From Methanoculleus chikugoensis (lineage in GTDB: Archaea > Halobacteriota > Methanomicrobia > Methanomicrobiales > Methanoculleaceae): a stretch of 63,169 nt of DNA. The notes below the pieces were generated by a model. The model ran no database searches, was not told where the DNA came from, and worked only from the letters and a program-made list of their open reading frames with translations. The stretch spans positions 1 through 63,169 of the forward strand of contig NZ_FMID01000044.1 of the NCBI RefSeq assembly GCF_900095385.1. Reading direction: 5' to 3'. This document shows, piece by piece, positions 1 to 63,169 of this stretch (position 1 is the first letter of the stretch; each line of letters starts with the position of its first letter). The position numbers and the translations under genes were made by a program.

Positions 1-51
1 AACCCGGGGCAGCCGGAAGTGCAGGAGAAGATCCGTAAGGCGATGCAGTGA
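1..51 (+). CDS. C-terminal end of an upstream gene (partial)
   Basis: The first 51 bases read as 16 codons followed by TGA (peptide NPGQPEVQEKIRKAMQ). The gene begins before the window. The peptide is charged and helical-looking, but too short to assign to a family. Confidence 0.6.
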   Translation, partial: NPGQPEVQEKIRKAMQ

Positions 52-125
52 GGGCGCACGGCGCTCCCGAAGCTTTTCACCATCACCGGCCGCAGCACCG
101 CAGGGGAACAGCAGGTTCTTTCCCG

Positions 126-737
126 ATGAAGAACACCGGGACCGGCATGGCACACCACACGCGTTCCCGGAGATACCTGCCCGGGGATGAAGCCGCCCGG
201 CGGCGCTGGCAGCACCCCGAGTCCATCCTTGAAGGGATCGGGCTTGCCTTCGGCTCGACCTTCATCGACGTCGGGTGCGGGGAGGGGTTCTTCGCACTCC
301 CGGCCGCGCGGATGGTCGGACCGCACGGCCGCGTCTGCGGGATCGATATCGATGCGGAGGCCCTCGATCTCCTGCAGGAGAAGGCTTTTTCCGAAGGGCT
401 CGACAACGTCGTCCTCCACCGGGGGATGGCCGAGGAGATCGTTCTCTGCAGCGGCTGCGCGGACGTCGTCTTCTTCGGCATCGACCTCCACGACTTCGTC
501 GACCCGGTTCGGGTGCTCCGGAATGCAAACCGGATGGTATCCGGATCCGGCCTGATCGTCGACGTGGACTGGAAGAAGGAGCCTCTCCCCCTCGGTCCGC
601 CGCCCGAAAGAAAGTTCAGCCGGGAGCATGCGGCGGCGTTGATGGCGGAGGCGGGACTGGAGGTCAGGGCGGTGGCGGAGTCAGGACCATACCATTACAT
701 CGTCACGGCCGTGCCGGAGAATAAAAAAAAGGGTTAG
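126..737 (+). CDS. Class I SAM-dependent methyltransferase
   Basis: A 203-aa Rossmann-fold methyltransferase. Motif I (FIDVGCGEG) lies near residues 46-54, and the acidic ribose-binding stretch (CGIDID) near 71-76. A later FFGIDLHDF segment occupies the usual motif IV position. The family transfers methyl from S-adenosylmethionine; the acceptor cannot be read from the sequence. The frame is open from a GTG at 48, but the methyltransferase-like sequence begins well after the ATG at 126, so 126 (or 147) is preferred. The gene ends 3 bp from the convergent lipoprotein gene. An A8 run near its end (about 723-730) would supply a T-tract terminator for that minus-strand neighbour. Confidence 0.75.
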   Translation: MKNTGTGMAHHTRSRRYLPGDEAARRRWQHPESILEGIGLAFGSTFIDVGCGEGFFALPAARMVGPHGRVCGIDIDAEALDLLQEKAFSEGLDNVVLHRGMAEEIVLCSGCADVVFFGIDLHDFVDPVRVLRNANRMVSGSGLIVDVDWKKEPLPLGPPPERKFSREHAAALMAEAGLEVRAVAESGPYHYIVTAVPENKKKG

Positions 738-740
738 GGG

Positions 741-1358
741 TTACTTCAGGTTCGCAAGGCCGCCGTAGTTGACGGCGTTCACGAACGCATCGAGATCCGA
801 TTTGGAGCCGCCTTCAACGCTGACGTAGACCATGAACCGGTCGTTCACGCCGATCCAGGTGCCGTAGGAGTCAGGCTTGGTGAAGTACTCCCAGGACGGG
901 TAGCCGCCGGCCTTCCCCTGCTTGTAGTAGCCCTCGGTCGACTCGAACGAGACCATCGAGTCCCAGGACTGCCAGTAGCCCACGTCGTAGTAGGCCGAAT
1001 CCTGGATCAAGATCGTCGCCCAGGCGTTGTCCTTGCCGTATTCACGGGACGCCCAGGTCCACTGGCTGTCCTCGACCGTCCAAGACGCCCCGACAGGCTC
1101 TTCTGCAGTCCAGCCTGCAGGCGCATTCGGGAGGAACGCGATCAACGCCGTATACGAGACCGCGGTCACGCTGCCCGGGACGCCCCCGGGAGCGGAGGTA
1201 CCGCTGGCGGTGACGCTGGTGGTGGCCGCCGGGCCAGTTCCAGAGGAGGCGTCGCCGGTCGTGTCTGAGTCTGAAGTACCTGTACAGCCTGCCGTCATGA
1301 GGCAGAGCGCGAGCAGCGCAAAGAGTCCCAGAACCATTGCTGGTGAGATGTTTCTCAT
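741..1358 (-). CDS. Secreted lipoprotein of unknown function
   Basis: 205 aa. It has a short hydrophobic signal ending in a lipobox (LMTAGC, Cys near residue 25), then a Thr/Ser/Gly/Ala-rich linker to about residue 65, then a Trp/Tyr-rich soluble domain of about 135 residues. It is probably anchored on the outer face of the membrane. I do not recognise the folded domain. An AT-rich TATA-like stretch at about 1393-1404 lies 35-45 nt upstream on the minus strand. It is convergent with the methyltransferase gene and shares no obvious pathway with its neighbours. Confidence 0.7.
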   Translation of the reverse strand: MRNISPAMVLGLFALLALCLMTAGCTGTSDSDTTGDASSGTGPAATTSVTASGTSAPGGVPGSVTAVSYTALIAFLPNAPAGWTAEEPVGASWTVEDSQWTWASREYGKDNAWATILIQDSAYYDVGYWQSWDSMVSFESTEGYYKQGKAGGYPSWEYFTKPDSYGTWIGVNDRFMVYVSVEGGSKSDLDAFVNAVNYGGLANLK

Positions 1359-1579
1359 GATGATGCCCTCTGAACGACCAGAATGATAGAATAATATTTA
1401 TAGATTGTTATTTTGCCCTTCAGACCGTTCTAATCATCCAAAAACCGTTTTGGAGCATGCACGAATCTCCCGTTAAAAGGGCCGGCTCCGAAACGATCGA
1501 ATCCGGATACGCCCGGGCTGCGAATATCATTTCCAGGAGTTTAAGAAAACTATTTAACCATTCCGAGATACCTTACCGC

Positions 1580-2023
1580 ATGGTTCAGAAAAAGAGCATC
1601 TGCAGCGTCCTGGTTGCAGGATTGCTGGTAATGTGCCTCCTCGGTGCCGGCTGCACATCGCAGCCGGAAGAGGGAACCCCGACCGCGACGCCCACGCCCG
1701 CCGCGACGGGGGAGTATGCCTTCAACGAGACGAACAACAACGAGACCGTCACCCTCCCGGCCGGAAGCGAGATCACCATCAGCCTCGATGAGAACCCGAC
1801 GACCGGCTTTTCGTGGAACGTCACATCGTCTGCCGGACTCGAGTACGTGAACGACACCTACATCGCGCCGGAGACCGAACTCGTGGGCGCCGGTGGAGTG
1901 CACGTCTGGCAGTACCGCGCCGCCGAGCCCGGTGCCGCCGAGTTCACCGCGATCTACAAGCGCCCCTGGGAAGAGACGACCGGCAACGAGACCACGTTCT
2001 CGCTGGCCTTCACCATCGAGTAA
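1580..2023 (+). CDS. Chagasin-family (I42) cysteine protease inhibitor, lipoprotein
   Basis: 147 aa. A signal peptide ends in a lipobox (LLGAGC, Cys25), followed by a Thr/Pro/Ala linker and an Ig-like domain. All three loop signatures of chagasin inhibitors are visible: NPTTGFSW at residues 72-79, a GAGG-x3-W element (VGAGGVHVW) and an RPWE element (KRPWE). The family blocks papain-like cysteine proteases by inserting these loops into the active site. The frame is open from 1457, but a TATA-like stretch (ACTATTTAAC) about 25 nt before 1580 and the signal peptide both support 1580 as a leaderless start. The target could be a host extracellular protease or proteases of other organisms. Confidence 0.85.
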   Translation: MVQKKSICSVLVAGLLVMCLLGAGCTSQPEEGTPTATPTPAATGEYAFNETNNNETVTLPAGSEITISLDENPTTGFSWNVTSSAGLEYVNDTYIAPETELVGAGGVHVWQYRAAEPGAAEFTAIYKRPWEETTGNETTFSLAFTIE

Positions 2024-2082
2024 CCTGCGCACGTTCCCCCGCAACCGTGCGGGGGGCAAAGACCCCTCTTTTGGGAGCCGGG

Positions 2083-3540
2083 TCACCCCAGGAACCTGCG
2101 CCGGTGCGCGGCCGAGAGAATGAGCGAGCTCAACCTCCCGGTCTCGTTCTCGCGGAGCGCCCGGGCGATCTCGCCCGTGATCTCCGCATGCTCCGCGTCC
2201 GGTTCGACATCCACCAGGTCGGCCACCCTCTCCGCAAGTTCCCGGGGGACGAACCCGGTCTCCGTATTGAGGAAGCGGGCGGCGGCCCTCAGGTCCTCGT
2301 CGAAGTTTATGTAGGTGTCCCTGAGAAACCCGATGTCCGCATCGTCCAGCGCATCCAGGCCGAGGACCTCGGGAGGGAGACCGATCGAGTAGAGGGCCGC
2401 GGTGAACTTGATCGCCCGCGGCAGGGTGATCCCGCCGGTGCTCCGGGCGTAGCCGAAGAGGCCGATGTGCAGTTTCCGCTTCCGCCTCTCGGGCACATGC
2501 CGGGCAACCCGGTTGATCACGGGGGCAAGCGGCCCGAGCCGCCGCTCGTATGCCCGGGTATACCTCCCGATCAGGTCGAGAGCCGCCGCCTCGTCGACGG
2601 GCCGGGGGCGGCCGGGCCTTCGCTCCTCCAGCCTCCGGACCGCATCCTGGACATCCTCAAGCGGGTGATCGTACTTGAACGCCGACTGGACGGTGAACGT
2701 GTGGACGCTCGGGTACTCGGTGGTAACCCGACCGACGGTCCCCGGGGAGAGACCGCCCCGAAACGGCGCCGAACCCACCCCGATGATGGGATAGATCCGT
2801 GTCCCCGTCTCCTCCGAGACCTCCTGGAGATGCAGGAGCGCGATCTTGTTCAGAAGAACCGCGCTGACAAGCCCGTAGTTCATCGCCGGGTCGGATCGGG
2901 CTAGGAAGACGCGCTGGTCGGCGATATCCTTGCCTTCGAGGTAGCGCCTGACCGTGGTATGCGCATCCAACATATGGTCCATCTCCTCAAAGAGCGGGAT
3001 CACGTTGATCCTGTTCGGCCGGAACCTCCCGATCCAGTCCGCGATGGTCAAGCCCCCTTCCCCAAGGCTTCTCTCCTGCTTCCCGACGACGATATCGGTG
3101 TAATAACGATAGATATTATCGATAGCGGCGTGAGACGCCGTCATCGGGAGGATCACCTCGAATATCGGAGGACACTCGTCCCCGTAGAAGAGGCACGCCG
3201 TATCGAACGACCGTGGGATGCTCTCAAGCGTCTCGAGGAGTATCTTCGCCTCGGCCGTCTCGACCTCGGGGTTCGGGACCCGGAGCGTCAGGAAGACGTC
3301 CCGGCCGAGCCTCTTCTCCCGGAAGTAGGTGTCGTACCGGGAGAGGAGTTTCCTGACCACGAAGTTGTCGACCTCTTTTCCCTCGCAGTCCCACATCTGC
3401 TCGGTGCACCCCAGGTGAGAGTAGGCGTAGTACGCCTCCTGGACCTCGTCGTCGCCGCCGAGCTCCGGGCTCTCGGCAAAAAACGGCAGGTTGACGTTGT
3501 CGGGGTGCTGGGTGCTCATGCACTGCGGTATTCGTACCAT
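2083..3540 (-). CDS. ppcA: Phosphoenolpyruvate carboxylase, archaeal type
   Basis: 485 aa, the usual length of archaeal PEP carboxylase and about half that of the bacterial enzyme. The N-terminus (MSTQHPDN at residues 8-15) and the internal YGDECPPIFEVILPMT segment are characteristic. It makes oxaloacetate from PEP and bicarbonate, feeding the incomplete TCA branch used for biosynthesis in methanogens. A purine-rich ribosome site (GAAGGAG) lies about 10 nt before the ATG. A perfect 10-bp inverted repeat occupies the upstream region (3579-3613) and suggests specific regulation. The gene is transcribed alone. Confidence 0.95.
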   Translation of the reverse strand: MVRIPQCMSTQHPDNVNLPFFAESPELGGDDEVQEAYYAYSHLGCTEQMWDCEGKEVDNFVVRKLLSRYDTYFREKRLGRDVFLTLRVPNPEVETAEAKILLETLESIPRSFDTACLFYGDECPPIFEVILPMTASHAAIDNIYRYYTDIVVGKQERSLGEGGLTIADWIGRFRPNRINVIPLFEEMDHMLDAHTTVRRYLEGKDIADQRVFLARSDPAMNYGLVSAVLLNKIALLHLQEVSEETGTRIYPIIGVGSAPFRGGLSPGTVGRVTTEYPSVHTFTVQSAFKYDHPLEDVQDAVRRLEERRPGRPRPVDEAAALDLIGRYTRAYERRLGPLAPVINRVARHVPERRKRKLHIGLFGYARSTGGITLPRAIKFTAALYSIGLPPEVLGLDALDDADIGFLRDTYINFDEDLRAAARFLNTETGFVPRELAERVADLVDVEPDAEHAEITGEIARALRENETGRLSSLILSAAHRRRFLG

Positions 3541-3578
3541 AGAGTTTAGCGCTCCTTCATAGCGGGGACCGGGCGTCT

Positions 3579-3613
3579 CATGTCAACCCCCTCTTTGGTC
3601 TACGGTTGACATG
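3579..3613 (-). promoter_or_regulatory. 10-bp inverted repeat upstream of PEP carboxylase
   Basis: CATGTCAACC at 3579-3588 is mirrored exactly by GGTTGACATG at 3604-3613, with a 15-nt spacer. It sits 39-73 nt upstream of the ppcA start on the coding strand, where core promoter or operator elements are expected. The centre-to-centre spacing of the arms (25 nt, between two and three helical turns) could suit a dimeric repressor. A 5' UTR hairpin is the alternative. Confidence 0.55.
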
Positions 3614-3648
3614 AAAAGATCTTCGGTCGCCTCCTGTCCCACCGCGGT

Positions 3649-4380
3649 TCATTCCCGGGCCTTCCGCCCCGTCTTCCCGCCGCCGAACCGTCTCAATACT
3701 TCCGTTCCCGGCCACGGCCCCCCGCGTGCCGCATAAACCTGTTCCGGCCCGAAGGCAAGAAGATCCAAAAGGCTCCTCTTTGCCGCCGCGGGATCGTCCA
3801 TCCTGAAGGGAAACCGGGGTCTTCCGCCCGGGAAGATGGCGGAGAGGAGATCGCCGACGATGGCGGTGCCGCCGGCGAGGAGAACCGAGACCGAGCCGGG
3901 AGTATGCCCCGGCGTGGGGACGATCCTGCCCCGGAGACCAAACGCCCCGAGGTCGGCGATGCCCTCGATGATGATATCGGGCTCAATGCCCCCCGGACCG
4001 GAGACGGCCTTCCTCTCGCGCACAAGCCGGATCAGGCCCGGGACGACCCGGGCGGGGAAGCACAGGCCGTCGACCCCGAGGCGGACGGCACCGGCATCGC
4101 CCTCGTGAACGGCGACCGGTGCGCCGGTCAGTTCCCGGAGCGCGTCGGCACTCCCGTAACTCTCCGGATGCCCGTGCGTGACCAGGATCAACGAGACCTC
4201 GTCGCGCCTGATGCCCGCCTGCTTCATCGCGGCCAGGATGGCCGCCTCATCCCCGGGATTGCCGGTATCGACCAGGAGCACGCTCCGGTCCCTGACGATG
4301 AACGCAGAGGTCGCGCCGAGCGGCACGGCAACGACCGCCGGAAGGCGGCGGGTGGCAGGGCTCCTTGTCTTCTGCTCCAT
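3649..4380 (-). CDS. Metallo-beta-lactamase-fold protein with altered metal motif
   Basis: 243 aa from the ATG at 4380, which has GGTGG about 5 nt upstream; the frame extends to 4431. The MBL fold shows in VDTGNPGD near residue 37, the THGHPESYGSA segment, TPGHTPGSVSVL and a later IVGDLLS. In hydrolases of this fold the first motif is normally HxHxDH. Here the Asp-His part is replaced by Glu-Ser-Tyr (HGHPESYG), so one metal site is probably lost or altered. The closest overall resemblance is to glyoxalase II-like hydrolases, but catalysis is uncertain. It ends about 110 bp from the ppcA start. Confidence 0.75.
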   Translation of the reverse strand: MEQKTRSPATRRLPAVVAVPLGATSAFIVRDRSVLLVDTGNPGDEAAILAAMKQAGIRRDEVSLILVTHGHPESYGSADALRELTGAPVAVHEGDAGAVRLGVDGLCFPARVVPGLIRLVRERKAVSGPGGIEPDIIIEGIADLGAFGLRGRIVPTPGHTPGSVSVLLAGGTAIVGDLLSAIFPGGRPRFPFRMDDPAAAKRSLLDLLAFGPEQVYAARGGPWPGTEVLRRFGGGKTGRKARE

Positions 4381-4470
4381 AATCCACCCGCTCCCGGCAG
4401 AACCCACCGCATTCCGACCGTCGGCCTTCATGGCACCCCAACCCCAGGATGCCTTCTCCCTACATCAATG

Positions 4471-4582
4471 ATTCGGTCGGAACGAGGAGAATACGTAGGG
4501 GATAGGAGATATCGGCCGACATCGGAGAGATTTGCAAGACGGGGGACAGGAACTCCGACCGAATTTCAATACACATATATAT
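4471..4582 (+). promoter_or_regulatory. Inverted repeat and TATA box ahead of the 4604 gene
   Basis: ATTCGGTCGGA (4471-4481) is exactly complementary to TCCGACCGAAT (4554-4564), with 72 nt between. A TATA-like run (ACACATATATAT, 4571-4582) follows and lies about 22-33 nt before the ATG at 4604, which indicates a leaderless transcript. The repeat is therefore upstream of transcription and may act as paired DNA sites, or in a minus-strand transcript. Confidence 0.45.
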
Positions 4583-4603
4583 CGAAGAAATGAGTCTGAA
4601 TCT

Positions 4604-5149
4604 ATGGCGTATGAGAAATCGACATCCCGACATCTCCTCGTGATCCTCGTAGTCCTCTCCCTGGCGCTCGTCGTCCCGGCAGCCGCACAGGAGAAGACCG
4701 GTACACGATTGGTGCAGCCCGGCGATACGATCGAGGTGGAGGCCGAACCGATCGTCCTCGACCTCATAGGGCTCCGCAAAGCGGATTCGTTCAACCCGAT
4801 CACGGAACTCCGGAAGTACCAGGACGACAACCCTGCAAAATCGATCAAGCGGGTTATCGGCGTCCCGAAGGACAGCTACTTCACGATCAACGTCTATACG
4901 TTCAAAGGGCATTACGGACGATATTTTGCGTATAGTAAGGAAGACGGCCTGATTCACGAGAACAGCATCGTGTTCGTCCATGCTCCGCCGCCCACGGCCA
5001 CGGAGACCACTGCCGAGGTCACGGAGACGCCCACGGAGACACCGACGGCCACGGCCACGCAGGAACCGACCCGGGCACCGCTCCCGGGACTGATCGCGAT
5101 CGCCGCGATCGCTCTCGCTGGACTGCTCGGCGCAGCGCAGAAGCGGTAG
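4604..5149 (+). CDS. Secreted surface protein with DUF3821-like domain and C-terminal anchor
   Basis: 181 aa. It has an N-terminal signal peptide (hydrophobic to about residue 28, then AAAQE), a soluble domain of about 100 residues containing QPGDTIEVEAEP and YRRYF-like aromatic segments, a Thr/Glu/Pro linker (about 128-155) and a C-terminal hydrophobic helix followed by KR. This layout matches secreted proteins of Methanomicrobiales that carry a DUF3821-type domain and a sortase-like C-terminal anchor, though no clear PGF motif is visible. Start 4604 is supported by the TATA position. Function unknown. Confidence 0.7.
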   Translation: MAYEKSTSRHLLVILVVLSLALVVPAAAQEKTGTRLVQPGDTIEVEAEPIVLDLIGLRKADSFNPITELRKYQDDNPAKSIKRVIGVPKDSYFTINVYTFKGHYGRYFAYSKEDGLIHENSIVFVHAPPPTATETTAEVTETPTETPTATATQEPTRAPLPGLIAIAAIALAGLLGAAQKR

Positions 5150-5498
5150 ACAGACTCCACGATATCGTTTGATGAGGCACCGCGGACCTCCCCGACCGGT
5201 AAAACGGCTGCCGGTCGGCCTCGCAACCGTTCTTAGGGGACGCCTCTCCCGGCTGCAGGTCGGTATTATATACAACCATCCCTACTTCCCCACCCGAGGA
5301 AGGATCACCCATGCAGGATCGCCGGCACCGCCCGGTCACCATCTCTCGCGAGACGTCCCTCTCATCGAATCGGTGTCGATATAGGGACGCTGCAGGTGTT
5401 TGCAAGGCGGGGTGAGAACTTTCTCCGTGAATGAAGGGAACCTGCCCGGCCGGTGCTCCGGAGGAGCGGCGAGCGGGGGGTTCCGGGAGGCTCAAACG
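5150..5498 (+). other. Intergenic region with promoter and long leader
   Basis: 349 bp without a convincing gene. GACCGG (5194-5199) and CCGGTC (5211-5216) can form a small hairpin that may end the upstream transcript. A TATA-like TATTATATAC lies at about 5264-5273. If it drives the gene at 5499, the leader would be about 200 nt, unusually long here, where many genes look leaderless. No riboswitch class was recognised in the leader. Confidence 0.4.
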
Positions 5499-6395
5499 AT
5501 GAACGGATGTAACCTCTATGCACCGGCGGTGGCCCTGATCGCCCTCGCCCTTCTCGCCGGTGTCGCAACGGCCTCGGAGCACCGGGTCACCAACGCCACG
5601 GTCGACCAGGTCTATTCAACGGTCCTTGCCGACCGCATCCTCTGGTCCGACAACCGAACCGGGGACTACGATGTCTACCTCTACAACCTGACCGGGGAGA
5701 GCGAACGCGCGCTCTCACCGCCGGAGACAGACCAGTTCGCCGCAGCCCTCCCCGCCGGGATGGGGGTGAGCGGCGATAAGGTCGTCTGGGAGGACAACCG
5801 GAGCGGGAACCGGGACATCTACCTCTACGACCTGGCCACGGGGGAGGAGAGGCAGATCACGAGCGGGTCCGGTCATGAGGTCAATCCCGTCATCGCCGGA
5901 GACTGGATCGTCTGGCAGGACGACCGGAACGGCAACTGGGATATCTACCTCTACGACCTCTCTACCGGACAGGAGACCCGGATCACGGACAACGAGAGCG
6001 CGCAGATGACTCCCGCCGTCACGGAGAGCATGGTCGTCTGGAACGACTACCGGCACGGCAACTGGGACATCTACGCCTGGACCCCCGATGAGGCGGCAAC
6101 GTCCGCACCATCTGCGCCGTCTGCCCCCTCCGCACCGGGGCCGGGCCTGACACCCGCCTCACCCGGAACGCCCGGAGTGCCCGGTACAACCACCCGTCCG
6201 ACGGCCGCAACACCGACGGCCACTCCGACGGCTACTCCGACGGCGACGGCCACACCGACGCCGGAAGCAACGGTGACCATGCCGCCCGATGATCTGACGG
6301 AGACCTTGACGCCGACAAGAACCCTGCCGCCGAGAACCTTCCCGCCGGTGACCTTCGTAACCCTCGAACCAACCCAGACACCGTTCCTCCTGTGA
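5499..6395 (+). CDS. Secreted beta-propeller repeat surface protein with Thr/Pro stalk
   Basis: 298 aa. A signal peptide (to about residue 26) is followed by four repeats built on W-x-D-x-R-x-G-x-x-D-(I/V)-Y (WSDNRTGDYDVY, WEDNRSGNRDIY, WQDDRNGNWDIY, WNDYRHGNWDIY). This is the TolB/PD40-like propeller signature common in methanogen surface proteins. A low-complexity Ser/Ala/Pro then Thr/Ala/Pro stalk makes up the last 120 or so residues. Four blades are too few for a normal closed six- or seven-blade propeller, so it may oligomerise or be a shortened version. GGAGG lies about 10 nt before the ATG at 5499. Confidence 0.75.
   Translation: MNGCNLYAPAVALIALALLAGVATASEHRVTNATVDQVYSTVLADRILWSDNRTGDYDVYLYNLTGESERALSPPETDQFAAALPAGMGVSGDKVVWEDNRSGNRDIYLYDLATGEERQITSGSGHEVNPVIAGDWIVWQDDRNGNWDIYLYDLSTGQETRITDNESAQMTPAVTESMVVWNDYRHGNWDIYAWTPDEAATSAPSAPSAPSAPGPGLTPASPGTPGVPGTTTRPTAATPTATPTATPTATATPTPEATVTMPPDDLTETLTPTRTLPPRTFPPVTFVTLEPTQTPFLL
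6197..6270 (+). repeat. Tandem Thr-Ala-Thr-Pro codon repeat
   Basis: The 3' part of the propeller gene repeats ACG-GCC-ACT-CCG-like units and encodes PTATPTATPTATATPTP. The codons vary mainly at third positions. Such arrays change length easily and encode a likely glycosylated stalk. Confidence 0.6.
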
Positions 6396-6539
6396 CGGGG
6401 CGGAGCATGCCGTGAGGTTGTCCCGGAGACGAGGGGTTCCTCACCACGCCCCTCGCTTCAGGACATCCGGCGCCATGCCCTCCTGTATCGCATAACGGAC
6501 CCGGCAGGCATCGGCCGGAGGCATCCGCTCGCAGGGACG

Positions 6540-6552
6540 AAAAACAAAAAAG
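6540..6552 (-). terminator. T-rich terminator after fusA
   Basis: On the coding strand, CCCTTTTTTGTTTTTCG lies about 20-35 nt after the fusA stop. Archaeal RNA polymerase terminates at such T tracts, and this is the end of the str operon. Confidence 0.55.
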
Positions 6553-6572
6553 GGAGGGTATCGGGGAGGTGA

Positions 6573-8765
6573 TTACGCCAGGTAGTCGTCCGGGCGCGGG
6601 AGCTGTTCCTTCAAGCCCTTGCGCTTGCGGATAGCCATGACCACGTCGTTCACGATGCCGGAGGGCACCAGTTCGAACCCGGCGAACTCGGTGCTCCACA
6701 TCGCACGGCCTTCGGTAGCGGACCGGATATCTCCGGCAAACCCGAAGAGTTCGGCGACCGGGGCCCTGCCGACGATCGTCATCGTGTCGCCTTCACTCAG
6801 CATATCGAAGACCTGGCCGCGCCGACCCTGGATCTGCGAGGTCGCCGCACCCATCTGCTCGCTCGGGACGGTGATCTGGATCTTCTGGATCGGCTCGAGG
6901 AGCGAGTCGCCGGCCATCAGGATGCCTGCCTTGACGGCGCTCCTGACCGCCGGGATGACCTGGGCGGGGCCGCGGTGGATGGCGTCTTCGTGGAGTTTCA
7001 CGTCCACCAGCCGGATCTTCAGGTTCTGAACCAGCTCGTCGGCGAGCGGGCCGCCGCGGAGCGCTTCGCGCCAGCCGTCGAGGACCAGTTCCATCGTTTC
7101 GTTGAGGTACTGGATACCCTTCGTCATGTCGATGAACATGTTGCTGCCCTCGATCGCCTTGACGTTCTTGGCCTCCTCCTTGTCCATGCCGGCAGCAGCG
7201 AGAATGTCACGCCGCTCGACCGCCTGCTGGTGCATCGAGACCTCGCCCTCCTGGATCAGTTTCACGATCGCAGGGTCCATCGGTTCGAGCTCGATATAGA
7301 ACCGGTTGTGACGGTTCGGCGACTTCCCTTCGACCGGGCCCGCGGGGCCCGTGACCGTCTCGCGGTAGACGACGATCGGCGGGGAGGTGAGGATATCGAC
7401 GCCCTTGTCGCGCTTGATACGGCCGGTGATGATCTCGAGATGGAGCTCGCCCATGCCGCTGATCAGGTGCTCGCCGGTCTCCTCGTTGATCGAGACCTGC
7501 ACCGTCGGGTCTTCCTTCGCCACCTGGCGGAGAACCTCGACGAGTTTCGGGAGATCCTTCATGCTCTTCGCCTCGACGGCGACGGTCATGACCGGCTCCG
7601 AGTAGTGCTTCAGCGACTCGAACGGGGTCATCTCAATGAGCGTCGTGACGGTCGAACCGACGATGGCGTCTTTTAAGCCCGTCACGGCGGCGATGTTGCC
7701 TGCCGGGAGCGCTTCCACCTCGATCCGCTCGGCACCCATGAAGACGCCGACCTGGGCAAGGCGGTTCGCGCGCTTCGCCGCACCCATGATGTAGCACTCG
7801 GTGCCCCGGCGGAGCGTCCCCGAGAAGAGACGGCCGGTGGCGACCTCGCCCGCGTGCGGGTCGAACGAGATATCGGTGACCATCATGCAGACAGGTCCGT
7901 TCGGGTCGCAGGCAACCATGGCCTTGCCCTCGGCGGTGTTGTAGTCCCCGTGCCAGATGATGTGGGTACGCCGGTCCTGGGCCTGGAGGGGGTTCGGCAG
8001 ATGCTTGACCACCATGTCGAGAAGGACGGCGTGCAGCGGGCTGTTCTTTGCCAGCCACTTCATGTCGCCGGCGTTGCACTTCTCAAAGACGTCCTTGAAC
8101 GAGACGTTGCTCTTCTTCATGAAGGGAACGGAGACGGCCCAGTTGTAGAGCGCGGAGCCGAAGGAGACGGTGCCCTTCGCGGCATCGAGCTTCCAGCCCT
8201 CGTTGTACATCTTCTCGTTCATGCCCTTGATCAACTTGTTGACCTTGTCGATCACCTTCGCAAGGCGGATCTGCATCTCCTGCTCGTCCACCTTGAGTTC
8301 GTTGACCAGCCGGTCGACCTTGTTGATGAAGAGAACCGGGCGGACACCTTCTTTGAGGGCCTGCCGGAGCACCGTCTCCGTCTGGGGCATGGTGCCTTCG
8401 ACCGCGTCCACCACGACGACGGCGCCGTCCACCGCACGCATGGCACGGGTCACGTCACCGCCGAAGTCCACGTGGCCGGGGGTATCGATCATGTTGATGA
8501 GATACTCTTCCCCGCCGTACTCGTGAACCATCGAGACGTTGCTCGCATCGATGGTGATGCCGCGTGCCTGTTCCTCCTCGTCGGAGTCCATGAAGAGCTG
8601 CCGGCCGGCAAGCTCCTCACTGATCATGCCCGCGCCGGCGAGCAGGTTGTCTGAGAGTGTTGTCTTTCCGTGATCGATGTGGGCGACGATACCGATGTTC
8701 CGGATGTGCTCCGGCTTGTCCATCAGCTCCGTCACCCGCTCTACCATCTTCTTTCGTCGGGTCAT
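6573..8765 (-). CDS. fusA: Translation elongation factor 2 (aEF-2)
   Basis: 730 aa, the typical archaeal length. The GTPase domain shows G1 (AHIDHGKTT, about residues 28-36), the switch II region [12 protein letters not shown] and G4 NKVDR. The C-terminal [10 protein letters not shown] segment carries the histidine modified to diphthamide in archaea and eukaryotes. It catalyses ribosomal translocation. It is the last gene of the rps12-rps7-fusA operon, 24 bp after rps7. EF-1 alpha, often next in archaea, is not found here. A T-rich terminator follows. Confidence 0.97.
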
Positions 8766-8789
8766 GTTTCACCAAAAAAATAAAGGGTA

Positions 8790-9386
8790 TTAGCGAGCAG
8801 CCTTTGCGATACGCTCTCTTTCTTCTTTCTTCGAGACGGCGTAGGAACGGGTGTCGCCGTTCGCGGCTGCAATCAGTTCTTCGGCAAGCGCTTCGCTCAC
8901 GCTCTTCTTCTTCTTGTGGCTCGCCTGCAGGACACCGGCGGTGATGAACCGGAGCGCGGTGTCGACACGGCGCTGGGGAGCGGTATCGACCGACTTCGGG
9001 ACGTTGATGCCGCCGTACTTCAGCCGGACGGTCTCCTCGCGGGGCCCGGTGTTCGCGACTGCGTCCACCAGCACCTGGACCGGGTTCTTCTTGGTCTTCT
9101 TGTTGATGATCTCGAAGGCTTCCCGGACGATGCGGATGGCGAGTTCCTTCTTGCCGGTATTGTTCTCGGTCTGCATCATCTTGTTGATCAGCCGCTCGAC
9201 GATCAGCATGTTGCTCTTGTTGAACTGCTGGCCGACGAGCTTTCCGCAGGAGTGCGGCACGATCATCGTGTGCAGGTTCACGTAACGGGCAAGGCTCGGA
9301 TCCTGGATCTCCACCTCGCTCATATCCCAGCGGTTGAAGAGGAGCTGCTGGGACTGTTCTGCTCCTGCTTCTGCTGCTTCTACCAT
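8790..9386 (-). CDS. rps7: Ribosomal protein uS7
   Basis: 198 aa, archaeal S7 length. Recognised from the conserved core: [23 protein letters not shown], the [22 protein letters not shown] region and the basic C-terminus. It binds the 3' domain of 16S rRNA and nucleates the small-subunit head. It starts 5 bp after the rps12 stop, so the two are translationally coupled members of the str operon. Confidence 0.97.
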
Positions 9387-9391
9387 ACCAC

Positions 9392-9820
9392 TTACCTCCG
9401 CGGCTTCTCTTTGCGGCCCACAACCATCTCGTGCAGGCTAACGTTGTTCACCTTGGTCACGACGAACCGGACGCCGGGGATATCACCCTTCGACCTGCCC
9501 AGTCTGCCGCCGATGCCCTCGATCTCGACTTCATCGTGCTCGTCGATGAAGTTGATGGCACCGTCGCCGACGGCGAACGCGGTTACCTGACGACCGTTCT
9601 TGATCAGCTGTACGCGGACGCACTTCCGGATCGCGGAGTTCGGCTGCTTTGCTTCAACACCCACCTTCTCGAGAACGATCCCGCGACCCTGCGGCGCTCC
9701 CTCAAGGGGGTCAGCTTTTACATCGAGCCCGAGCTGACGACGCGCGTAGTTGGTGTCATGCCACCGGTTATTATTTGCGTCGCGCTTCAGTTTTCGGGCT
9801 GCAAATTTTCCATTTCCCAT
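9392..9820 (-). CDS. rps12: Ribosomal protein uS12
   Basis: 142 aa, the archaeal form of S12. The decoding-centre loops are present: [10 protein letters not shown] and GDIPGVRF. It sits at the 30S A-site and affects decoding accuracy. First gene of the str operon. The AT-rich upstream region contains a TATA box and a perfect palindrome (9880-9891). Confidence 0.97.
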
Positions 9821-9879
9821 CGAATACCCTCGAATTAGTTGAATTTGTGGATAGGAGCAACTCCTGGTGTGCTATAAAG

Positions 9880-9905
9880 CAACGCGCGTTGCGGATTTAT
9901 ATATT
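9880..9905 (-). promoter_or_regulatory. Promoter of the str operon with 12-bp palindrome
   Basis: On the minus strand a TATA-like ATATATAAATCC (about 9893-9905) is followed by the perfect palindrome CAACGCGCGTTG (9880-9891), which would lie at or just before the transcription start, about 60 nt upstream of rps12. A second AT motif (CTTTATAGC) lies nearer the gene, so the true start is ambiguous. The palindrome is a plausible operator. Confidence 0.5.
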
Positions 9906-9957
9906 GTGGAACCCGCTTGCACGCCGATCTTCTGCCTTAGGTATTAGATCGGGAGCT

Positions 9958-9972
9958 GATATAATATTATAT
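9958..9972 (+). promoter_or_regulatory. TATA box of the queDEC operon
   Basis: GATATAATATTATAT lies 22-36 nt before the queD ATG at 9994, the spacing expected for a leaderless archaeal transcript. It is back to back with the str promoter, about 60 nt away. Confidence 0.55.
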
Positions 9973-9993
9973 CCTGGCGGGCAACCTTCATTG

Positions 9994-10407
9994 ATGACAA
10001 CCCGGATATACAAAGAGGTTTTTTTCGAGGCGACCCACCGCCTGATCCATTACCGGGGGAAGTGTTTCCGGCTGCACGGGCACCAGTGGCGCGTGGAGGT
10101 CTGGATCGAGGGGACGGCCGACGAACGCACGGGAATAGTGCTCGACTACAACTGCATCAAAGAGGTCGTCGGGCGGTTCGACCACCAGGTGATCCTGAAC
10201 AAAGACGACCCCATGGCTGCGTGCATCGAGGAGTTCCACCCTGTCGTCACCACCGATGGCGACCCGACGAGCGAGCACCTCGCAGGGCTGATAGCGGAGA
10301 TGATCGACGCCGAGGCCGCACGGCAGGGACACGACGCCCGCGTCGCGAAGATCCGGGTCTGGGAGTCGACGACCTGCTACGCAGAGCGCACCTATGATCG
10401 TCAGTGA
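9994..10407 (+). CDS. queD: 6-carboxytetrahydropterin synthase QueD
   Basis: 137 aa, PTPS/QueD family. Zinc ligands are His15 and the HGH pair at 28 and 30; the catalytic Cys is near residue 24 (GKCFRLHGH). It turns dihydroneopterin triphosphate into 6-carboxytetrahydropterin, the first dedicated step to preQ0 and thus to archaeosine in tRNA. Start 9994 is fixed by the TATA position. The frame stays open far upstream but that part is not family sequence. It overlaps queE by 14 bp. Confidence 0.93.
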   Translation: MTTRIYKEVFFEATHRLIHYRGKCFRLHGHQWRVEVWIEGTADERTGIVLDYNCIKEVVGRFDHQVILNKDDPMAACIEEFHPVVTTDGDPTSEHLAGLIAEMIDAEAARQGHDARVAKIRVWESTTCYAERTYDRQ

Positions 10408-11002
10408 GATCTTCCGGAGCCTCCAGGGGGAGGGGAAGAACCAGGGGCGGCCCTGCACGTTCGTCCGGCTCACCGGGTGCAACCTCAGGTGCGCCTGGTG
10501 CGACACCCCATACGCCCATGAAGGTGGGGAAGAGATGAGTGTTGCGCAGGTCCTCGACCGGGTCTGGCTGCTTCGCGGAACGCATATCTGCATCACCGGC
10601 GGGGAGCCGCTCCTGCAGCGGGAGGAGGTGCTCAAACTCCTTGAGAAGTTCGATCTCCACGGGTATACCGTCGAGATCGAGACGAACGGCACCTGCGACT
10701 TCCGCGAGGTGCAGGCATACGCCTCCATCTGCATGGACGTGAAATGCCCCTCGTCCGGAGAGAAGAGCGATCTCTCGCTCCTCCCCTACATCACCCCGCG
10801 CGACTGCGTCAAGTTCGTGGTGGCGGACGAGGACGACCTCCTCTACGCCCGGGCGGTGATGAGCCGGTACGAGATCCGGGGCGAGGTCTTCATCTCGCCG
10901 GTGGAGGGATCCGACTACCGGGCCGTCGCGGACTACATCGTCGAAGAGAACCTCCCGGTGAGGTTTCAGGTGCAGCTCCACAAGCTCCTGGGGGTACAAT
11001 GA
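10394..11002 (+). CDS. queE: 7-carboxy-7-deazaguanine synthase QueE (radical SAM)
   Basis: 202 aa. The radical SAM cluster motif C-x3-C-x2-C is at Cys29, 33 and 36 (GCNLRCAWC), the usual compact QueE loop, and the SAM-binding TGGEP lies near residue 73. The N-terminal [10 protein letters not shown] is family-typical. It rearranges carboxytetrahydropterin to 7-carboxy-7-deazaguanine. It overlaps queD upstream and queC by 4 bp downstream. Confidence 0.95.
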
Positions 11003-11667
11003 AGAGAGCGGTCTGCCTTCTCTCGGGCGGCATGGACTCGACCACGCTCGCCTACGTCGCGAAGGATATGGGCTACGAGATCGTCGCGCTCCACTTCACC
11101 TACGGCCAGCGGACGGAGGAAAAAGAGCGGGAGTGCGCCCGCGCCGTCGCGAAAAAACTCGATGCGCTCGATTTCGTCGAGATCAGCCTTGAGCACTTCA
11201 GGAAGATCGGGGCATCGAGCCTGACGGACACCTCGATACCGGTCGAGGAGTACGCCGGCAAGGAAGAGAGTGTCCCGAGCACGTATGTGCCCTTCAGGAA
11301 CGCGAACCTCCTCGCCATCGCGACCAGCCTCGCGGAAGCCCGCCGTGCGGAGGCGATATTCATCGGCGTCCAGACCGGCGACTACCCGGGCTATCCCGAC
11401 TGCCGGCCGGAGTTCATCGAGGCGTTCCAGCGGGCGGTCGACCTCGGCACGGCGGCGGATCCGCGGATCGTCCTGATGACGCCATTCGTCCGGATGTCGA
11501 AGGTGGATATCGTCAGAAAGGGGCTCGCGCTCGGCGTCCCCTACGAGCTGACCTGGTCGTGCTACCAGAACGACGACCGGGCCTGTGGGGTCTGCTCCTC
11601 CTGTCACTACAGGAGGACGGCGTTCCGGGAGCTCGGGCTCGAAGACCCGATCAAGTACGAGGTGTGA
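10999..11667 (+). CDS. queC: 7-cyano-7-deazaguanine synthase QueC
   Basis: 222 aa. The PP-loop ATPase motif (SGGMDSTT, residues 9-16) and the C-terminal zinc knuckle (Cys near 193 then CGVCSSC) are intact. It makes preQ0 from 7-carboxy-7-deazaguanine with ATP and ammonia. The start codon overlaps the queE stop (ATGA). The order D-E-C gives a complete GTP-derived branch to preQ0 apart from the cyclohydrolase and the tRNA-inserting enzymes, which are not in this window. Confidence 0.96.
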
Positions 11668-12164
11668 TGGTGGAGATCTACCGGGGCAAGAGGCTCAGTA
11701 TCGAGACGAGGGAGTTCACCCTCCCGAACGGCACGAAGAAGGAGCGGATCGTCGTCCATCCCGGCGGCGCGGTCGCGATCCTCCCGATCGAGGGGGACGA
11801 CTGCTACCTCCTCCGGCAGTACCGGTTTGCCGTCGACGACTACGTCTTCGAGGCGCCGGCAGGCACCATCGACGAGGATGAGGAGCCGCACGAGACCGCA
11901 TACCGGGAACTGATCGAGGAGACCGGGATGAAAGCAGAGACTTTCGTCCCGAAAGGCTGGATCTATCCCTCTCCCGGTTACACAGACGAGCGGATCTGGC
12001 TCTACCTCGCAGAGGGGCTCTCCCCGTGCTCCGACTACCAGATGGACGACGACGAGGTGATCGAAGTCGTCCGTGTCCCCGTCGGGGACGTAAAGGCGAT
12101 GATCGAGGACGGGAGGATCGTCGATGCAAAGACGATCTGCCTGGTCTGCCGGTGCCTCGGGTGA
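11667..12164 (+). CDS. NUDIX hydrolase, ADP-ribose pyrophosphatase-like
   Basis: 165 aa. The NUDIX box reads AGTIDEDEEPHETAYRELIEETG (consensus G-x5-E-x7-R-E-x2-E-E-x-G), with the family-typical YRFAVDDYVFEAPAG lead-in and a P-x-P-G-Y-T-D segment after it. This pattern is closest to ADP-ribose pyrophosphatases. The ATG overlaps the queC stop (TGATG), so it is translated with the preQ0 operon, although a housekeeping role is as likely as a link to deazaguanine synthesis. Confidence 0.88.
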   Translation: MVEIYRGKRLSIETREFTLPNGTKKERIVVHPGGAVAILPIEGDDCYLLRQYRFAVDDYVFEAPAGTIDEDEEPHETAYRELIEETGMKAETFVPKGWIYPSPGYTDERIWLYLAEGLSPCSDYQMDDDEVIEVVRVPVGDVKAMIEDGRIVDAKTICLVCRCLG

Positions 12165-12269
12165 AGGTGCGGGAGGGATCGGCGAATGTGCGCAGATTTA
12201 TGCCGTCCCCGGAGAAACACATAGTAGCTTCGATATATGAACAACCTTTGGCAAGCCAGGTGAACCTCC

Positions 12270-13541
12270 ATGGAAGAGACGCAAGAGATGGATACCGCGC
12301 GGAAGCGCTACGAATTTAAAAAGATGCTCGAGAAGCTTGCGGAGAAGGAGGGGAGCGGCACCGAGCTGATCACACTCTATATACCTCCGGACAAGCAGAT
12401 ATACGACGTGACCGCCCAGCTCCGCGACGAGTTCGGGCAGTGTGCGAACATCAAGAGCAAACAGACCCGTACCAACGTCCAGAGTGCCATATCCTCCATC
12501 CTCTCCCGCCTGAAATACTATAAGCGCCCGCCGGAGCACGGCATGGCGGTCTTCTGCGGCACGATCAATATCGGCGGCGACCGCACCGACCTCGACTGCG
12601 AGATCATCGAGCCGCCCGAGCCGCTCAACACCTACATGTACCGGTGCAGTTCTTCGTTCGAACTCGAACCGCTGCAGCAGATGCTCGGGGAGAAGGAGGT
12701 CTACGGCCTGATCGTCCTCGACCGGCGGGAGGCCTACATCGGCTTCCTGCGGGGCAACCGGATCGAGCCGGTCCACGGTGTCACCTCGACGGTTCCCGGC
12801 AAGCAGCGGAAAGGAGGTCAGTCGAGCGTCCGGTTCCAGCGGTTGCGGCTGATCGCCATCAACGAGTTCTACAAGAAGATCGGCGACCGGGCGAGCGATA
12901 TCTTCCTTGCCGAGAAGGACTTCTTCGAGCGGTTCAAGGGCGTGCTGATCGGCGGCCCGACCCCGACCAAGGAGGAGTTCGAGGCGGGCGGGTTCCTCCA
13001 CCACGAGTTGCAGAAACGGATCATCGGGCTCTTCGACGTCTCCTACACGAATGAGTCGGGGCTGGCCGAACTCGTCGAGAACGCGTCGGACGCCTTGAAA
13101 GGCCTCGACATCATCAAGGAGAAGAACGTGATGAACCGGTTCCTCCAGGAACTGGTGAAGGACGATGGAGCGTCCTCCTACGGCGAGGAGAGTGTCAGGA
13201 AGAACCTGGAGCTCGGCGCCGTCGACACCCTCCTCCTCTCCGACAAACTCCGGAGAGCCCGGCTGAAACTCGCCTGCCCGAACGATGACTACACCGAGGA
13301 GCGGACGATCAGCATCGAGCCGGGCATGCATATTAAAGACCTCGACCTCGGCACCTGCCCGAAGGACGGCGGAACGCTCTACGTGGCCGAGGAGAGCGAT
13401 ATCATCGACGAACTGACCGCGCTCGCCGATCAGAGCAGCACGACGGTCAGGATCATATCGGACGACTTCGAAGAAGGTTCGATGCTCTACAATGCATTCG
13501 GCGGGATCGCTGCAATCCTGCGCTACAGGACAGGATACTGA
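12270..13541 (+). CDS. prf1: Peptide chain release factor aRF1
   Basis: 423 aa, the archaeal/eukaryotic class I release factor. The stop-codon-reading NIKS motif is at residues 60-63, followed by KQTRTNVQSA, and the catalytic GGQ is at 182-184 (KGGQSSVRFQR). It reads all three stop codons and triggers peptide release. It heads a translation operon with argS, taw1 and sepS; its stop overlaps the argS start. Confidence 0.97.
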   Translation: MEETQEMDTARKRYEFKKMLEKLAEKEGSGTELITLYIPPDKQIYDVTAQLRDEFGQCANIKSKQTRTNVQSAISSILSRLKYYKRPPEHGMAVFCGTINIGGDRTDLDCEIIEPPEPLNTYMYRCSSSFELEPLQQMLGEKEVYGLIVLDRREAYIGFLRGNRIEPVHGVTSTVPGKQRKGGQSSVRFQRLRLIAINEFYKKIGDRASDIFLAEKDFFERFKGVLIGGPTPTKEEFEAGGFLHHELQKRIIGLFDVSYTNESGLAELVENASDALKGLDIIKEKNVMNRFLQELVKDDGASSYGEESVRKNLELGAVDTLLLSDKLRRARLKLACPNDDYTEERTISIEPGMHIKDLDLGTCPKDGGTLYVAEESDIIDELTALADQSSTTVRIISDDFEEGSMLYNAFGGIAAILRYRTGY

Positions 13542-15208
13542 TGATGTACCAGGAGAAGTATCACCAGATCGAGCGCATGCTCCGGGCATGCATCGGCGAG
13601 GAGGACGTCCTCCTCACGACGGGGGGGGATCACGCCGATCTCGCCTCGACGATAGCGTTCAAACTCGCGAAGATTGAGAAGCGGGCTCCCCAGAAGATCG
13701 CCGCCGATATCGCGGAGAAACTCTCGGGGAACCCCGAAATCGGCGACGTCCGGGTCGAGGCGGCCGGACCCTACGTCAACTTCCGGTTCGGCCCGACGCT
13801 TCTTTCGGAAGCGGTCAGGGAGGCGATCGAGCCCGGCTACGGGGCCCTCCAGCGCCGTTCCGGCAGGGTCGTGCTCGAACACACGAGCGCGAACCCGAAC
13901 GGCCCCCTCCATGTCGGCCACATAAGAAACACCGTCATCGGCGACACCCTTGCCCGGGCGTTCCGCAAGGCCGGGCACCCGCTCGAGGTGCAGTATTATC
14001 TCAATGATATGGGCCGCCAGATCGCCATCGTCTCGTGGGGGTTCGACCACCTCGACATCCCCCGCAAAGATGGCGAGAAGGAGGATCACTACGTCGCCCG
14101 GATCTACGTCGCGGCGAACCGTGAGATCGAGAAGAACCCCGCCATCACCGAGGAGATCGACCGCCTCATGCAGAAGGTGGAGCGCGGCGATGCCGAGACC
14201 GTCGCGAAGTTCCGCAGAGCCGTCTCCCTCTGCGCGGAGGGGATCAAGGCGACCCTCGCCGCCCTGAACGCCCACCACGACCGGTTCGTCTGGGAGAGCG
14301 ATTTCATCCGTATCGGCGACGTCGACCGGATCGTCGAACAGGTCCGGCGGCTGCCGCAGGCCCACGAGGACGAGACGCTCTGGGTCGACCTCACCGAGCA
14401 GGGGTTCGAGAAGAAGTACATCCTCCGCAGGAGCGACGGCACCTCGGTCTACAGCACCCGCGACCTCGCCTACCATACCTGGAAAGGGCGCAACTACGAC
14501 CGGCTGATCGACGTCCTCGGGGCGGATCACAAACTGATCGGCGCCCAGCTCCGGGCCACCCTCGAACTCCTCGGCGAGAAGCCGCCCGAGATTGTCTTCT
14601 TCGAGTTCGTCTCCCTCCCCGAAGGCTCGATGAGCACCCGGGCGGGCAAGTTTGTCTCGGCGGACGAACTGATCGAGGAGGTTGCCGCGAAGGCGTTCGA
14701 GGAAGTGACCACCCGGAGGCCGGAACTCCCCGAGGAAGAACGGTGCGCGATCGCGAAGTCGGTCGCCATCGCCGCCATCCGCTACGACATCGTGAAGGTC
14801 TCTCCCGAGAAGAGCACGGTCTTTAACTGGAAGGAGGCGCTGGACTTCGAGCGGCAGAGCGGCCCCTACATCCAGTACGCCCACGCCCGGGCCTGCAGCA
14901 TCCTCGATAAGGCCGGCGAGTTCGAGCGGGCCTACACGCTTGAGACCGACCACGAGGTCGCGCTCGCCCGGCACCTTGCCCGGTTCCCGGCCGTCGTCGA
15001 GCAGACCGTGCAGGAACTCCGCCCGCACCTCCTCGCCGCTTACGCTCGCGAACTCGCCGACCTCTTCAACGCCTTCTACCACTACGACCCGGTCTTGAAG
15101 AGCGAGGGCGAGACCCGGAACAGCCGTCTCGCGCTCGTGGATGCGGTCAGGAACACCTTACAGGAGTCGCTTGGGACTCTCGGGATCGATGCGCTCAGAA
15201 GCATGTAA
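13541..15208 (+). CDS. argS: Arginyl-tRNA synthetase
   Basis: 555 aa class I synthetase. The HIGH signature appears as PNGPLHVGHIRN near residues 125-136, and the KMSKS region is the degenerate MSTRAGKFVS common in archaeal ArgS. The C-terminal DALR-type helical anticodon-binding domain is present (QSGPYIQYAHARACSIL). ATG 13541 overlaps the prf1 stop, with a second ATG three bases later. The 3' end overlaps taw1 by 20 bp. Confidence 0.96.
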   Translation: MMYQEKYHQIERMLRACIGEEDVLLTTGGDHADLASTIAFKLAKIEKRAPQKIAADIAEKLSGNPEIGDVRVEAAGPYVNFRFGPTLLSEAVREAIEPGYGALQRRSGRVVLEHTSANPNGPLHVGHIRNTVIGDTLARAFRKAGHPLEVQYYLNDMGRQIAIVSWGFDHLDIPRKDGEKEDHYVARIYVAANREIEKNPAITEEIDRLMQKVERGDAETVAKFRRAVSLCAEGIKATLAALNAHHDRFVWESDFIRIGDVDRIVEQVRRLPQAHEDETLWVDLTEQGFEKKYILRRSDGTSVYSTRDLAYHTWKGRNYDRLIDVLGADHKLIGAQLRATLELLGEKPPEIVFFEFVSLPEGSMSTRAGKFVSADELIEEVAAKAFEEVTTRRPELPEEERCAIAKSVAIAAIRYDIVKVSPEKSTVFNWKEALDFERQSGPYIQYAHARACSILDKAGEFERAYTLETDHEVALARHLARFPAVVEQTVQELRPHLLAAYARELADLFNAFYHYDPVLKSEGETRNSRLALVDAVRNTLQESLGTLGIDALRSM

Positions 15209-16082
15209 GGCCCTCAGAAAGCAGGGCTACCAGTTCATCACCCCGAACTCCTCGGCGGCCGTAAAACCCTGCATGTGGAACAAGCGGGCGCTCAAGGGCG
15301 GGGAGATGTGCTACAAGGCGCAGTTCTACGGCATCGAGAGCCACCGCTGCGTCCAGATGACCCCGACCCTCAAGTGCAACCAGCACTGCCTCTTCTGCTG
15401 GCGGTCGTTCGAGCACGAGGTCGTGGAGGAAGAGGAGTGCCCGCCGGAAGTGATCGTGGCAAACCTCCGGCGCGTCCAGAAGAAGGCCCTCTCGGGCTAC
15501 AAGGTCTCGCCCTACGTCGAGCCCGAACAGTTCGCGGAGGCTCTCGCCCCCACCATGGTCGCGATATCCCTCTCGGGGGAACCGACCTGCTATTCAAGCC
15601 TCCCGGAACTGGTCGACGCCCTCAACGCGGACGGATATACGACCTTCCTCGTCTCGAACGGCACCAAGCCGGACGTCCTCGCCCGGTGCCGGCCCTACCA
15701 GACCTACGTCTCCCTGGACGCCCCCGACCGGGAGACCTACCTCGCCCTCTGCCGGCCGGTGGAGGATTACTGGGACTGCATACAGGAGAGCCTCGCCGGA
15801 CTCCGGGACCGGCGGTCGGCCGTCCGCACCACCGTGGTCCGCGGCTACAACGACTTCTCCCCCGAGCGCTACGCGGCGATCTACCAGGACTCCGGCGCCC
15901 GGTTCATCGAAGTAAAGGGTTATATGCATCTGGGGTACAGTAGGAATCGACTGCAGAGGGACCGAATGCCGGAACATCACGATATTCGGGCGTTCGCCGA
16001 GAAAATAACGGAGCACTGCGACTATGCCATCAAGGATGAGAGCCCGGTGAGCCGGGTCGTCTGTCTGGAGCGGAAGATATGA
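15189..16082 (+). CDS. taw1: 4-demethylwyosine synthase Taw1/TYW1 (radical SAM)
   Basis: 297 aa. Two Fe-S sites are visible: the extra cluster Cys28, Cys41 and Cys54 (13-residue spacing as in TYW1), and the radical SAM motif Cys63-x3-Cys67-x2-Cys70. The enzyme condenses pyruvate carbons onto N1-methylguanosine-37 of tRNA-Phe to form the wyosine core. The ATG lies inside the end of argS, and the stop overlaps the sepS start (ATGA). Clustered with other tRNA and translation genes. Confidence 0.96.
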
Positions 16083-17674
16083 GATTTGATGTGGAAGCGT
16101 TCAAAAAGAGAGCGAGAGAGGACTTCGAGCATGCCTGGCATGAAGGGCCGTCGGTTCTGACACCGGCCGGGGTCTCCGGCCGGTACCCCCGGCTGAGGTA
16201 CACCCGGGCGACACCGCACCCGATCTTCGAGATCGTACAGCGGCTCCGCGAGACCTACCTCGCGATGGGGTTTGACGAGGCGATCAACCCCCTGATCGTC
16301 GAAGAATCGGACATCTACCGGCAGTTCGGCCCCGAGGCCATGGCCGTCCTCGACCGGGTCTTCTACCTCGGCGGGCTGCCCCGGCCGAACGTCGGGATTG
16401 CAAGAAAGCAGGTTGATGAGATCGAGGCCATCCTCGGCCGTGCACTCTCGTCCGGGACCGAGGATAAACTCCGCGAAACCCTTCACGGCTACAAGAAGGG
16501 GACGATCGACGGCGACGAGCTGACGCACGAACTCGCGGCCGTCCTCGAGGCCGACGACGCCGCCGTGGTGCATATCCTGGACGCGGTCTTCCCCGAGTTC
16601 CGGGAACTCGCACCCGAGTCGTCGCGCAACACCCTCCGGAGCCACATGACGAGCGGCTGGTTCCTGACGCTCTCCTCCCTCTGGGAGAAGCGTCATCTCC
16701 CGATACGGCTTTTCTCGATCGACCGGTGCTTCCGCCGCGAGCAGGAGGAGGGGCCCACCCGCCTGATGACCTACCACTCGGCCTCCTGCGTCGTTGCGGG
16801 CGAGGACGTCACCCTCGAAGAGGGGAAAGCCATCAGCGAAGCCCTCCTCTCGGCCTTCGGGTTTACCGAGTTCCGGTTCCAGCCCGACGAGAAGCGCTCG
16901 AAGTACTACATGCCCGAGACCCAGACGGAGGTCTACGCCCGTCACCCGGTCCTCGGCTGGGTCGAGGTCGCCACCTTCGGCATCTACTCCCCCTCGGCGC
17001 TTGCGGAGTACGGGATCGGCGTGCCGGTGATGAACCTCGGTCTCGGGGTGGAGCGGCTCGCGATGATCGCCTACCAGTCAAACGACGTCCGCCAGCTCAC
17101 CTATCCGCAGTTCTTCCCGCAGAAGATCTCCGACCGCGAGATCGCCGGCGCCGTCCACCTCCGTGAGGAGCCGGTATCCGCGGCCGGAAAACGGATGGCG
17201 GAGGCTATCCGCGATACGGCCGCCGAGCACGCGGCCGCGGCCGGGCCCTGTGCGTTCACCGCGTGGAAGGGCGAGATCGCCGGAAGAGAGGTTGAGGTGA
17301 TCGTCGAGGAGCCCGAGTCCAACACGAAACTCTGCGGGCCGGCCTGCGCGAACGAGGTCTACGTTCACGACGGTTCGGTGCTCGGCGTCCCGGATATCGA
17401 GAAGTGGGCGAAGGTCCGGGAGGAAGGCGTCTCCACCGGGATAACCTACCTCGACGCGGTATCGAGCCTCGCCGCCGCCCGGATCGAGGAGGCGGCACGG
17501 TGCGGCGAAGGGACGCACGTCCAGGTTAAGATGTCGAAACTCCCCTCCGACGTCAACCTGCGCATCGAGGAGTACGCGATGCGGTATGTCACCGACCACA
17601 ACAAAAAGGTGGACCTCCGGGGCCCGGTCTTCCTGACGGTCAGGTCCGTCATCCCGGAGCAGCCGACTCAATAA
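16079..17674 (+). CDS. sepS: O-phosphoserine--tRNA(Cys) ligase SepRS
   Basis: 531 aa class II synthetase with the SepRS-specific N-terminus ([26 protein letters not shown]), motif 2 [20 protein letters not shown] and motif 3 GLGVERLAM. In methanogens it charges tRNA-Cys with phosphoserine, which SepCysS (not in this window) converts to cysteine. It implies indirect Cys-tRNA synthesis. It is the last gene of the prf1 operon and overlaps the convergent trehalose gene by 26 bp. Confidence 0.96.
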
Positions 17675-19907
17675 GGGGCTTCTCCCTCCCGGGCCTCTCT
17701 TTTTTTCCGGAGACGCACCCCCTATCGCCCTCGATGCACCTCCTCAAGAGAGGCAGCACGTCCCGCTGGGCGACCAGATTGAACCTGGCCCTGCTCGGAG
17801 CAAGCCCGACCTTGATCGAGTAGGCGTCCGGCGGCATCGCCTCGAAGAGGTCTTCGTCCGTCCGGTCGTCCCCGATGGCGAGGATGAACTCCCAGGCGTT
17901 CCGGGATACCCAGTTCAGCGCCGCTCTGCCCTTGTTGACGACGTTGTTCTTGATCTCGATGACCTTGTTCCCGTCCATGACCCCGACGTTGAGGTTGGAA
18001 GTCAGGTGCAGGAGGTCGTCTTTGAGGTCTTTCGCCCGCTGCGCCCCGAGCAGAGGCTCGGTTCTCCGGTAGTGCCAGACGAGAGAGTAGTCCTTCTCCT
18101 CGATGAAAGCGCCGGGCGTACGATCCGTGTAGAGTTCGAGGAGCGGGTAGATCTCCCCTTTCCACTCGTCCGAGAGCGCCTCAGGCATCCGCCACTCCCC
18201 GGAGCGCTCTTTCACCCAGACGCCGTGCTCGGCGATGATCCCGATATCCAGTTCCCCGAACCAGGTATCCAGCGTGGACCGGTCCCTGCCGCTGATCACC
18301 ACCACCTCGTTTCCGGGCGTCCGGGAGAGGGACGTGAGCACCTCCCGTGTTACGTCGCCGGGAACCGCTTTCTGGGGCCTTGAGGCGAACGGAACCAGGG
18401 TGCCGTCGTAGTCGAGGAGGAGGAGACGGTCGTTCGCGGCACTGTAATCCGCGACCAGTTCGTCCCTGATGGCGGGGGTGACGATCTGCTCGGAGCGTTC
18501 GACCCGGACCGCCCGGGCGTCGCCCAGGCGTGTGAGGAAGTCGCCGACCCAGTGCTCGATGTCGTAGCGCATCAACCTCCTCTGCATCGTCCGGTTCCGC
18601 TCGATCTGCTCCTTCTCCGGCATGGCGAGCGCCGTCTCGATCGCCTCGATCACGGCGTCCTGGTCGTTCGGGTTGACGATGATCGCTTCGCCGAGCTCCT
18701 CGGCCGCCCCTGCCATCTCGGAGAGGATGAGGACGCCTATGCCGTCGGTCCTCGTGGCGACGTACTCCTTCGCCATCAGGTTCATGCCGTCCCGGAGCGG
18801 CGTCACCAGGGCGACGTCGGCGGCGCTGTAGAACGCCACCAGCGTCTCGAACGGGAGGAAGTTGTAGAAGTAGCGGACGGGAACCCAGTCGGTCGTCCCG
18901 TACTTCCCGTTGATCCGGCCGACGAGTTCGTCGATCCGCTTCTTCAGCACCTTGTAACTGTTGACGCTTGTCCGGGACGGGACTGCGACGAGGACGAGGG
19001 AGACCTTTCCCTGGTACTCCGGCTTCTTCTCAAGGAGCGCGTCGAACGCCTCGAGCCGGAGCGGGATCCCCTTCGTGTAGTCCAGGCGATCGAAGGAGAG
19101 GATGATCTTGCGCTTCCCGTACTTCTGCCGGATCCGGGTTATCTCCTTCTGGACGGGGGCGCTGCCCGCGGAGTCGGCGAACCGGTGGTAATCGATGCCC
19201 ATCGGGAAGAGGTCGGTCCGCACCACCCGGGTGCCGGTCCTGACCTCCCCGAAGGAATGTTCATAACCGAGGATCCGCCGGACGCTGGAGAGGAAATGGC
19301 GGACATAGCCGTAGGTATGGAACCCGATGAGGTCCGCTCCAAGGAGGCCGGAGAGGATCTCGTTCCGCCAGGGCAGGTGCCGGAAGACTTCGAACGACGG
19401 GAAGGGGATGTGGTGGAAATAGCCGATCTCGGCATCGGGGAGACGCTCCCGGAGCATCTGCGGGAGGAGCATCAGGTGGTAGTCGTGGATCCAGATGGTG
19501 TCGTCGGGCCGGGCCACCTCCATCACGGCGTCGCAGAACTTCTCGTTCACCCGCTGGTAGACCTGCCATGTCTTCGGGTCGTAGTCTGCATAGAGGTTGA
19601 AGTAGTGGAGGAGCGGCCAGAGGGTGTTGTTGCAGAACCCGTCGTAGTAGTGCCTGATATCATACGGGGTGAGGAAGACCGGGTGGCACTGCTCCTTCCT
19701 GAGCGTCTCGACGATCCGATCTCTCTCTTCGCTCTGCTGCTTCTGGATGTTCATGCCGGGCCACCCGACCCAGAGGCTCTCGTAAGACTTGTAAAACGAA
19801 CCGACCCCGGTGGCAAGTCCGCCGACGCTCCGCTGGAGATGGAGATCGCCGTTTTTCCGGGATACGCTGACCGGAAGCCTGTTTGAGACTATCAGTAACC
19901 GATTCAT
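17649..19907 (-). CDS. Bifunctional trehalose-6-phosphate synthase/phosphatase
   Basis: 752 aa fusion. Residues 1 to about 480 are a GT20 OtsA-type synthase (N-terminal [21 protein letters not shown], then [11 protein letters not shown] and [12 protein letters not shown]). The rest is an OtsB-type HAD phosphatase (LLLDYDGTL, later [11 protein letters not shown]). Together they make trehalose from UDP-glucose and glucose-6-phosphate through trehalose-6-phosphate. The likely role is as a compatible solute. The frame extends to 20069, but family sequence starts at the ATG at 19907. Convergent overlap with sepS. Confidence 0.93.
17697..17707 (+). terminator. T7 tract after sepS, inside the opposing gene
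   Basis: CTCTTTTTTTCCGG follows the sepS stop by about 25 nt and lies within the C-terminal coding part of the convergent trehalose gene. The T7 (17700-17706) is a likely archaeal terminator for the prf1 operon. Confidence 0.5.
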
Positions 19908-20207
19908 GGTTCGACCCTGTTCATGATAGGATATGATCAGCACCCAAAGAATCTCAATCAAAATTAAGGTTTTGGAGAAATCTCGAAAAATTACAGACAT
20001 CAGAGATCGAGGAACCAACCCATCTGCCCGGTTCTGCCGGTCTCCGGAGAACCCATGCATACCGTGCACGCCCGAACGCGGCGATCCCGCCGGGGCATCA
20101 CCGGCAACGGCTGCCCGGTGCCCCTCAGATATATGGGAACGTGAGGAGACAGGGCATTTACGGTCGATCCGGCATCCCGTCCCCGGAACCTGCGTGTGAT
20201 ACCGATA
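19908..20207. other. Divergent intergenic region
   Basis: About 300 bp without a supported gene. The side nearest the trehalose gene is AT-rich (about 19940-19995) and probably holds its promoter. The middle can form an imperfect hairpin between GGGGCATCACCGG (20092-20104) and CCGGTGCCCC (20115-20124). Short frames on both strands have no recognisable family sequence. Confidence 0.4.
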
Positions 20208-20246
20208 ACGTTATATTTTTCTAACACATTGTTAGATATACCTAAC
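20208..20246 (+). promoter_or_regulatory. Promoter with CTAAC/GTTAG operator ahead of the membrane-HTH pair
   Basis: TTATATTTTT (about 20210-20219) is a TATA-like box about 38-47 nt before the ATG at 20257. Directly after it lies the inverted repeat CTAAC-ACATT-GTTAG (20221-20235), then a third half-site CTAAC (20242-20246). Operators overlapping the transcription start next to a downstream Xre-type regulator strongly suggest autorepression. Confidence 0.65.
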
Positions 20247-20256
20247 AGGTGCAACG

Positions 20257-20643
20257 ATGAAGAGACGATACGCAATACAGATTGCAGCGGGAGCGGTTCT
20301 CAGCGCTGCAGGCATCCTCCTCCCGTTCCTCGTAGACGGGACGGAGGCGCTCTCCTCGCTTATGGTGACGATCGGTCTCGTGATCCTCGCGGTGGCCGTG
20401 GTTCGGTACTGGAGGTTCCGGGACGAGCCGGAGAAAGACGAGCGGACGCAGAAGATCGGGGCCTACGCCATCTCCTACTCCTGGCTTCTCACCATCGTCT
20501 TCCTAGCAATCCTCTTCTGGGTGGACTACCTCAGGCTGCTCGCCCTCACGGTCGAGACCGTGCTGCTCTCCGCCATCCTGCTGATGGGGCTCTCCGCACG
20601 GCTCTTCCAGTGGTACCTCTTCCGGCAGGGGGACGTGGCGTGA
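20257..20643 (+). CDS. Small membrane protein, DUF2178-like
   Basis: 128 aa with four predicted membrane helices (about 7-25, 33-50, 70-88, 93-115). A charged loop between helices 2 and 3 ([19 protein letters not shown]) resembles the DERTxKI motif of DUF2178 proteins. Such genes usually sit beside a small Xre-family regulator, as here, and the pair is thought to act as a sensor module; no biochemical function is known to me. An operator-like repeat precedes it. Confidence 0.8.
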
Positions 20644-20677
20644 AGCCGGCCCGCCTCATTTTGAGGGGGGATGTGCT

Positions 20678-20884
20678 GTGAAGACACGGATACGGGAACT
20701 GCGGGCGAAGACGGGGATCACCCAGGAGGAACTGGCGCAACAGGTCGGGGTCAGGAGGGAGACGATCGTCTTCCTCGAGAAAGGAAAGTACAATCCCTCC
20801 CTGAAACTCGCCTACAGGGTGGCCCGGACGCTCGGCTCCACCATCGAGGAGGTCTTCATCTTCGAGGAAGAGGATCTGGCATGA
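20678..20884 (+). CDS. Xre-family HTH transcriptional regulator
   Basis: 68 aa, almost entirely a helix-turn-helix of the Cro/C1 type ([20 protein letters not shown], then [20 protein letters not shown]). It resembles the short YozG-like regulators that accompany DUF2178 membrane proteins. It lies 34 bp after the membrane gene in the same transcript. Likely target: its own promoter, via the CTAAC/GTTAG sites at 20221-20246. It is unlike antitoxins in that no toxin is adjacent. Confidence 0.9.
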
Positions 20885-21197
20885 ACGTACCCTGCAGGTG
20901 ACTGCACGGCAGGTTACGACAACACGGGAACAAACCGCAAAAAGGTATTGGGGGCAAGTTCTAAGGTCGGAACCGCAGTTTAAAAAACATTTTGCTCTGC
21001 AATTCCCCCTCTCCAGCCCCCTATTCGCGAATAAGGACAGGTTACACGCGATACCAAGTATTTGAGTTTTTATTGTCAGGTAAACATATAATCCGAGAGT
21101 ATGCTCATTCTTCGGGCTGAGCGCGGTACAAAGGAAGTATTGTTTCGGCATTCCGCGGATTTGTCCCGATATTTTCCTTCCTGCCGCCCCCTTCCGA
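20885..21197. other. Intergenic region between convergent genes
   Basis: 313 bp, lower in GC than its neighbours (for example a GTTTTTATTG stretch and CATATAATCC near 21090). Minus-strand frames are open across much of it, but the peptide has no family features and a biased Cys/Arg composition. No tRNA-like fold and no repeat shared with other gaps were seen. Confidence 0.35.
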
Positions 21198-22226
21198 TCA
21201 GCCGCGGCATGGTGCCGCACCACCATCGCCATCCCCCCTGAGGAGTGCGAAGAGCCGGGCAAGCGAGACGATGTCCTGCCGGTTATGCTCCACGACCGGG
21301 ACAAGCGGGCCGGGATTTCCAGTCCTGCGGTAGGTCTCGTAGAACTCCGGAACCATCCGGCTCGGGACATCGTCCGCCCGGGCGACGCCGAGAACCCCTG
21401 TCTCCAGCGCACCAAGCCGGCAGGAGGCGAGCGAGTCCTTCCAGCGCCGGCGTGCGAAGTAGAGAACGTCGAAGTGGGGAGCGGCAAGGTCTGCCGGGAT
21501 GCCGTGCCGGGCGAGCCGGTCCCGGATGTACGGGACGTCGAACGCCCGGCCGTTGAAGGTGACGAGGGCCGTTCCCTCCGCCTCCAGGTCGGGCAGGACG
21601 GCGGCGAGCGCCGCTTCCTCTTCCTCGACCGACCTTGAGAGGTACTGGCGGACGGCGATCGACCCGCCGCTCACCCGGGCGAGGCCGATGAGGATGATCG
21701 GCCGTGAAGAGAGCCCCAGCGTCTCGATATCGAGGAAGACGAAATCTTCGGGTGCGTGGAACCGGCTGGCCTCGAGGAGGAGCGGGTCGCTCCGCCGGCG
21801 CCGCCGCTCGATCTCCGCCGTGAGGCCCCGGGTATCCGCTATCGAATCGAGGAGCCGGGCAGCATCCCGGCGATAGCGAGGATACGCCATAAGATCGGCG
21901 ATCGTCCGGCAGCCCCGCTCCGCGAGGCGCCGCCGGGTCGCTTCGCCGATGCCGCGAACCAGGGTGAGGTCGCCGAGGACGGCCGATGTCGCCCGACCGG
22001 GGTCGCGGGCGTCAAGGCTCATGGGGGTCCGGGACTCGACGACGTAGCACGTCCCGGAAGGGCACGCTATCTCACGGCCGCAGAAGACGTCCTCGACCGC
22101 CCGGCCCCGGTATCCGGCGACGAGGTCGTCCCGGAGCCTTCGGGCCTCGTCGTCGTCGGAACGGCGGATGAACGGCGGCCGGAAACTCGGGGCAGACCTC
22201 CAGCGCTCATCGAACGGGTATGACAT
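21198..22226 (-). CDS. RNase H-like (YprB-type) exonuclease with helix-hairpin-helix
   Basis: 342 aa. The C-terminal half has exonuclease acidic motifs: FLDIETLGL (D-x-E), VTFNGRAFDVPYI and EHNRQDIVSLARL, as in the ribonuclease H-like domain of the YprB family. The middle has a helix-hairpin-helix-like DNA-binding segment (VRGIGEATRRRLAERG near residue 90). The N-terminal part contains Cys residues (FCGREIACPSGTC). It probably processes DNA or RNA ends, perhaps in repair. Single gene. Confidence 0.75.
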   Translation of the reverse strand: MSYPFDERWRSAPSFRPPFIRRSDDDEARRLRDDLVAGYRGRAVEDVFCGREIACPSGTCYVVESRTPMSLDARDPGRATSAVLGDLTLVRGIGEATRRRLAERGCRTIADLMAYPRYRRDAARLLDSIADTRGLTAEIERRRRRSDPLLLEASRFHAPEDFVFLDIETLGLSSRPIILIGLARVSGGSIAVRQYLSRSVEEEEAALAAVLPDLEAEGTALVTFNGRAFDVPYIRDRLARHGIPADLAAPHFDVLYFARRRWKDSLASCRLGALETGVLGVARADDVPSRMVPEFYETYRRTGNPGPLVPVVEHNRQDIVSLARLFALLRGDGDGGAAPCRG

Positions 22227-22309
22227 CCTCCCGGCCAGGGTTGGATTCTCCCGGCCTTCAACCTACCCGCCGCGTGGCGAAAGTGAACGGTGGACCCGGG
22301 GTCCCAGCA

Positions 22310-22813
22310 TCACTTCCGCCGTGCAGGCCTCACCACGATCGAACACGCTGCGTCGCCGGCGCAGATGGCGCTCTGATAATTCGGGGCGTAGTTCGGGTTC
22401 AGGCCGGATATCGCGGCGTTCGTGTAGGCGTGGCAGGCGTTGCAGGCTGCGAGCGGGTTTTCGCCCTCCTCCTCTGCCCGGGCGGTCATCGCACACCCGC
22501 TGACGGTCAGGAGCGCCTCTCCCGGCGCCGGGTCTTTGACCTCGTACCGGTATTCCGGCCCGAAGAGCAGTCTCGTCGCCGCCGCAAACGCTTCCGCAAC
22601 CTCCCGGGCGTTCCCGAGCGGCATCCCGAAAGCACGGGCTATGACGCCCGCTTCCCGGCCCTGCTCCTCCCACACCGCCCGCTCGACCTCGTTGTAGAGC
22701 TGGTCGTCGGCGCCGTCCCTGATGGCTCTCCGGTAGGCAAGCGGCAGCGCGGAGACCTCCCGGGCGGCGAGTTTCCATCGCACGTCCACGGGAATTCGCT
22801 CGAATGTATCCAT
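22310..22813 (-). CDS. Conserved protein with Cys-rich C-terminus
   Basis: 167 aa. The N-terminal 100 residues are helical. The C-terminal part carries several cysteines (SGCAMT, ACNACHAY, AICAGDAACS) that could bind a metal or cluster. The pattern is reminiscent of L-2-amino-thiazoline-4-carboxylic acid hydrolase-like and other methanogen Cys-rich domains, but I cannot assign a family firmly. Divergent from the HAD gene at 22941, with about 125 bp between. Confidence 0.6.
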   Translation of the reverse strand: MDTFERIPVDVRWKLAAREVSALPLAYRRAIRDGADDQLYNEVERAVWEEQGREAGVIARAFGMPLGNAREVAEAFAAATRLLFGPEYRYEVKDPAPGEALLTVSGCAMTARAEEEGENPLAACNACHAYTNAAISGLNPNYAPNYQSAICAGDAACSIVVRPARRK

Positions 22814-22940
22814 CTTCTCATCCCCTCCTTATGACGGTTTTCGGATCGGGGACGGATACACCTGCAACCCCATGAAGGTTCTCACGAATCTGCCGCCCCT
22901 CCCGGGCACCGCATAAATACTCCCGCGGACAACAGAAGGT

Positions 22941-23708
22941 ATGAAGATCGGAGCAGTCCTGATCGATATCGACGGCGTCCTCTACGTCGGCAATCGGTCG
23001 GTCGCCGGAGCCGGGGAAGCGCTCCGGGAGCTCGACCGGCGGGGGATACCCTACCGGTTCGTCTCCAACACCACCCGGCGCTCCCGCCATTCGGTCGCGC
23101 AACGTCTGCAGGCTCTCGGCTACGCCGTCCCGGAGCCCTGGATCGTCACCGCCCCGGTCGCTGCCGCCGCACACCTGCGGGAAGGGGGCCGGACCCGGTG
23201 CTTCCTCCTCACCACCCCCGACGCCCGGACGGACTTCGAGGAGGCCGGGATCGTAGCCGTGGAGGAGGGAGCCGATGCGGTCGTGGTCGCCGACGCGGCC
23301 GACGGCCTTTCCTACGAGCGCCTGAACCGGGCGTTCCGCCTTCTTGTGGAGGGCGCGGACCTCGTCGCGCTCGAGAAGGACCGGTTCTGGATGGGAGCGG
23401 ACGGGTTGATGCTCTCCGCCGGGCCCTTCGTTACCGCACTCGAGTACGCCGCCGGGAAAGAGGCGGAGGTGATCGGGAAACCCTCTCCGGCGTTCTTCCT
23501 GCGTGCGCTCCGGGAGATCGGGGCCGGGCCCCGCGAGGCGGCGATGGTCGGCGACGATATCGTTACCGATATCGGCGGCGCCCGGGCCTGCGGCATGAAG
23601 GGCATCCTGGTGAAGACCGGCAAGTACCGGGAAGAGGCCGTCCGTGCTTCAGGCATCGAGCCCGACCTCGTCATCGACTCGCTCGCTGACCTCCCGGAGT
23701 ATATCTGA
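22941..23708 (+). CDS. HAD-superfamily hydrolase, subclass IIA
   Basis: 255 aa. Motif I IDIDGVLYVG (nucleophile Asp near residue 9), motif II FVSNTTRRS, the C2-type cap, then GKPSPAFF and MVGDDIVTDIGGA. This matches the LHPP/HDHD2-like IIA phosphatases. Substrate unknown; small phosphorylated metabolites are likely. Followed 4 bp later by the transglutaminase-like lipoprotein gene. Confidence 0.9.
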   Translation: MKIGAVLIDIDGVLYVGNRSVAGAGEALRELDRRGIPYRFVSNTTRRSRHSVAQRLQALGYAVPEPWIVTAPVAAAAHLREGGRTRCFLLTTPDARTDFEEAGIVAVEEGADAVVVADAADGLSYERLNRAFRLLVEGADLVALEKDRFWMGADGLMLSAGPFVTALEYAAGKEAEVIGKPSPAFFLRALREIGAGPREAAMVGDDIVTDIGGARACGMKGILVKTGKYREEAVRASGIEPDLVIDSLADLPEYI

Positions 23709-23712
23709 TCCT

Positions 23713-24831
23713 ATGCGGCGACGAATCCTCACCGCGCTCACCCTCGCCGCCGCGATCCTCGCGGTCGGGTGCCTGGGCGGCCTCCCCGGGCTTGGAGAGC
23801 GCCGGGGAGAGGTCGTCCCGCCGGCGATCGTGCCGGTCGAGGGGGCGGCCCCGGGGGAGGCGCCGGTCTATACCTTCCCCTTCGGTGACGGGGAGGAGAC
23901 GATCCGGATCGAGCCCGACCCGGCGGTCTACGCCGGTGCGAAAGAGGCCGACCGGCAACTCTACCTCTACGAAGACCTCGCGAAGGAGGAGTGGATCCCG
24001 ATCTATTACCTGGCGTTCGCGAACGACCCCCACCAGGAGCCCTTCTATATCGACCTGCTCGCGGCTCTCCGCGAGATCCGGGACCGGGAAGAACTCGACG
24101 ACGATCGTTACCTCGAACTGATCGCCGTGTTCGTGCAGTCGATCCCCTACAAAACCGATGCCTCGACGACCGAACCGAAGTTCCCGATCGAGACCTACAT
24201 GGACGGCGAGGGCGATTGCGACGACAAAAGCCTCCTCCTCGCCGCGCTCCTCGCACGGGAAGGCTACGGGGTCGCGCTCCTCTACTTGGGGGAGGAGGAG
24301 CATATGGCCGTCGGGGTGAAGAGCGCCGGGTGCCGTTACCGCAACACAACATATGCCTACATTGAGACGACGAACAGGAGCTACGCGGGCATCCTGCCTG
24401 CAGCGCTCGCGGACGGGACGGCCCTCTCCTCCGATCCGCTCGTGATACCGGTCGGGGATGGAGACGGACTCTATGCTGCCTGTGAGGAGATTGAGACGAT
24501 CGAGCGTGCCCTCTCCGCATCGCGCGACAGGGTCGGGGAACTCGAAGAGGAACTTGCGGTGCGCACCCACGAACTCGATGCGGACCGGGGGGCTCTCGCG
24601 GCCCTGGACTCAAAGATGGCGGACCTCTCACGGTCGGGGAATATCCGGGAGTACAACCGGCTCGTCCCGGAATACAACCTGATGGCCGGCGACTACAACG
24701 ACGCGGTAGAGGCCTACAACGTCATGCTCGATGAGGCGGAGGCTGCCGTGAACCTCCACAACCACCTCGCCGGCCACGCCCACGACCGGCCCGGGTCGTA
24801 CCTTTTAGCCCGCGAGTATCTTACGGGGTGA
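23713..24831 (+). CDS. Transglutaminase-like lipoprotein
   Basis: 372 aa. A signal with lipobox (ILAVGC, Cys20) is followed by a transglutaminase-fold domain. Its catalytic Cys is in GEGDCDDKSLLLAALL (near residue 181), with His in EEEHMAVGV and a third polar site in YIETTN. A coiled coil follows (about 265-300, RDRVGELEEELAVRTHEL), then a Tyr/Asn-rich helical tail. Probably an extracellular thiol protease or cross-linking enzyme; the target is unknown. ATG 23713 lies just after the HAD stop, so the two are cotranscribed. Confidence 0.8.
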   Translation: MRRRILTALTLAAAILAVGCLGGLPGLGERRGEVVPPAIVPVEGAAPGEAPVYTFPFGDGEETIRIEPDPAVYAGAKEADRQLYLYEDLAKEEWIPIYYLAFANDPHQEPFYIDLLAALREIRDREELDDDRYLELIAVFVQSIPYKTDASTTEPKFPIETYMDGEGDCDDKSLLLAALLAREGYGVALLYLGEEEHMAVGVKSAGCRYRNTTYAYIETTNRSYAGILPAALADGTALSSDPLVIPVGDGDGLYAACEEIETIERALSASRDRVGELEEELAVRTHELDADRGALAALDSKMADLSRSGNIREYNRLVPEYNLMAGDYNDAVEAYNVMLDEAEAAVNLHNHLAGHAHDRPGSYLLAREYLTG

Positions 24832-25224
24832 CCGGGAGAGGACTTACGCGAGGCTCTCCGCCACAAGGAGGGGTCGGTTTGCCGGGGCGTCGGAGGCGAA
24901 GTACGCCGCCTTGCGCATCTGGCTGCGCCGAACAACGGTCGGATACCGGGCGGCCCGCTCGGCGATGCAGGCAAACGTTGAGAATGCAGATTGTTCCATA
25001 CATCAAACGGGGCGAGGGGCCTACTTAACCGTAGGCCGCGTGCGGGGTGAAAGTGAACTGCCGGAATTCCGCCCCAAATCCCGGCCCCAATCCGAATAAG
25101 AGTCTTACTAAACCGGCAAATCCTCAAAACCGGTGCATTCCGACCACCTGCCGGCCGAAACAGCAACAGTTCTGTTGGCAAGTGTTAATGTATCCCCTGA
25201 CAAATACATGAAACGGAGTGCCGT
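24832..25224. other. Intergenic region upstream of sufC with hairpin
   Basis: 393 bp. Visible structure: a perfect 7-bp inverted repeat GGCCTAC-6 nt-GTAGGCC (25018-25037), then GAAAGTGAAC (25049-25058), a decamer also present at 22279-22288 in a similar CGCGTG context. The last 80 bp are less GC-rich and include GTTAATGTAT near 25182, a possible sufC promoter. No supported ORF. A small RNA is possible but unproven. Confidence 0.4.
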
Positions 25225-25956
25225 ATGCTGGATATCAGTGATTTGCACGTGGAAGTGGATGGCACCGAGAAACTCCACGACATCAACCTCCATATCGGGC
25301 AGGGGGAGACCCATATCCTGATGGGGCCGAACGGCTCGGGAAAGAGCACGCTGCTCAAAGCCATCATGGGGTTCGGCGGCTACACGATCACGTCCGGGTC
25401 CATCGTTTTTAAGGGAACGGATATCACCAGGATGCCGATCCACGAGCGCGCCCATCTCGGGATCGGCATGATGTTTCAGCACCCACCCGCGATATCGGGG
25501 CTGAAACTCGGAAAACTCCTCACCGCCACGTCTCATCTCGGCAGCGACGCGATCGAGGCGCTCGCGCAGACGGTCAATATGGAGCGCTTTCTCGCCCGGG
25601 ACACCAACGTCGGGTTCTCCGGCGGCGAGATCAAACGGAGCGAGGTTCTGCAACTGAAGGTCCAGCAGCCCGATTTCCTCATGCTCGACGAGCCGGAGAG
25701 CGGTGTCGACCTCGAGAACATGGGCCTGATGGGCAAAGAGATCGCGAACCTCCTCGAAAAGGATGTCCATATCGTCAACCGCCGCAAGAGCGGCCTCATC
25801 ATCACCCACACCGGCTACATCCTCGATTACCTCGAGGCCGACCAGGGTCACGTGCTCATAGACGGCCGGATCCGGTGCCACGGGAACCCCCGCGAGATCC
25901 TGCGCGTGGTCAAAGAGAAAGGATACGGAGAGTGTCTGCGTTGCAAACAGATGTAG
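25225..25956 (+). CDS. sufC: Fe-S cluster assembly ATPase SufC
   Basis: 243 aa ABC ATPase. Walker A GPNGSGKST (34-42), signature GFSGGEIKR, Walker B FLMLDEPESGVD and the switch His in ITHTG. The FSGGEIKR and EPESGVD wording is typical of SufC rather than transporters. It powers the SufB(D) scaffold that builds Fe-S clusters, in heavy demand in a methanogen. Overlaps sufB by about 25 bp. Confidence 0.95.
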   Translation: MLDISDLHVEVDGTEKLHDINLHIGQGETHILMGPNGSGKSTLLKAIMGFGGYTITSGSIVFKGTDITRMPIHERAHLGIGMMFQHPPAISGLKLGKLLTATSHLGSDAIEALAQTVNMERFLARDTNVGFSGGEIKRSEVLQLKVQQPDFLMLDEPESGVDLENMGLMGKEIANLLEKDVHIVNRRKSGLIITHTGYILDYLEADQGHVLIDGRIRCHGNPREILRVVKEKGYGECLRCKQM

Positions 25957-27053
25957 GCGACATCGAACGGCTACCGGAGAAAGACCGGGAACGCCTCGCC
26001 CTGACCGGTCTCGAGGTCGGGATGCAGAACCGGTGCGGGAGCTTCTTTCAGATCGACCAGAACGTGATCCAGACCACCTGCGGGGCGGAAGGGATCGAGA
26101 TGATCCCCATCAAGGCCGCTCTCGAGAAGTACGACTGGGTGAAGGACTACTACTGGAACGCCGTTCCGAAGGATAAGGACAAATACACAGAATACCTTGC
26201 AAAACAGGAGAATCCGCAAGGCCTCGTCGTCATCGCCCACGAAGGGGTGAAGGTCGAGATGCCCCTCCAGGCCTGCCTCTTTCTGCGCGACGAGCCGGTG
26301 CAGCACGTCCACAACCTCTTCATCGCGAGAGAAGGCTCGGAGATCAACATCATCTCCGGCTGCGCAAGTTCCTGGCAGAAGGAGCACGGGGCGCATATCG
26401 GGGTGACCGAGATCTACGTCGGCAAAGGCGCCAAGGTCACGTCCACGATGATCCACAACTGGAACCCCGGGATCAGCGTCTTCCCGCGGAGCGCCACCGT
26501 CGTCGAGGAAGGCGGAACCTTCCTCTCGAACTACGTCTGCATGCAGCCGGTCAGGAAAGTCGACATGTACCCGACGGCCCGCCTGATCGGGAGGAACGCC
26601 GTCGCCCGGTTCTCGAGTATCGTCGTCGCGACACCGGGATCGACCCTCGATCTCGGCTCCCGCGCCATCCTCGGCGCCGAGCATACGAGCGCCGAACTGA
26701 TCACCCGGGCGATCACCACCGGCGGCACCATCATCTCCCGCGGTCACATCCTCGGCGAGAAGGACGAGACCCGGGGCCATATCGAATGCAAGGGCCTGAT
26801 CTTAAAGGACGGGATCGTCCACGCCATCCCCGAGATCGAAGGAACGCTGACCGGCACCGAACTCTCCCATGAGGCTGCGGTCGGAAAGATCGCCCGCCAC
26901 GAGATCGAGTATCTCATGGCCCGGGGGCTCTCCGAGGAGGAGGCCACCGCAACCATTATACGCGGGTTTCTGGATGTGAAGATCAGCGGTCTGCCTGCAG
27001 TCCTGCAGGAGCAGATCGACGCCGCGATCGACAAAGCTGAATCAGGATTCTGA
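25932..27053 (+). CDS. sufB: Fe-S cluster assembly scaffold SufB/SufD
   Basis: About 373 aa, the short archaeal SufB. The beta-helix core with HILGEKDETRGHIECKGL and the C-terminal MARGLSEEEATATIIRGFL are family hallmarks. There is no ATG near the expected N-terminus. The best start is GTG 25932, or TTG 25941, which has GGATACGGAG 1-10 nt further upstream. Translation is probably coupled to sufC. It is the only scaffold gene here, as in many methanogens that use one protein for SufB and SufD. Confidence 0.92.
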   Translation: MSALQTDVGDIERLPEKDRERLALTGLEVGMQNRCGSFFQIDQNVIQTTCGAEGIEMIPIKAALEKYDWVKDYYWNAVPKDKDKYTEYLAKQENPQGLVVIAHEGVKVEMPLQACLFLRDEPVQHVHNLFIAREGSEINIISGCASSWQKEHGAHIGVTEIYVGKGAKVTSTMIHNWNPGISVFPRSATVVEEGGTFLSNYVCMQPVRKVDMYPTARLIGRNAVARFSSIVVATPGSTLDLGSRAILGAEHTSAELITRAITTGGTIISRGHILGEKDETRGHIECKGLILKDGIVHAIPEIEGTLTGTELSHEAAVGKIARHEIEYLMARGLSEEEATATIIRGFLDVKISGLPAVLQEQIDAAIDKAESGF

Positions 27054-27066
27054 TCCGGGAGAAGGT

Positions 27067-27732
27067 ATGACGACGGCCGACCCCTGCCAGAGGGAGCGCG
27101 AGGAGATGGTGGAGTTCCAGATCCGGGCGAGAGGGGTCAGGGACGAGCGGGTTCTTGCCGCGATGGAGAAGATCCCCCGCCACCTCTTCGTTCCGGAGAA
27201 CTGGGAGCGTGCCGCCTACGAAGACCGGCCGCTCCCCATAGGCGAGGGGCAGACCATCTCCCAGCCCTACATCGTCGCCGTCATGACTGAACAACTGGAG
27301 ATCCGCTCCCACGACCGCGTCCTCGAGATCGGGACCGGCAGCGGCTACCAGGCGGCGATCCTCGCCGAACTCGGCGGGAAGGTCGTCTCCGTCGAACGCC
27401 TGCCGGAGCTCGCCGACCGGGCGCGGGAGAACCTCGCCCGGGCAGGGGTCAGGGGTGTCGAGATCGTCGTCGGCGACGGCACACAGGGTTACCCGCCGGA
27501 GGCACCCTACGACGCCATCATCGTCACGGCGGCATCGCCCGATATCCCCGGCCCCCTGGTAGAGCAACTCGCCGAAGGCGGGCGATTGATCGCTCCCGTC
27601 GGGCCACGGGAATGCCAGGACCTCGTCAAACTCGTCAAACGCGGGGCGAGAGTGGAGACGATCCCGCTCGGCGGCGTCTGCTTCGTGCCGCTGATCGGGC
27701 AGTTCGGGTGGCAGGGAGAGGTATCCCCGTGA
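27067..27732 (+). CDS. pcm: Protein-L-isoaspartate O-methyltransferase
   Basis: 221 aa. N-terminal MVEFQIRARGVRDERVLAAM and RHLFVPE, the GQTISQPYIVA element and the SAM site LEIGTGSGYQAA are diagnostic of PCMT. It repairs isoaspartyl residues in aged proteins. GGGAG precedes the ATG by about 6 nt. It starts 13 bp after sufB, and its stop overlaps the next start (GTGA). Confidence 0.96.
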   Translation: MTTADPCQREREEMVEFQIRARGVRDERVLAAMEKIPRHLFVPENWERAAYEDRPLPIGEGQTISQPYIVAVMTEQLEIRSHDRVLEIGTGSGYQAAILAELGGKVVSVERLPELADRARENLARAGVRGVEIVVGDGTQGYPPEAPYDAIIVTAASPDIPGPLVEQLAEGGRLIAPVGPRECQDLVKLVKRGARVETIPLGGVCFVPLIGQFGWQGEVSP

Positions 27733-28343
27733 CGATCTACGACATCACCCGGGACCTCTCCGGGGATGCCGTCCTCTACCCGGGAGACGTCCGGCCCCGG
27801 TTCCGCGAGATCGACAACGGACAGTATCGCGTGACCGAGATGGTGCTCGGGAGTCATACCGGGACGCATATCGACGCCCCTTCGCACTACATTGAGGGAG
27901 GACTGACGGTAGACGAGATCCCGCCCGCGGTGCTGATGGGGCCCGCACGGGTGCTCGACTGCAGCACCGCAGGCGGGATCATCGAACCGGGTCATCTCGC
28001 CGGCCGCCTCGACGGCGCGAGGACGATCCTCGTAAAGACCTGGTTTTCAGGGCGGCGGGAGTTCGACCCCGGGTACCCGGCGCTCTCCCCCGAAGCGGCG
28101 GAGATGACCGTCGAGGCCGGGATCGTCTGCCTCGGGATCGATACCCCGTCGATCGAGTCGTTCAACGGCGACGGTTCCGTCCACCGCCTGCTGCTCGGGA
28201 GCGGAACGGTCATCCTCGAACTCCTCGATCTCTCCGGCGTGCCGGAAGGAGACTATCGCATGACGGCGCTCCCCCTGCGGCTCAAAGGTATCGACGGGTC
28301 GCCCGTGCGGGCAATCCTGTCGGATGTGGAGGAAGAACCATGA
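27729..28343 (+). CDS. Cyclase-family hydrolase (kynurenine formamidase-like)
   Basis: 204 aa from a GTG that overlaps the pcm stop. The metal-binding motif H-x-G-T-H-x-D-x-P-x-H is intact (SHTGTHIDAPSHY near residues 42-54). The family (PF04199 type) includes arylformamidases and polyketide cyclases, and the archaeal substrate is unknown. It overlaps the following gene by 4 bp, so it is part of a long coupled operon. Confidence 0.88.
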   Translation: MTIYDITRDLSGDAVLYPGDVRPRFREIDNGQYRVTEMVLGSHTGTHIDAPSHYIEGGLTVDEIPPAVLMGPARVLDCSTAGGIIEPGHLAGRLDGARTILVKTWFSGRREFDPGYPALSPEAAEMTVEAGIVCLGIDTPSIESFNGDGSVHRLLLGSGTVILELLDLSGVPEGDYRMTALPLRLKGIDGSPVRAILSDVEEEP

Positions 28344-28945
28344 GTTTCTGGAACAGTGCAATCGAGAGGCTGGAGACGATCCTCGCTGACAGCGGGTGCG
28401 AGGACGGTATCGTGACGCTCAGCGTGAATCACGACGCGGACATCTGCCAGTACCCGAAAGGCGTCGCCATGGAGGGACGCTTCGGCGGGCGGAGCGGACA
28501 GTTCATCACGAGCGAGCCGGTCCGGGCAAACACCCGGATCTCCTTTATGTTCGGTGCGCCGCTCAAAAATCAGAAGCAGCGGGGCGCGGCAGGCGCGATC
28601 GTCAACACCGTCTCGGCGTTCCTCTGCCTGGCGCGGAGACTCCAGCCCTGCACCCCCGACTGCTACGCCCCCTGCCTTGCGGAGCTCTCCCGCGAGGTCG
28701 CGGGAAAACGGGTCTACCTCGTCGGTCCGATGCCGGTGCTCGAGCGGGCGCTTGCACCGCAGATCGTTGATACGCCGGAGGCGGCCGATATCCTCCTGGT
28801 CGGCGGAGACGGCATGACGAGCGATGCGGGGGTCGCCTGCATCGACGAGTACCGGGACCGGAAACGGATGGTATTCCTCGGACCCTCGGCCGCCGGGGTC
28901 AGCGGGCTTATCAATCTCGAGCACTGGTGTCCCTACGGACGATGA
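28340..28945 (+). CDS. Conserved methanogen protein, DUF364-like
   Basis: 201 aa. The C-terminal half looks like a Rossmann-type domain (KRVYLVGPMPVLERAL, ILLVGGDGMTSD, VFLGPSAAGVSGLINLEHWCPYGR), reminiscent of DUF364 proteins thought to bind metals or ligands. The middle has CTPDCYAPCLAEL cysteines. I cannot assign a function. Coupled to the cyclase gene upstream and 37 bp before glmM. Confidence 0.65.
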   Translation: MSFWNSAIERLETILADSGCEDGIVTLSVNHDADICQYPKGVAMEGRFGGRSGQFITSEPVRANTRISFMFGAPLKNQKQRGAAGAIVNTVSAFLCLARRLQPCTPDCYAPCLAELSREVAGKRVYLVGPMPVLERALAPQIVDTPEAADILLVGGDGMTSDAGVACIDEYRDRKRMVFLGPSAAGVSGLINLEHWCPYGR

Positions 28946-28982
28946 ATACCTTTTTTTAGGAAAGAAAGGATTATACAAGAAT

Positions 28983-30239
28983 ATGCTTTTCGGCTCTTCC
29001 GGCATCCGGCAGGAGTTCGGCCCCGGCCTCGTCGACCTCGCGCTCCGCGTCGGAGCGGCCGTCGCAGCCGGGGCTTCGGGGATCGTCGTCGGCCGGGACA
29101 CCCGCACGACCAGCGAACTGCTTGAGCACTGTGTCGTCTCCGGGATGCTCTCGGCCGGTGCAACCGTTTATTCCTGCGGGATCGCGCCCACGCCGACGGT
29201 CGCGCACGCTACGCGGAATGCGGACGCAGGATGCATGATCACCGCCTCCCATAACCCCGAGTCCTACAACGGGGTCAAATTGCTCAACCCCGACGGGTCG
29301 TCGTTCACCCTCCGGCAGCAGGCGGGGATCGAAGATGCGCTCCGCGCCACACACTGGAGAACCTGGGACAAGCAGGGGCATGCCCGGCCGATAGACGCGG
29401 TGGACGCGCACCGGGAGGCGATCCTCGATAAGGTCAGTCTCTCCCGTCCCACCACGGCCGTGCTCGACTGCGGCAACGGTGCCGGAAGCGTCATCACCCC
29501 CGATCTCCTCGCCGGGATGGGGGTAACCGTGATCGGCCTGAACTGCAACGTCATGGGAAGGTTCTCCCGGCCGTCGGAGCCGCTCGAGGCAAACCTCCCC
29601 TACATCGGCGAGATCGTCCGGCGGCGGGGTGCGGCGTGCGCGGTGATCCACGACGGCGACGCCGACCGGATGATGGCGTTCGACGAGCGCGGCCGCTATA
29701 TCGACGGCGATCACCTCCTCATGCTCTTTGCGAAATATCTCGACCGCAAACGCGTCGTCACCACCGTCGACGCCTCGATGGCGATCGAGGAGGTCGCAGA
29801 GGTCCGCCGCACGCCGGTCGGCGACAGTTTCGTCTCCGAAGAACTCCTCTCCTGGGGGGACTTCGGCGGCGAGGCGTCGGGGAGCTGGATCTTTCCCGAG
29901 CACTCCTACTGCCCGGACGGGATCTACGCTGCGGCCCTCCTCTGCGAGATCGCGTCGGAGTGGTCGATCGCCGAGGAACTCGACCGGATGCCCCGCTACA
30001 CCCTTCTGCGGGAGTCGTACCGGATCAACGTTCCGCGGGAGGTCATGGGGGCGATGGGGGCCGATGAGCCGACGCACGGGGTCCGGTTCGAGGATGAAGA
30101 CGGCTGGTACCTGATCCGGGCAAGCGGCACCGAACCGAAGGTCCGGATCACGGCCGAGGGAAGAACACCCGCAAAGGCGAAAGAAATGCTCGACGCGGGG
30201 CATGCCGCCCTTGAGAAGGCGAAACATACTCTGGAGTAA
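28983..30239 (+). CDS. glmM: Phosphoglucosamine mutase / phosphomannomutase
   Basis: 418 aa alpha-D-phosphohexomutase. Catalytic serine loop ITASHNPESYNG, metal loop DGDADRM, and phosphate-binding RASGTEPKVRI near the C-terminus. Context (two GlmU-like genes and glmS directly downstream) favours glucosamine-6-P to glucosamine-1-P as the main reaction. At 418 aa it is slightly shorter than typical GlmM. ATG 28983 was chosen because the family N-terminus (LFGSSGIR) begins there. Confidence 0.9.
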   Translation: MLFGSSGIRQEFGPGLVDLALRVGAAVAAGASGIVVGRDTRTTSELLEHCVVSGMLSAGATVYSCGIAPTPTVAHATRNADAGCMITASHNPESYNGVKLLNPDGSSFTLRQQAGIEDALRATHWRTWDKQGHARPIDAVDAHREAILDKVSLSRPTTAVLDCGNGAGSVITPDLLAGMGVTVIGLNCNVMGRFSRPSEPLEANLPYIGEIVRRRGAACAVIHDGDADRMMAFDERGRYIDGDHLLMLFAKYLDRKRVVTTVDASMAIEEVAEVRRTPVGDSFVSEELLSWGDFGGEASGSWIFPEHSYCPDGIYAAALLCEIASEWSIAEELDRMPRYTLLRESYRINVPREVMGAMGADEPTHGVRFEDEDGWYLIRASGTEPKVRITAEGRTPAKAKEMLDAGHAALEKAKHTLE

Positions 30240-30242
30240 TAT

Positions 30243-31442
30243 ATGCAGTGTGTCGTACTGGCAGCAGGAGAGGGGAAACGGATGCGGCCCCTGACCGCCC
30301 GGCGCCCGAAAGTGATGCTTCCGATAGCAAACCGCCCGATGATGGAGCACCTGGTCGTCGCGGCCCGCGATGCAGGAATCACCGACTTCATCTTCGTGGT
30401 CGGGTACTTTGAACGCGAGATCCGAAACCACTTCGGGGACGGCAGCAGCCTCGGCGTGAAGATCGCCTACGTGACCCAGCGCCACCAGCTCGGTACCGCC
30501 GACGCACTGCGGGTGACGGCAGGGTTGATCGACGACCGGTTCCTCCTCTTGAACGGGGATATGATCCTCAAATCCGGCGATATCAGGAAATTCTGCCGGA
30601 TGGATGCCCCATGCGTGGGAATTCACGAGACCGACCACCCGCAGGACTACGGCGTGGTGACCGTCGAAGGGAACCGCATCACCGGCCTCGAAGAGAAGTC
30701 CGAGGAGCCGAAGAGCAACCTGATCAACGCGGGCGCTTACCTCTTCGACCCCGGTATCTTCGACCTTCTAGCGGGCATCAAGGTATCGGGCCGGGGCGAG
30801 TTCGAGCTGACCGACGCGCTCGATACCTACATCGGGGAGGGGACGCTCAGGGCATACCCGCTCGCCTACTGGCTCGATGTGGGGCAGCCGTGGGATCTCC
30901 TCGACGCAAACGAAGGGCTTCTCGCCTCGATCCACCACGAACGGCACGGCGCCGTCGAGGACGGATGCACCGTCCCGGAGACGGTCAGCATCGGGAAAGG
31001 GACGGTTATCCGGGCAGGAACCTATATCGAGGGTTCCTGCGTCATCGGCGAGAACTGCGTCATCGGTCCTCACGCCTATATCCGGGGCTCCACCGCCATC
31101 GGGGATAACTGCCATATCGGGCACGCGACCGAACTCAAGAACTCCATTATCATGCCGGGGACGAAGATCCCCCACTTCAACTACATCGGCGACAGCATCG
31201 TCGGGAGCGGCTGCAACTTCGGGGCGGGCACCAAGGTCGCGAACCTCAGGCACGACAACGGATCGGTGAAGGTCTGCGGGAAGACCACAGGACGGAGGAA
31301 GTTCGGCGCCATCATCGGCGACGACGTCCTCTTCGGGATCAACTGTTCGGTCAACGTCGGGTGCCTCGTCGGCAGCGGCAGCCGGGTGGCTCCTCACTCC
31401 TTCGTCGAAGGGTGCGTCGAGGAGAACTCAGTCATCAGGTGA
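30243..31442 (+). CDS. glmU: GlmU-like nucleotidylyltransferase/acetyltransferase, copy 1
   Basis: 399 aa. The N-terminal nucleotidyltransferase (VVLAAGEGKRMRPLT, LLNGDM, then a sugar-binding GAYLF-type strand) is followed by left-handed beta-helix hexapeptides from about residue 240 (ISIGKGTVIRAGTYIEGSCVIGENCVIG and so on), with the acetyltransferase-type HDNGSVKV and TGRRKFGAIIGDDV. This resembles the archaeal bifunctional enzyme that makes UDP-GlcNAc from glucosamine-1-P. It is paired with a paralogue directly downstream. Confidence 0.85.
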   Translation: MQCVVLAAGEGKRMRPLTARRPKVMLPIANRPMMEHLVVAARDAGITDFIFVVGYFEREIRNHFGDGSSLGVKIAYVTQRHQLGTADALRVTAGLIDDRFLLLNGDMILKSGDIRKFCRMDAPCVGIHETDHPQDYGVVTVEGNRITGLEEKSEEPKSNLINAGAYLFDPGIFDLLAGIKVSGRGEFELTDALDTYIGEGTLRAYPLAYWLDVGQPWDLLDANEGLLASIHHERHGAVEDGCTVPETVSIGKGTVIRAGTYIEGSCVIGENCVIGPHAYIRGSTAIGDNCHIGHATELKNSIIMPGTKIPHFNYIGDSIVGSGCNFGAGTKVANLRHDNGSVKVCGKTTGRRKFGAIIGDDVLFGINCSVNVGCLVGSGSRVAPHSFVEGCVEENSVIR

Positions 31443-31443
31443 T

Positions 31444-32598
31444 ATGATGCAGGCAGTCATTCTGGCAGCGGGAGAAGGGAGCCGTCTGCGGCCGCTGACG
31501 AGGAGCAAGCCCAAGGCCATGCTCCCGGTCGCGAACCGGCCGATCATCGAGTACGTCATCGACGCCCTTCTCGAGAACGGAATCCGCGATATCGTGGTGG
31601 TGGTCGGCTACCGCAAGGAAGAGGTCATCCGGCACCTCAACCGGCTCGACGCCCCCATCCAGGTCGTCGTGCAGGAGCGCCAGCTCGGAACCGCGGATGC
31701 TCTCCGGGCTGCCGAGTCGGAGATCGCGGACGACTTCCTGGTTCTTCCCGGCGACAACTACATCAACGCCGGATCGATAGCCCGGATCAAGGAGGAGCGG
31801 AACGCCATGCTCGTCGCCGAGCACCCGAACCCCTCGAACTTCGGGGTCGTGGTGATCAGGAACGGCATCGTCCGCGAGATCGTCGAGAAACCCGAAGACG
31901 CCCCGACGTTCACGGTATCGACCGGGATCTACTCCTTCACCCCCGACGTCTTCTCCTATCTCCAGACGAACGAGATCCCCGACGCCCTCTCCGCCATGAT
32001 CGCGTCGGGCCGGCGGATACGCGCAATCCCGGCAGACGACTGGCAGGACGCCGTCTACCCCTGGGATCTCCTGAAACTGAACAGCCGGATGCTTCGGGGG
32101 GTCAGGCCCGGGATCGCGGGGGAGGTCGATGCATCCGTCATCCGCCGGGGCACCGTGCGTATCGGCGCCGGAACGACCGTGGGGCCGAACACCGTCATCT
32201 ATGGTCCCGCCGTCATCGGGAGCAACTGCAACATCGGCCCGAACACCGTGATCATGCCCGATACGAGCATCGGCGACCGGGTGGTGCTTGAACCGTTCAC
32301 CTACGTTGCCGACTCGCTCATCATGAACGACGTCACGATCGGGTCGCATTCGAGGATCGTCTCGGCAGTCCTCGGCCAGGGGTGCATCCTCGCCGACCAT
32401 ACCACCACCTACCCCTCCGCGAGTTTCATCGAGGTCGGAGGCCACGTCCAGAAGGAGGAGTTCGGCGCAGTCCTCGGTGAGGGAGTACGCGCGGCACCAT
32501 TCACAACGTTTAAGAACTGCATCGCAGGTAACAATGTCACCGTCGGTGAGCGGAAGACAGTGGTCGGCCTCATCGAGGACGGCACGCGGGTGATGTAG
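31444..32598 (+). CDS. GlmU-like nucleotidylyltransferase/acetyltransferase, copy 2
   Basis: 384 aa paralogue of the preceding gene: AVILAAGEGSRLRPLT, LPGDNY, and hexapeptide repeats from about residue 240 (IGAGTTVGPNTVIYGPAVIGSNCNIG). The beta-helix end differs: VGGHVQKEEFGAVLGEGVRAAP replaces the HDNG/TGRRKFG element. So the two are probably not redundant. This copy may be a glucose-1-phosphate nucleotidyltransferase (as in TDP- or UDP-sugar synthesis), with the first copy being GlmU proper. ATG 31444 or 31447; AGGTGA lies just upstream. It ends 0 bp before glmS. Confidence 0.82.
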   Translation: MMQAVILAAGEGSRLRPLTRSKPKAMLPVANRPIIEYVIDALLENGIRDIVVVVGYRKEEVIRHLNRLDAPIQVVVQERQLGTADALRAAESEIADDFLVLPGDNYINAGSIARIKEERNAMLVAEHPNPSNFGVVVIRNGIVREIVEKPEDAPTFTVSTGIYSFTPDVFSYLQTNEIPDALSAMIASGRRIRAIPADDWQDAVYPWDLLKLNSRMLRGVRPGIAGEVDASVIRRGTVRIGAGTTVGPNTVIYGPAVIGSNCNIGPNTVIMPDTSIGDRVVLEPFTYVADSLIMNDVTIGSHSRIVSAVLGQGCILADHTTTYPSASFIEVGGHVQKEEFGAVLGEGVRAAPFTTFKNCIAGNNVTVGERKTVVGLIEDGTRVM

Positions 32599-34338
32599 AT
32601 GTGCGGGATCGTCGGCTATATCGGGAGACGGGAGGCAACCCCGATCCTGGTCCAGGGTTTGAAACGGCTCGAATACCGGGGTTACGACTCCTTCGGCATC
32701 GCGACGGTCGGGAGCGCGATCGAGGTCTACAAGAAGACCGGCCGCATCTCGGACGGCGAGGCCGGAGCAGCCAATCTCACCGGATTCACCGGGATCGGGC
32801 ATACCCGGTGGGCCACCCACGGCGAGCCGAACGACCTCAACGCCCACCCGCACACCGACTGTTCGGGAAGGATCGCCGTGGTGCACAACGGGGTCATCGA
32901 GAACTACGGTGAACTGAAACGGCAGCTTGAAGAGCGCGGCCATACGTTCCGGTCGGAGACCGACACCGAGGTGATTGCCCACCTCGTCGAGGAGCATTAC
33001 GACGGCGATCTCCTCGCCGCGGTCAACGCGACCCTCCCCCTGCTCCGGGGCTCGTACGCCGTCCTCGTGATCGCGGAGGACACCCAGCAAATCGTCGCCG
33101 CCCGCGACGCGAGCCCGCTCGTCCTCGGCGTCGGGGATGCCGAGATCTTTGCCGCCTCGGACATGACGCCGCTTCTAGAATACACCGAACGCGTGATCTT
33201 CCTCGAAGACGGCGACGTTGCCGATATCGCGCCCGGCCGTTACACCATCTACCATGACGGCCGGGCGGTGGAGCGCCCGATCGAACTGATCAACTGGTGC
33301 GTCGAGGATACCCGGAAGGGCGGGTTTGCCCATTACATGCTTAAAGAGATCTACGAGCAGCCCCAGTCCTTCTACGAGACCATCAGGGCGGGCATCGACG
33401 ACCGCGTGCAGCGGATGGTCATGGAGGCCGACGAGATCACCCTGGTCGCGTGCGGGACGTCCTACCACACCGCCCTGGTCTTCAAGTACCTGGCCGAACC
33501 GCTCTGCGGCATACCGGTGCGGGTCGAAGTGGGGTCGGAGTTCAAGTACTTCACCCCGCCCCTCCACGGCCTCGTGATCGCGGTCTCGCAGTCGGGGGAG
33601 ACGGCGGACACAATCGCCGCCCTGAAGATGGCGAAAGCCCGCAACTGCCCGACGCTCGCCATCACCAACATGCAGGGGAGCACGGTCACCCGGGTTGCGG
33701 ACGAGACCCTCCTGATGCGGGCCGGCCCCGAGATCGGCGTCGCCGCGACCAAGTCCTACACGGCGCAGCTTGCGGCGCTGATGCAGATCGTCAACCTCCG
33801 CTGCGAGGGGGCGTTCGACGATGCCCTCTCGCACGCGCACCTGGCCATCGGTGACGTTCTCCTCCAGGATATCCACGAGGCGGTCGCCCTCTGCTCGAAG
33901 GCCGAGCACGTCTTCTTCGTGGGAAGAGGACCGTTCTACCCGGTCTCGATGGAAGGCGCCCTGAAGATGAAGGAGATCAGTTACGTCCACGCCGAGGGGT
34001 ATGCGGCGGGAGAACTCAAGCACGGGCCGTTTGCCCTGCTCACCCCCGAGACGCCGGTCGTCGCCGTCTGCACCCCGGGCCCGACCTACGGCGTGATGGC
34101 CTCGAACATCAAGGAGATGAAGGCGAGGAAAGCCCCGGTCATCGCGCTCGGGGTTGCCGGGGATACGGAACTCGCCGAGATCGTGGACATCTTCATCCCC
34201 ATTCCGAACACGCACCATCTGGTGCAGGTGCTGACCGCGTCGGTCGTCCTGCAGCTGCTTGCCTACCATACCGCCTGTGCCCTGCAACGGGACGTCGACA
34301 AGCCGCGGAACCTGGCAAAGAGCGTGACCGTTGAATGA
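32599..34338 (+). CDS. glmS: Glutamine--fructose-6-phosphate aminotransferase GlmS
   Basis: 579 aa. Catalytic N-terminal Cys2 (MCGIVGY), GHTRWATHG, then two SIS domains (SQSGETADT and the C-terminal KPRNLAKSVTVE). It makes glucosamine-6-phosphate, the first step to UDP-GlcNAc. The ATG immediately follows the stop of the preceding gene. Together with glmM and the glmU-like genes it completes the pathway from fructose-6-P to UDP-GlcNAc, though the gene order is the reverse of the pathway. Confidence 0.96.
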   Translation: MCGIVGYIGRREATPILVQGLKRLEYRGYDSFGIATVGSAIEVYKKTGRISDGEAGAANLTGFTGIGHTRWATHGEPNDLNAHPHTDCSGRIAVVHNGVIENYGELKRQLEERGHTFRSETDTEVIAHLVEEHYDGDLLAAVNATLPLLRGSYAVLVIAEDTQQIVAARDASPLVLGVGDAEIFAASDMTPLLEYTERVIFLEDGDVADIAPGRYTIYHDGRAVERPIELINWCVEDTRKGGFAHYMLKEIYEQPQSFYETIRAGIDDRVQRMVMEADEITLVACGTSYHTALVFKYLAEPLCGIPVRVEVGSEFKYFTPPLHGLVIAVSQSGETADTIAALKMAKARNCPTLAITNMQGSTVTRVADETLLMRAGPEIGVAATKSYTAQLAALMQIVNLRCEGAFDDALSHAHLAIGDVLLQDIHEAVALCSKAEHVFFVGRGPFYPVSMEGALKMKEISYVHAEGYAAGELKHGPFALLTPETPVVAVCTPGPTYGVMASNIKEMKARKAPVIALGVAGDTELAEIVDIFIPIPNTHHLVQVLTASVVLQLLAYHTACALQRDVDKPRNLAKSVTVE

Positions 34339-34934
34339 TAGAGTATGGACGTAACGCCCTCGGCGAAGGGGCGACGATATTCGAGCCGGTGACCGTTGGG
34401 TTTCCCTCCCGCGACCGGATGGGAGAGAAAGATTACCCCGGCACCACCATCGGGAGGGGCGCCGTCCTCCGTTCGGGCACGATCATCTACTGCGACGTCG
34501 TGATCGGCGACGACTTCCAGACCGGGCACAACGTGCTGATCCGGGAAAAGACGACCATCGGCGACCGGGTCGCGATAGGGACGGCGGCGGTGATCGAGGG
34601 CGACTGCACGATCGGCGACGACGTCCGGCTCCAGAGTCTGGTCTACGTCCCCACCGGCGCCCGGATCGGCAACCGGGTCTTCATCGGCCCGAACGCCGTG
34701 CTGACGAACGACCGCTACCCGCCCGGCCCGCACGAGTCCCTCCGGGGGCCGGTGATCGGGGACGACGCCGTCATCGGTGCGAACGCGACGATCCTCCCCG
34801 GCGTCGTCGTCGGTGAGGGGGCATTCGTCGCCGCGGGAGCGGTGGTGACGAAGGACGTCCCGCCCGGGATGCTCGCGGTGGGGACACCGGCACGGTTCCG
34901 GCCGCTCCCCCCTGAAGCGAGGCGGTCCCAGTGA
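34335..34934 (+). CDS. Hexapeptide-repeat sugar N-acetyltransferase
   Basis: 199 aa left-handed beta-helix protein: repeats such as IGRGAVLRSGTIIYCDVVIGDDFQTGHNVLIR, a loop with NDRYPP, and the closing ATILPGVVVGEGAFVAAGAVVTKDVPPGMLAVGTPA. The loop and ending are like the WbpD/WlbB enzymes that acetylate the 3-amino group of UDP-2-acetamido-3-amino sugars. Its overlap (4 bp) with a DegT aminotransferase supports that role. An NDP-4-amino sugar substrate is the alternative. Confidence 0.85.
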   Translation: MIEYGRNALGEGATIFEPVTVGFPSRDRMGEKDYPGTTIGRGAVLRSGTIIYCDVVIGDDFQTGHNVLIREKTTIGDRVAIGTAAVIEGDCTIGDDVRLQSLVYVPTGARIGNRVFIGPNAVLTNDRYPPGPHESLRGPVIGDDAVIGANATILPGVVVGEGAFVAAGAVVTKDVPPGMLAVGTPARFRPLPPEARRSQ

Positions 34935-36016
34935 AGATTCCCGTCGCCCGGCCGCTTGTCGGCGAGGAGGAGGTCGAGGCTGTCGCCCGCGTGATGCGAT
35001 CGGGAATGCTGGCCCAGGGGTCGGTCGTCACGGAGTTCGAGTCGCGGTTTGCGGATTACTGCGGCGCCGCTCATGCCGTCGGCGTCAACTCGGGCACTGC
35101 AGCGCTCCACGCGGCCCTGCTTGCTGCAGGCATCGGGCCGGGTGACTCGGTGGTCGTTCCGGCGTTCACGTTCTTTGCGACGGCGTCCAGCGTCTCAATG
35201 TGCGGGGCGACGCCGCTCTTTGCGGATGTCGATCCGGAGACGTTCAACATCGACCCGGACTCCGTCGCGGCCCTCATCCGGCCGGATACCCGGGCGGTCA
35301 TCGGCGTCCACCTCTTCGGGCAGCCGTTCGACGTCGGTTCCGTTCGCGAGGTCTGCGACGACCACAACCTCATCCTCATCGAGGACGCGGCCCAGGCGCA
35401 CGGCGCGGAATACCACGGGAAGCGGGCGGGGAGCCTCGCCGATCTCGCCTGCTTCTCGTTCTACCCCACGAAGAACATGACCACCAGCGAGGGGGGCATG
35501 GTCACGACCGACGACGACGCCCTCGCGGAGCGGGTCCGGCTCCTCATCAACCACGGGCAGAGCCGGAAGTACCTCCACACGGTTATCGGCTACAACTACC
35601 GGATGACGAACATCGACGCCGCGATCGGCCTCGTGCAGCTCGGGCGGCTCGAAGGGTTCAACGAGCGCCGGAGAAAGAATGCTCGCTACCTCGACCGCCA
35701 CCTCGCGGGCACGGGGCTCGCGACGCCCTGCGTCGCACCGGGCGTCCGGCACGTCTACCACCAGTACGTCGTGAAGGTTCCCGGCGATTACGCGCTCTCA
35801 AGGGACGCGTTCATGAGCGCCCTCGCGGATCGGGGGATCGGAACCGCCGTCCACTACCCCATCCCCGTCAACCGGCAGCCGGTCTACGAGAACGAGCGCG
35901 CTTCCTGCCCGGTATCGGACGACCTCGCGGCATCGGTCGTGAGCCTGCCCGTCCACCCGGCGGTGACGGACGAGGATCTCGCGTATATCCGCGATACGGT
36001 GCGGGGGCTTCCGTAA
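34931..36016 (+). CDS. DegT/DnrJ/EryC1/StrS sugar aminotransferase
   Basis: 361 aa PLP enzyme. The PLP lysine is in SFYPTKNMTTSEGG (near residue 182), with EDAAQAHGAEY before it and NYRMTNIDAAIGLVQL after. The family aminates 3- or 4-keto NDP-sugars. Next to an acetyltransferase of the WbpD type, it is best read as a WbpE-like enzyme for a 2,3-diamino sugar used in the surface glycan. The matching dehydrogenase and oxidase are not in the window. Last gene of the overlapping pcm-DegT operon. Confidence 0.9.
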   Translation: MKIPVARPLVGEEEVEAVARVMRSGMLAQGSVVTEFESRFADYCGAAHAVGVNSGTAALHAALLAAGIGPGDSVVVPAFTFFATASSVSMCGATPLFADVDPETFNIDPDSVAALIRPDTRAVIGVHLFGQPFDVGSVREVCDDHNLILIEDAAQAHGAEYHGKRAGSLADLACFSFYPTKNMTTSEGGMVTTDDDALAERVRLLINHGQSRKYLHTVIGYNYRMTNIDAAIGLVQLGRLEGFNERRRKNARYLDRHLAGTGLATPCVAPGVRHVYHQYVVKVPGDYALSRDAFMSALADRGIGTAVHYPIPVNRQPVYENERASCPVSDDLAASVVSLPVHPAVTDEDLAYIRDTVRGLP

Positions 36017-36177
36017 CCGGGTAGCGGCCCGTACACGACCTCAAACCGCCCGGATCCAGTCTTATTTCCTGTCCTCGTGACCAGAAGGCATCGCCAGCGG
36101 CGCGTCTTGAGATACGAACGATCGCTTTCGCGAAGGGAGAGGAAAGAGCACCATACAACTAGAAAAAGGAGAACGCA

Positions 36178-36234
36178 ATGAGGACGAACCACTTCTTCTA
36201 TTCCCAAACGATAAATACCAATCCCATAGATTAA
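36178..36234 (+). CDS. Possible 18-codon small ORF before the GT2 gene
   Basis: ATG at 36178 has a strong AAGGAG about 7 nt upstream, reads 18 codons and stops 4 nt before the next gene (MRTNHFFYSQTINTNPID). However, the ORF also contains a TATA-like GATAAATA for the downstream gene, so it may be fortuitous. Listed as a low-confidence small gene. Confidence 0.2.
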   Translation: MRTNHFFYSQTINTNPID

Positions 36235-36238
36235 TTTC

Positions 36239-37360
36239 ATGCTTCTCTGGATCGGCCTGGGGCTCCTCGCGGCTGCGGTCGTACCCTACGTCATCTTTGT
36301 TATCGGGATCCATATCGGAAAAAAGCCGGAAGAACCGCCGGCACTCAGTGAATACCCCCCGATAAGCATCGTCATATCCGCCTATAACGAAGAGGCCGTA
36401 ATCCGGAAGCGGGTCGAGAACATTCTCGTGTCCTCGTATCCGGCGGACCGGTACGAGGTGATCTTCGTAGACGACTGCTCCTCCGACAACACCAGAGCGC
36501 TTGCACTGGACGCCTTCGAGAAGGCCGGCATCGATCACCGGATCATCGCGAACACGGAGCGCCTGGGCACGAATCGGTCGTACAACAAAGCAATCTTAGC
36601 GGCACGTTTCCCGATCGTCGTCACCACGGACGCGGACGTCTTTTTCGAGCGCGAAGCTCTCGAACGCCTCATCGCCCGGCTCGTCAGCGATGAGCGTATC
36701 GCTGCAGTCTGCGGCGACCTTTACCCCCTTCCCGGCGACGGGTCCCACCCGGCGCAGATGGAAGGCGCTTACCGGAACTACTACGGGCGGATGTGCAGCT
36801 GGGAGAGCGCCGTCGACTCCACCTACGCCTTCAACGGTGCGCTCGTCGCGTTCAAGCGCGACCTGGTGACCCGGATCGATGACCGGCGCGGGGCCGACGA
36901 TGCAAACACGGCGTTCGAGGCGATCCGCCGCGGATATCTGGCGGTGTACGAGCCAGGCGCCCGGGTATACGAGGACGTGCCCCCGGACTTTCATCGGCAG
37001 TACCGCCAGAAGATCCGGCGGGCGACGCACCTGATCGAGGCGACGATCTCAAATCTCGATCTCCTGAGGCATCCCCGCCCGTTTTCGCGGTTCTTCTATC
37101 CCCTGCGGATCTACATGTACCTCGCAACGCCGGCCCTCTTCTTTACCGGCAGCGTCCTCTTCGTTGTAGGGCTCGCCCTTGCATTCCCGGTCCTCGCCAT
37201 CGGGGTGCTCGGCCTCTTCGCTCTGATTGGTTACTTCCGGAGGGGCAGCACGATCGTTTCCTTCGCCACAAATCAGGTTTATCTGGCAAAAGGACTGCTC
37301 AACCTCGGAAAAGACATGAGGGTATGGGAGAGCACGTCTAACAAGGTGGGGACCGGGTAG
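36239..37360 (+). CDS. Membrane glycosyltransferase family 2
   Basis: 373 aa. An N-terminal membrane helix (1-25), then a GT-A domain with ISIVISAYNEEAVI (near 41-54), FVDDCSSDN and the metal-binding TTDADVFF, then QIRR-like (RQKIRRATHLIEA) and three C-terminal helices. This matches processive or dolichol-linked membrane GT2 enzymes. Probable role: adding a sugar to the lipid-linked N-glycan. A TATA-like GATAAATA about 25 nt before the ATG suggests a leaderless, independently promoted gene. Confidence 0.88.
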   Translation: MLLWIGLGLLAAAVVPYVIFVIGIHIGKKPEEPPALSEYPPISIVISAYNEEAVIRKRVENILVSSYPADRYEVIFVDDCSSDNTRALALDAFEKAGIDHRIIANTERLGTNRSYNKAILAARFPIVVTTDADVFFEREALERLIARLVSDERIAAVCGDLYPLPGDGSHPAQMEGAYRNYYGRMCSWESAVDSTYAFNGALVAFKRDLVTRIDDRRGADDANTAFEAIRRGYLAVYEPGARVYEDVPPDFHRQYRQKIRRATHLIEATISNLDLLRHPRPFSRFFYPLRIYMYLATPALFFTGSVLFVVGLALAFPVLAIGVLGLFALIGYFRRGSTIVSFATNQVYLAKGLLNLGKDMRVWESTSNKVGTG

Positions 37361-37386
37361 CCGGCCCTGTTACCCGGGTTCACCGA

Positions 37387-37402
37387 CGACCGGTTCCGGT
37401 CG
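37387..37402. other. 16-bp palindrome after the GT2 gene
   Basis: CGACCGG-TT-CCGGTCG is perfectly self-complementary. It lies 27 bp after the GT2 stop in a 221-bp gap and could form a hairpin at the transcript end or serve as a protein site. No T tract follows directly. Confidence 0.4.
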
Positions 37403-37581
37403 CCATCAACAAACTCTATTCTATGTAACTCGGAGATACTTCCGACCGGATTAACGTGCTGCGCGGAACGCCCTGCCGGATTATGTTTTCAATAATCCAC
37501 TGCACCCCCGTCAAAACCCCACTGCAGTGAAGCCGGGATCATCTTTAACTACTTCTAATCGATCGCAAGAGCGCAAGATCG

Positions 37582-38724
37582 ATGAAGATCCTCCTCGTCT
37601 CCACTCAGGACTACATCCACCACCCGATCCCCTCGAGGCACCACAACATCTTCGAGGAGCTCGCGACACGGCACGAGGTTCATGTCCCGCACTTCCATGT
37701 CAGCCGGGGCAAGGAACGCGAGACCCGCCTTCACGTCCACGAGGCGACGCGGTTTCCCGTCGAGAGCCCGTTCCTTCACTATACCCTGAACGCACCCTGC
37801 CACTACCGGGTCATCAGCGAGATCATCCGCGACCACGATATCGACGTTGTCGTCGGGGCCCATGTCCTCGCAGGGACGGCGATGGTCAAAGCGGCGAAGA
37901 AGTACGGCGTTCCGGTGGTCTTCGACCTCAAAGACTGGTTCCCCGACTCCGCCGCCGCTTACTACAAAAACCCCGCCGTGAAGTGCCTGCTCCAAAAAGG
38001 CGTCCTCGCCATAACCCGCTACAACCTCGATCACAGCGATGTCGTCACGACGGTCTCGCCCGGACTCGTCGAGAAACTCAGGGTCTACGGCTACGAGGCC
38101 GAACTGATCACGAACGGCGTCGACACCGACCTCTTCCGCCCGACCGACGATGGGGCGATGCGCTCGGCCCTCAATATCGCCCCCGATGCCTTTGTGCTCG
38201 GGTTTGCAGGGGCGGTCGAGCGGTGGTACGCCCTCGACGAGGTGATCCGGGCGTTCCCGAGTATCCTTGAGCGGCACCCGAACGCGGAACTCCTGATCGT
38301 CGGGAGTTCGCTCTTCACCGGCTACCTGGACGAACTGCAGGCACTCGCTGCCCGGCTCGGGGTCGCCGGCCGGGTGCATTTCACCGGCGCCGTCGACTAC
38401 CACGACCTTCCCGGCTACATCGCGCCGATGAACCTCTGCCTCATCCCGCTCTCTCCCCCCCAGTGGGTTGATATCGCGCTCCCGAACAAGTACTTCGAGT
38501 ACTCGGCATGCGGAAAACCGATCCTCTCGACCCCCATCCCCGACATGCTCCGGATGGCCGGCGACAATATCTCCGTCTACCGGGATAGAGTTGAGTTTCT
38601 CGACCGGGTCGACGAACTGGCACTCGCCCCGGGGTGTACCCGCCCCGGGATCGAGGAGCACAGTTGGAAGAAGAAGGCCGAGGCGTTCGAGAGGATCTTC
38701 GAGCGGGTGGCGGGAACACGCTGA
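37582..38724 (+). CDS. Glycosyltransferase family 4 (GT-B)
   Basis: 380 aa. GT-B fold with a C-terminal Rossmann domain: GFAGAVERWYALDEVIRAF, LLIVGSSLFTGY, VHFTGAVDYHDLPGYIAPMNLCLIPL and the donor-binding PNKYFEYSACGKPILSTP. The N-terminal domain starts with KILLVSTQDYIHHPIPSRHHN. It is a retaining sugar transferase, probably for the N-glycan. It lies 221 bp after the GT2 gene and just before aglB. Confidence 0.9.
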   Translation: MKILLVSTQDYIHHPIPSRHHNIFEELATRHEVHVPHFHVSRGKERETRLHVHEATRFPVESPFLHYTLNAPCHYRVISEIIRDHDIDVVVGAHVLAGTAMVKAAKKYGVPVVFDLKDWFPDSAAAYYKNPAVKCLLQKGVLAITRYNLDHSDVVTTVSPGLVEKLRVYGYEAELITNGVDTDLFRPTDDGAMRSALNIAPDAFVLGFAGAVERWYALDEVIRAFPSILERHPNAELLIVGSSLFTGYLDELQALAARLGVAGRVHFTGAVDYHDLPGYIAPMNLCLIPLSPPQWVDIALPNKYFEYSACGKPILSTPIPDMLRMAGDNISVYRDRVEFLDRVDELALAPGCTRPGIEEHSWKKKAEAFERIFERVAGTR

Positions 38725-38807
38725 AATTCGCTCGTTTTCCGGCGACGCGGATACGCCAAGGTTATTAATGGTTCGAAGGGAAACAGATTCGTAACAAGGA
38801 GTGTCCG

Positions 38808-41450
38808 ATGGCTCAGATGGATCTCAAAAAGTACCAACCATACATCATCATTGGTATCATCGTCCTGTTTGCCCTGCTCACGCTCTGGACGCGGGGTATC
38901 CCTTCGGAAGGTCTGGTAACCGCCGAAGGCGTCAATCTCCTCGGCAACGACCCCTGGTACAAGGTTCGCCAGGTTGAGCAGACCGTTGCGAACTTCCCCG
39001 GCTACGCCTGGTTCGAGGTGATGACGCTCTACCCGACCGGCGATAACATCCACTGGGGGCCGCTCTTCGCCCAGATCATAGCGACGCTCTGTCTCCTCAC
39101 CGGCGCATCGACGCGCCCCGAGATCATGGTGGTGGCGTCCTGGGTTCCGCCGCTGATGGCCGTGGCAATGGTGCCGATCACCTACCTGCTTGCAAAAAAG
39201 ATCGCCGACTGGAAGACCGGTCTCATCGCAGCGGGCCTGATTGCGGTCATCGGCAGCAACTATGCCTACCGGTCCCTCTTCGGCTTCGTCGACCACCATA
39301 TCGCGGAGACACTCTTCTCGACGATCTTCGTCCTCGCCTACGTCACGGCACTGCTCGCGGCACGCGACCGTCCGCTCTTCCCGATGAACTTCGAGAACCT
39401 GAAGATCCCGGTGATCACGGCGGCCCTCGCCGGTATCGCGTACCTCCTCGGGTTTTTCAACATGCCGACGATGGTTCTCTTCGCGCTCATCGTGGCAGCC
39501 TTCACTCTGGTTCAGTTCATCCTCGACTCCTTCGAGGGCAGATCGAGTGAATACCTGGTTCTCGTAAACGCCGTCGCCTTCGGCGTCGCCATCGTCGGGG
39601 CGGCGGCATTCGGCTTCCCGCACCCCGGACTCGGCCTCCCCCTGTACAGCGTCGGACACGTTATCGCCTACGCCGCCCTCATCGCAGGCACGCTCGCGCT
39701 CTACGCGCTCTCGGTCTTCCTGAAAGACCGCCCGAAGTACTACTTCCCCGCCGCGCTCGCGGCCGTCGCGGCGCTCGCCGTCGCGGTGCTCTACTTCGCC
39801 CTGCCGGAGATCTACAACCTCCTGATAGCGAACCTCTTATCCTTCTTCGGCACTGGAGCCACGACCACGACCGTCCAGGAAGCCCGGGCCTGGTCGTTTG
39901 ACGCGGCCTGGGCAACGTTCCACTGGGGCCTCGTCCTCGCGGCCGGCGGGGCTGCCGCCCTCCTCTGGCAGAACCGCGAGCGGGTGAACCCGGCCCACGT
40001 TTTCGTCCTGATCTGGACGGCGATCATCCTTGCTTCGACGGCCGCACACGTCCGGTACGAGTACTACCTCGCGGCAAACATCGCCCTGCTCGCGGCGGTC
40101 TTTGCAGGCGCGGTCATAGACGCGACCTGGAGAGACGTTGCACGTCTCCTCGGGAGAGGGAGCGGCAGCCGGGCCTCCCCCGACCCTGAGGTTCCCGAGA
40201 AGCAGGAGACGCCGGTAAAGAAGGGCAAGAAGGGCGGCAAGGCTCCCGAGGCCCGGAAGGCAAAGACCCCGAGAAGGGACCAGCCGGATTACCTCAAAGT
40301 CGGAGCGTTCGCCGTGGTTGTCGGCGTCACGCTCATCTTTGCGGGAACGTCGCTCCTCGGGAACATCGCTCTCGCCAACAGCGCGAAGTACGGCGGCATG
40401 GACTCACAGTGGATGGAGGCCCTCGAGTGGATGGGCGAGAACACGCCCGACCCCGGCGTCGACTATTACACGATCTACGACCAGAATACCTTCACCTACC
40501 CCGAAGAGTCCTACGGCGTCATGTCCTGGTGGGACTTCGGGCACTGGATCACTTTCATTGCAAAGCGGATCCCGAACAACAACCCCTTCCAGCACGGGGT
40601 CGCGGGGCCGAACGGCTCTGCGGTCTACCTCGTCTCGACCGACGAAGCGGCCGCAAACCGGATCCTCGACAACATCGGCACCCGCTACGTCATCACCGAC
40701 ATCGAGGTCGACACCTCGAAATTCCACGCCCCGGTGACCTGGGCCGACGTGGGTCAGGAGCGCTTCCAGCCCTACTTCCTCCTCCCGGTGAGCGCGGGCT
40801 CGTCGGAGTACCAGGCAGTGCCGTTCAACAGCCAGGAGTACTACCTGACGATGATCTCGCGGCTCCACAACTTCGACGGATCCATGACCGATCCGACGGA
40901 GGCATCGGTGATCTACGCCGAGTACCGGGAACCGGCGGCAGCAAACACGTCCCTCCCGGTCATCACGCGCACCCAGCAGATGAACGCCACGGAAGGTGCG
41001 GCCGCGGTGGAGGCCTACAACAGGAACGCTCCGGCGGGGTCAGGCGCGACCCTGCTGAACATGTACTACCAGTACCGTGGGGACTCGGTCCTCCAGCCGC
41101 TCGAGCGGGTGCCGGCGCTCCAGCACTACCGACTCGTCCACGAGACACCCCGGAACGTCTACGGCAACGTCGGTGAAGACGGGCCGGACCTGAAAGCCGT
41201 CAAGATCTTCGAGTACGTCCCGGGGGCCACGATCAGGGGCGAAGGGATCATCGAAGTTCCCATCGTCACAAACACCGGCCGTGAGTTCACCTACCGGCAG
41301 GAGAGCGTGAACGGTACGTTCGTCGTCCCGTACGCAACGTCCGGATGGTCGGGCGAGGTGAAGGCGACCGGGCAGTACCGGATTGCGGGCACCGGCCAGA
41401 CGTTCGACGTCACCGAAGAGGATATCCTGCAGGGACACACCATCAACTGA
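38808..41450 (+). CDS. aglB: Oligosaccharyltransferase AglB (STT3)
   Basis: 880 aa. About 11-13 membrane helices occupy the first 450 residues. The acidic external loop motif is near NDPWYKVRQ (about 50), and the catalytic-site WWDFG signature is at residues 574-578. A Lys/Arg-rich cytosol-like linker (about 460-490, KKGKKGGKAPEARK) separates the last helices from the soluble C-terminal domain. It transfers lipid-linked glycan onto Asn in N-x-S/T sequons of S-layer and archaellum proteins. It anchors the glycosylation locus. Confidence 0.96.
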   Translation: MAQMDLKKYQPYIIIGIIVLFALLTLWTRGIPSEGLVTAEGVNLLGNDPWYKVRQVEQTVANFPGYAWFEVMTLYPTGDNIHWGPLFAQIIATLCLLTGASTRPEIMVVASWVPPLMAVAMVPITYLLAKKIADWKTGLIAAGLIAVIGSNYAYRSLFGFVDHHIAETLFSTIFVLAYVTALLAARDRPLFPMNFENLKIPVITAALAGIAYLLGFFNMPTMVLFALIVAAFTLVQFILDSFEGRSSEYLVLVNAVAFGVAIVGAAAFGFPHPGLGLPLYSVGHVIAYAALIAGTLALYALSVFLKDRPKYYFPAALAAVAALAVAVLYFALPEIYNLLIANLLSFFGTGATTTTVQEARAWSFDAAWATFHWGLVLAAGGAAALLWQNRERVNPAHVFVLIWTAIILASTAAHVRYEYYLAANIALLAAVFAGAVIDATWRDVARLLGRGSGSRASPDPEVPEKQETPVKKGKKGGKAPEARKAKTPRRDQPDYLKVGAFAVVVGVTLIFAGTSLLGNIALANSAKYGGMDSQWMEALEWMGENTPDPGVDYYTIYDQNTFTYPEESYGVMSWWDFGHWITFIAKRIPNNNPFQHGVAGPNGSAVYLVSTDEAAANRILDNIGTRYVITDIEVDTSKFHAPVTWADVGQERFQPYFLLPVSAGSSEYQAVPFNSQEYYLTMISRLHNFDGSMTDPTEASVIYAEYREPAAANTSLPVITRTQQMNATEGAAAVEAYNRNAPAGSGATLLNMYYQYRGDSVLQPLERVPALQHYRLVHETPRNVYGNVGEDGPDLKAVKIFEYVPGATIRGEGIIEVPIVTNTGREFTYRQESVNGTFVVPYATSGWSGEVKATGQYRIAGTGQTFDVTEEDILQGHTIN

Positions 41451-41455
41451 CGAGG

Positions 41456-42424
41456 ATGCGGTCTTCAGTCATCTACGGTGACGTCTTTACCAGGCACGAC
41501 ATGGAGGCTCACCCCGAGTCGGGTGCCCGGTTACGGGCGGCCCTCTCGGGGATCCCGAAGAACGTGAGGTGGCGCGCTCCCGTCCGCGCCACCGAGAGCG
41601 ATCTCGAGCGGGTTCACGACCCGCGATACATCAGGTGGGTGCAGGAGATGGCGACGGGAACCTGTTTTCTGGACGTGAACACCTACGTCACCTGCCACTC
41701 CTTCGATGCTGCATCCTACGCCGCCGGGTCGACCTTTGCGGCAGTGGAACGAGCACTCGACGGCGAACACCTCTTCGCCCTGGTCCGCCCTCCGGGCCAC
41801 CATGCCGAGCCCGATCGCGCGATGGGGTTCTGCATCTTCAACAACGCCGCCGTCGCGGCGGCGAAGGCGCTTTCATCGGTCGATCGGGTGGCGATCCTCG
41901 ACTGGGACCTGCACCACGGCAACGGCACCCAGACGGCTTTCTACGGGAGCGACCGGGTGCTCTACTGCTCGGTGCACCAGGAGAACAGTTTCCCGAAGAC
42001 CGGGTGGGTGGACGAGATCGGCACCGGGAGGGGCCGGGGCTACACCCTCAATGCCCCGCTCGCGGCAGGCTCGACCATCGCCGATTACGCGCTTGTCTTC
42101 GACGAGGTCTTCGTCCCGGCAATCGCCCGGTTCCGCCCCGACGTCCTGATCGTCTCGGCCGGGCAGGACGGTCTCGCCGACGACGAGCACGGCCGGATGA
42201 ATCTCGAACCCGACGACTACGGCGTGCTTGCCGGGATGCTGATCGACGGCACGGATCTCCCCCTTGCGCTGACGCTCGAAGGGGGCTACGGCCCGTCGAT
42301 CGGGGAGGCGATCCGCGCAATATTCCAGGCCCTCGGGGGGAAGCGGTTCGAGCCGGCAGAGAGACCGCTGAACCGTGGGACGAAGAGGGTCGTGGACCTC
42401 CTGAAGAAGGTCCGGTTCTGTTAA
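41456..42424 (+). CDS. Histone deacetylase-family deacylase
   Basis: 322 aa. Class II HDAC/acetoin-utilisation-like fold: RPPGHHAEPDRAMGFCIFNN, zinc ligands in LDWDLHHGNG, and SAGQDGLADDEHG (the usual SAGFDAH with Gln in place of Phe). It likely removes acetyl or related groups from protein lysines or polyamines. It starts 5 bp after aglB, so a role in deacetylating the glycan or glycoprotein is conceivable, but the family fits small-molecule or protein substrates better. Confidence 0.9.
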   Translation: MRSSVIYGDVFTRHDMEAHPESGARLRAALSGIPKNVRWRAPVRATESDLERVHDPRYIRWVQEMATGTCFLDVNTYVTCHSFDAASYAAGSTFAAVERALDGEHLFALVRPPGHHAEPDRAMGFCIFNNAAVAAAKALSSVDRVAILDWDLHHGNGTQTAFYGSDRVLYCSVHQENSFPKTGWVDEIGTGRGRGYTLNAPLAAGSTIADYALVFDEVFVPAIARFRPDVLIVSAGQDGLADDEHGRMNLEPDDYGVLAGMLIDGTDLPLALTLEGGYGPSIGEAIRAIFQALGGKRFEPAERPLNRGTKRVVDLLKKVRFC

Positions 42425-42478
42425 GCAGCCCCTTTCGACCGTTGAACCGGCAGTGTGCCGGTGTGGAAGGGGAGATGA

Positions 42479-42502
42479 CATGGGCTCATGCATGGGCTCA
42501 TG
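42479..42502 (+). repeat. Tandem duplication of CATGGGCTCATG
   Basis: CATGGGCTCATG occurs twice, head to tail. The unit is itself close to a palindrome (CATG at both ends). It is short, so it could be a replication slip. Confidence 0.7.
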
Positions 42503-42663
42503 TGAAGACGCGAGGTCCGGCTCTGTTGAAACCCTGTTCCGATCTTCATCCTTTCCCTGATGAGGCTGGTGCCTGAGCAGGCTGTCGCCGGAACGACCTT
42601 TTTCTCGGGCATGTCCTCATGCAGTGGACCGTGGTGGCTATCGCAACCGGGGGTGGGGCTGAC

Positions 42664-42686
42664 GGGGAGGGGGAGGCCCCCTCCCC
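42664..42686. repeat. Perfect 10-bp inverted repeat, 3-nt loop
   Basis: GGGGAGGGGG, AGG, CCCCCTCCCC. A very GC-rich stable hairpin, purine arm first. No T tract follows, so an RNA-structural or DNA-structural role is as likely as termination. Confidence 0.65.
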
Positions 42687-42750
42687 TGTCTCTTACGCGC
42701 GAAGAACCGCATACCTCATCGACCCCACCCCACCCGGCCTCCGGCCTCCT

Positions 42751-42770
42751 CCCCCGCCCCAAGGCGGGGG
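42751..42770. repeat. Perfect 8-bp hairpin
   Basis: CCCCCGCC, loop CCAA, GGCGGGGG. Second strong GC-rich hairpin in this gap. Confidence 0.65.
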
Positions 42771-42891
42771 CAGTCATCGCGATACCCGGTGGAAAACCGT
42801 GCCCCTGAGTACCCCTGATTGCGGCCATCTGGGGCAAGCAGGGAGGGTTCAACAAGGCCCGAGGTCCAGATGTTAAGCACTGGCAAACTCC

Positions 42892-42954
42892 CTTCGCGGC
42901 TTCGCGTGAGTCGGCGGCATACTGGAATGATCCAGTCTCACACGAAGCCGCGAG
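42892..42954. repeat. REP-like hairpin with nested stem (TTCGCGGCTTCGCGTGAG family)
   Basis: The left arm (42892-42910, containing GCGGCTTCGCGTGA) pairs with the right arm (42937-42954, CTCACACGAAGCCGCGAG) with one mismatch over about 16 bp. Inside, ACTGGA-ATGA-TCCAGT (42921-42936) forms a second stem. The 14-mer GCGGCTTCGCGTGA recurs at 48081-48094. Dispersed CTTCGCG-type repeats of this kind are common in bacteria and archaea. Confidence 0.65.
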
Positions 42955-42985
42955 GAACGCGAAGAGTTCCGCCGCCTGGCGCGCG

Positions 42986-44161
42986 TCACCCCTGCGCCGG
43001 CCGCTTCCGGTCGGGATCCATATACGAGACCTCGAAGCCCGGGACGACGACCCGGACCACCGGCACCGCCGTCCGCGAGAGATCGCAGACGCAGACCCTG
43101 TCTGTGTGCACCGCGACCTCCTCGAGCACCTGCCGGATATCGGTGTCGAACCGCCGGGTGCTCGCATCGGGAACGTCGGCGATATCGACGGCATCCGCGT
43201 CGGCAAACCACATCCGGTTGATCCGCTTCAGCCGCTCGTATCCGGCCTTCCTGATGATCATCTCCCGCTGGGGATCGTTGCGGCCGCCCTGCAGGTAACT
43301 CCCCCGGCTCTGGGCGACCTCGGTCAGGGCACGGAGCGCGGCGATCTCCGGGGAGAGATGCGTCCCCGACCCGATGACGAGCATCGCCGGGTCCTTCGTG
43401 ACGGTATCGTCTGCAGCCGCCGCGACCGTGGGGACACCGGTCTTTCCCTCAAGCAGCCAGAGGTGGATATCGATCCCGTTCTCCTCGAACCGGTCGAGGA
43501 CCTCGCGGGCGGCACACTCCTTCTGGATGAGGAGACGGCGGCCGAGGTCGTGCTTCTGGTCGGCAATGCTGAGCGCGTCCCGCTCGATCACCTCGAAGAG
43601 AGCGTGCAGGATCGCCTCCTCGATGACGTTCCCTGATGCCAGCCCGTTCGTGTCGCTCCGGAAGAGCGGGAACGCCATGCCGAGCGAGTCGTAGGGGTGG
43701 AAGACGGCGTTGCTCGGGACGGAGATCTCCTCGTCGTTTAATATGTCCCACCCCGGCGTCCAGTGAACCTTCTCCCCCTGCTTGAACTCCCGCGGGAGGA
43801 GGAGGTCTTCGGGATGCACCGCCCTTCCCGGGCCGATCTCTTCGTAGGTCGCATACTCCATCCGGTCGCCCCGGTACTCGGCGCAGTAGCGCTCGAGCGC
43901 CTCCATCATCGCCGAGACCCGGGCGTGAACCGACTCCTTCCCCTTTCCCGCGTGGACGCGAACCGCTCCCCGGGCCGCTCCCGGCCGAACCGCCGCAAAG
44001 ACCGGGATCCCGATACGGTCGAGCGGGGTGACGTCGATGATCTCGGTGACGCCGATCTCCGGCATCAGCGGCTCCACGGCGGCACGGGTCTCCTCCGGGG
44101 AGCGTGAACGGTGGGTGCCGTCAAAGTACAATTTCTCTACCGGGCGAATCGTGATTGCCAT
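42986..44161 (-). CDS. ycaO: YcaO-family protein, McrA thioglycine-forming type
   Basis: 391 aa. The YcaO ATP-binding glutamates and signature are recognisable: GKGKESVHARVSAMMEALERYCAEY, then EEAILHALFEVIERDALSI and the Pro-poor C-terminus. In methanogens a YcaO protein (with TfuA) converts a glycine of methyl-coenzyme M reductase to thioglycine, and this length and sequence fit that group. No tfuA is adjacent. Divergent from the DUF2098 gene with a short shared promoter region. Confidence 0.85.
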   Translation of the reverse strand: MAITIRPVEKLYFDGTHRSRSPEETRAAVEPLMPEIGVTEIIDVTPLDRIGIPVFAAVRPGAARGAVRVHAGKGKESVHARVSAMMEALERYCAEYRGDRMEYATYEEIGPGRAVHPEDLLLPREFKQGEKVHWTPGWDILNDEEISVPSNAVFHPYDSLGMAFPLFRSDTNGLASGNVIEEAILHALFEVIERDALSIADQKHDLGRRLLIQKECAAREVLDRFEENGIDIHLWLLEGKTGVPTVAAAADDTVTKDPAMLVIGSGTHLSPEIAALRALTEVAQSRGSYLQGGRNDPQREMIIRKAGYERLKRINRMWFADADAVDIADVPDASTRRFDTDIRQVLEEVAVHTDRVCVCDLSRTAVPVVRVVVPGFEVSYMDPDRKRPAQG

Positions 44162-44181
44162 TGAAGATACCTTGGAGATGA

Positions 44182-44191
44182 TACCTTAATA
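44182..44191 (+). promoter_or_regulatory. TATA-like box of the DUF2098 gene
   Basis: CCTTAATAGT lies about 25-30 nt before the ATG at 44215, giving a leaderless transcript and favouring 44215 over the upstream ATG at 44194. It lies 20-30 nt upstream of ycaO, so the two genes share this short region. Confidence 0.4.
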
Positions 44192-44214
44192 GTATGGCAG
44201 ATAGACTACCTCGT

Positions 44215-44505
44215 ATGAGCACGGATGATGTAGCAGTGGGCGCAGTCGTCCGGTACCCCCGCACCGGCACGACCGGAAAGGTCGTGCGGATCGAGGAGAT
44301 CGACGGCCGGAGGTATGCCGAGATCGACAGCACCGGGCTCTATTACCGGGTGGACGAACTCATCGGCGCCGAGAAGACGAACGAAAAGGTGGAGAGAGAG
44401 GAACGATCTCTTGAAGAGTACCTCAAGGAGCACAGGGAACTCCAGGAGCAGCTTGAGGAGGTCTGGGAAGTAGGGACCGATCGGAGCTGCGAGGGCGGCG
44501 GTTAA
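44215..44505 (+). CDS. DUF2098-like protein
   Basis: 96 aa. An N-terminal SH3-like barrel (VGAVVRYPRTGTTGKVVRIEEIDGRRYAEIDSTGLYYRVDELI) is followed by a charged helix likely to form a coiled coil (residues 56-85). DUF2098 proteins are found mainly in methanogens and have no known function. The divergent arrangement with ycaO hints at a methanogenesis-related role. It overlaps the nikR stop by 4 bp on the opposite strand. Confidence 0.75.
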   Translation: MSTDDVAVGAVVRYPRTGTTGKVVRIEEIDGRRYAEIDSTGLYYRVDELIGAEKTNEKVEREERSLEEYLKEHRELQEQLEEVWEVGTDRSCEGGG

Positions 44506-44924
44506 CCCTCAACCGGTATGGTGGTGAGTTTCACCGCCTCGACACCTTTCTGTGCCATCAGTCTCTCAGTAATATCCTTCAGTACCACCCCGTCGCCCCG
44601 GATCAGGATCACTTCGAGGCACTTGTTGTGGGTCACGTGCGAGTGCAGAGATGCTTGAATGCTGCTAGCATACTGGTGCTGGATCTCGGTGAGCGTCTGG
44701 AGCAGGCCCCGCTGGTCATGGTCGTAGACCATGGTGATGACGCCCTGGCGCTCGCCTTTTACGTCGGATATCCACTGGTAGTGAGTGATGTAGCTTCGTA
44801 TTGAATCCCGTATCCCTTCGGAACGGGATGAGTACCCCCGGAGGCTCAGGATCTCATCGAACTTATCGAGGAGGTTCTTGGGGAGAGAGATCCCGATGCG
44901 TGAAAGTTCAGTATCGCCTGGCAT
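44502..44924 (-). CDS. nikR: Nickel-responsive regulator NikR
   Basis: 140 aa. N-terminal ribbon-helix-helix (ELSRIGISLPKNLLDKFDEIL, then GYSSRSEGIRDSIRSYI) and the C-terminal ACT-like nickel domain with His and Cys ligands (SLHSHVTHNKCLEVI, near residues 92-106). It represses nickel-uptake genes when Ni is sufficient; methanogens need Ni for F430, hydrogenases and CODH. No transporter lies in the window, so its targets are elsewhere. A palindrome about 65-77 bp upstream may be its own operator. Confidence 0.95.
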   Translation of the reverse strand: MPGDTELSRIGISLPKNLLDKFDEILSLRGYSSRSEGIRDSIRSYITHYQWISDVKGERQGVITMVYDHDQRGLLQTLTEIQHQYASSIQASLHSHVTHNKCLEVILIRGDGVVLKDITERLMAQKGVEAVKLTTIPVEG

Positions 44925-44988
44925 TGCGATCAGTTTTCATATCTCATTTCATAGAGTATAAATTTTCGCCAACAACCAGGTCATTATT

Positions 44989-45001
44989 CATACTTCGTAT
45001 G
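44989..45001. promoter_or_regulatory. Palindrome CATAC-TTC-GTATG upstream of nikR
   Basis: A perfect 5-3-5 inverted repeat located 65-77 nt upstream of the nikR start, in an AT-rich promoter zone between nikR and aIF2-gamma. Bacterial NikR sites contain GTATGA-type half-sites at wider spacing, so the half-site (GTATG) fits but the spacing does not. Confidence 0.4.
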
Positions 45002-45114
45002 CCAAACACAATATGGCAACCGGGGGATTGTCTGCGCGTACTACAAAAGCGCGGCACCGGGCGGCAGAATAATCCCTACCGATTATGTATAAGTAGTGTC
45101 ACTATATATTGGAT

Positions 45115-45121
45115 AAGGAGG
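45115..45121 (+). promoter_or_regulatory. Shine-Dalgarno AAGGAGG fixing a TTG start
   Basis: AAGGAGG lies 11 nt before TTG 45133. The nearest upstream TTG (45109) precedes the SD itself, so translation should begin at 45133. Confidence 0.7.
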
Positions 45122-45132
45122 TTCGAAAACTT

Positions 45133-46368
45133 TTGCGAGATGCATTCATTCCCGGAGTCAATATTGGGCTCGTAGGTCACGTCGATCACGGCAAGACCAC
45201 TCTGGTCAGCGCGCTGACCGGGGCCTGGACGGACAGGCACAGCGAGGAGATCAAACGCGGCATCTCCATCCGGCTCGGCTACGCGGACACGACGTTTTAC
45301 CGATGCGAGAACTGTGAGGGGGCTGATGCCTACACCTCCCAACCGGAATGCCCGAACTGCGGCGGGAAGGCAGTTCCGTTCCGGACGGTCTCGTTCGTCG
45401 ACGCGCCGGGCCACGAGACGCTGATGGCGACGATGCTCTCGGGTTCCGCGCTGATGGACGGCGCGATGCTCGTCATCGCTGCAAACGAGGTCTGCCCGCA
45501 GCCCCAGACCAAGGAGCACCTGATGGCGCTCGAGCTGATCGGCATCAAGAGGATCGTCATCGTCCAGAACAAGATCGATGTGGTTACGCAGAGCGAGGCA
45601 CTGGAGCACTACAAACAGATCAAGCGGTTCATCAAGGGCACCATTGCCGAGAACGCGCCCATCATCCCGGTCTCCGCGCAGAAAGGAGTCAATATCGGTG
45701 TCCTGATCCAGACGCTCAACGAGGCCATCCCGGAGCCCGACCGCAACCCGGAGATCGACCCGCTGCTGCTCATCGCACGGTCGTTCGACGTCAACAAACC
45801 CGGTTGCAACTGGCGGGACGTGAAGGGCGGCGTCATCGGCGGTTCGCTCATCCGGGGTGTCCTCCGCGAAGGAGACGACATCGAGATCCGCCCCGGCCGG
45901 CAGGTCCAGATCGAGAATCGGACGAAGTGGGAGCCGATCGAGACAAAGATCACCTCCATCAACGCAGGCAAGATCGGCGTGACCGAGGCGGCGCCCGGGG
46001 GTCTCCTCGGCGTCGCGACGAAACTCGATCCGGCACTGACGAAGAGCGACGCCCTCGCCGGGCAGGTTGCCGGGCTTGCGGGGAAACTCCCGCCGGTCTG
46101 GGAACGGCTGAAGTTCGACGTCACGCTGATGGATCGGGTGGTCGGCGCGGACAGCGAGCAGATCATCGAACCCCTGAAGCACAAGGAGCCGCTGATGCTC
46201 TCGGTCGGCACCGCCGTCACCGTCGGCGTGATCGTGAACACGAAGAAGAACCAGATGGAGGTTCAGCTGAAGCGGGCGGTCTGCGCGGAGGTCGGCGCAC
46301 GGATCGCCATCAGCAGGCAGGTCGGCGGACGATGGCGGCTGATCGGCATGGGTGTTCTGGTCGAGTGA
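45133..46368 (+). CDS. eif2g: Translation initiation factor aIF2, gamma subunit
   Basis: 411 aa from a TTG start. GTPase motifs: [13 protein letters not shown] (residues 10-22), DAPGHE, and NKIDV. The zinc knuckle CxxC...CxxC (CENC and CPNC) lies in the expected insert. It carries initiator Met-tRNA to the ribosome. The start is set by AAGGAGG at 45115; the frame runs from a TTG at 45109 but that part lacks homology. It heads the aIF2g-PIN-Rpo7-Spt4-DPCK cluster. Confidence 0.96.
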
Positions 46369-46745
46369 GGGTTCTCCTCGACACGAACGCCCTGCTGATG
46401 CCGGCCCAGTTCGGGATCGACCTGTATGACGGGCTTATGGCACTCTTCGGGGACTTCGAACCGGTAACGCTCGAAGAGGTGATGGGTGAACTCTCGGGGC
46501 TCGCCCGGGGTCGGGGCCGCGATGCGGCCGCCGCCCGTGTGGGCCTTGCAATGGCCCGGTGCTCGACGGTCGTCCCGAGCGGGAGTTCCGCGGAGCACGT
46601 GGACGACCGGGTGATCGAGTATGCCCGACGGGAAGGATGCACCGTGGTGACGAATGATCGCCAGCTCCGGAACGCTCTCCTCCGCGAGGGGATCGACGTT
46701 GTTTCGATGCGGAGAGGGAGAACACTGGAGCTGATGAGGGGATAA
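46365..46745 (+). CDS. PIN-domain RNA-processing protein (Fcf1/UTP24-like)
   Basis: 126 aa. PIN catalytic acids appear in [11 protein letters not shown] (Asp near residue 6), EEVMGEL, and [13 protein letters not shown]. This domain order and its location between aIF2-gamma and Rpo7 match the archaeal Fcf1-like nuclease proposed to act in rRNA processing, rather than a VapC toxin: no antitoxin is adjacent. GTG start overlaps the aIF2-gamma stop. Confidence 0.85.
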
Positions 46746-46753
46746 GTGAAACT

Positions 46754-47320
46754 ATGTACTATAAGATGATACTGGAGGACAAGGTGCGCGTTCCGCCGCA
46801 CCGCCTCGGGGAAGACCTGGAGAAGGTCATCCTCAACGTGCTGCAGGAGCAGCTGGAAGGCAGCATCGCAAAGGAGATCGGCATCTTCATTGCGGTGACG
46901 AATATTCTCAACGTCGGCGAGGGAGAACTGATCCCCGGGGACGGCGCCGTCTACTACGACGTCAGGTTCGAGGCTGCGGTGCTCCGCCTGGGGCTCCAGG
47001 AGGTGATCGAGGGGCAGGTGGTCGAGACGACGAGTTTCGGCGCCTTCGTCAGCCTGGGCCCCATCGACGCCATGCTCCACGTGAGCCAGATATCGGACGA
47101 ATACATCAACTACGACGAGAAGAACGGCAGGCTGATCTGCCAGGACTCGAAGCGCTCGATCTCCGTCGGCGACGGTGTCCGGGCCCGGATCGTTGCGCTC
47201 TCGCTGAACGAGCGCGAGCCCAGAGAGAGCAAGATCGGGCTCACCATGCGCCAGTCGGGCCTCGGAACCACGACCTGGCTGGAAGAGGAACTCGAAGAGG
47301 AGAAGAAGGGGGCGGCATAG
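46754..47320 (+). CDS. rpoE1: RNA polymerase subunit Rpo7 (RpoE')
   Basis: 188 aa. N-terminal MYYKMILEDKVRVPPHRLG, then an S1/OB RNA-binding domain (VIEGQVVETTSFGAFVSLGPIDAMLHVSQI). With Rpo4 (not here) it forms the polymerase stalk that guides transcript and promoter opening. Followed one base later by the Spt4 gene, as in most archaea. Confidence 0.96.
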   Translation: MYYKMILEDKVRVPPHRLGEDLEKVILNVLQEQLEGSIAKEIGIFIAVTNILNVGEGELIPGDGAVYYDVRFEAAVLRLGLQEVIEGQVVETTSFGAFVSLGPIDAMLHVSQISDEYINYDEKNGRLICQDSKRSISVGDGVRARIVALSLNEREPRESKIGLTMRQSGLGTTTWLEEELEEEKKGAA

Positions 47321-47321
47321 G

Positions 47322-47522
47322 ATGGTCGTCCGTAAGAAGGTGGTCAAGGTCTGCCGCGAGTGTCACCGGGTCGTCGAGGGGGAGAGCTGCGTGATCTGCG
47401 CCACGTCGAACCTGAGCGAGGACTGGGCGGGCTATGTGGTGATCATCGATCCGGAGCGCTCGGAGATCGCAAAGAAGATGAACGTCACCATGGCCGGCAG
47501 GTACGCGCTGAAGGTCCGCTGA
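47322..47522 (+). CDS. spt4: Transcription elongation factor Spt4 (RpoE'')
   Basis: 66 aa zinc-ribbon protein. Two CxxC pairs (CREC and CVIC) are followed by LSEDWAGYVVIIDPERSEIAKKM, the family signature. It partners Spt5/NusG at the polymerase clamp to aid elongation. Shares one base with the next start (TGATG). Confidence 0.95.
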   Translation: MVVRKKVVKVCRECHRVVEGESCVICATSNLSEDWAGYVVIIDPERSEIAKKMNVTMAGRYALKVR

Positions 47523-48007
47523 TGCTCCGGCTTCCCGAAGCGTACCGGGGTCTCTTCAAGAGACCGTTCGGCACTCTTTACGGGAGCATCGGCGAACTCC
47601 TCCCCCGGCTCGAAGGACGACCGGTCTACGCCGTCGGCGATGTGGTGACCCATAACCTCCTTGCCGCAGGGGTCGTTCCCGAGATCGCCATCATCGACGG
47701 CTACACGATGCGCACGCCCTGCAACCGTTCGCCCCTGCTCCGGGCGAGATGGCTGACGGTAAAGAACCCTCCCGGCACGATCACCGCCGAACTTGAGGAC
47801 GCGATCGAGGAGGTCGTCGGAGATCCTCCGGCGGTGATCTTCGTCGACGGGGAAGAGGATCTCGCGGTCATCCCGCTCGTCATCGCCGCGCCGGACGGGG
47901 CCGCCGTCCTCTACGGCCAGCCGGGAGAGGGAGTCGTCCTCCGGCTCGTGGACACGGCGGCAAAGCAGGAAGCCGCGTCCATGCTGAGTGTTTTCGTGCG
48001 TGAGTGA
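47522..48007 (+). CDS. GTP-dependent dephospho-CoA kinase (DUF359)
   Basis: 161 aa. Archaeal DPCK pattern: PFGTLYGSIGELLPRL, VYAVGDVVTHNLLAAG, IDGYTMR, NPPGTIT and a C-terminal IFVDGEEDLAVIPLVIAAP. It completes CoA synthesis using GTP, replacing the unrelated bacterial CoaE. It sits in the conserved neighbourhood between Spt4 and S24e. Confidence 0.92.
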   Translation: MLRLPEAYRGLFKRPFGTLYGSIGELLPRLEGRPVYAVGDVVTHNLLAAGVVPEIAIIDGYTMRTPCNRSPLLRARWLTVKNPPGTITAELEDAIEEVVGDPPAVIFVDGEEDLAVIPLVIAAPDGAAVLYGQPGEGVVLRLVDTAAKQEAASMLSVFVRE

Positions 48008-48040
48008 GGAAAGGGACTATATCGCCATCTCGTTACGTTG

Positions 48041-48130
48041 CCTCACGCGAAGTTCAGTACAATTACCTGGGGTTCCTTTTGCGGCTTCGCGTGAACCGAT
48101 CGTATGGGTAATTACCCGACCTCACGTGAG
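48041..48130. repeat. Cluster of palindromes before rps24e
   Basis: Within 90 bp: TCACGCGAAG (48043-48052) paired with CTTCGCGTGA (48085-48094), a perfect 10-bp inverted repeat; the 12-bp palindrome GGGTAATTACCC (48106-48117); and the 10-bp palindrome CTCACGTGAG (48121-48130). The second arm includes the 14-mer shared with the repeat at 42896-42909. Confidence 0.6.
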
Positions 48131-48195
48131 ATACAACTGCTTCGAAGGCGGGGCGCAGGAGCGCCGGAACGAGCCCGACCCCGCACCCCATCCCA

Positions 48196-48206
48196 GAGTA
48201 TAAATA
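48196..48206 (+). promoter_or_regulatory. TATA box of rps24e
   Basis: GAGTATAAATA, with the TATA core at about 48199-48206 and 30-37 nt before the ATG at 48236, gives a leaderless or very short-leader transcript covering rps24e and rps27ae. Confidence 0.6.
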
Positions 48207-48235
48207 AATCCGTCAACAATATTTTAGGGATATCG

Positions 48236-48529
48236 ATGGACTTCAAAATTACCCGTGATCTGAAGAACGAGTTGCTGAAGAGGAGAGAACTCGAGTTTAC
48301 TCTCACCTTCGACGGGCCGACGCCCTCGCGGAAGAGCATTCAGGAGAAGCTCGCCGCACTGCAGAACAAGGATGAGAACCTCATCGTGCTGGACCTGGAG
48401 AGAACCCGGTTCGGGAAGATGGAACTCTTCGGCCGTGCCCGGATCTACGACGACGAGGAGAGCAAGACCTCGACCGAGAAGGCATACCTGCTCAAGCGCG
48501 GCGAGCCGAAGGCGGAGAGCGAGGCGTAA
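48236..48529 (+). CDS. rps24e: Ribosomal protein eS24
   Basis: 97 aa. MDFKITRDLKNELLKRRELEF and PSRKSIQEKLAAL are typical of archaeal S24e, with the FGRARIYDD strand. Small-subunit protein absent from bacteria. ATG 48236 follows a TATA box; the frame extends upstream through the repeat cluster but has no homology there. Two bases separate it from rps27ae. Confidence 0.96.
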   Translation: MDFKITRDLKNELLKRRELEFTLTFDGPTPSRKSIQEKLAALQNKDENLIVLDLERTRFGKMELFGRARIYDDEESKTSTEKAYLLKRGEPKAESEA

Positions 48530-48531
48530 CC

Positions 48532-48711
48532 ATGGCAGCCAAGAAGCAGGTCTCGGCCAAGGGCAAGAGATACGAGTGCTACGAAGTCAAGGGCGATACC
48601 GCGGTCCTGCAGAAGCGGCACTGCCCCCGGTGCGGCCCCGGCGTACTGATGGCCGCGCACAAGGACCGGGTAGCCTGCGGCAAGTGCGGCTACACCGAGT
48701 TCCAGAAGTAG
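48532..48711 (+). CDS. rps27ae: Ribosomal protein eS31 (S27ae)
   Basis: 59 aa. Zinc ribbon with CPRC and CGKC pairs (RHCPRCGPGVLMAAHKDRVACGKCG). In eukaryotes it is fused to ubiquitin; in archaea it is a free small protein coupled to S24e, as here. Starts 2 bp after rps24e. Confidence 0.95.
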   Translation: MAAKKQVSAKGKRYECYEVKGDTAVLQKRHCPRCGPGVLMAAHKDRVACGKCGYTEFQK

Positions 48712-48790
48712 GTCCTCACCTGGATACACGATACGGGCGCGGCATCGGCCGCGGCCGGCCTTTTTCTCGTAACGGAGCGATACCTGTTTT

Positions 48791-50374
48791 ATGCCGGATA
48801 TGATGCCCGACGACGGGCTGGTGCTGGGGCTTGAAGGAACCGCGTGGAACCTCAGTGCCGCCCTCTTCGGGGACGACCTGATTGCCCTCCATTCGGCGCC
48901 GTACGTACCGCCGAAAGGCGGGATCCACCCGCGAGAGGCCGCGCAGCATCACGCCTCGGCGATGAAGGAGGTCGTCTCCCGGGTGCTCACGGAGCCGGAG
49001 CGGATCCGGGCTGTCGCCTTCTCCCAGGGGCCCGGCCTCGGGCCGTCGCTCCGGACGGTGGCGACCGCCGCACGCGCCCTCTCGATCGCCCTCGGCGTCC
49101 CGCTCGTCGGCGTCAACCACTGCGTGGCGCACGTCGAGATCGGGAGGTGGGCGACCGGATTTTCGGATCCGATCGTCCTGTACGCGAGTGGCGCAAACAC
49201 GCAGGTGCTCGGTTACCTGAACGGCCGTTACCGGATATTCGGGGAGACGCTGGATATCGGGCTCGGGAACGGGCTCGACAAATTCGCCCGGAGCCACGAT
49301 CTCCCGCACCCGGGCGGGCCCGCCATCGAGAGGCTTGCGCGGGAGGGTGAGTACATCGAACTTCCCTACACGGTGAAGGGGATGGATCTCGCCTTCTCGG
49401 GGCTCGTCAGCGCCGCCCAGGAGAGCAGCGCGCCCCTCGAAGACGTCTGCTTCGGCCTGCAGGAGACCGCGTTCGCGATGTGCGTCGAGGTGACGGAGCG
49501 CGCGCTCGCCCACGCGGGCAAGGACGAGGTGCTGCTGGTCGGGGGGGTCGGCGCGAACGGGCGGCTGCAGGAGATGCTCCGGGTGATGTGCGAGGAGCGG
49601 GGGGCGGCGTTCGCCGTCCCCGAACGGACGTTCCTCGGCGACAACGGTGCGATGATCGCCTATACGGGGAAGGTCATGCTGGAGCACGGGGTCACGCTCC
49701 CCCTTGAAGAGTCACAGATCCGCCCCGGCTACCGGGCGGACGAGGTGGAGGTCGCCTGGCGGACGGAGCCCGGCGAAGTCTTTTCACTCGGGCCGCACGA
49801 GGGCGGCGTCGCCCGGGGTGCGGAGGCGGTCGTGGAGATCGGGGAGGAGGATGTGATCAAGCGCCGGCCGAGCAAGCGCTACCGCTACCCGGGCCTCGAC
49901 CGGCGGCTGATCGCGGAGCGGACGCGGGCGGAGGCGCGCCTGATCGCGACGGCGCGGCGGGGGGGCGTCCCGACCCCGGTGATCCGCGACGTCACCGCGG
50001 ACACGATCGTGATGGAGCGGGTCAAGGGCGAGGTGCTGAAGTACGTCACCGCGCCGGAGACGATCCGGCTCGCGGGCGAGGCGGTCGGGCGGCTGCACGG
50101 GACGGGGATCGTCCACGGCGACCTGACGACGAGCAACATGATCGTCCGCGACGGCCAGTGCGTCCTGATTGACTTCGGGCTTGCGTCGACGTCGTCCGAG
50201 GTCGAGAGCCGCGGGGTCGATCTCCACGTCTTCTTCCAGACGCTCGAGAGCACGACGGAGAACTTCGAGGAGTTGAAGGCGGCCTTTATCAGGGGCTACG
50301 CGGGCGCGTTCCCGGAGGCGGACGAGGTTCTCGCCCGCGAGCACGAGGTGGAACTGCGAGGGCGGTACCTGTGA
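48791..50374 (+). CDS. Kae1-Bud32 fusion: tRNA threonylcarbamoyladenosine synthase with kinase
   Basis: 527 aa, natural fusion. Residues 1-325 are Kae1/TsaD (metal motif NHCVAHVEIG near 110-119, then GGVGANGRL). The rest is the atypical kinase Bud32 (KRYRYPGLD, VHGDLTTSNMIV, LIDFGLAS). It installs t6A37 on ANN-decoding tRNAs within KEOPS. The fusion is known from methanogens such as Methanocaldococcus; the other KEOPS members (Pcc1, Cgi121) are not in the window. Confidence 0.96.
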   Translation: MPDMMPDDGLVLGLEGTAWNLSAALFGDDLIALHSAPYVPPKGGIHPREAAQHHASAMKEVVSRVLTEPERIRAVAFSQGPGLGPSLRTVATAARALSIALGVPLVGVNHCVAHVEIGRWATGFSDPIVLYASGANTQVLGYLNGRYRIFGETLDIGLGNGLDKFARSHDLPHPGGPAIERLAREGEYIELPYTVKGMDLAFSGLVSAAQESSAPLEDVCFGLQETAFAMCVEVTERALAHAGKDEVLLVGGVGANGRLQEMLRVMCEERGAAFAVPERTFLGDNGAMIAYTGKVMLEHGVTLPLEESQIRPGYRADEVEVAWRTEPGEVFSLGPHEGGVARGAEAVVEIGEEDVIKRRPSKRYRYPGLDRRLIAERTRAEARLIATARRGGVPTPVIRDVTADTIVMERVKGEVLKYVTAPETIRLAGEAVGRLHGTGIVHGDLTTSNMIVRDGQCVLIDFGLASTSSEVESRGVDLHVFFQTLESTTENFEELKAAFIRGYAGAFPEADEVLAREHEVELRGRYL

Positions 50375-50949
50375 AGGTCGCGGTGGTGACGAGCAACCCG
50401 AACAAGGCGCGGGAGGTGGCGGCCTACTTTGCGGGGGTGCTCACGGTCGAACACGTCGCGCTCGAGTGCCCGGAGTTCCGCCACGCCGACGTGGGGGAGA
50501 TCGCCCGCGGGAAGGCGGAATTTGCCTATAAAACACTCTCCCGGCCGCTGATCGTCGACGACACCGGGCTCTTCGTCGACGCGCTCGGCGGGTTCCCCGG
50601 GCCGTACGCCGCCTACGTCCACGATACCATCGGCAACGCAGGAGTCCTGAAACTCATGGAGGGCGTGGAGGACCGGAACGCCCGGTTCGAGACGGCGATA
50701 GCGTTCGCGCGCGAGGACGGCATCCGGGTCTTCCGGGGAGTCCTCCCGGGGACGATCGTCGCCCCCCGGGGGGAGGAAGGGTTCGGCTACGACCCGATCT
50801 TCGAGTACGACGGGCGGACGCTCGCCGAGATCCCGCTCGCCGAGAAGAGCAGGATCTCTCACCGGGCACGGGCGCTCGAGGCGTTCCGCGCCTGGGTGGA
50901 GCGGGAGGCCGGAGGCGACAGAACTGTTAATATGAGCAAGAACGAATAG
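50371..50949 (+). CDS. XTP/dITP diphosphatase (HAM1/RdgB)
   Basis: 192 aa from a GTG overlapping the Kae1-Bud32 stop. Motifs: [44 protein letters not shown] and the closing [10 protein letters not shown]. It removes non-canonical purine triphosphates before they enter nucleic acid. A stable archaeal neighbour of Kae1. Confidence 0.95.
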
Positions 50950-50977
50950 TACCCAACTGACAAGTGGTGTTTTTAAC

Positions 50978-51124
50978 ATGGCGAGATTTCCCGAAGCTGA
51001 AGCACGTCTGCTCAACGTAAAGATCTGTATGAAATGCAACGCCCGGAACGCAATCCGCGCGACCAGCTGCCGCAAGTGCGGCTCGGACGAGCTCCGGCCC
51101 AAGTCCAAGGAACGGAAGGCGTAA
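50978..51124 (+). CDS. rpl40e: Ribosomal protein eL40
   Basis: 48 aa with a zinc-binding CMKC and CRKC pattern ([20 protein letters not shown]). Archaeal L40e is free of the ubiquitin fusion found in eukaryotes. It starts 28 bp after the HAM1 stop and lies in the same information-processing cluster. Confidence 0.93.
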
Positions 51125-51188
51125 CGCCGCTCGTCCGGCCCCCGGCATACTCTTTTTCCGCGCTGATCGCGGGTGAGCGCCCTGTTCA

Positions 51189-51839
51189 TCAGGCGCTGTA
51201 ATAGGTGACTTTTCTGCCCTCTTCGCTGTACTCGCCCCGGTAGGTCTCGATGTTGCGCTTGTAGCCGATCCGCTCCGTAAACCCGAGTTCACGGAGCCGT
51301 TCGCGGACGCGCATCACGTCCGCCTCGTCCGCCCAGTCCCGGGTGTAGACGTAGATGACCGACCGCTCGTCGCGTGAGTCCGGGTTCGGCTTCGCCGTGC
51401 TGACCTTTGCGGATATCCCGAGGGTTCCCTTCACCGTCTCGTCCCGGACCTTCCGCCATGCCTCGTCCACCTCATCCGCGGGGGCGAATATGAGCCATTT
51501 CCCCACCTGGTCGTCGTCGAGACCTCTCTCCGAAGGGCCGGGGGCGTCCTGGACGATCCAGTACATCCGGGTCGTCTTCGAGGGGAGGACGCCTTCACCC
51601 TCCCTGAGAGGTGCATAGATCGCATCGATCCCGCCGAACCGGCGGAGGAGCGCATCGGCAAGTTCAGGGTAGTCGTCCCGGAATCTCCCGAAGATCTCGC
51701 GGACGTCGGCCTCGAAATCGGTTCCCTGCCCGACGAGTTCGAAGAGGTGCGGGCCGCGGAGATGGAGTTCGCGGTTGAGGTAGATCTCAAAGAGCCCGTA
51801 CGCGACTTCGGCCAGGGACTCCGGATCGATCTCTTCCAT
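51189..51839 (-). CDS. Bles03/UPF0696-like protein (putative phosphothreonine lyase domain)
   Basis: 216 aa. The C-terminal half matches the pattern KWLIFAPADEVDEAWRKV, LGISAKVST and VYTRDWADEADVMRVRERLRELG as in the vertebrate Bles03/C11orf68 (DUF1917) family. Its biochemical role is unclear; some databases label the domain phosphothreonine-lyase-like. The N-terminal half is helical and unknown. ATG 51839 was chosen because homology starts there; the frame is open to 51977. 43 bp from thi4. Confidence 0.75.
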   Translation of the reverse strand: MEEIDPESLAEVAYGLFEIYLNRELHLRGPHLFELVGQGTDFEADVREIFGRFRDDYPELADALLRRFGGIDAIYAPLREGEGVLPSKTTRMYWIVQDAPGPSERGLDDDQVGKWLIFAPADEVDEAWRKVRDETVKGTLGISAKVSTAKPNPDSRDERSVIYVYTRDWADEADVMRVRERLRELGFTERIGYKRNIETYRGEYSEEGRKVTYYSA

Positions 51840-51882
51840 ACCTAATGGTAACCGCGGGGAGAGTAAAAAGAATTTTGAAGTG

Positions 51883-52656
51883 TCACCGGCCAAGCCTTTC
51901 AGCAACAAGCTCCGCGGCCCGCTCCCCGGACAGAAGCATCCCGCCGAAGATCGGGCCCATGCGGCACTCCCCGGCAACGGCGTTCGCCGCCATCCCGGTG
52001 ACGAAGAGGCCGGGGAAGACTTCTTTCGTGTGGTCGAGGATCCGGGTCTCGGCGCGCTCGGCCCACATGAAGCTCTCGCCCTTCACCCGGAGGTTGCCGC
52101 CTTTCCGCTCGACCATCCGGGCGACCACGGCGTCGTGGCCGGTCGCATCCACGGTGCAGGTGCAGGCCATGGTGAGCGGGTCGACGTGCAGCCCGGCCAT
52201 ATCGACGGGCGTCCAGTTGACGACGAGGCCGCCGACCCTGCCGTCGCCCCGGATCATGACGTCCTCGACGGAGGTGAGGTTGAAGAACTCGACGCCGGCG
52301 TCGCAGGCCGCCGCGGTGAGTTTCGCGACCGCTTCGACCGATTTCGCGACGTAGTAGCCCTCTTCGAACTCTTTGTAGGCGATACCGAACCGGTCGAGGA
52401 GCCGCCGGGCCTCTTCCTGGACGACGATCCGGGGAAACATCATCCCGCCGCCCCACATGCCGCCGCCGATGCTGAGTTTCTTCTCGATGAGTGCGCACTT
52501 AACATCCTTCTCACCGAGGAGCGCGGCGCAGGCGAGCCCCGAGGGACCTCCGCCGATGACGGCGGCGTCCATCTCGAGGTGGTCGATGATCGCCCGGTGC
52601 TGCTCCTCGAGAATGGCCCTGCTGATGGTCACTTCGTTCAGCGTCATCCGATTCAT
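51883..52656 (-). CDS. thi4: Thiazole synthase Thi4, archaeal sulfide-dependent type
   Basis: 257 aa. The N-terminal dinucleotide-binding GGGPSG (residues 35-40) and GGGMWGGGMMFPR are diagnostic. It makes ADP-thiazole for thiamine from NAD and glycine. The residue aligned with the suicide Cys of yeast Thi4 (C205) appears to be His157 (GLHVDP, 155-160). This fits a catalytic archaeal enzyme that takes sulfur from free sulfide instead of destroying its own Cys. The alignment is by eye. Confidence 0.92.
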   Translation of the reverse strand: MNRMTLNEVTISRAILEEQHRAIIDHLEMDAAVIGGGPSGLACAALLGEKDVKCALIEKKLSIGGGMWGGGMMFPRIVVQEEARRLLDRFGIAYKEFEEGYYVAKSVEAVAKLTAAACDAGVEFFNLTSVEDVMIRGDGRVGGLVVNWTPVDMAGLHVDPLTMACTCTVDATGHDAVVARMVERKGGNLRVKGESFMWAERAETRILDHTKEVFPGLFVTGMAANAVAGECRMGPIFGGMLLSGERAAELVAERLGR

Positions 52657-52785
52657 ATCTATGGCACCGGAGAGAGATAAGGGCACTGGCGCGTGTGCAA
52701 AACGCACCGGATCGCGGTTCAAGCGGAAGCAACCGGAGAGAGTGGCACAGACCTTAATAGCGATCCGGCACAATATATTTCCGTC

Positions 52786-53676
52786 ATGAAGTGGACGCGC
52801 GACTTCGGTCTCACTATGAGGATGTTTCTTACGTCGTTTCTGCTCCTCATAGTCTACCTGATCTTCCTGGGCGTCCTTTCCGCCCTGAACTTCCCCTTTT
52901 GGTCTCTCCTGTTGATCGCCGCCGGGATGGCGTTCCTCCAGTTCTTCTTCTCCGATAAGCTGGTGCTCTGGAGCACCAGCACCCGGATTGTCGAGGAGGA
53001 CGAATACCCGGAGCTGCACCGGATGGTCGAGGGCCTCGCCACGAGAGCGGGCCTCCCGAAACCGAAGGTCGGGATCATGGCTTCCCCGGTGCCGAACGCG
53101 TTCGCGACCGGCCGGAGCCCGAAGAACGCCGTGGTGGCGGTCACCGACTCGATCATGCGGACGCTCAACCGCGAGGAACTCGAAGCGGTGCTCGCCCACG
53201 AGATATCGCACGTGAAGAACCGGGACATGCTGACGTTGACGATGGCGAGTTTCCTCTCGATGCTCGCCTTCCTGATCATGCGCAACTGGTTCTTCATGGG
53301 GCTCTTCGGCGGCGGCGGCAACCGCGACAACAACATGGGCGCGCTGATCCTGGTCTACGTCGTCTCGATCGTCGTCTGGATCGTGAGCACGCTCCTCACC
53401 CGGGCGCTCTCCCGCTACCGGGAGTTCGCCGCGGACCGGGGCAGCGCCGCCCTGACGGAGAACCCCCGGGCGCTGATATCGGCGCTCCAGAAGATCAGCG
53501 GGCGGATGGACTACGTCCCCGCCGAGAAGAAACAGGAAGTGGAGGGCGCGAACGCGTTCTTCATCATCCCGGCCCTCTCCGGGAGATCCCTGATGGATCT
53601 CTTCTCCACGCACCCGTCGCTGGAGAAGCGGGTGGCAGCCCTCGAGGAGCTGGAAGCGCAGCGGCGCGGGTACTAA
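52786..53676 (+). CDS. htpX: Membrane zinc metalloprotease HtpX
   Basis: 296 aa M48 protease. Two N-terminal helices (12-32, 38-56), the zinc motif HEISH (138-142) followed by KNRD, two more helices (about 150-170, 185-205), and ADRG (FAADRGSA) with the third ligand. It degrades misfolded membrane proteins. TTAATAG about 30 nt before the ATG suggests a leaderless transcript. Divergent from thi4. Confidence 0.94.
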   Translation: MKWTRDFGLTMRMFLTSFLLLIVYLIFLGVLSALNFPFWSLLLIAAGMAFLQFFFSDKLVLWSTSTRIVEEDEYPELHRMVEGLATRAGLPKPKVGIMASPVPNAFATGRSPKNAVVAVTDSIMRTLNREELEAVLAHEISHVKNRDMLTLTMASFLSMLAFLIMRNWFFMGLFGGGGNRDNNMGALILVYVVSIVVWIVSTLLTRALSRYREFAADRGSAALTENPRALISALQKISGRMDYVPAEKKQEVEGANAFFIIPALSGRSLMDLFSTHPSLEKRVAALEELEAQRRGY

Positions 53677-53701
53677 CCCGCTCCGGCTCCTCTCCCACCC
53701 A

Positions 53702-53711
53702 ATATTTAATA
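53702..53711 (+). promoter_or_regulatory. TATA box of the tRNA operon
   Basis: ATATTTAATA lies 39-48 nt before the tRNA-Gly 5' end, consistent with a short 5' leader. Confidence 0.5.
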
Positions 53712-53749
53712 TTCAGCACGATCTATCTATGTAGGCATACCGTGCATTC

Positions 53750-53820
53750 GCATCGATGGTCTAGTGGTATGACTTTGGCCTTCCAAGCCAATAGCCCGGG
53801 TTCAATTCCCGGTCGATGCA
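53750..53820 (+). tRNA. tRNA-Gly (anticodon TCC)
   Basis: 71 nt without encoded CCA. The 7-bp acceptor stem GCATCGA/TCGATGC is perfect; discriminator A. Anticodon stem TTGGC/GCCAA has loop CTTCCAA, anticodon TCC. T-arm CCGGG TTCAATT CCCGG is complete. Uninterrupted. Confidence 0.95.
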
Positions 53821-53821
53821 T

Positions 53822-53896
53822 GGGGCTCGTGGTCTAGCTGGTTATGACGTCGCCTTCACACGGCGGAGGTCTCGAGTTCGAATCTCGACGAGCCCA
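53822..53896 (+). tRNA. tRNA-Val (anticodon CAC)
   Basis: 75 nt. Acceptor stem GGGCTCG/CGAGCCC, discriminator A, no encoded CCA. Anticodon arm TCGCC-TTCACAC-GGCGG gives CAC; T-loop TTCGAAT. It follows tRNA-Gly after a single base, so the two are probably transcribed and processed together. Confidence 0.95.
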
Positions 53897-53910
53897 CTCG
53901 CAATATGAGC

Positions 53911-53938
53911 CCTGATTCGGGAGATCAGGCGGATTTTT
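53911..53938 (+). terminator. Hairpin plus T run after tRNA-Val
   Basis: CCTGAT (53911-53916), 7-nt loop, ATCAGG (53924-53929), then CGGATTTTT. Positioned 14 nt after the tRNA 3' end. Confidence 0.5.
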
Positions 53939-54113
53939 CGTGCTGGATCTGGGGTTCACCTGATTTTGCACCCGACAGGACAACTTTGATCAATAACCGT
54001 TGACCGGCAGGTCTGGTGTAGCCGTCGTGGGTGCCAGTTACACTCTCTCCCGTCCTCGCAGACTGCTTGTCGCTATGGGTACAAGCTTCCCTTGCCCCTT
54101 TCAGATCCGCTCA

Positions 54114-54530
54114 TCACGAGATCCAGACCACTGTACCTTCAAGAACCCCTTTTTGGCATCGAGGGCAGAGGGATTTCGTTTCCATCTCAGGTCCCAGAAT
54201 CAGATGAGAATCCCCGCATTGGGGACATTGGACAGCTCCCTTTTTCTTGAACTTCTCTGCAGGTTCACATCGACCAGACCATACAGAGAGGGTATTCTGA
54301 GATGGTTCCTTGAATTCTACAAGAACTACATCAAATACCTTATCACACGTTGGACAATAGACCTCTCCGGACAACCCATAGATTCCCGACTCGGCAGCTG
54401 TATCGGATACGGGGCAAGGATGTCCATAGGGATGGCGGTTTCCCCCTCTATCCCGATAAAACTCCCACGGTCCCGATGTCTCTATGGAATATCCGCAGCT
54501 GGAACAAATATGCTTAAACCCTGCGCCCAT
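54114..54530 (-). CDS. Zinc-ribbon protein, unknown function
   Basis: 138 aa with three Cys pairs: ICSSCGYS near the N-terminus, YCPTCDKVF in the middle and CPQCGD with CPRCQKG near the C-terminus. The intervening sequence is polar and lacks hydrophobic helices. Probably binds two or more zinc ions. I do not recognise the family; lower GC than the core genome. TAAATAAATT about 26-37 nt upstream on the minus strand is a likely promoter. Confidence 0.6.
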   Translation of the reverse strand: MGAGFKHICSSCGYSIETSGPWEFYRDRGGNRHPYGHPCPVSDTAAESGIYGLSGEVYCPTCDKVFDVVLVEFKEPSQNTLSVWSGRCEPAEKFKKKGAVQCPQCGDSHLILGPEMETKSLCPRCQKGVLEGTVVWIS

Positions 54531-54742
54531 AGTGCCTTCACAAATACTAATCGATCAGCAATTTATTTACTTTTCTATCGCCTTCGATGGGGGTTCGATA
54601 GTAGTAACCATGGTCGAACCAATACACAGAGTAGGTGTATGGTAGTGCTCTACGAAACGATGGTAATAGAAATACTCTTGCCGGGGCGTCTCTGTTACAG
54701 AGGGTAAAGGAAAACAAACGAGAAGTATCTCTCGTACCCGGT

Positions 54743-54901
54743 TTATCGAATCGCAATCCTATAGCCGATACATCCCCCCACAAGCGCCCCTACGAGTCCG
54801 CTGAATATGAGTGTGGTAGTTTCACCGGAACCCAGGATGCCCATGAGTGTGGCAACTCCGAAAAGTGCTCCTATGAGCGTAAACGCTGCCCGCTTGAGCA
54901 T
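54743..54901 (-). CDS. Small two-helix membrane protein
   Basis: 52 aa on the minus strand from ATG 54901 (TTA stop at 54743). Sequence begins MLKRAAFTLIGALFG. Two hydrophobic segments of about 18-20 residues (3-22 and 31-50) are separated by a short GSGETTT turn; the second is Gly-rich (GLVGALVGGCIGYRI). It resembles glycine-zipper-like small membrane proteins. No homologue recognised. It lies between the zinc-ribbon and DUF3795 genes. Confidence 0.5.
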   Translation of the reverse strand: MLKRAAFTLIGALFGVATLMGILGSGETTTLIFSGLVGALVGGCIGYRIAIR

Positions 54902-55004
54902 AGGTACGAGAGCTTTGCACTCAAGAGCAGAAAAGGCAATCGGAATGGTAAGGGAGGTTGGCCAGAAGTTTAAGGGAGTATGAAACGAGATGTTGCCACC
55001 GCAC

Positions 55005-55559
55005 CTACTTCCTCAGTTTTAAGCGATAGTCTTTCCTTGAAGCAATCTCATCAAGAATCCGGTGAAGAGCCTTCGACCTTGCCCTGACGTCAAGCCCCCC
55101 GGGTTCTTCTTTTGCCTGGGAGAGCCCTTCCTCGAGTTCTCCGGGTTCCAGAACGGTTGCAGCGATGCAGTAATAACTCTTCGAACGGCCTTCGTTGAAG
55201 TTGTTCAGCATCTCCCGGAGCAAAACCCCCCGCCGTTCCTGTACGTTCTGAAATTCGGGTACTCCGTGCCGGGAGATAAACGAGATATCCTCCTCAAGCG
55301 TCTGGTAGCACTTAAAAGAATCGCGTTCTTTACCGGCTTCCCTGTGGTTCTTCCACCGTTCGCACGTCTCGCTCTCCTCGCACTCCCAGCAGAATTCGAT
55401 CCCCTTTCTCTTGACGGCACACGTGATAAACGGGCAACCGACAGCCATCCTGGTTGAGCTCTTGCATCCCGAACATCTACTCTCTGCGTCGGTGTTGTAC
55501 ATGGGGCAGAGCCGACAGGAGAGTCCGCAGATACCGATATCGGGATATGCGATGTGCAT
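55005..55559 (-). CDS. DUF3795-type Cys-rich protein
   Basis: 184 aa. The N-terminal 60 residues hold many Cys in CGLSCRLCPMY, CSGCKSS, CPFITCAVKRKG and CWECEESETC, which is the DUF3795 pattern. The rest is helical. DUF3795 proteins are thought to bind Fe-S or zinc; no function is established. It has a palindrome in its promoter (55575-55594). Confidence 0.8.
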   Translation of the reverse strand: MHIAYPDIGICGLSCRLCPMYNTDAESRCSGCKSSTRMAVGCPFITCAVKRKGIEFCWECEESETCERWKNHREAGKERDSFKCYQTLEEDISFISRHGVPEFQNVQERRGVLLREMLNNFNEGRSKSYYCIAATVLEPGELEEGLSQAKEEPGGLDVRARSKALHRILDEIASRKDYRLKLRK

Positions 55560-55574
55560 GATCGTTCTTATCTG

Positions 55575-55594
55575 AGATATCCCGCCGGATATCT
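55575..55594. promoter_or_regulatory. Palindrome AGATATC-6 nt-GATATCT
   Basis: Perfect 7-bp arms 16-35 nt upstream of the DUF3795 start, next to an AT-rich CATAAAAGAT on the minus strand. Likely operator over or near its transcription start. Confidence 0.45.
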
Positions 55595-55767
55595 TTTATG
55601 GTAGCGGGAGTTCTGTAGGTCTCAATCGGGGCCGTGTTCAACAGTTCCGGAGACGGATCGCTGGCCGTGGACCCGGGCCCGAAGAGGGTTTCCGGAACCC
55701 CGGGGTTATCCCAAACCCGGATCTCTGCCTTCCGGCCGGGCGCCCCCGCGTGTATTCCCGGACCCCC

Positions 55768-56268
55768 TCACAATGCCTCGATCACGTTCCCGACCACAGA
55801 CTCAAGATCCTTACCCGAGCACGCGACGGTAAGATCGGCATACTTCTCATACAGCGGGACCCGCTCGTCGTACATCCCGCGGAGACTCTGGCCCGGGAGG
55901 AGGAGTATCCCCCGGGTCGTGATGTTCTTGAGCCTCGCCTCCATCTCTCCGTACGAGATCGCCAGGTATACGACCGCTCCTCTCGACTTCAGGTGCGCCA
56001 TCGCAGCCTCGCTGCAGACCACGCTGCCGCCCGTCGCGATCACCGCACGGCTGGAGTGAAGGGAGAGGATCGTCTCCTCCTCGATCCGCTTGAACGCATC
56101 CGGCCCGTCCAGATCGAGGATCTCCTGCAGCATCCTCCCGGTCCGTTCCTGGATCAGGATATCCGTGTCGATGAACTGCATGCCGAGGGACTTCGCAAGG
56201 ACGACGCCCACGGTGCTCTTCCCGGCACCGGGCATGCCGATGAGGACGATGTTTTCGTGGTGGTGCAT
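55768..56268 (-). CDS. Shikimate kinase-like P-loop kinase (AroK type)
   Basis: 166 aa. Walker A GMPGAGKST (11-19), FIDTDILIQERTG (substrate Asp), and the glycine-rich GGSVV site match bacterial AroK. Many methanogens instead use a GHMP-type shikimate kinase, so a P-loop version may be acquired or may have another substrate. No aromatic-pathway gene is adjacent. Confidence 0.8.
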   Translation of the reverse strand: MHHHENIVLIGMPGAGKSTVGVVLAKSLGMQFIDTDILIQERTGRMLQEILDLDGPDAFKRIEEETILSLHSSRAVIATGGSVVCSEAAMAHLKSRGAVVYLAISYGEMEARLKNITTRGILLLPGQSLRGMYDERVPLYEKYADLTVACSGKDLESVVGNVIEAL

Positions 56269-56407
56269 GGTGCTCCCGGAGCCCGACGGAGAGAAGGGCT
56301 CTTTGTTGATACTCTGGTGGGATTTCGGGGCGGATGAAGGTTTTGTTCGGAAAAAGTGCGCCTCCCCGGGTCATGCCCATACCGCAGGTGGCAGGTTGAT
56401 CGGGCGC

Positions 56408-56638
56408 TCAGGGTCTTCTGATGCCTCTCACGCTCACGAAGATGACGATAACCCCGATGATGAGGGCGATCAGCCCGGATACCGCCCATACCGGGGATGG
56501 GCCAACGATCTCCTCACAGTTCGCGATACAGAGTATGGGGCGTATACGGAGGACCCCTGTGCCCTGCAGGAGCCAGAGCAGGCCGATGAGCCCCACAAAC
56601 GCTCCGATGAGTGCGCCGGCGAGTCGTTTGGCTTTCAT
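56408..56638 (-). CDS. Small membrane protein with a Cys-containing loop
   Basis: 76 aa. Two membrane helices (about 6-24 and 49-69) flank a loop containing ILCIANCEEIVG. Positive N-terminus and arginine C-terminus. The residues CIANC could form a disulfide or bind a metal. Function unknown; lies between the kinase-like and transglutaminase-like genes. Confidence 0.6.
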   Translation of the reverse strand: MKAKRLAGALIGAFVGLIGLLWLLQGTGVLRIRPILCIANCEEIVGPSPVWAVSGLIALIIGVIVIFVSVRGIRRP

Positions 56639-56747
56639 GCTCGATCGACCGGCACCTTCGGCGCCGGGTGAGATAATCCCTCCGTCCTGAAGGCTCGGGA
56701 TCCCCCGGCCGTTACTCGACGGTGCGGTTCAGCCGTCGCTCTCTGCG

Positions 56748-57356
56748 TCACCAGTCGAGGATATCGGGCTCTCCTTCGATGTAGTCCTGCAGGTTCTCGA
56801 CGATATCCTGCCGTGTCGTAGCGGCGTCGAGCATTCGCATGACGCCCATCTGCGGCGATGCGTAGATCCCTTTCCAGAAGTATTCGTCGTACTCACTCCG
56901 GTTGCGATACGCGAGGATTGGCTTTTCCACCGAGAAGAGCCCACGCCTGCCGCCCGTATTCCCGCGTGCATCAAGAAAGATCCAGCGGCCGTCCAGATAG
57001 ACCGCGTTGTAGCAGTGAACGCAGTAGCCGAGTGAGTCGTCGTCCGCGAGGGTGATGTGTTGGTAGCAGAACCCGGTGGGGATCCCGATCCCGCGGAGCA
57101 GGGCCGCGAGCAGGTTTGCTTTGGAGTGGCAGATCCCCGTCCCACGGGCGAGCACCTCGGAGGCTCTCGCCGTTATGACGTCTGAGCCGATATCGAAGCA
57201 GTGCGGGATCTCGTCACGGACGAACTCGTATGCGATCCGCACCCGCTCGAGAGGACTCTCCGCCCCGGAGAAGAGTTCTTCGGCCTTCGCCCGGATGAGC
57301 GGGGACGGGTGATCGACGTAGGGGTGTTCTTCCAGAAAAATACTCAGATCTGCCAT
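56748..57356 (-). CDS. Transglutaminase-like protein
   Basis: 202 aa, no signal. Catalytic triad candidates: Cys in GTGICHSKANLLAALLR (near residue 75), His in CVHCYNAVYLDGRW, Asp in IFLDARGN. This pattern fits the transglutaminase/protease fold found in many archaea. Activity (cross-linking versus cleavage) is unknown. Second transglutaminase-fold protein in the window (the other is the lipoprotein at 23713). Confidence 0.85.
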   Translation of the reverse strand: MADLSIFLEEHPYVDHPSPLIRAKAEELFSGAESPLERVRIAYEFVRDEIPHCFDIGSDVITARASEVLARGTGICHSKANLLAALLRGIGIPTGFCYQHITLADDDSLGYCVHCYNAVYLDGRWIFLDARGNTGGRRGLFSVEKPILAYRNRSEYDEYFWKGIYASPQMGVMRMLDAATTRQDIVENLQDYIEGEPDILDW

Positions 57357-57493
57357 GCGTGAAAGAGCAACAGGATTTTCAGATGCTCAGTACTGCATTG
57401 GTTCTGGGTCTATTTAAGACACCTTCCGGCGGTTATTCTGCAGGGTTTCGCCGGAGAGCGTAGACCCGGGCCCGTTACAGGGGAAGAAAGTCT

Positions 57494-58333
57494 ATGTATG
57501 AGAGTTACCTTCACTCTTCCATGGAAGAACGGCCCATAAAGATCCTGGTCATCATGGGCAGCGCCCGGAAGGGAAACACCTACCGCGCAGCCGAACGGAT
57601 CCGCGAGATCCTCGAGGAGAGCGCACCGGTGGATTGGGAGTACGTCATGCTCAGGGACGTCAACCAGGAGCAATGCCGCGGGTGCTATACCTGCTTTGAG
57701 CGGGGGGAGGAGCACTGCCCCATCAAGGACGATTCGGCTCTCCTCGAGCAGAAGATGCACGACGCGGACGGGGTGATCTTCGCCACCCCGGTATACGCGT
57801 TCCAGGTCTCGGGGCTGATGAAGGTCTTCATCGACCGCCATTCCTATATCTGTCACCGCCCCCGCTTCTTCCGGCAGAAAGCCCTCCTCCTCACCAGCGC
57901 CGGAGCGGTGGGAAGCAAGGACGTGCTGGAGTACCTCAACGCGGTTGCCCACATCTGGGGCTTCGAGGTCGTCGCCCGGGCGGGGATCGTCTCCCACGCG
58001 ACGATGGGCCCGCTGCCCGCCTACCGGCTGCGGGAGAACGAAGAGAAACTGCAGGCGGCGGCAAAGGCTTTTCTCGCCGCACTCCGGAGGGAATCACCGA
58101 GGAAGCCCGGGCTCTTCGACGTGATGGTGTTCCACATCGGGAGGGCGCCGTGCGACGAGCTGGGTGAATCGGCTCCCGCGGACCACGCCTACTGGGCCGG
58201 GAAGGGGTGGCTGGAGAAGGGGAAGCGTTACTACGTGGACGTGCCGGTCAACCCGGTCTACCATGCGTTGGGTACGGTGGTGGAGTGGTACCAACGGCGG
58301 CGGGTGCGGAGGGATCTGCGGGAGGTGGGGTGA
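57494..58333 (+). CDS. FMN-binding NADPH reductase-like iron-sulfur flavoprotein
   Basis: 279 aa. Flavodoxin-like FMN site VIMGSARKGNTYRAAE (residues 18-33), then a C-x2-C-x2-C-like cluster (CRGCYTCFERGEEHC, near 56-70), and ATPVYAFQVSGLMKVFIDR. Typical of the archaeal iron-sulfur flavoprotein group. It may carry electrons in oxidative stress defence. It lies next to the composition boundary, and its last codons run into a G-rich stretch. Confidence 0.85.
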   Translation: MYESYLHSSMEERPIKILVIMGSARKGNTYRAAERIREILEESAPVDWEYVMLRDVNQEQCRGCYTCFERGEEHCPIKDDSALLEQKMHDADGVIFATPVYAFQVSGLMKVFIDRHSYICHRPRFFRQKALLLTSAGAVGSKDVLEYLNAVAHIWGFEVVARAGIVSHATMGPLPAYRLRENEEKLQAAAKAFLAALRRESPRKPGLFDVMVFHIGRAPCDELGESAPADHAYWAGKGWLEKGKRYYVDVPVNPVYHALGTVVEWYQRRRVRRDLREVG

Positions 58334-58364
58334 TCAGGGGCGGGGTAGAGGTGGGAGATGGGGG
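58327..58364 (+). other. G-quadruplex-type G-run array
   Basis: Four or more G-runs separated by short loops: GGGG (58327-58330), GGGG (58337-58340), GGGG (58342-58345), GGG (58353-58355), GGGGG (58360-58364). Loops of 6, 1, 7 and 4 nt meet the canonical quadruplex rule. It spans the flavoprotein stop and sits 90-130 bp before the AT-rich island. Confidence 0.55.
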
Positions 58365-58455
58365 CCGGGCGGAGAAGGTGGTCGCTACGAGGAAACCCAG
58401 ACAGGGCATGGGATGAGTGATGAAATTCCTCAAGGGAATCAATATTGCTCCCGCC

Positions 58456-58469
58456 GGATCCTCTAGAGT
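58456..58469. other. Polylinker-like 14-mer GGATCCTCTAGAGT
   Basis: This matches the BamHI-XbaI part of a pUC-type multiple cloning site exactly over 14 nt, at the base-composition junction. Either chance or a trace of cloning vector. Confidence 0.4.
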
Positions 58470-58551
58470 TTTCGATACACTCAGTGTGCCTGAAAATCAA
58501 TCGCCGATGCGGATATGACTTAGTCTCTTATTCACAGTGACAAGTAGTAGC

Positions 58552-58563
58552 TTTTTTATTTTA
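58552..58563 (+). promoter_or_regulatory. TATA-like promoter of the AT-rich cassette
   Basis: TTTTTATTTTAA centred near 58558 lies about 25-36 nt before ATG 58588, giving a leaderless start for the large first gene and, by overlap, for the whole cassette. Confidence 0.4.
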
Positions 58564-58587
58564 ATGATCCAAATACACCACCCAGCA

Positions 58588-61500
58588 ATGTCAAAATCAA
58601 TTTCACCAGTACATCCATTTGCATTAGGCCCAGGGGGGTCTAGATTTGAGCTATTAGTAGCGACGTTTTACTTAACATCTATGTTAAAAGGAGAACTTCC
58701 GTTTGGCTTTGAAAAAGGCGGATTGATCTTTTCAGTAAAGTTGCAACAACGGAACAAAGGTAATCCCGTAGATGACATTGTAATCAAAGCTGAAAAGGGT
58801 ACTTTATCAGTTCAGGTCAAACATTCGATACGATTCACCAACCGGAAACCCAGACCTAATGGGAAACCACCAGAATTTTATGATGCTCTCTCCCAATGTT
58901 GGGATCTCTACAATCGTAAAACGTTTAATAAAGACACCGATTGCTTCGGCATCGCGATTGACGCGGCAAATTTGTTAGGTAAGAACAGGAATGATATTTT
59001 CGATACAATAACCTGGGCAAAAAATGAGATCTCTGTAGTTGCTTATCTTCAACAACTTGAAAAATTCAAAGCGAAGAAGAAATATTTTGAAATCTTCCAA
59101 GACCTTTTGGCAGACATCTCAAAAGGGCCTGTGCATGATGAGATAACTTGGGATTTTATACGCCATCTCATAATTTTGCCATTTGACTTCCATCAAACTT
59201 CAGGATACAGTGGCAATGAATTACGGAATAAACTTCTTGATCTCGTAAAGCATCGCTCTGTCGACAACGCGATGGCTTTATGCTCCAGAATTTATGATTT
59301 AGCAACCACTTACGCAATCACAGGGGGCGAGTTTGATTCTTATTCGTTGGAGAAGCAACTACCATCAAATATCTATGTTCCCATCAATAACACTCTAACA
59401 TCTTATGTGCTCCAGAAAAACTTAGCATTTCAGCTTAAACAAAAAATCACCCGTGAAAAAAACTCCAAAAAATATATTCCTCGGATCTTTACGGAAACAC
59501 CCCATGCAAAGGATGAACTCCGCTTGTTTTCAGATCCGGTATTACTTACTCAAAAGATTGTTGAAGATTTACAAAAGATTGATATCTATCTGTATAATGA
59601 GATAACTTGGAAACTAGATTTTCCGCAGATAAACATTGTATTGCCAGATAATTTTCAGATCCCCAACACCCTTCAGGAGGTAATAGTAGCATCTGACGCA
59701 CTTAAGAGATATGTATCGAAACTCAAGACTGATTTGAAGGATATGGATCCTGAAAAAGGAGCAAAAGTTTCACAGCACATAAACTATTCAAATAGATCTC
59801 TCTTTGAGGAAATCAAATATCTCTTGTGGGGATGCAACCATTCAATCCAGCATCGTCTTGAAAACGTCGAACGTCACTTAGACATTTTAAGTTCTCAGAT
59901 TTTAATTGTAGAAGGAAAAGCCGCTTCAGGTAAGACCAATTTCATATGCAATTTCGCGGATACAACGTTAAATAGCCGCCAACAAACATCATTCTATGCC
60001 ACAGGGTATGACTTATCAATTGAAGCGACAACGTCTCTAAAAGGTTATCTAGTAAACCGCTTTAATGACGAGTATGATGGAAAATTAGCCCCCTTTTTAA
60101 AAGATGTCGAAAGAATTAGCCTTAAGGACAATAAGCCGTTATTAATAATCATTGATGGAATAAACGAACACTCAGATCTCGCTCACTTTGCTCGGCAACT
60201 AGAGCAATTGATTGAAGATTTTACATCGGATATTCATGTTAGATTCATATTAACATGCAGATCAGAGTACTTCGAAAAACGCTTTGTTAACCTGAGAAAC
60301 GCAAGTTTCAAGGACAAAACGACATTTATTGAAGATCTAACCCATAACCTCGCGCCAATCCATAGAAAATTCATGCTTAACGCATACTTCCGTTATTTTA
60401 GGATCAATTGTCATCCCAGTAGAGAAGTTGTTGACCGTTTTGTGGGCGATCCATTGATACTACGGCTATTTTGTGAGGCTTACGAACCTGAAGAAAAGAG
60501 TGAAACTGTCACAATCGAGCCCCTTAACAATATCATCCTAGATATTCTTTTCGAGCAGTATAACCTGAGAATTACCAAACGATTTGAGGAGAAATACCCT
60601 GAAAGTGGTTTTACGAGGAAATATAAGAAACTGTTATACGAGCTGGCTAATTACATGCTTATGGAATCTTCATTTTCAAATGTCCCTGTAGAATCAATTC
60701 CCAATGAATTACATGACATTGTTAACATGCTTGTTAATGAAGGAGTAATGTTGCGAAAAGATTTGGCGGATAAAACATCAATTATTGAAGATTCTGAAGT
60801 AATTAATTTCACTTATGACGAATTTCGGGACTACATCTTAGCGAATTTTCTAATATATACAATAGCACCCAGTAATTTTGAGAAATTTAAAGAAATATAT
60901 TCAAAGTCAATCTCTCCGGACTCCCCAGTAGCCGAAGGACTCGAAAAATATACGTTCATACTGTCTCGTAAAAATAAGAATCACGCAATTCTCGGATTTC
61001 TGGAGTCTATCGACAATTATGCAGATATATTCTTAAATGGGATATTCCTTGTGGATAACTCGTTGATCTCTGAAAAAGATCTCGAATTGATAAGAACACT
61101 CTTCCAAAAGGATAGTCATCACGCTCAACAGATATATTCAAGAGTAAGAAATAGAAGAAGCAAAAAGGACTTTCCACTTTTGAATATCTGGTTATTTCTC
61201 GATTTAGTCGCTCAATTTGATAAAAATGACTATATTCGTCTCATAAATCCGATTTTCTCACCACGTTATGGTCGACTAGAGAATACTTGCACGAGTATTG
61301 AAAGCATCCTAGAAGGATGTACAGCGGACACGATCGAAAGGGACAATAATCTTTCGCTACTTGAACTATTATTATGCCTATCCCCTGTTCCACCAGTATA
61401 TTCTCAATCCATAACGCCATTTGAACTATTTTTGAGGATTGCAGATGACCATCCGAAACCTGCCATATCCCTTATCAAAAAATATTTGAGAGAGAAAGAG

Positions 61501-61689
61501 TCATATGTCTCGCAAAAATTATGGGCTGAAATAGCGTTCTCAAGCTCGAAATTTAAGGTGAAAGAGATTTATGATATTGCAATTCAATTACAGAACGAGT
61601 TATTAATAAAAGATAATCCGGAATTATCTGAGGCACTCCGTATATTTTTATCAAGATGCACAGAACTAACGCTTGTTGAGGCAGATTGA
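58588..61689 (+). CDS. Nuclease-STAND NTPase fusion, candidate antiviral (Avs-like) protein
   Basis: 1033 aa. The N-terminal ~110 residues resemble the Cap4/DUF4297 dsDNA nuclease: early GGSRFELLVATFYL (Glu21), a D-D pair (62-63) in NPVDDIVIK, and QVK (76-78). The middle is a P-loop NTPase: Walker A GKAASGKT (443-450), Walker B LLIIIDGINE (Asp523, Glu527), then ILTCRSEYF (Arg558). The C-terminal ~350 residues are helical and may sense a ligand, as in Avs proteins that detect phage proteins. AT-rich composition, unlike neighbours, implies transfer. ATG 58588 preferred over GTG 58537 and ATG 58564. The next gene follows after 1 bp. Confidence 0.75.
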   Translation: MSKSISPVHPFALGPGGSRFELLVATFYLTSMLKGELPFGFEKGGLIFSVKLQQRNKGNPVDDIVIKAEKGTLSVQVKHSIRFTNRKPRPNGKPPEFYDALSQCWDLYNRKTFNKDTDCFGIAIDAANLLGKNRNDIFDTITWAKNEISVVAYLQQLEKFKAKKKYFEIFQDLLADISKGPVHDEITWDFIRHLIILPFDFHQTSGYSGNELRNKLLDLVKHRSVDNAMALCSRIYDLATTYAITGGEFDSYSLEKQLPSNIYVPINNTLTSYVLQKNLAFQLKQKITREKNSKKYIPRIFTETPHAKDELRLFSDPVLLTQKIVEDLQKIDIYLYNEITWKLDFPQINIVLPDNFQIPNTLQEVIVASDALKRYVSKLKTDLKDMDPEKGAKVSQHINYSNRSLFEEIKYLLWGCNHSIQHRLENVERHLDILSSQILIVEGKAASGKTNFICNFADTTLNSRQQTSFYATGYDLSIEATTSLKGYLVNRFNDEYDGKLAPFLKDVERISLKDNKPLLIIIDGINEHSDLAHFARQLEQLIEDFTSDIHVRFILTCRSEYFEKRFVNLRNASFKDKTTFIEDLTHNLAPIHRKFMLNAYFRYFRINCHPSREVVDRFVGDPLILRLFCEAYEPEEKSETVTIEPLNNIILDILFEQYNLRITKRFEEKYPESGFTRKYKKLLYELANYMLMESSFSNVPVESIPNELHDIVNMLVNEGVMLRKDLADKTSIIEDSEVINFTYDEFRDYILANFLIYTIAPSNFEKFKEIYSKSISPDSPVAEGLEKYTFILSRKNKNHAILGFLESIDNYADIFLNGIFLVDNSLISEKDLELIRTLFQKDSHHAQQIYSRVRNRRSKKDFPLLNIWLFLDLVAQFDKNDYIRLINPIFSPRYGRLENTCTSIESILEGCTADTIERDNNLSLLELLLCLSPVPPVYSQSITPFELFLRIADDHPKPAISLIKKYLREKESYVSQKLWAEIAFSSSKFKVKEIYDIAIQLQNELLIKDNPELSEALRIFLSRCTELTLVEAD

Positions 61690-61690
61690 G

Positions 61691-62143
61691 ATGATTGAAA
61701 AAATCGTAATAAATGACAGGGAAAGCGAATATTATACGTTCATGGACCCTCGGGATGGTTTTCTAGTCTGCCTACCGAAGAACTGTACCTTACGTGAATT
61801 CTTTAACGCTACGAAGAGCAAACCCAACACGTACTCTTCAATTTTGGTAGAAAGATTATATCATGGATTAGTAACTGTGACAAAAAACATCACTGAAGAG
61901 TATGATAAATATTACTCAAAAGAATACAAAGATCTATCAGAATTTCTATTTTGGAAGTATTGCATTCCGGAAAAGATCTCTAAAAAGTGTATTTCACAAT
62001 TACAACATGATGAAGTTTTGCTCTATAGCACTTACTCTTCGGGATGCACCTCAACGGTCCACGCATTTATCGAAAGCGATGTGATGTTAGAATCTCTTCA
62101 GCAAATATTACTGAACATTCGGAGGATGCGCTATGAAAGTTAG
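61691..62143 (+). CDS. Unknown protein of the AT-rich cassette
   Basis: 150 aa. Starts 1 bp after the large gene's stop and overlaps the next start by 11 bp, so it is in one translation-coupled operon. The sequence is mixed helix/strand with scattered Cys (VCLPKNC, KKCISQ, SSGCTSTVH). I do not recognise a family. It may be an adaptor or regulator of the nuclease-NTPase or of the downstream radical SAM enzyme. Confidence 0.6.
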   Translation: MIEKIVINDRESEYYTFMDPRDGFLVCLPKNCTLREFFNATKSKPNTYSSILVERLYHGLVTVTKNITEEYDKYYSKEYKDLSEFLFWKYCIPEKISKKCISQLQHDEVLLYSTYSSGCTSTVHAFIESDVMLESLQQILLNIRRMRYES

Positions 62144-62501
62144 AAGCGATTTCGTCACAAACAGTTCAACAACATCCTTTGTGATAATCTCAAAAGGGAA
62201 ATTTACCGAGAAGAAATTCCTAGATCTTGCTGGCGTAAAGAAGGGGTCCCCGTTACTCCCAATCTTTAAAAAGCTGTATCTTTTGTTGTTAGAAAATATG
62301 ACCCCCGTAAGCGATCCTAGTATGCTTGAAAGCAACACAGAATTGATGCAATTAATCCACGAAAGCTTGAGCGAAGGAAAGTTAGTCTATTCCGGTCGGT
62401 TATCAAGCGATAGTGACATATTAGAATCATATTTTTGTACGGATTCTTTTGAGATGAAAAATGAGAAATTATACATTAACGGAATTAATTGTGTTTGGTG
62501 A
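62133..62501 (+). CDS. Small protein with N-terminal R-x2-F-V-T-N-S-S-T-T-S-F motif
   Basis: 122 aa. It begins MKVRSDFVTNSSTTSFVI. N-termini of the form R-x2-F-(V)-(S/T)-N-S-S-S-S-S-F recur in many bacterial and phage proteins of unknown function, and I know no established role. The rest has mixed charges and no recognised domain. It overlaps the upstream gene by 11 bp and the downstream radical SAM gene by 4 bp (GTGA). Confidence 0.65.
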   Translation: MKVRSDFVTNSSTTSFVIISKGKFTEKKFLDLAGVKKGSPLLPIFKKLYLLLLENMTPVSDPSMLESNTELMQLIHESLSEGKLVYSGRLSSDSDILESYFCTDSFEMKNEKLYINGINCVW

Positions 62502-63169
62502 TCGAGATTCTGGTTCACAGATACTACAGTAAGCAACACTACTCTACTATCTTCAATCCCAATACCGGATTTTTTTTGAGGTTGGAAGAGCCAGGTTATT
62601 CGTTGCCATTTTGGTCTGAAAGTGGTCCGGAACTATTGGATATCTCAATTACACGATGGTGCGACAGGAAGTGTCCAAGATGCTATCGCAAATCAGACAC
62701 CTCGGGAGCCCATATGTCAATTCGTGACTACGACCAAATCATGAATCAAGTTAAAAACCTCCCTGTTAATCAAGTGGCATTAGGAGGTGGAAACCCCAAT
62801 CAACACCCTGATTTCTGCGAAATTTTGCGTAGTACTAGGGAGGAATATGGCATAGTTCCTTCCTATACCACAAATGGGAGAGGTCTGACTCAAGATGTCA
62901 TCGAATCGTCAAGAAAATACTGCGGTGCAGTGGCAGTCAGCGCCTACCCTCCGTATCAGGAATTGGAAGAAGCAATTGAAAAATTGACCTCAAACGGAGT
63001 CAAAACCAATATCCATTTCGTCTTAGATAAAAAAAGCGTGATGACAGCAATAGCTTGGTTGAAAGAGCCCCCGGCATTCCTATCAAAAATTAATGCCATC
63101 ATTTTTCTCAACTATAAACCCCTTGGAAGGATCGAAGACGCTATTGGTCTTTTAAAAGAAAGCAATCGG
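62498..63169 (+). CDS. Radical SAM enzyme with atypical GGGNPN loop (partial, 3' end missing)
   Basis: First 224 codons; the gene runs off the window. The radical SAM cluster motif is Cys55-x3-Cys59-x2-Cys62 (WCDRKCPRCYRKS). In place of the usual GGEP there is GGGNP followed by NQHPDF (residues 96-106), followed by TTNGRGL and AVSAYPPY. The first ~45 residues precede the barrel. It starts with GTG overlapping the previous stop. Product unknown; peptide or small-molecule modification is possible. Confidence 0.75.
   Translation, partial: MIEILVHRYYSKQHYSTIFNPNTGFFLRLEEPGYSLPFWSESGPELLDISITRWCDRKCPRCYRKSDTSGAHMSIRDYDQIMNQVKNLPVNQVALGGGNPNQHPDFCEILRSTREEYGIVPSYTTNGRGLTQDVIESSRKYCGAVAVSAYPPYQELEEAIEKLTSNGVKTNIHFVLDKKSVMTAIAWLKEPPAFLSKINAIIFLNYKPLGRIEDAIGLLKESNR

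What the first reader, a model, noticed from the sequence alone, without database searches (positions are those of the whole stretch)
58588..63169. AT-rich four-gene cassette: nuclease-STAND protein, two small unknowns and a radical SAM enzyme
Seen: four plus-strand genes in one coupled run (1-bp gap, 11-bp overlap, 4-bp overlap) with about 35% GC in a sampled line, against a clearly GC-rich core. The first protein combines a Cap4/DUF4297-like nuclease signature (D62-D63, Q76-x-K78) with a STAND-type P-loop (GKAASGKT) and a long helical C-terminus. Known: antiviral STAND (Avs) proteins have the same nuclease-NTPase-sensor order. Inferred: an archaeal defence system in which the small proteins and the radical SAM enzyme are accessory. 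I know of no described system with this set.
Basis: partly seen in the sequence, partly recalled or inferred. Interest (0 to 1): 0.88.

Follow-up and report, generated by a model that had tools for sequence, protein, structure and literature searches.

The report
NLR-type immune operon with radical-SAM-tagged protein
A horizontally acquired four-gene operon in a methanogenic archaeon (and scattered across many bacterial phyla) couples an immune-type 'kill switch' protein with interchangeable weapon domains to two small sister proteins, one carrying a near-invariant N-terminal tag, and to an enzyme that probably modifies that tag; no description of this combination was found.

Summary
The four-gene unit (effector-STAND protein, small protein g2, small protein g3, SPASM radical SAM enzyme) recurs in the same order in most loci found through the enzyme alone (70 of 80 have the STAND gene), across about 14 bacterial phyla and three archaeal genomes, and on plasmids. 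The STAND core, g2, g3 and enzyme diverge together. The STAND N-terminus is swapped among at least 14 unrelated modules (PD-(D/E)xK-like nuclease here; SMEK nuclease, trypsin-like protease, TIR-like, phosphorylase, hydrolase, transmembrane elsewhere), the hallmark of suicidal immune effectors. The core matches Avs2 profiles and the NLRC4/Avs4 fold but lacks the long Avs2 sensor. g3 starts with a near-invariant, disordered tag, DFV(S/T)NSSSTSF. The same tag occurs on many unrelated proteins beside relatives of this enzyme, and TNSSSS versions are fused to the enzyme itself. I infer that the enzyme modifies the tag and that g3/g2 act as sensor or licensing subunits of the NLR-like protein. No publication describing it was found in the library held. 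Function, modification and trigger are untested. The window ends at the contig end, truncating the enzyme.

The parts
58588..61689 (+). Gene 1: effector-STAND (NLR/Avs-type) protein, 1033 aa
   Evidence: ORF; PADLOC Avs2 models to 362-837, E 1.6e-22; NACHT weak; AF2 pLDDT 85; Foldseek NLRC4 E 1.4e-6, Avs4 E 4.3e-6
58588..59187 (+). Swappable N-terminal effector, PD-(D/E)xK-like nuclease (approx. residues 1-200)
   Evidence: Predicted alpha-beta-beta-beta-alpha-beta; among the cassettes a homologous N-terminus only in L068, L072, L105, L114
58771..58776 (+). D62-D63 of the putative nuclease active site
   Evidence: Invariant in 5 relatives
58813..58821 (+). Q76-V-K78 (QxK) of the putative nuclease active site
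   Evidence: Q76 and K78 invariant in 5 relatives
59470..59502 (+). Start of the conserved core, KYIPRIFTETP linker motif (residues 295-305)
   Evidence: Y296 and E303 invariant in 44 STAND proteins with unrelated N-termini
59914..59937 (+). Walker A, GKAASGKT (residues 443-450)
   Evidence: A445, G448, K449, T450, N451 invariant
60139..60168 (+). Walker B region (residues 518-527; D523, N526, E527 invariant)
60880..61686 (+). Short all-helical C-terminal region (residues 765-1033), in place of the longer Avs2 sensor
   Evidence: AF2 helices; Avs2 profile match stops at 837 of 1033, at position 744 of 1504
61691..62143 (+). Gene 2 (g2): small protein, motif EYxxYYxxEYxxF, paralogue of g3 without the tag
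   Evidence: Profile cross-hits with g3; invariant E and near-invariant YY..EY in 64 loci; fused to STAND in L121
62133..62501 (+). Gene 3 (g3): tagged small protein, 122 aa, alpha/beta fold without PDB match
   Evidence: 64-row alignment; AF2 pLDDT 86; no Pfam; no PDB or BFVD fold match
62133..62180 (+). N-terminal tag MKVRSDFVTNSSTTSF, proposed modification or recognition site
   Evidence: N10, S11, S12, T14 invariant in 64 loci; residues 1-7 pLDDT below 50; tag shared by unrelated proteins beside the enzyme
62496..62498 (+). C-terminal Trp122 of g3, last residue
   Evidence: W in 62 of 64 loci
62498..63169 (+). Gene 4: SPASM-type radical SAM enzyme, truncated by the contig end (224 of about 346 codons)
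   Evidence: Radical_SAM E 5.4e-14; contig end; full-length orthologue L114 9992-11032 with SPASM cysteines
62660..62683 (+). CX3CX2C [4Fe-4S]/SAM motif (CDRKCPRC)
   Evidence: Present in 71 of 71 full-length relatives

Best explanation
It is a mobile anti-parasite (most likely antiviral) abortive-infection operon built on an NLR-like STAND ATPase. Resting state (inferred): the radical SAM enzyme modifies, or at least binds, the disordered N-terminal tag (DFVTNSSTTSF) of g3; modified g3, with its untagged paralogue g2, docks on the short C-terminal region of the STAND protein and serves as its sensor or licensing subunit, taking the place of the long built-in sensor of Avs proteins. Trigger (inferred): an infection cue changes the g3/g2 complex or its modification state. 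Output (inferred from domain content): ATP-dependent STAND oligomerisation activates the exchangeable N-terminal effector, in this archaeon a PD-(D/E)xK-like nuclease that would degrade DNA and stop the infected cell. Shown here: the conserved four-gene unit, co-divergence of its core, effector swapping, Avs/NLR relationship of the core, the near-invariant tag and its association with this enzyme family. Not shown: the modification, the contacts, the trigger, and defence itself.
For: (1) Unit: the enzyme alone as query gave 80 genome loci; 70 have the STAND gene and 73 a g3 beside it; order as here. Five of the ten without STAND have the enzyme within 0.5 kb of the end of the held sequence; the other five are deltaproteobacterial MAGs with tagged g3 genes but no STAND. 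(2) Co-divergence: Mantel r 0.92 g3-STAND and g2-STAND, 0.85 enzyme-STAND (64 loci). (3) Effectors: 14 unrelated N-terminal classes, a 15th (DUF4062) in a third archaeal genome; 15 label changes on the core tree. L094 and L100 differ wholly in the N-terminus but share 86-90% of g2, g3 and enzyme and a highly similar core from one junction on. (4) Immune core: all 44 STANDs match an Avs2 model; Foldseek NLRC4, Avs4, NLRP3. (5) Tag: all 82 tagged ORFs in enzyme-selected genome loci lie within 3 kb of the enzyme, and the bodies behind the tag fall into 51 non-matching clusters. In 47 viral stretches picked by tag DNA alone, 47 of 47 tags are in frame a few residues behind a start codon, and 26 already show the enzyme in the held stretch. 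TNSSSS versions are fused to the enzyme in L064 and L233. (6) Enzyme: nearest solved relative is 5v1q (SuiB, a streptide maturase, by my own knowledge of that entry), aligned over core and SPASM domain. (7) g2 is fused to STAND in L121. (8) Mobility: 3 of 393 phylum genomes have a g3 match, one of them tag-only; cassette GC below flanks in 67 of 72 loci.
Against: No experiment. No modification of g3 is known, and tag-enzyme association could mean binding rather than catalysis. Most evidence for g2/g3 contact with STAND is co-divergence, which shared inheritance alone can produce, plus one clear fusion. No infection trigger or defence-island context was shown, and the window ends at the enzyme. 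The N-terminal nuclease assignment rests on topology and motif only; no profile match to a named nuclease family. The tag and enzyme also exist without STAND in phages, so their original role need not be immunity.
Confidence: 0.6

Rival explanations
1. Guard model: the enzyme keeps g3 modified, and modified g3 holds the STAND effector off. Infection that drains SAM, iron-sulphur clusters or reducing power, or blocks the enzyme, leaves g3 unmodified and fires the effector. The operon would guard metabolism rather than recognise a viral protein.
For: Same anatomy as the best explanation; a separate modifying enzyme in an immune operon is otherwise hard to explain; the enzyme depends on SAM and Fe-S clusters (CX3CX2C in 71 of 71, SPASM motif in 67 of 71).
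Against: Sign of regulation is unknown; nothing in the sequence data says whether the STAND protein is active or inactive without the enzyme.
Confidence: 0.25
2. Viperin-like chemistry: the enzyme makes an antiviral nucleotide or other small molecule, and the STAND protein is a neighbour with separate function.
For: PADLOC pVip models hit the enzyme weakly (E 1.8e-12).
Against: The match is to the generic radical SAM core. Full-length relatives have a SPASM domain and align best with the SPASM enzyme 5v1q; the viperin NCBIfam score is 38.6 bits against a cut-off of 180. It would not explain the tagged protein.
Confidence: 0.05
3. RiPP natural-product operon: g3 is a precursor peptide matured by the enzyme and released as bacteriocin or signal, with the STAND protein as regulator.
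For: Tag plus SPASM enzyme resembles precursor-maturase pairs; tagged proteins occur in sets of up to seven beside the enzyme in viral contigs.
Against: g3 is a folded protein of 122-140 aa with conservation over its length and at its last residue; no peptidase or transporter gene in the four-gene unit; N-terminal nucleases, proteases and TIR-like modules on the STAND gene.
Confidence: 0.07
4. Non-immune regulatory or programmed-death module of the cell (stress or development), not antiviral.
For: STAND proteins also serve regulation; no phage data.
Against: Very sporadic distribution, low GC, plasmid carriage, effector swapping and Avs relationship are typical of conflict systems.
Confidence: 0.1

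Closest known systems
Avs2 (AVAST type 2) and other antiviral STAND proteins
   Same: Effector-STAND-helical C-terminus order; all 44 cassette STANDs match PADLOC Avs2 models; Avs4 fold match; PDB Avs2 9o4e matches over linker and NTPase.
   Different: Mostly 820-1080 aa instead of about 1500; Avs2 profile match ends at its mid-point; NCBIfam Avs2 score 61.6 against a cut-off of 1000; accompanied by two small proteins and a radical SAM enzyme. Avs1-Avs4 are described as directly recognising phage proteins such as terminase and portal (PMC12931631).
Bacterial and animal NLRs (NACHT proteins, NLRC4, NLRP3)
   Same: NACHT/STAND core, fold match, N-terminal effector.
   Different: No leucine-rich repeats seen; separate small partner proteins; a dedicated modifying enzyme.
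SuiB and other SPASM radical SAM peptide maturases
   Same: CX3CX2C plus SPASM cysteines; 5v1q is the nearest solved sequence, over core and SPASM.
   Different: Presumed substrate is the N-terminal tag of a folded protein; part of a STAND operon.
Prokaryotic viperins (pVip)
   Same: A radical SAM enzyme in a defence setting; weak pVip profile hits.
   Different: SPASM domain present in the family, far below the viperin cut-off, tagged partner protein.
FtsH ternary conflict systems with a radical SAM gene (eLife 2020, PMC7159879)
   Same: A radical SAM enzyme proposed to modify a peptide effector in a conflict system.
   Different: vWA-MoxR/FtsH core; the passage read describes no STAND-g2-g3 unit.

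Membership tests
Antiviral STAND / NLR-like protein | Central STAND NTPase with Walker A and B | tested here: met
   Invariant A445/G448/K449/T450 and D523/N526/E527 in 44 proteins; NACHT weak in the window, above cut-off in L114 and L229; NLRC4/Avs4 fold match
Antiviral STAND / NLR-like protein | Exchangeable N-terminal effector | tested here: met
   14 classes, 15 changes on the core tree, clean swap L094/L100
Antiviral STAND / NLR-like protein | Protection against phage or virus | not testable with these tools
   No experiment possible
Avs2 (AVAST type 2) | Full-length match to the curated Avs2 model | tested here: not met
   NF041813 61.6 bits against cut-off 1000, 362-764 only
Avs2 (AVAST type 2) | Homologous linker and NTPase core | tested here: met
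   PADLOC Avs2 E 1.6e-22; 44 of 44 members; PDB 9o4e E 9.1e-14
Avs2 (AVAST type 2) | Long C-terminal sensor that binds a phage protein | tested here: not met
   Match ends at profile position 744 of 1504; only about 270 residues follow the core. Binding itself not testable
Cap4 / DUF4297 nuclease | Profile match to the family | tested here: not met
   No Pfam, PDB or clear PADLOC match for the N-terminal domain; best is PDC-M54A, E 0.0022 in the window, 3.4e-6 in L114
PD-(D/E)xK superfamily | Alpha-beta-beta-beta-alpha-beta core with D and (D/E/Q)xK on strands 2-3 | tested here: met
   Secondary structure H18-34 E47-53 E63-68 E71-81 H96-108 E118-124 with D62/D63 and Q76xK78; fold not confirmed by a domain-level structure match
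Radical SAM / SPASM enzyme | CX3CX2C and SPASM cysteines | tested here: met
   CX3CX2C 71 of 71, CX2CX5CX3C 67 of 71 full-length relatives. In the window itself the SPASM part lies beyond the contig end
Viperin | Score above the viperin family cut-off | tested here: not met
   38.6 bits against cut-off 180
RiPP-like precursor-maturase pair | Conserved leader or tag, enzyme-linked, on varied bodies | tested here: met
RiPP-like precursor-maturase pair | Chemical modification of the precursor | not testable with these tools
   Needs mass spectrometry

The most novel reading that the evidence does not exclude
A general protein-tagging chemistry exists in which SPASM radical SAM enzymes modify a portable N-terminal (T/S)NSSS(S/T) tag on otherwise unrelated proteins. 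It is common in phages and other mobile elements, and one branch of it was recruited once into an NLR-type immune operon, where the modified small protein licenses or triggers a STAND effector. To my knowledge this would be the first immune NLR controlled by a radical SAM-made protein modification.
Probability: 0.5. Interest if true: 0.93.

Novelty: new variant of a known kind. Interest (0 to 1): 0.86.

Why it matters
It links two fields that have not been joined in anything I could find: NLR-like prokaryotic immunity and radical SAM protein modification. If true, immune STAND proteins can be gated by a post-translationally modified partner rather than by a built-in sensor, and a widespread but unnamed tag-and-enzyme pair gets a first biological setting. 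It is directly testable, because complete operons lie in culturable and tractable bacteria (for example the laboratory strain Agrobacterium tumefaciens Ach5 pAt, Ach5_RS23250-RS23265) and natural effector swaps give built-in readouts.

Tried and rejected
Single-sequence search of genome contigs with gene 1 found nothing, because its patterns were not conserved; the enzyme alignment worked. Contamination as cause of the GC shift: rejected. Cap4/DUF4297 by profile: not confirmed. Viperin: rejected. PDB and viral fold matches for g3: none below E 0.001, so no function could be borrowed. Sequence match of g3 to Pfam or PDB: none convincing. A tag-only query of 20 residues was too short for the search for related loci, so degenerate DNA patterns were used instead. 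Literature for the tag letters, for radical SAM with STAND, NACHT or Avs, and for SMEK: nothing describing this unit; most subscription journals are not in that library. Klebsiella KP15-like phages have an enzyme relative but no visible tag within 5 kb in the one looked at.
Full report
WHAT WAS REPORTED AND WHETHER IT IS THERE. The four plus-strand genes, their tight spacing and the low GC are all present. GC is 0.378 in the cassette and 0.629 before it. The window is the whole contig (63,169 bases), so the radical SAM gene is cut by the assembly after 224 codons; the closest orthologue, in a Methanomicrobiales MAG (L114), has 346 residues. The contig carries archaeal core genes recognised by eye (aIF2-gamma, Rpb7, Kae1-Bud32). 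The same cassette sits as a 32-36% GC block after 54-61% GC DNA in L114, so it is an acquired block, not a contaminating contig. Only 3 of 393 genomes of the phylum have a g3 match, the window's own included, and one of the three is a match to the tag only.

RECURRENCE. A query with gene 1 alone found nothing among genome contigs, but the enzyme did. Alphaproteobacterial plasmids carry STAND, two small genes and enzyme in the same order, including Agrobacterium tumefaciens Ach5. A scan of about 85,000 species with an alignment of the enzyme returned 80 loci. Independently of the query, 70 of the 80 have the STAND gene and 73 a g3 beside the enzyme (maps). In five of the ten without STAND (L113, L122, L123, L127, L145) the enzyme lies within 0.5 kb of the end of the held sequence. 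The other five (L129, L133, L137, L140, L142) are deltaproteobacterial MAGs with one to four tagged g3 genes and no STAND. Hosts with an assigned phylum span about 14 bacterial phyla and two archaeal ones, and a further cassette lies in another genome of the window's own phylum (L229), which may or may not be the same lineage as L114's. In a sample of 395 Bacteroidota genomes only the query genome carried the core; the one other match (E 1e-31) lies in a 1598-residue frame. In seven genomes examined whole, the core occurs once each at cassette strength. The unit is rare and patchy but very widespread.

ANATOMY. The STAND proteins share everything from the KYIPxxFxE linker onward but not the N-terminus. 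Clustering gives 14 unrelated classes: SMEK (Pfam E about 1e-38), trypsin-like protease (GxSGxP in 12 of 12, His motif found in 10 of 12), TIR-like/deoxyribosyltransferase-like, PNP phosphorylase, alpha/beta hydrolase, transmembrane, helical, and the PD-(D/E)xK-like class of the window (Pfam; the transmembrane and helical classes were named by eye). The cassette of L229 has DUF4062 instead. On the core tree the labels need 15 changes. L094 and L100 are a recent swap: the N-termini are unrelated, then the proteins are highly similar from one junction on, with g2, g3 and enzyme 86-90% identical. The core matches Avs2 models in all 44 members tested and the predicted structure resembles NLRC4, Avs4 and NLRP3. 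The Avs2 match ends half-way along the Avs2 profile, so the long sensor is missing. In the window the first 124 residues are predicted as alpha-beta-beta-beta-alpha-beta with D62/D63 and Q76xK78 on strands 2 and 3, as expected for PD-(D/E)xK nucleases, but no named nuclease family matches.

THE SMALL PROTEINS. g2 and g3 profiles recognise each other, so they are probably paralogues. g2 has an EYxxYYxxEYxxF signature with an invariant Glu. g3 has a near-invariant N-terminus, [MV][KR]xxx[DG][FY][VI][ST]NSS[ST]T[SCN][FY], and ends in Trp in 62 of 64 loci. The predicted structure is confident except for the first seven residues (pLDDT below 50) and the last few, so well-conserved terminal segments are disordered, as expected for peptides bound by a partner. 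The fold has no significant match in the PDB or among viral models, and there is no Pfam family. In L121 g2 is fused to the C-terminus of the STAND protein; a second fusion, L070, has ambiguous bases and is not counted. Pairwise distances of g3 and g2 track those of the STAND core (r 0.92 each) more closely than the enzyme does (r 0.85). The partial correlations computed by hand from these values, controlling for the enzyme, are about 0.73 and 0.77. This is consistent with direct contact but does not prove it.

THE TAG AND THE ENZYME. In the enzyme-selected genome loci all 82 tagged ORFs lie within 3 kb of the enzyme. In enzyme-selected viral contigs 34 of 38 loci have at least one tagged ORF within 3 kb, and up to seven lie nearby. 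After removal of the tag the 296 bodies fall into 51 clusters that do not match each other. Not all of the 296 are independent of the query, since some loci were fetched by g3. As an independent check, two DNA patterns for the tag alone were run on the viral collection. All 47 stretches carry the tag in frame a few residues behind a start codon; 26 show the enzyme in the short stretch held, and five more lie on contigs where it is known. Several stretches are near-copies of each other. More distant relatives in phages and a plasmid have an N-terminal TNSSS-type tag (mostly RxGxxTNSSSSHS) in a neighbouring gene (Ma-LMM01, RM378, YS40) or fused to the enzyme itself (Methylobacterium plasmid L064, Salmonella phage Arash L233). 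The enzyme has CX3CX2C in 71 of 71 and the SPASM CX2CX5CX3C in 67 of 71 full-length relatives. Its nearest solved sequence is 5v1q, which I know as SuiB, a peptide maturase. On the enzyme tree, with loci cut by contig ends and loci of other origin left uncounted, the STAND label needs only two changes, compatible with one recruitment and one loss. The inference is that the enzyme modifies the tag; binding without chemistry is not excluded.

MECHANISM. The most economical reading is an NLR-type abortive-infection operon whose sensing or licensing function has moved from a built-in C-terminal sensor to a pair of small proteins, one of them matured by the radical SAM enzyme. Whether modified g3 permits activation or restrains it (guard model) cannot be told from sequence. 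Shown: the unit, effector swapping, the Avs/NLR core, the tag and its enzyme link. Inferred: modification, complex formation, trigger, nuclease activity and antiviral outcome.

WHAT IS KNOWN. No paper found in the library held mentions the tag in this sense or a STAND-radical SAM unit. The nearest idea is the radical SAM gene proposed to modify a peptide effector in FtsH ternary conflict systems (PMC7159879). It cannot be excluded that preprints or subscription papers describe it. PADLOC would at best see a partial Avs2. I therefore rate the cassette a new variant of a known kind (STAND immunity), with a possibly new kind of protein tagging inside it.

Noticed in passing
L064 6557-7882; L233 3995-5425; L234 3989-4486; L235 6040-6810; L236 4015-4968: Phage and plasmid radical SAM relatives carry, or sit close to a gene with, an N-terminal TNSSS-type tag (mostly RxGxxTNSSSSHS); in L064 and Salmonella phage Arash the tag is fused to the enzyme itself.
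   Followed up: partly
L027 5720-7054; L029 6547-7959: Gut viral contigs have a reverse transcriptase fused to a SLOG (YAcAr) domain close beside the radical SAM enzyme and its tagged proteins (Pfam).
   Followed up: no
L204, L207, L209, L213, L217, L218, L228: Many tagged viral proteins have a Cys-rich, zinc-ribbon-like body (CEICG...CxNGHxFC) right after the tag.
   Followed up: no
L026 8010-9074, L027 7989-9074, L028 7962-9077: Several gut-phage enzyme relatives have an altered cysteine motif (CVCxxKCxxDC-like) instead of CX3CX2C.
   Followed up: no
L065 7022-12548: Picosynechococcus plasmid: a different radical SAM gene, a DUF6375 protein and a 1420-residue Avs-like STAND protein in a row, a separate radical SAM-STAND association without the tag.
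   Followed up: partly
L232 4881-6083 (Klebsiella phage KP15_135): Well over 100 Klebsiella, Enterobacter and related phage records encode a full-length relative of the enzyme (about 28% identity); no tag seen within 5 kb in KP15.
   Followed up: partly
window 53750-53897: Adjacent tRNA-Gly and tRNA-Val genes about 4.7 kb before the GC drop; a possible integration neighbourhood, but no integrase or repeat was examined.
   Followed up: no
L094 6668-9190 and L100 4650-7112: A recent natural effector swap: unrelated N-termini on a highly similar STAND core, g2, g3 and enzyme.
   Followed up: yes
L229 9292-13805 (minus strand): Third archaeal cassette, with a DUF4062 effector in place of the nuclease.
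   Followed up: yes
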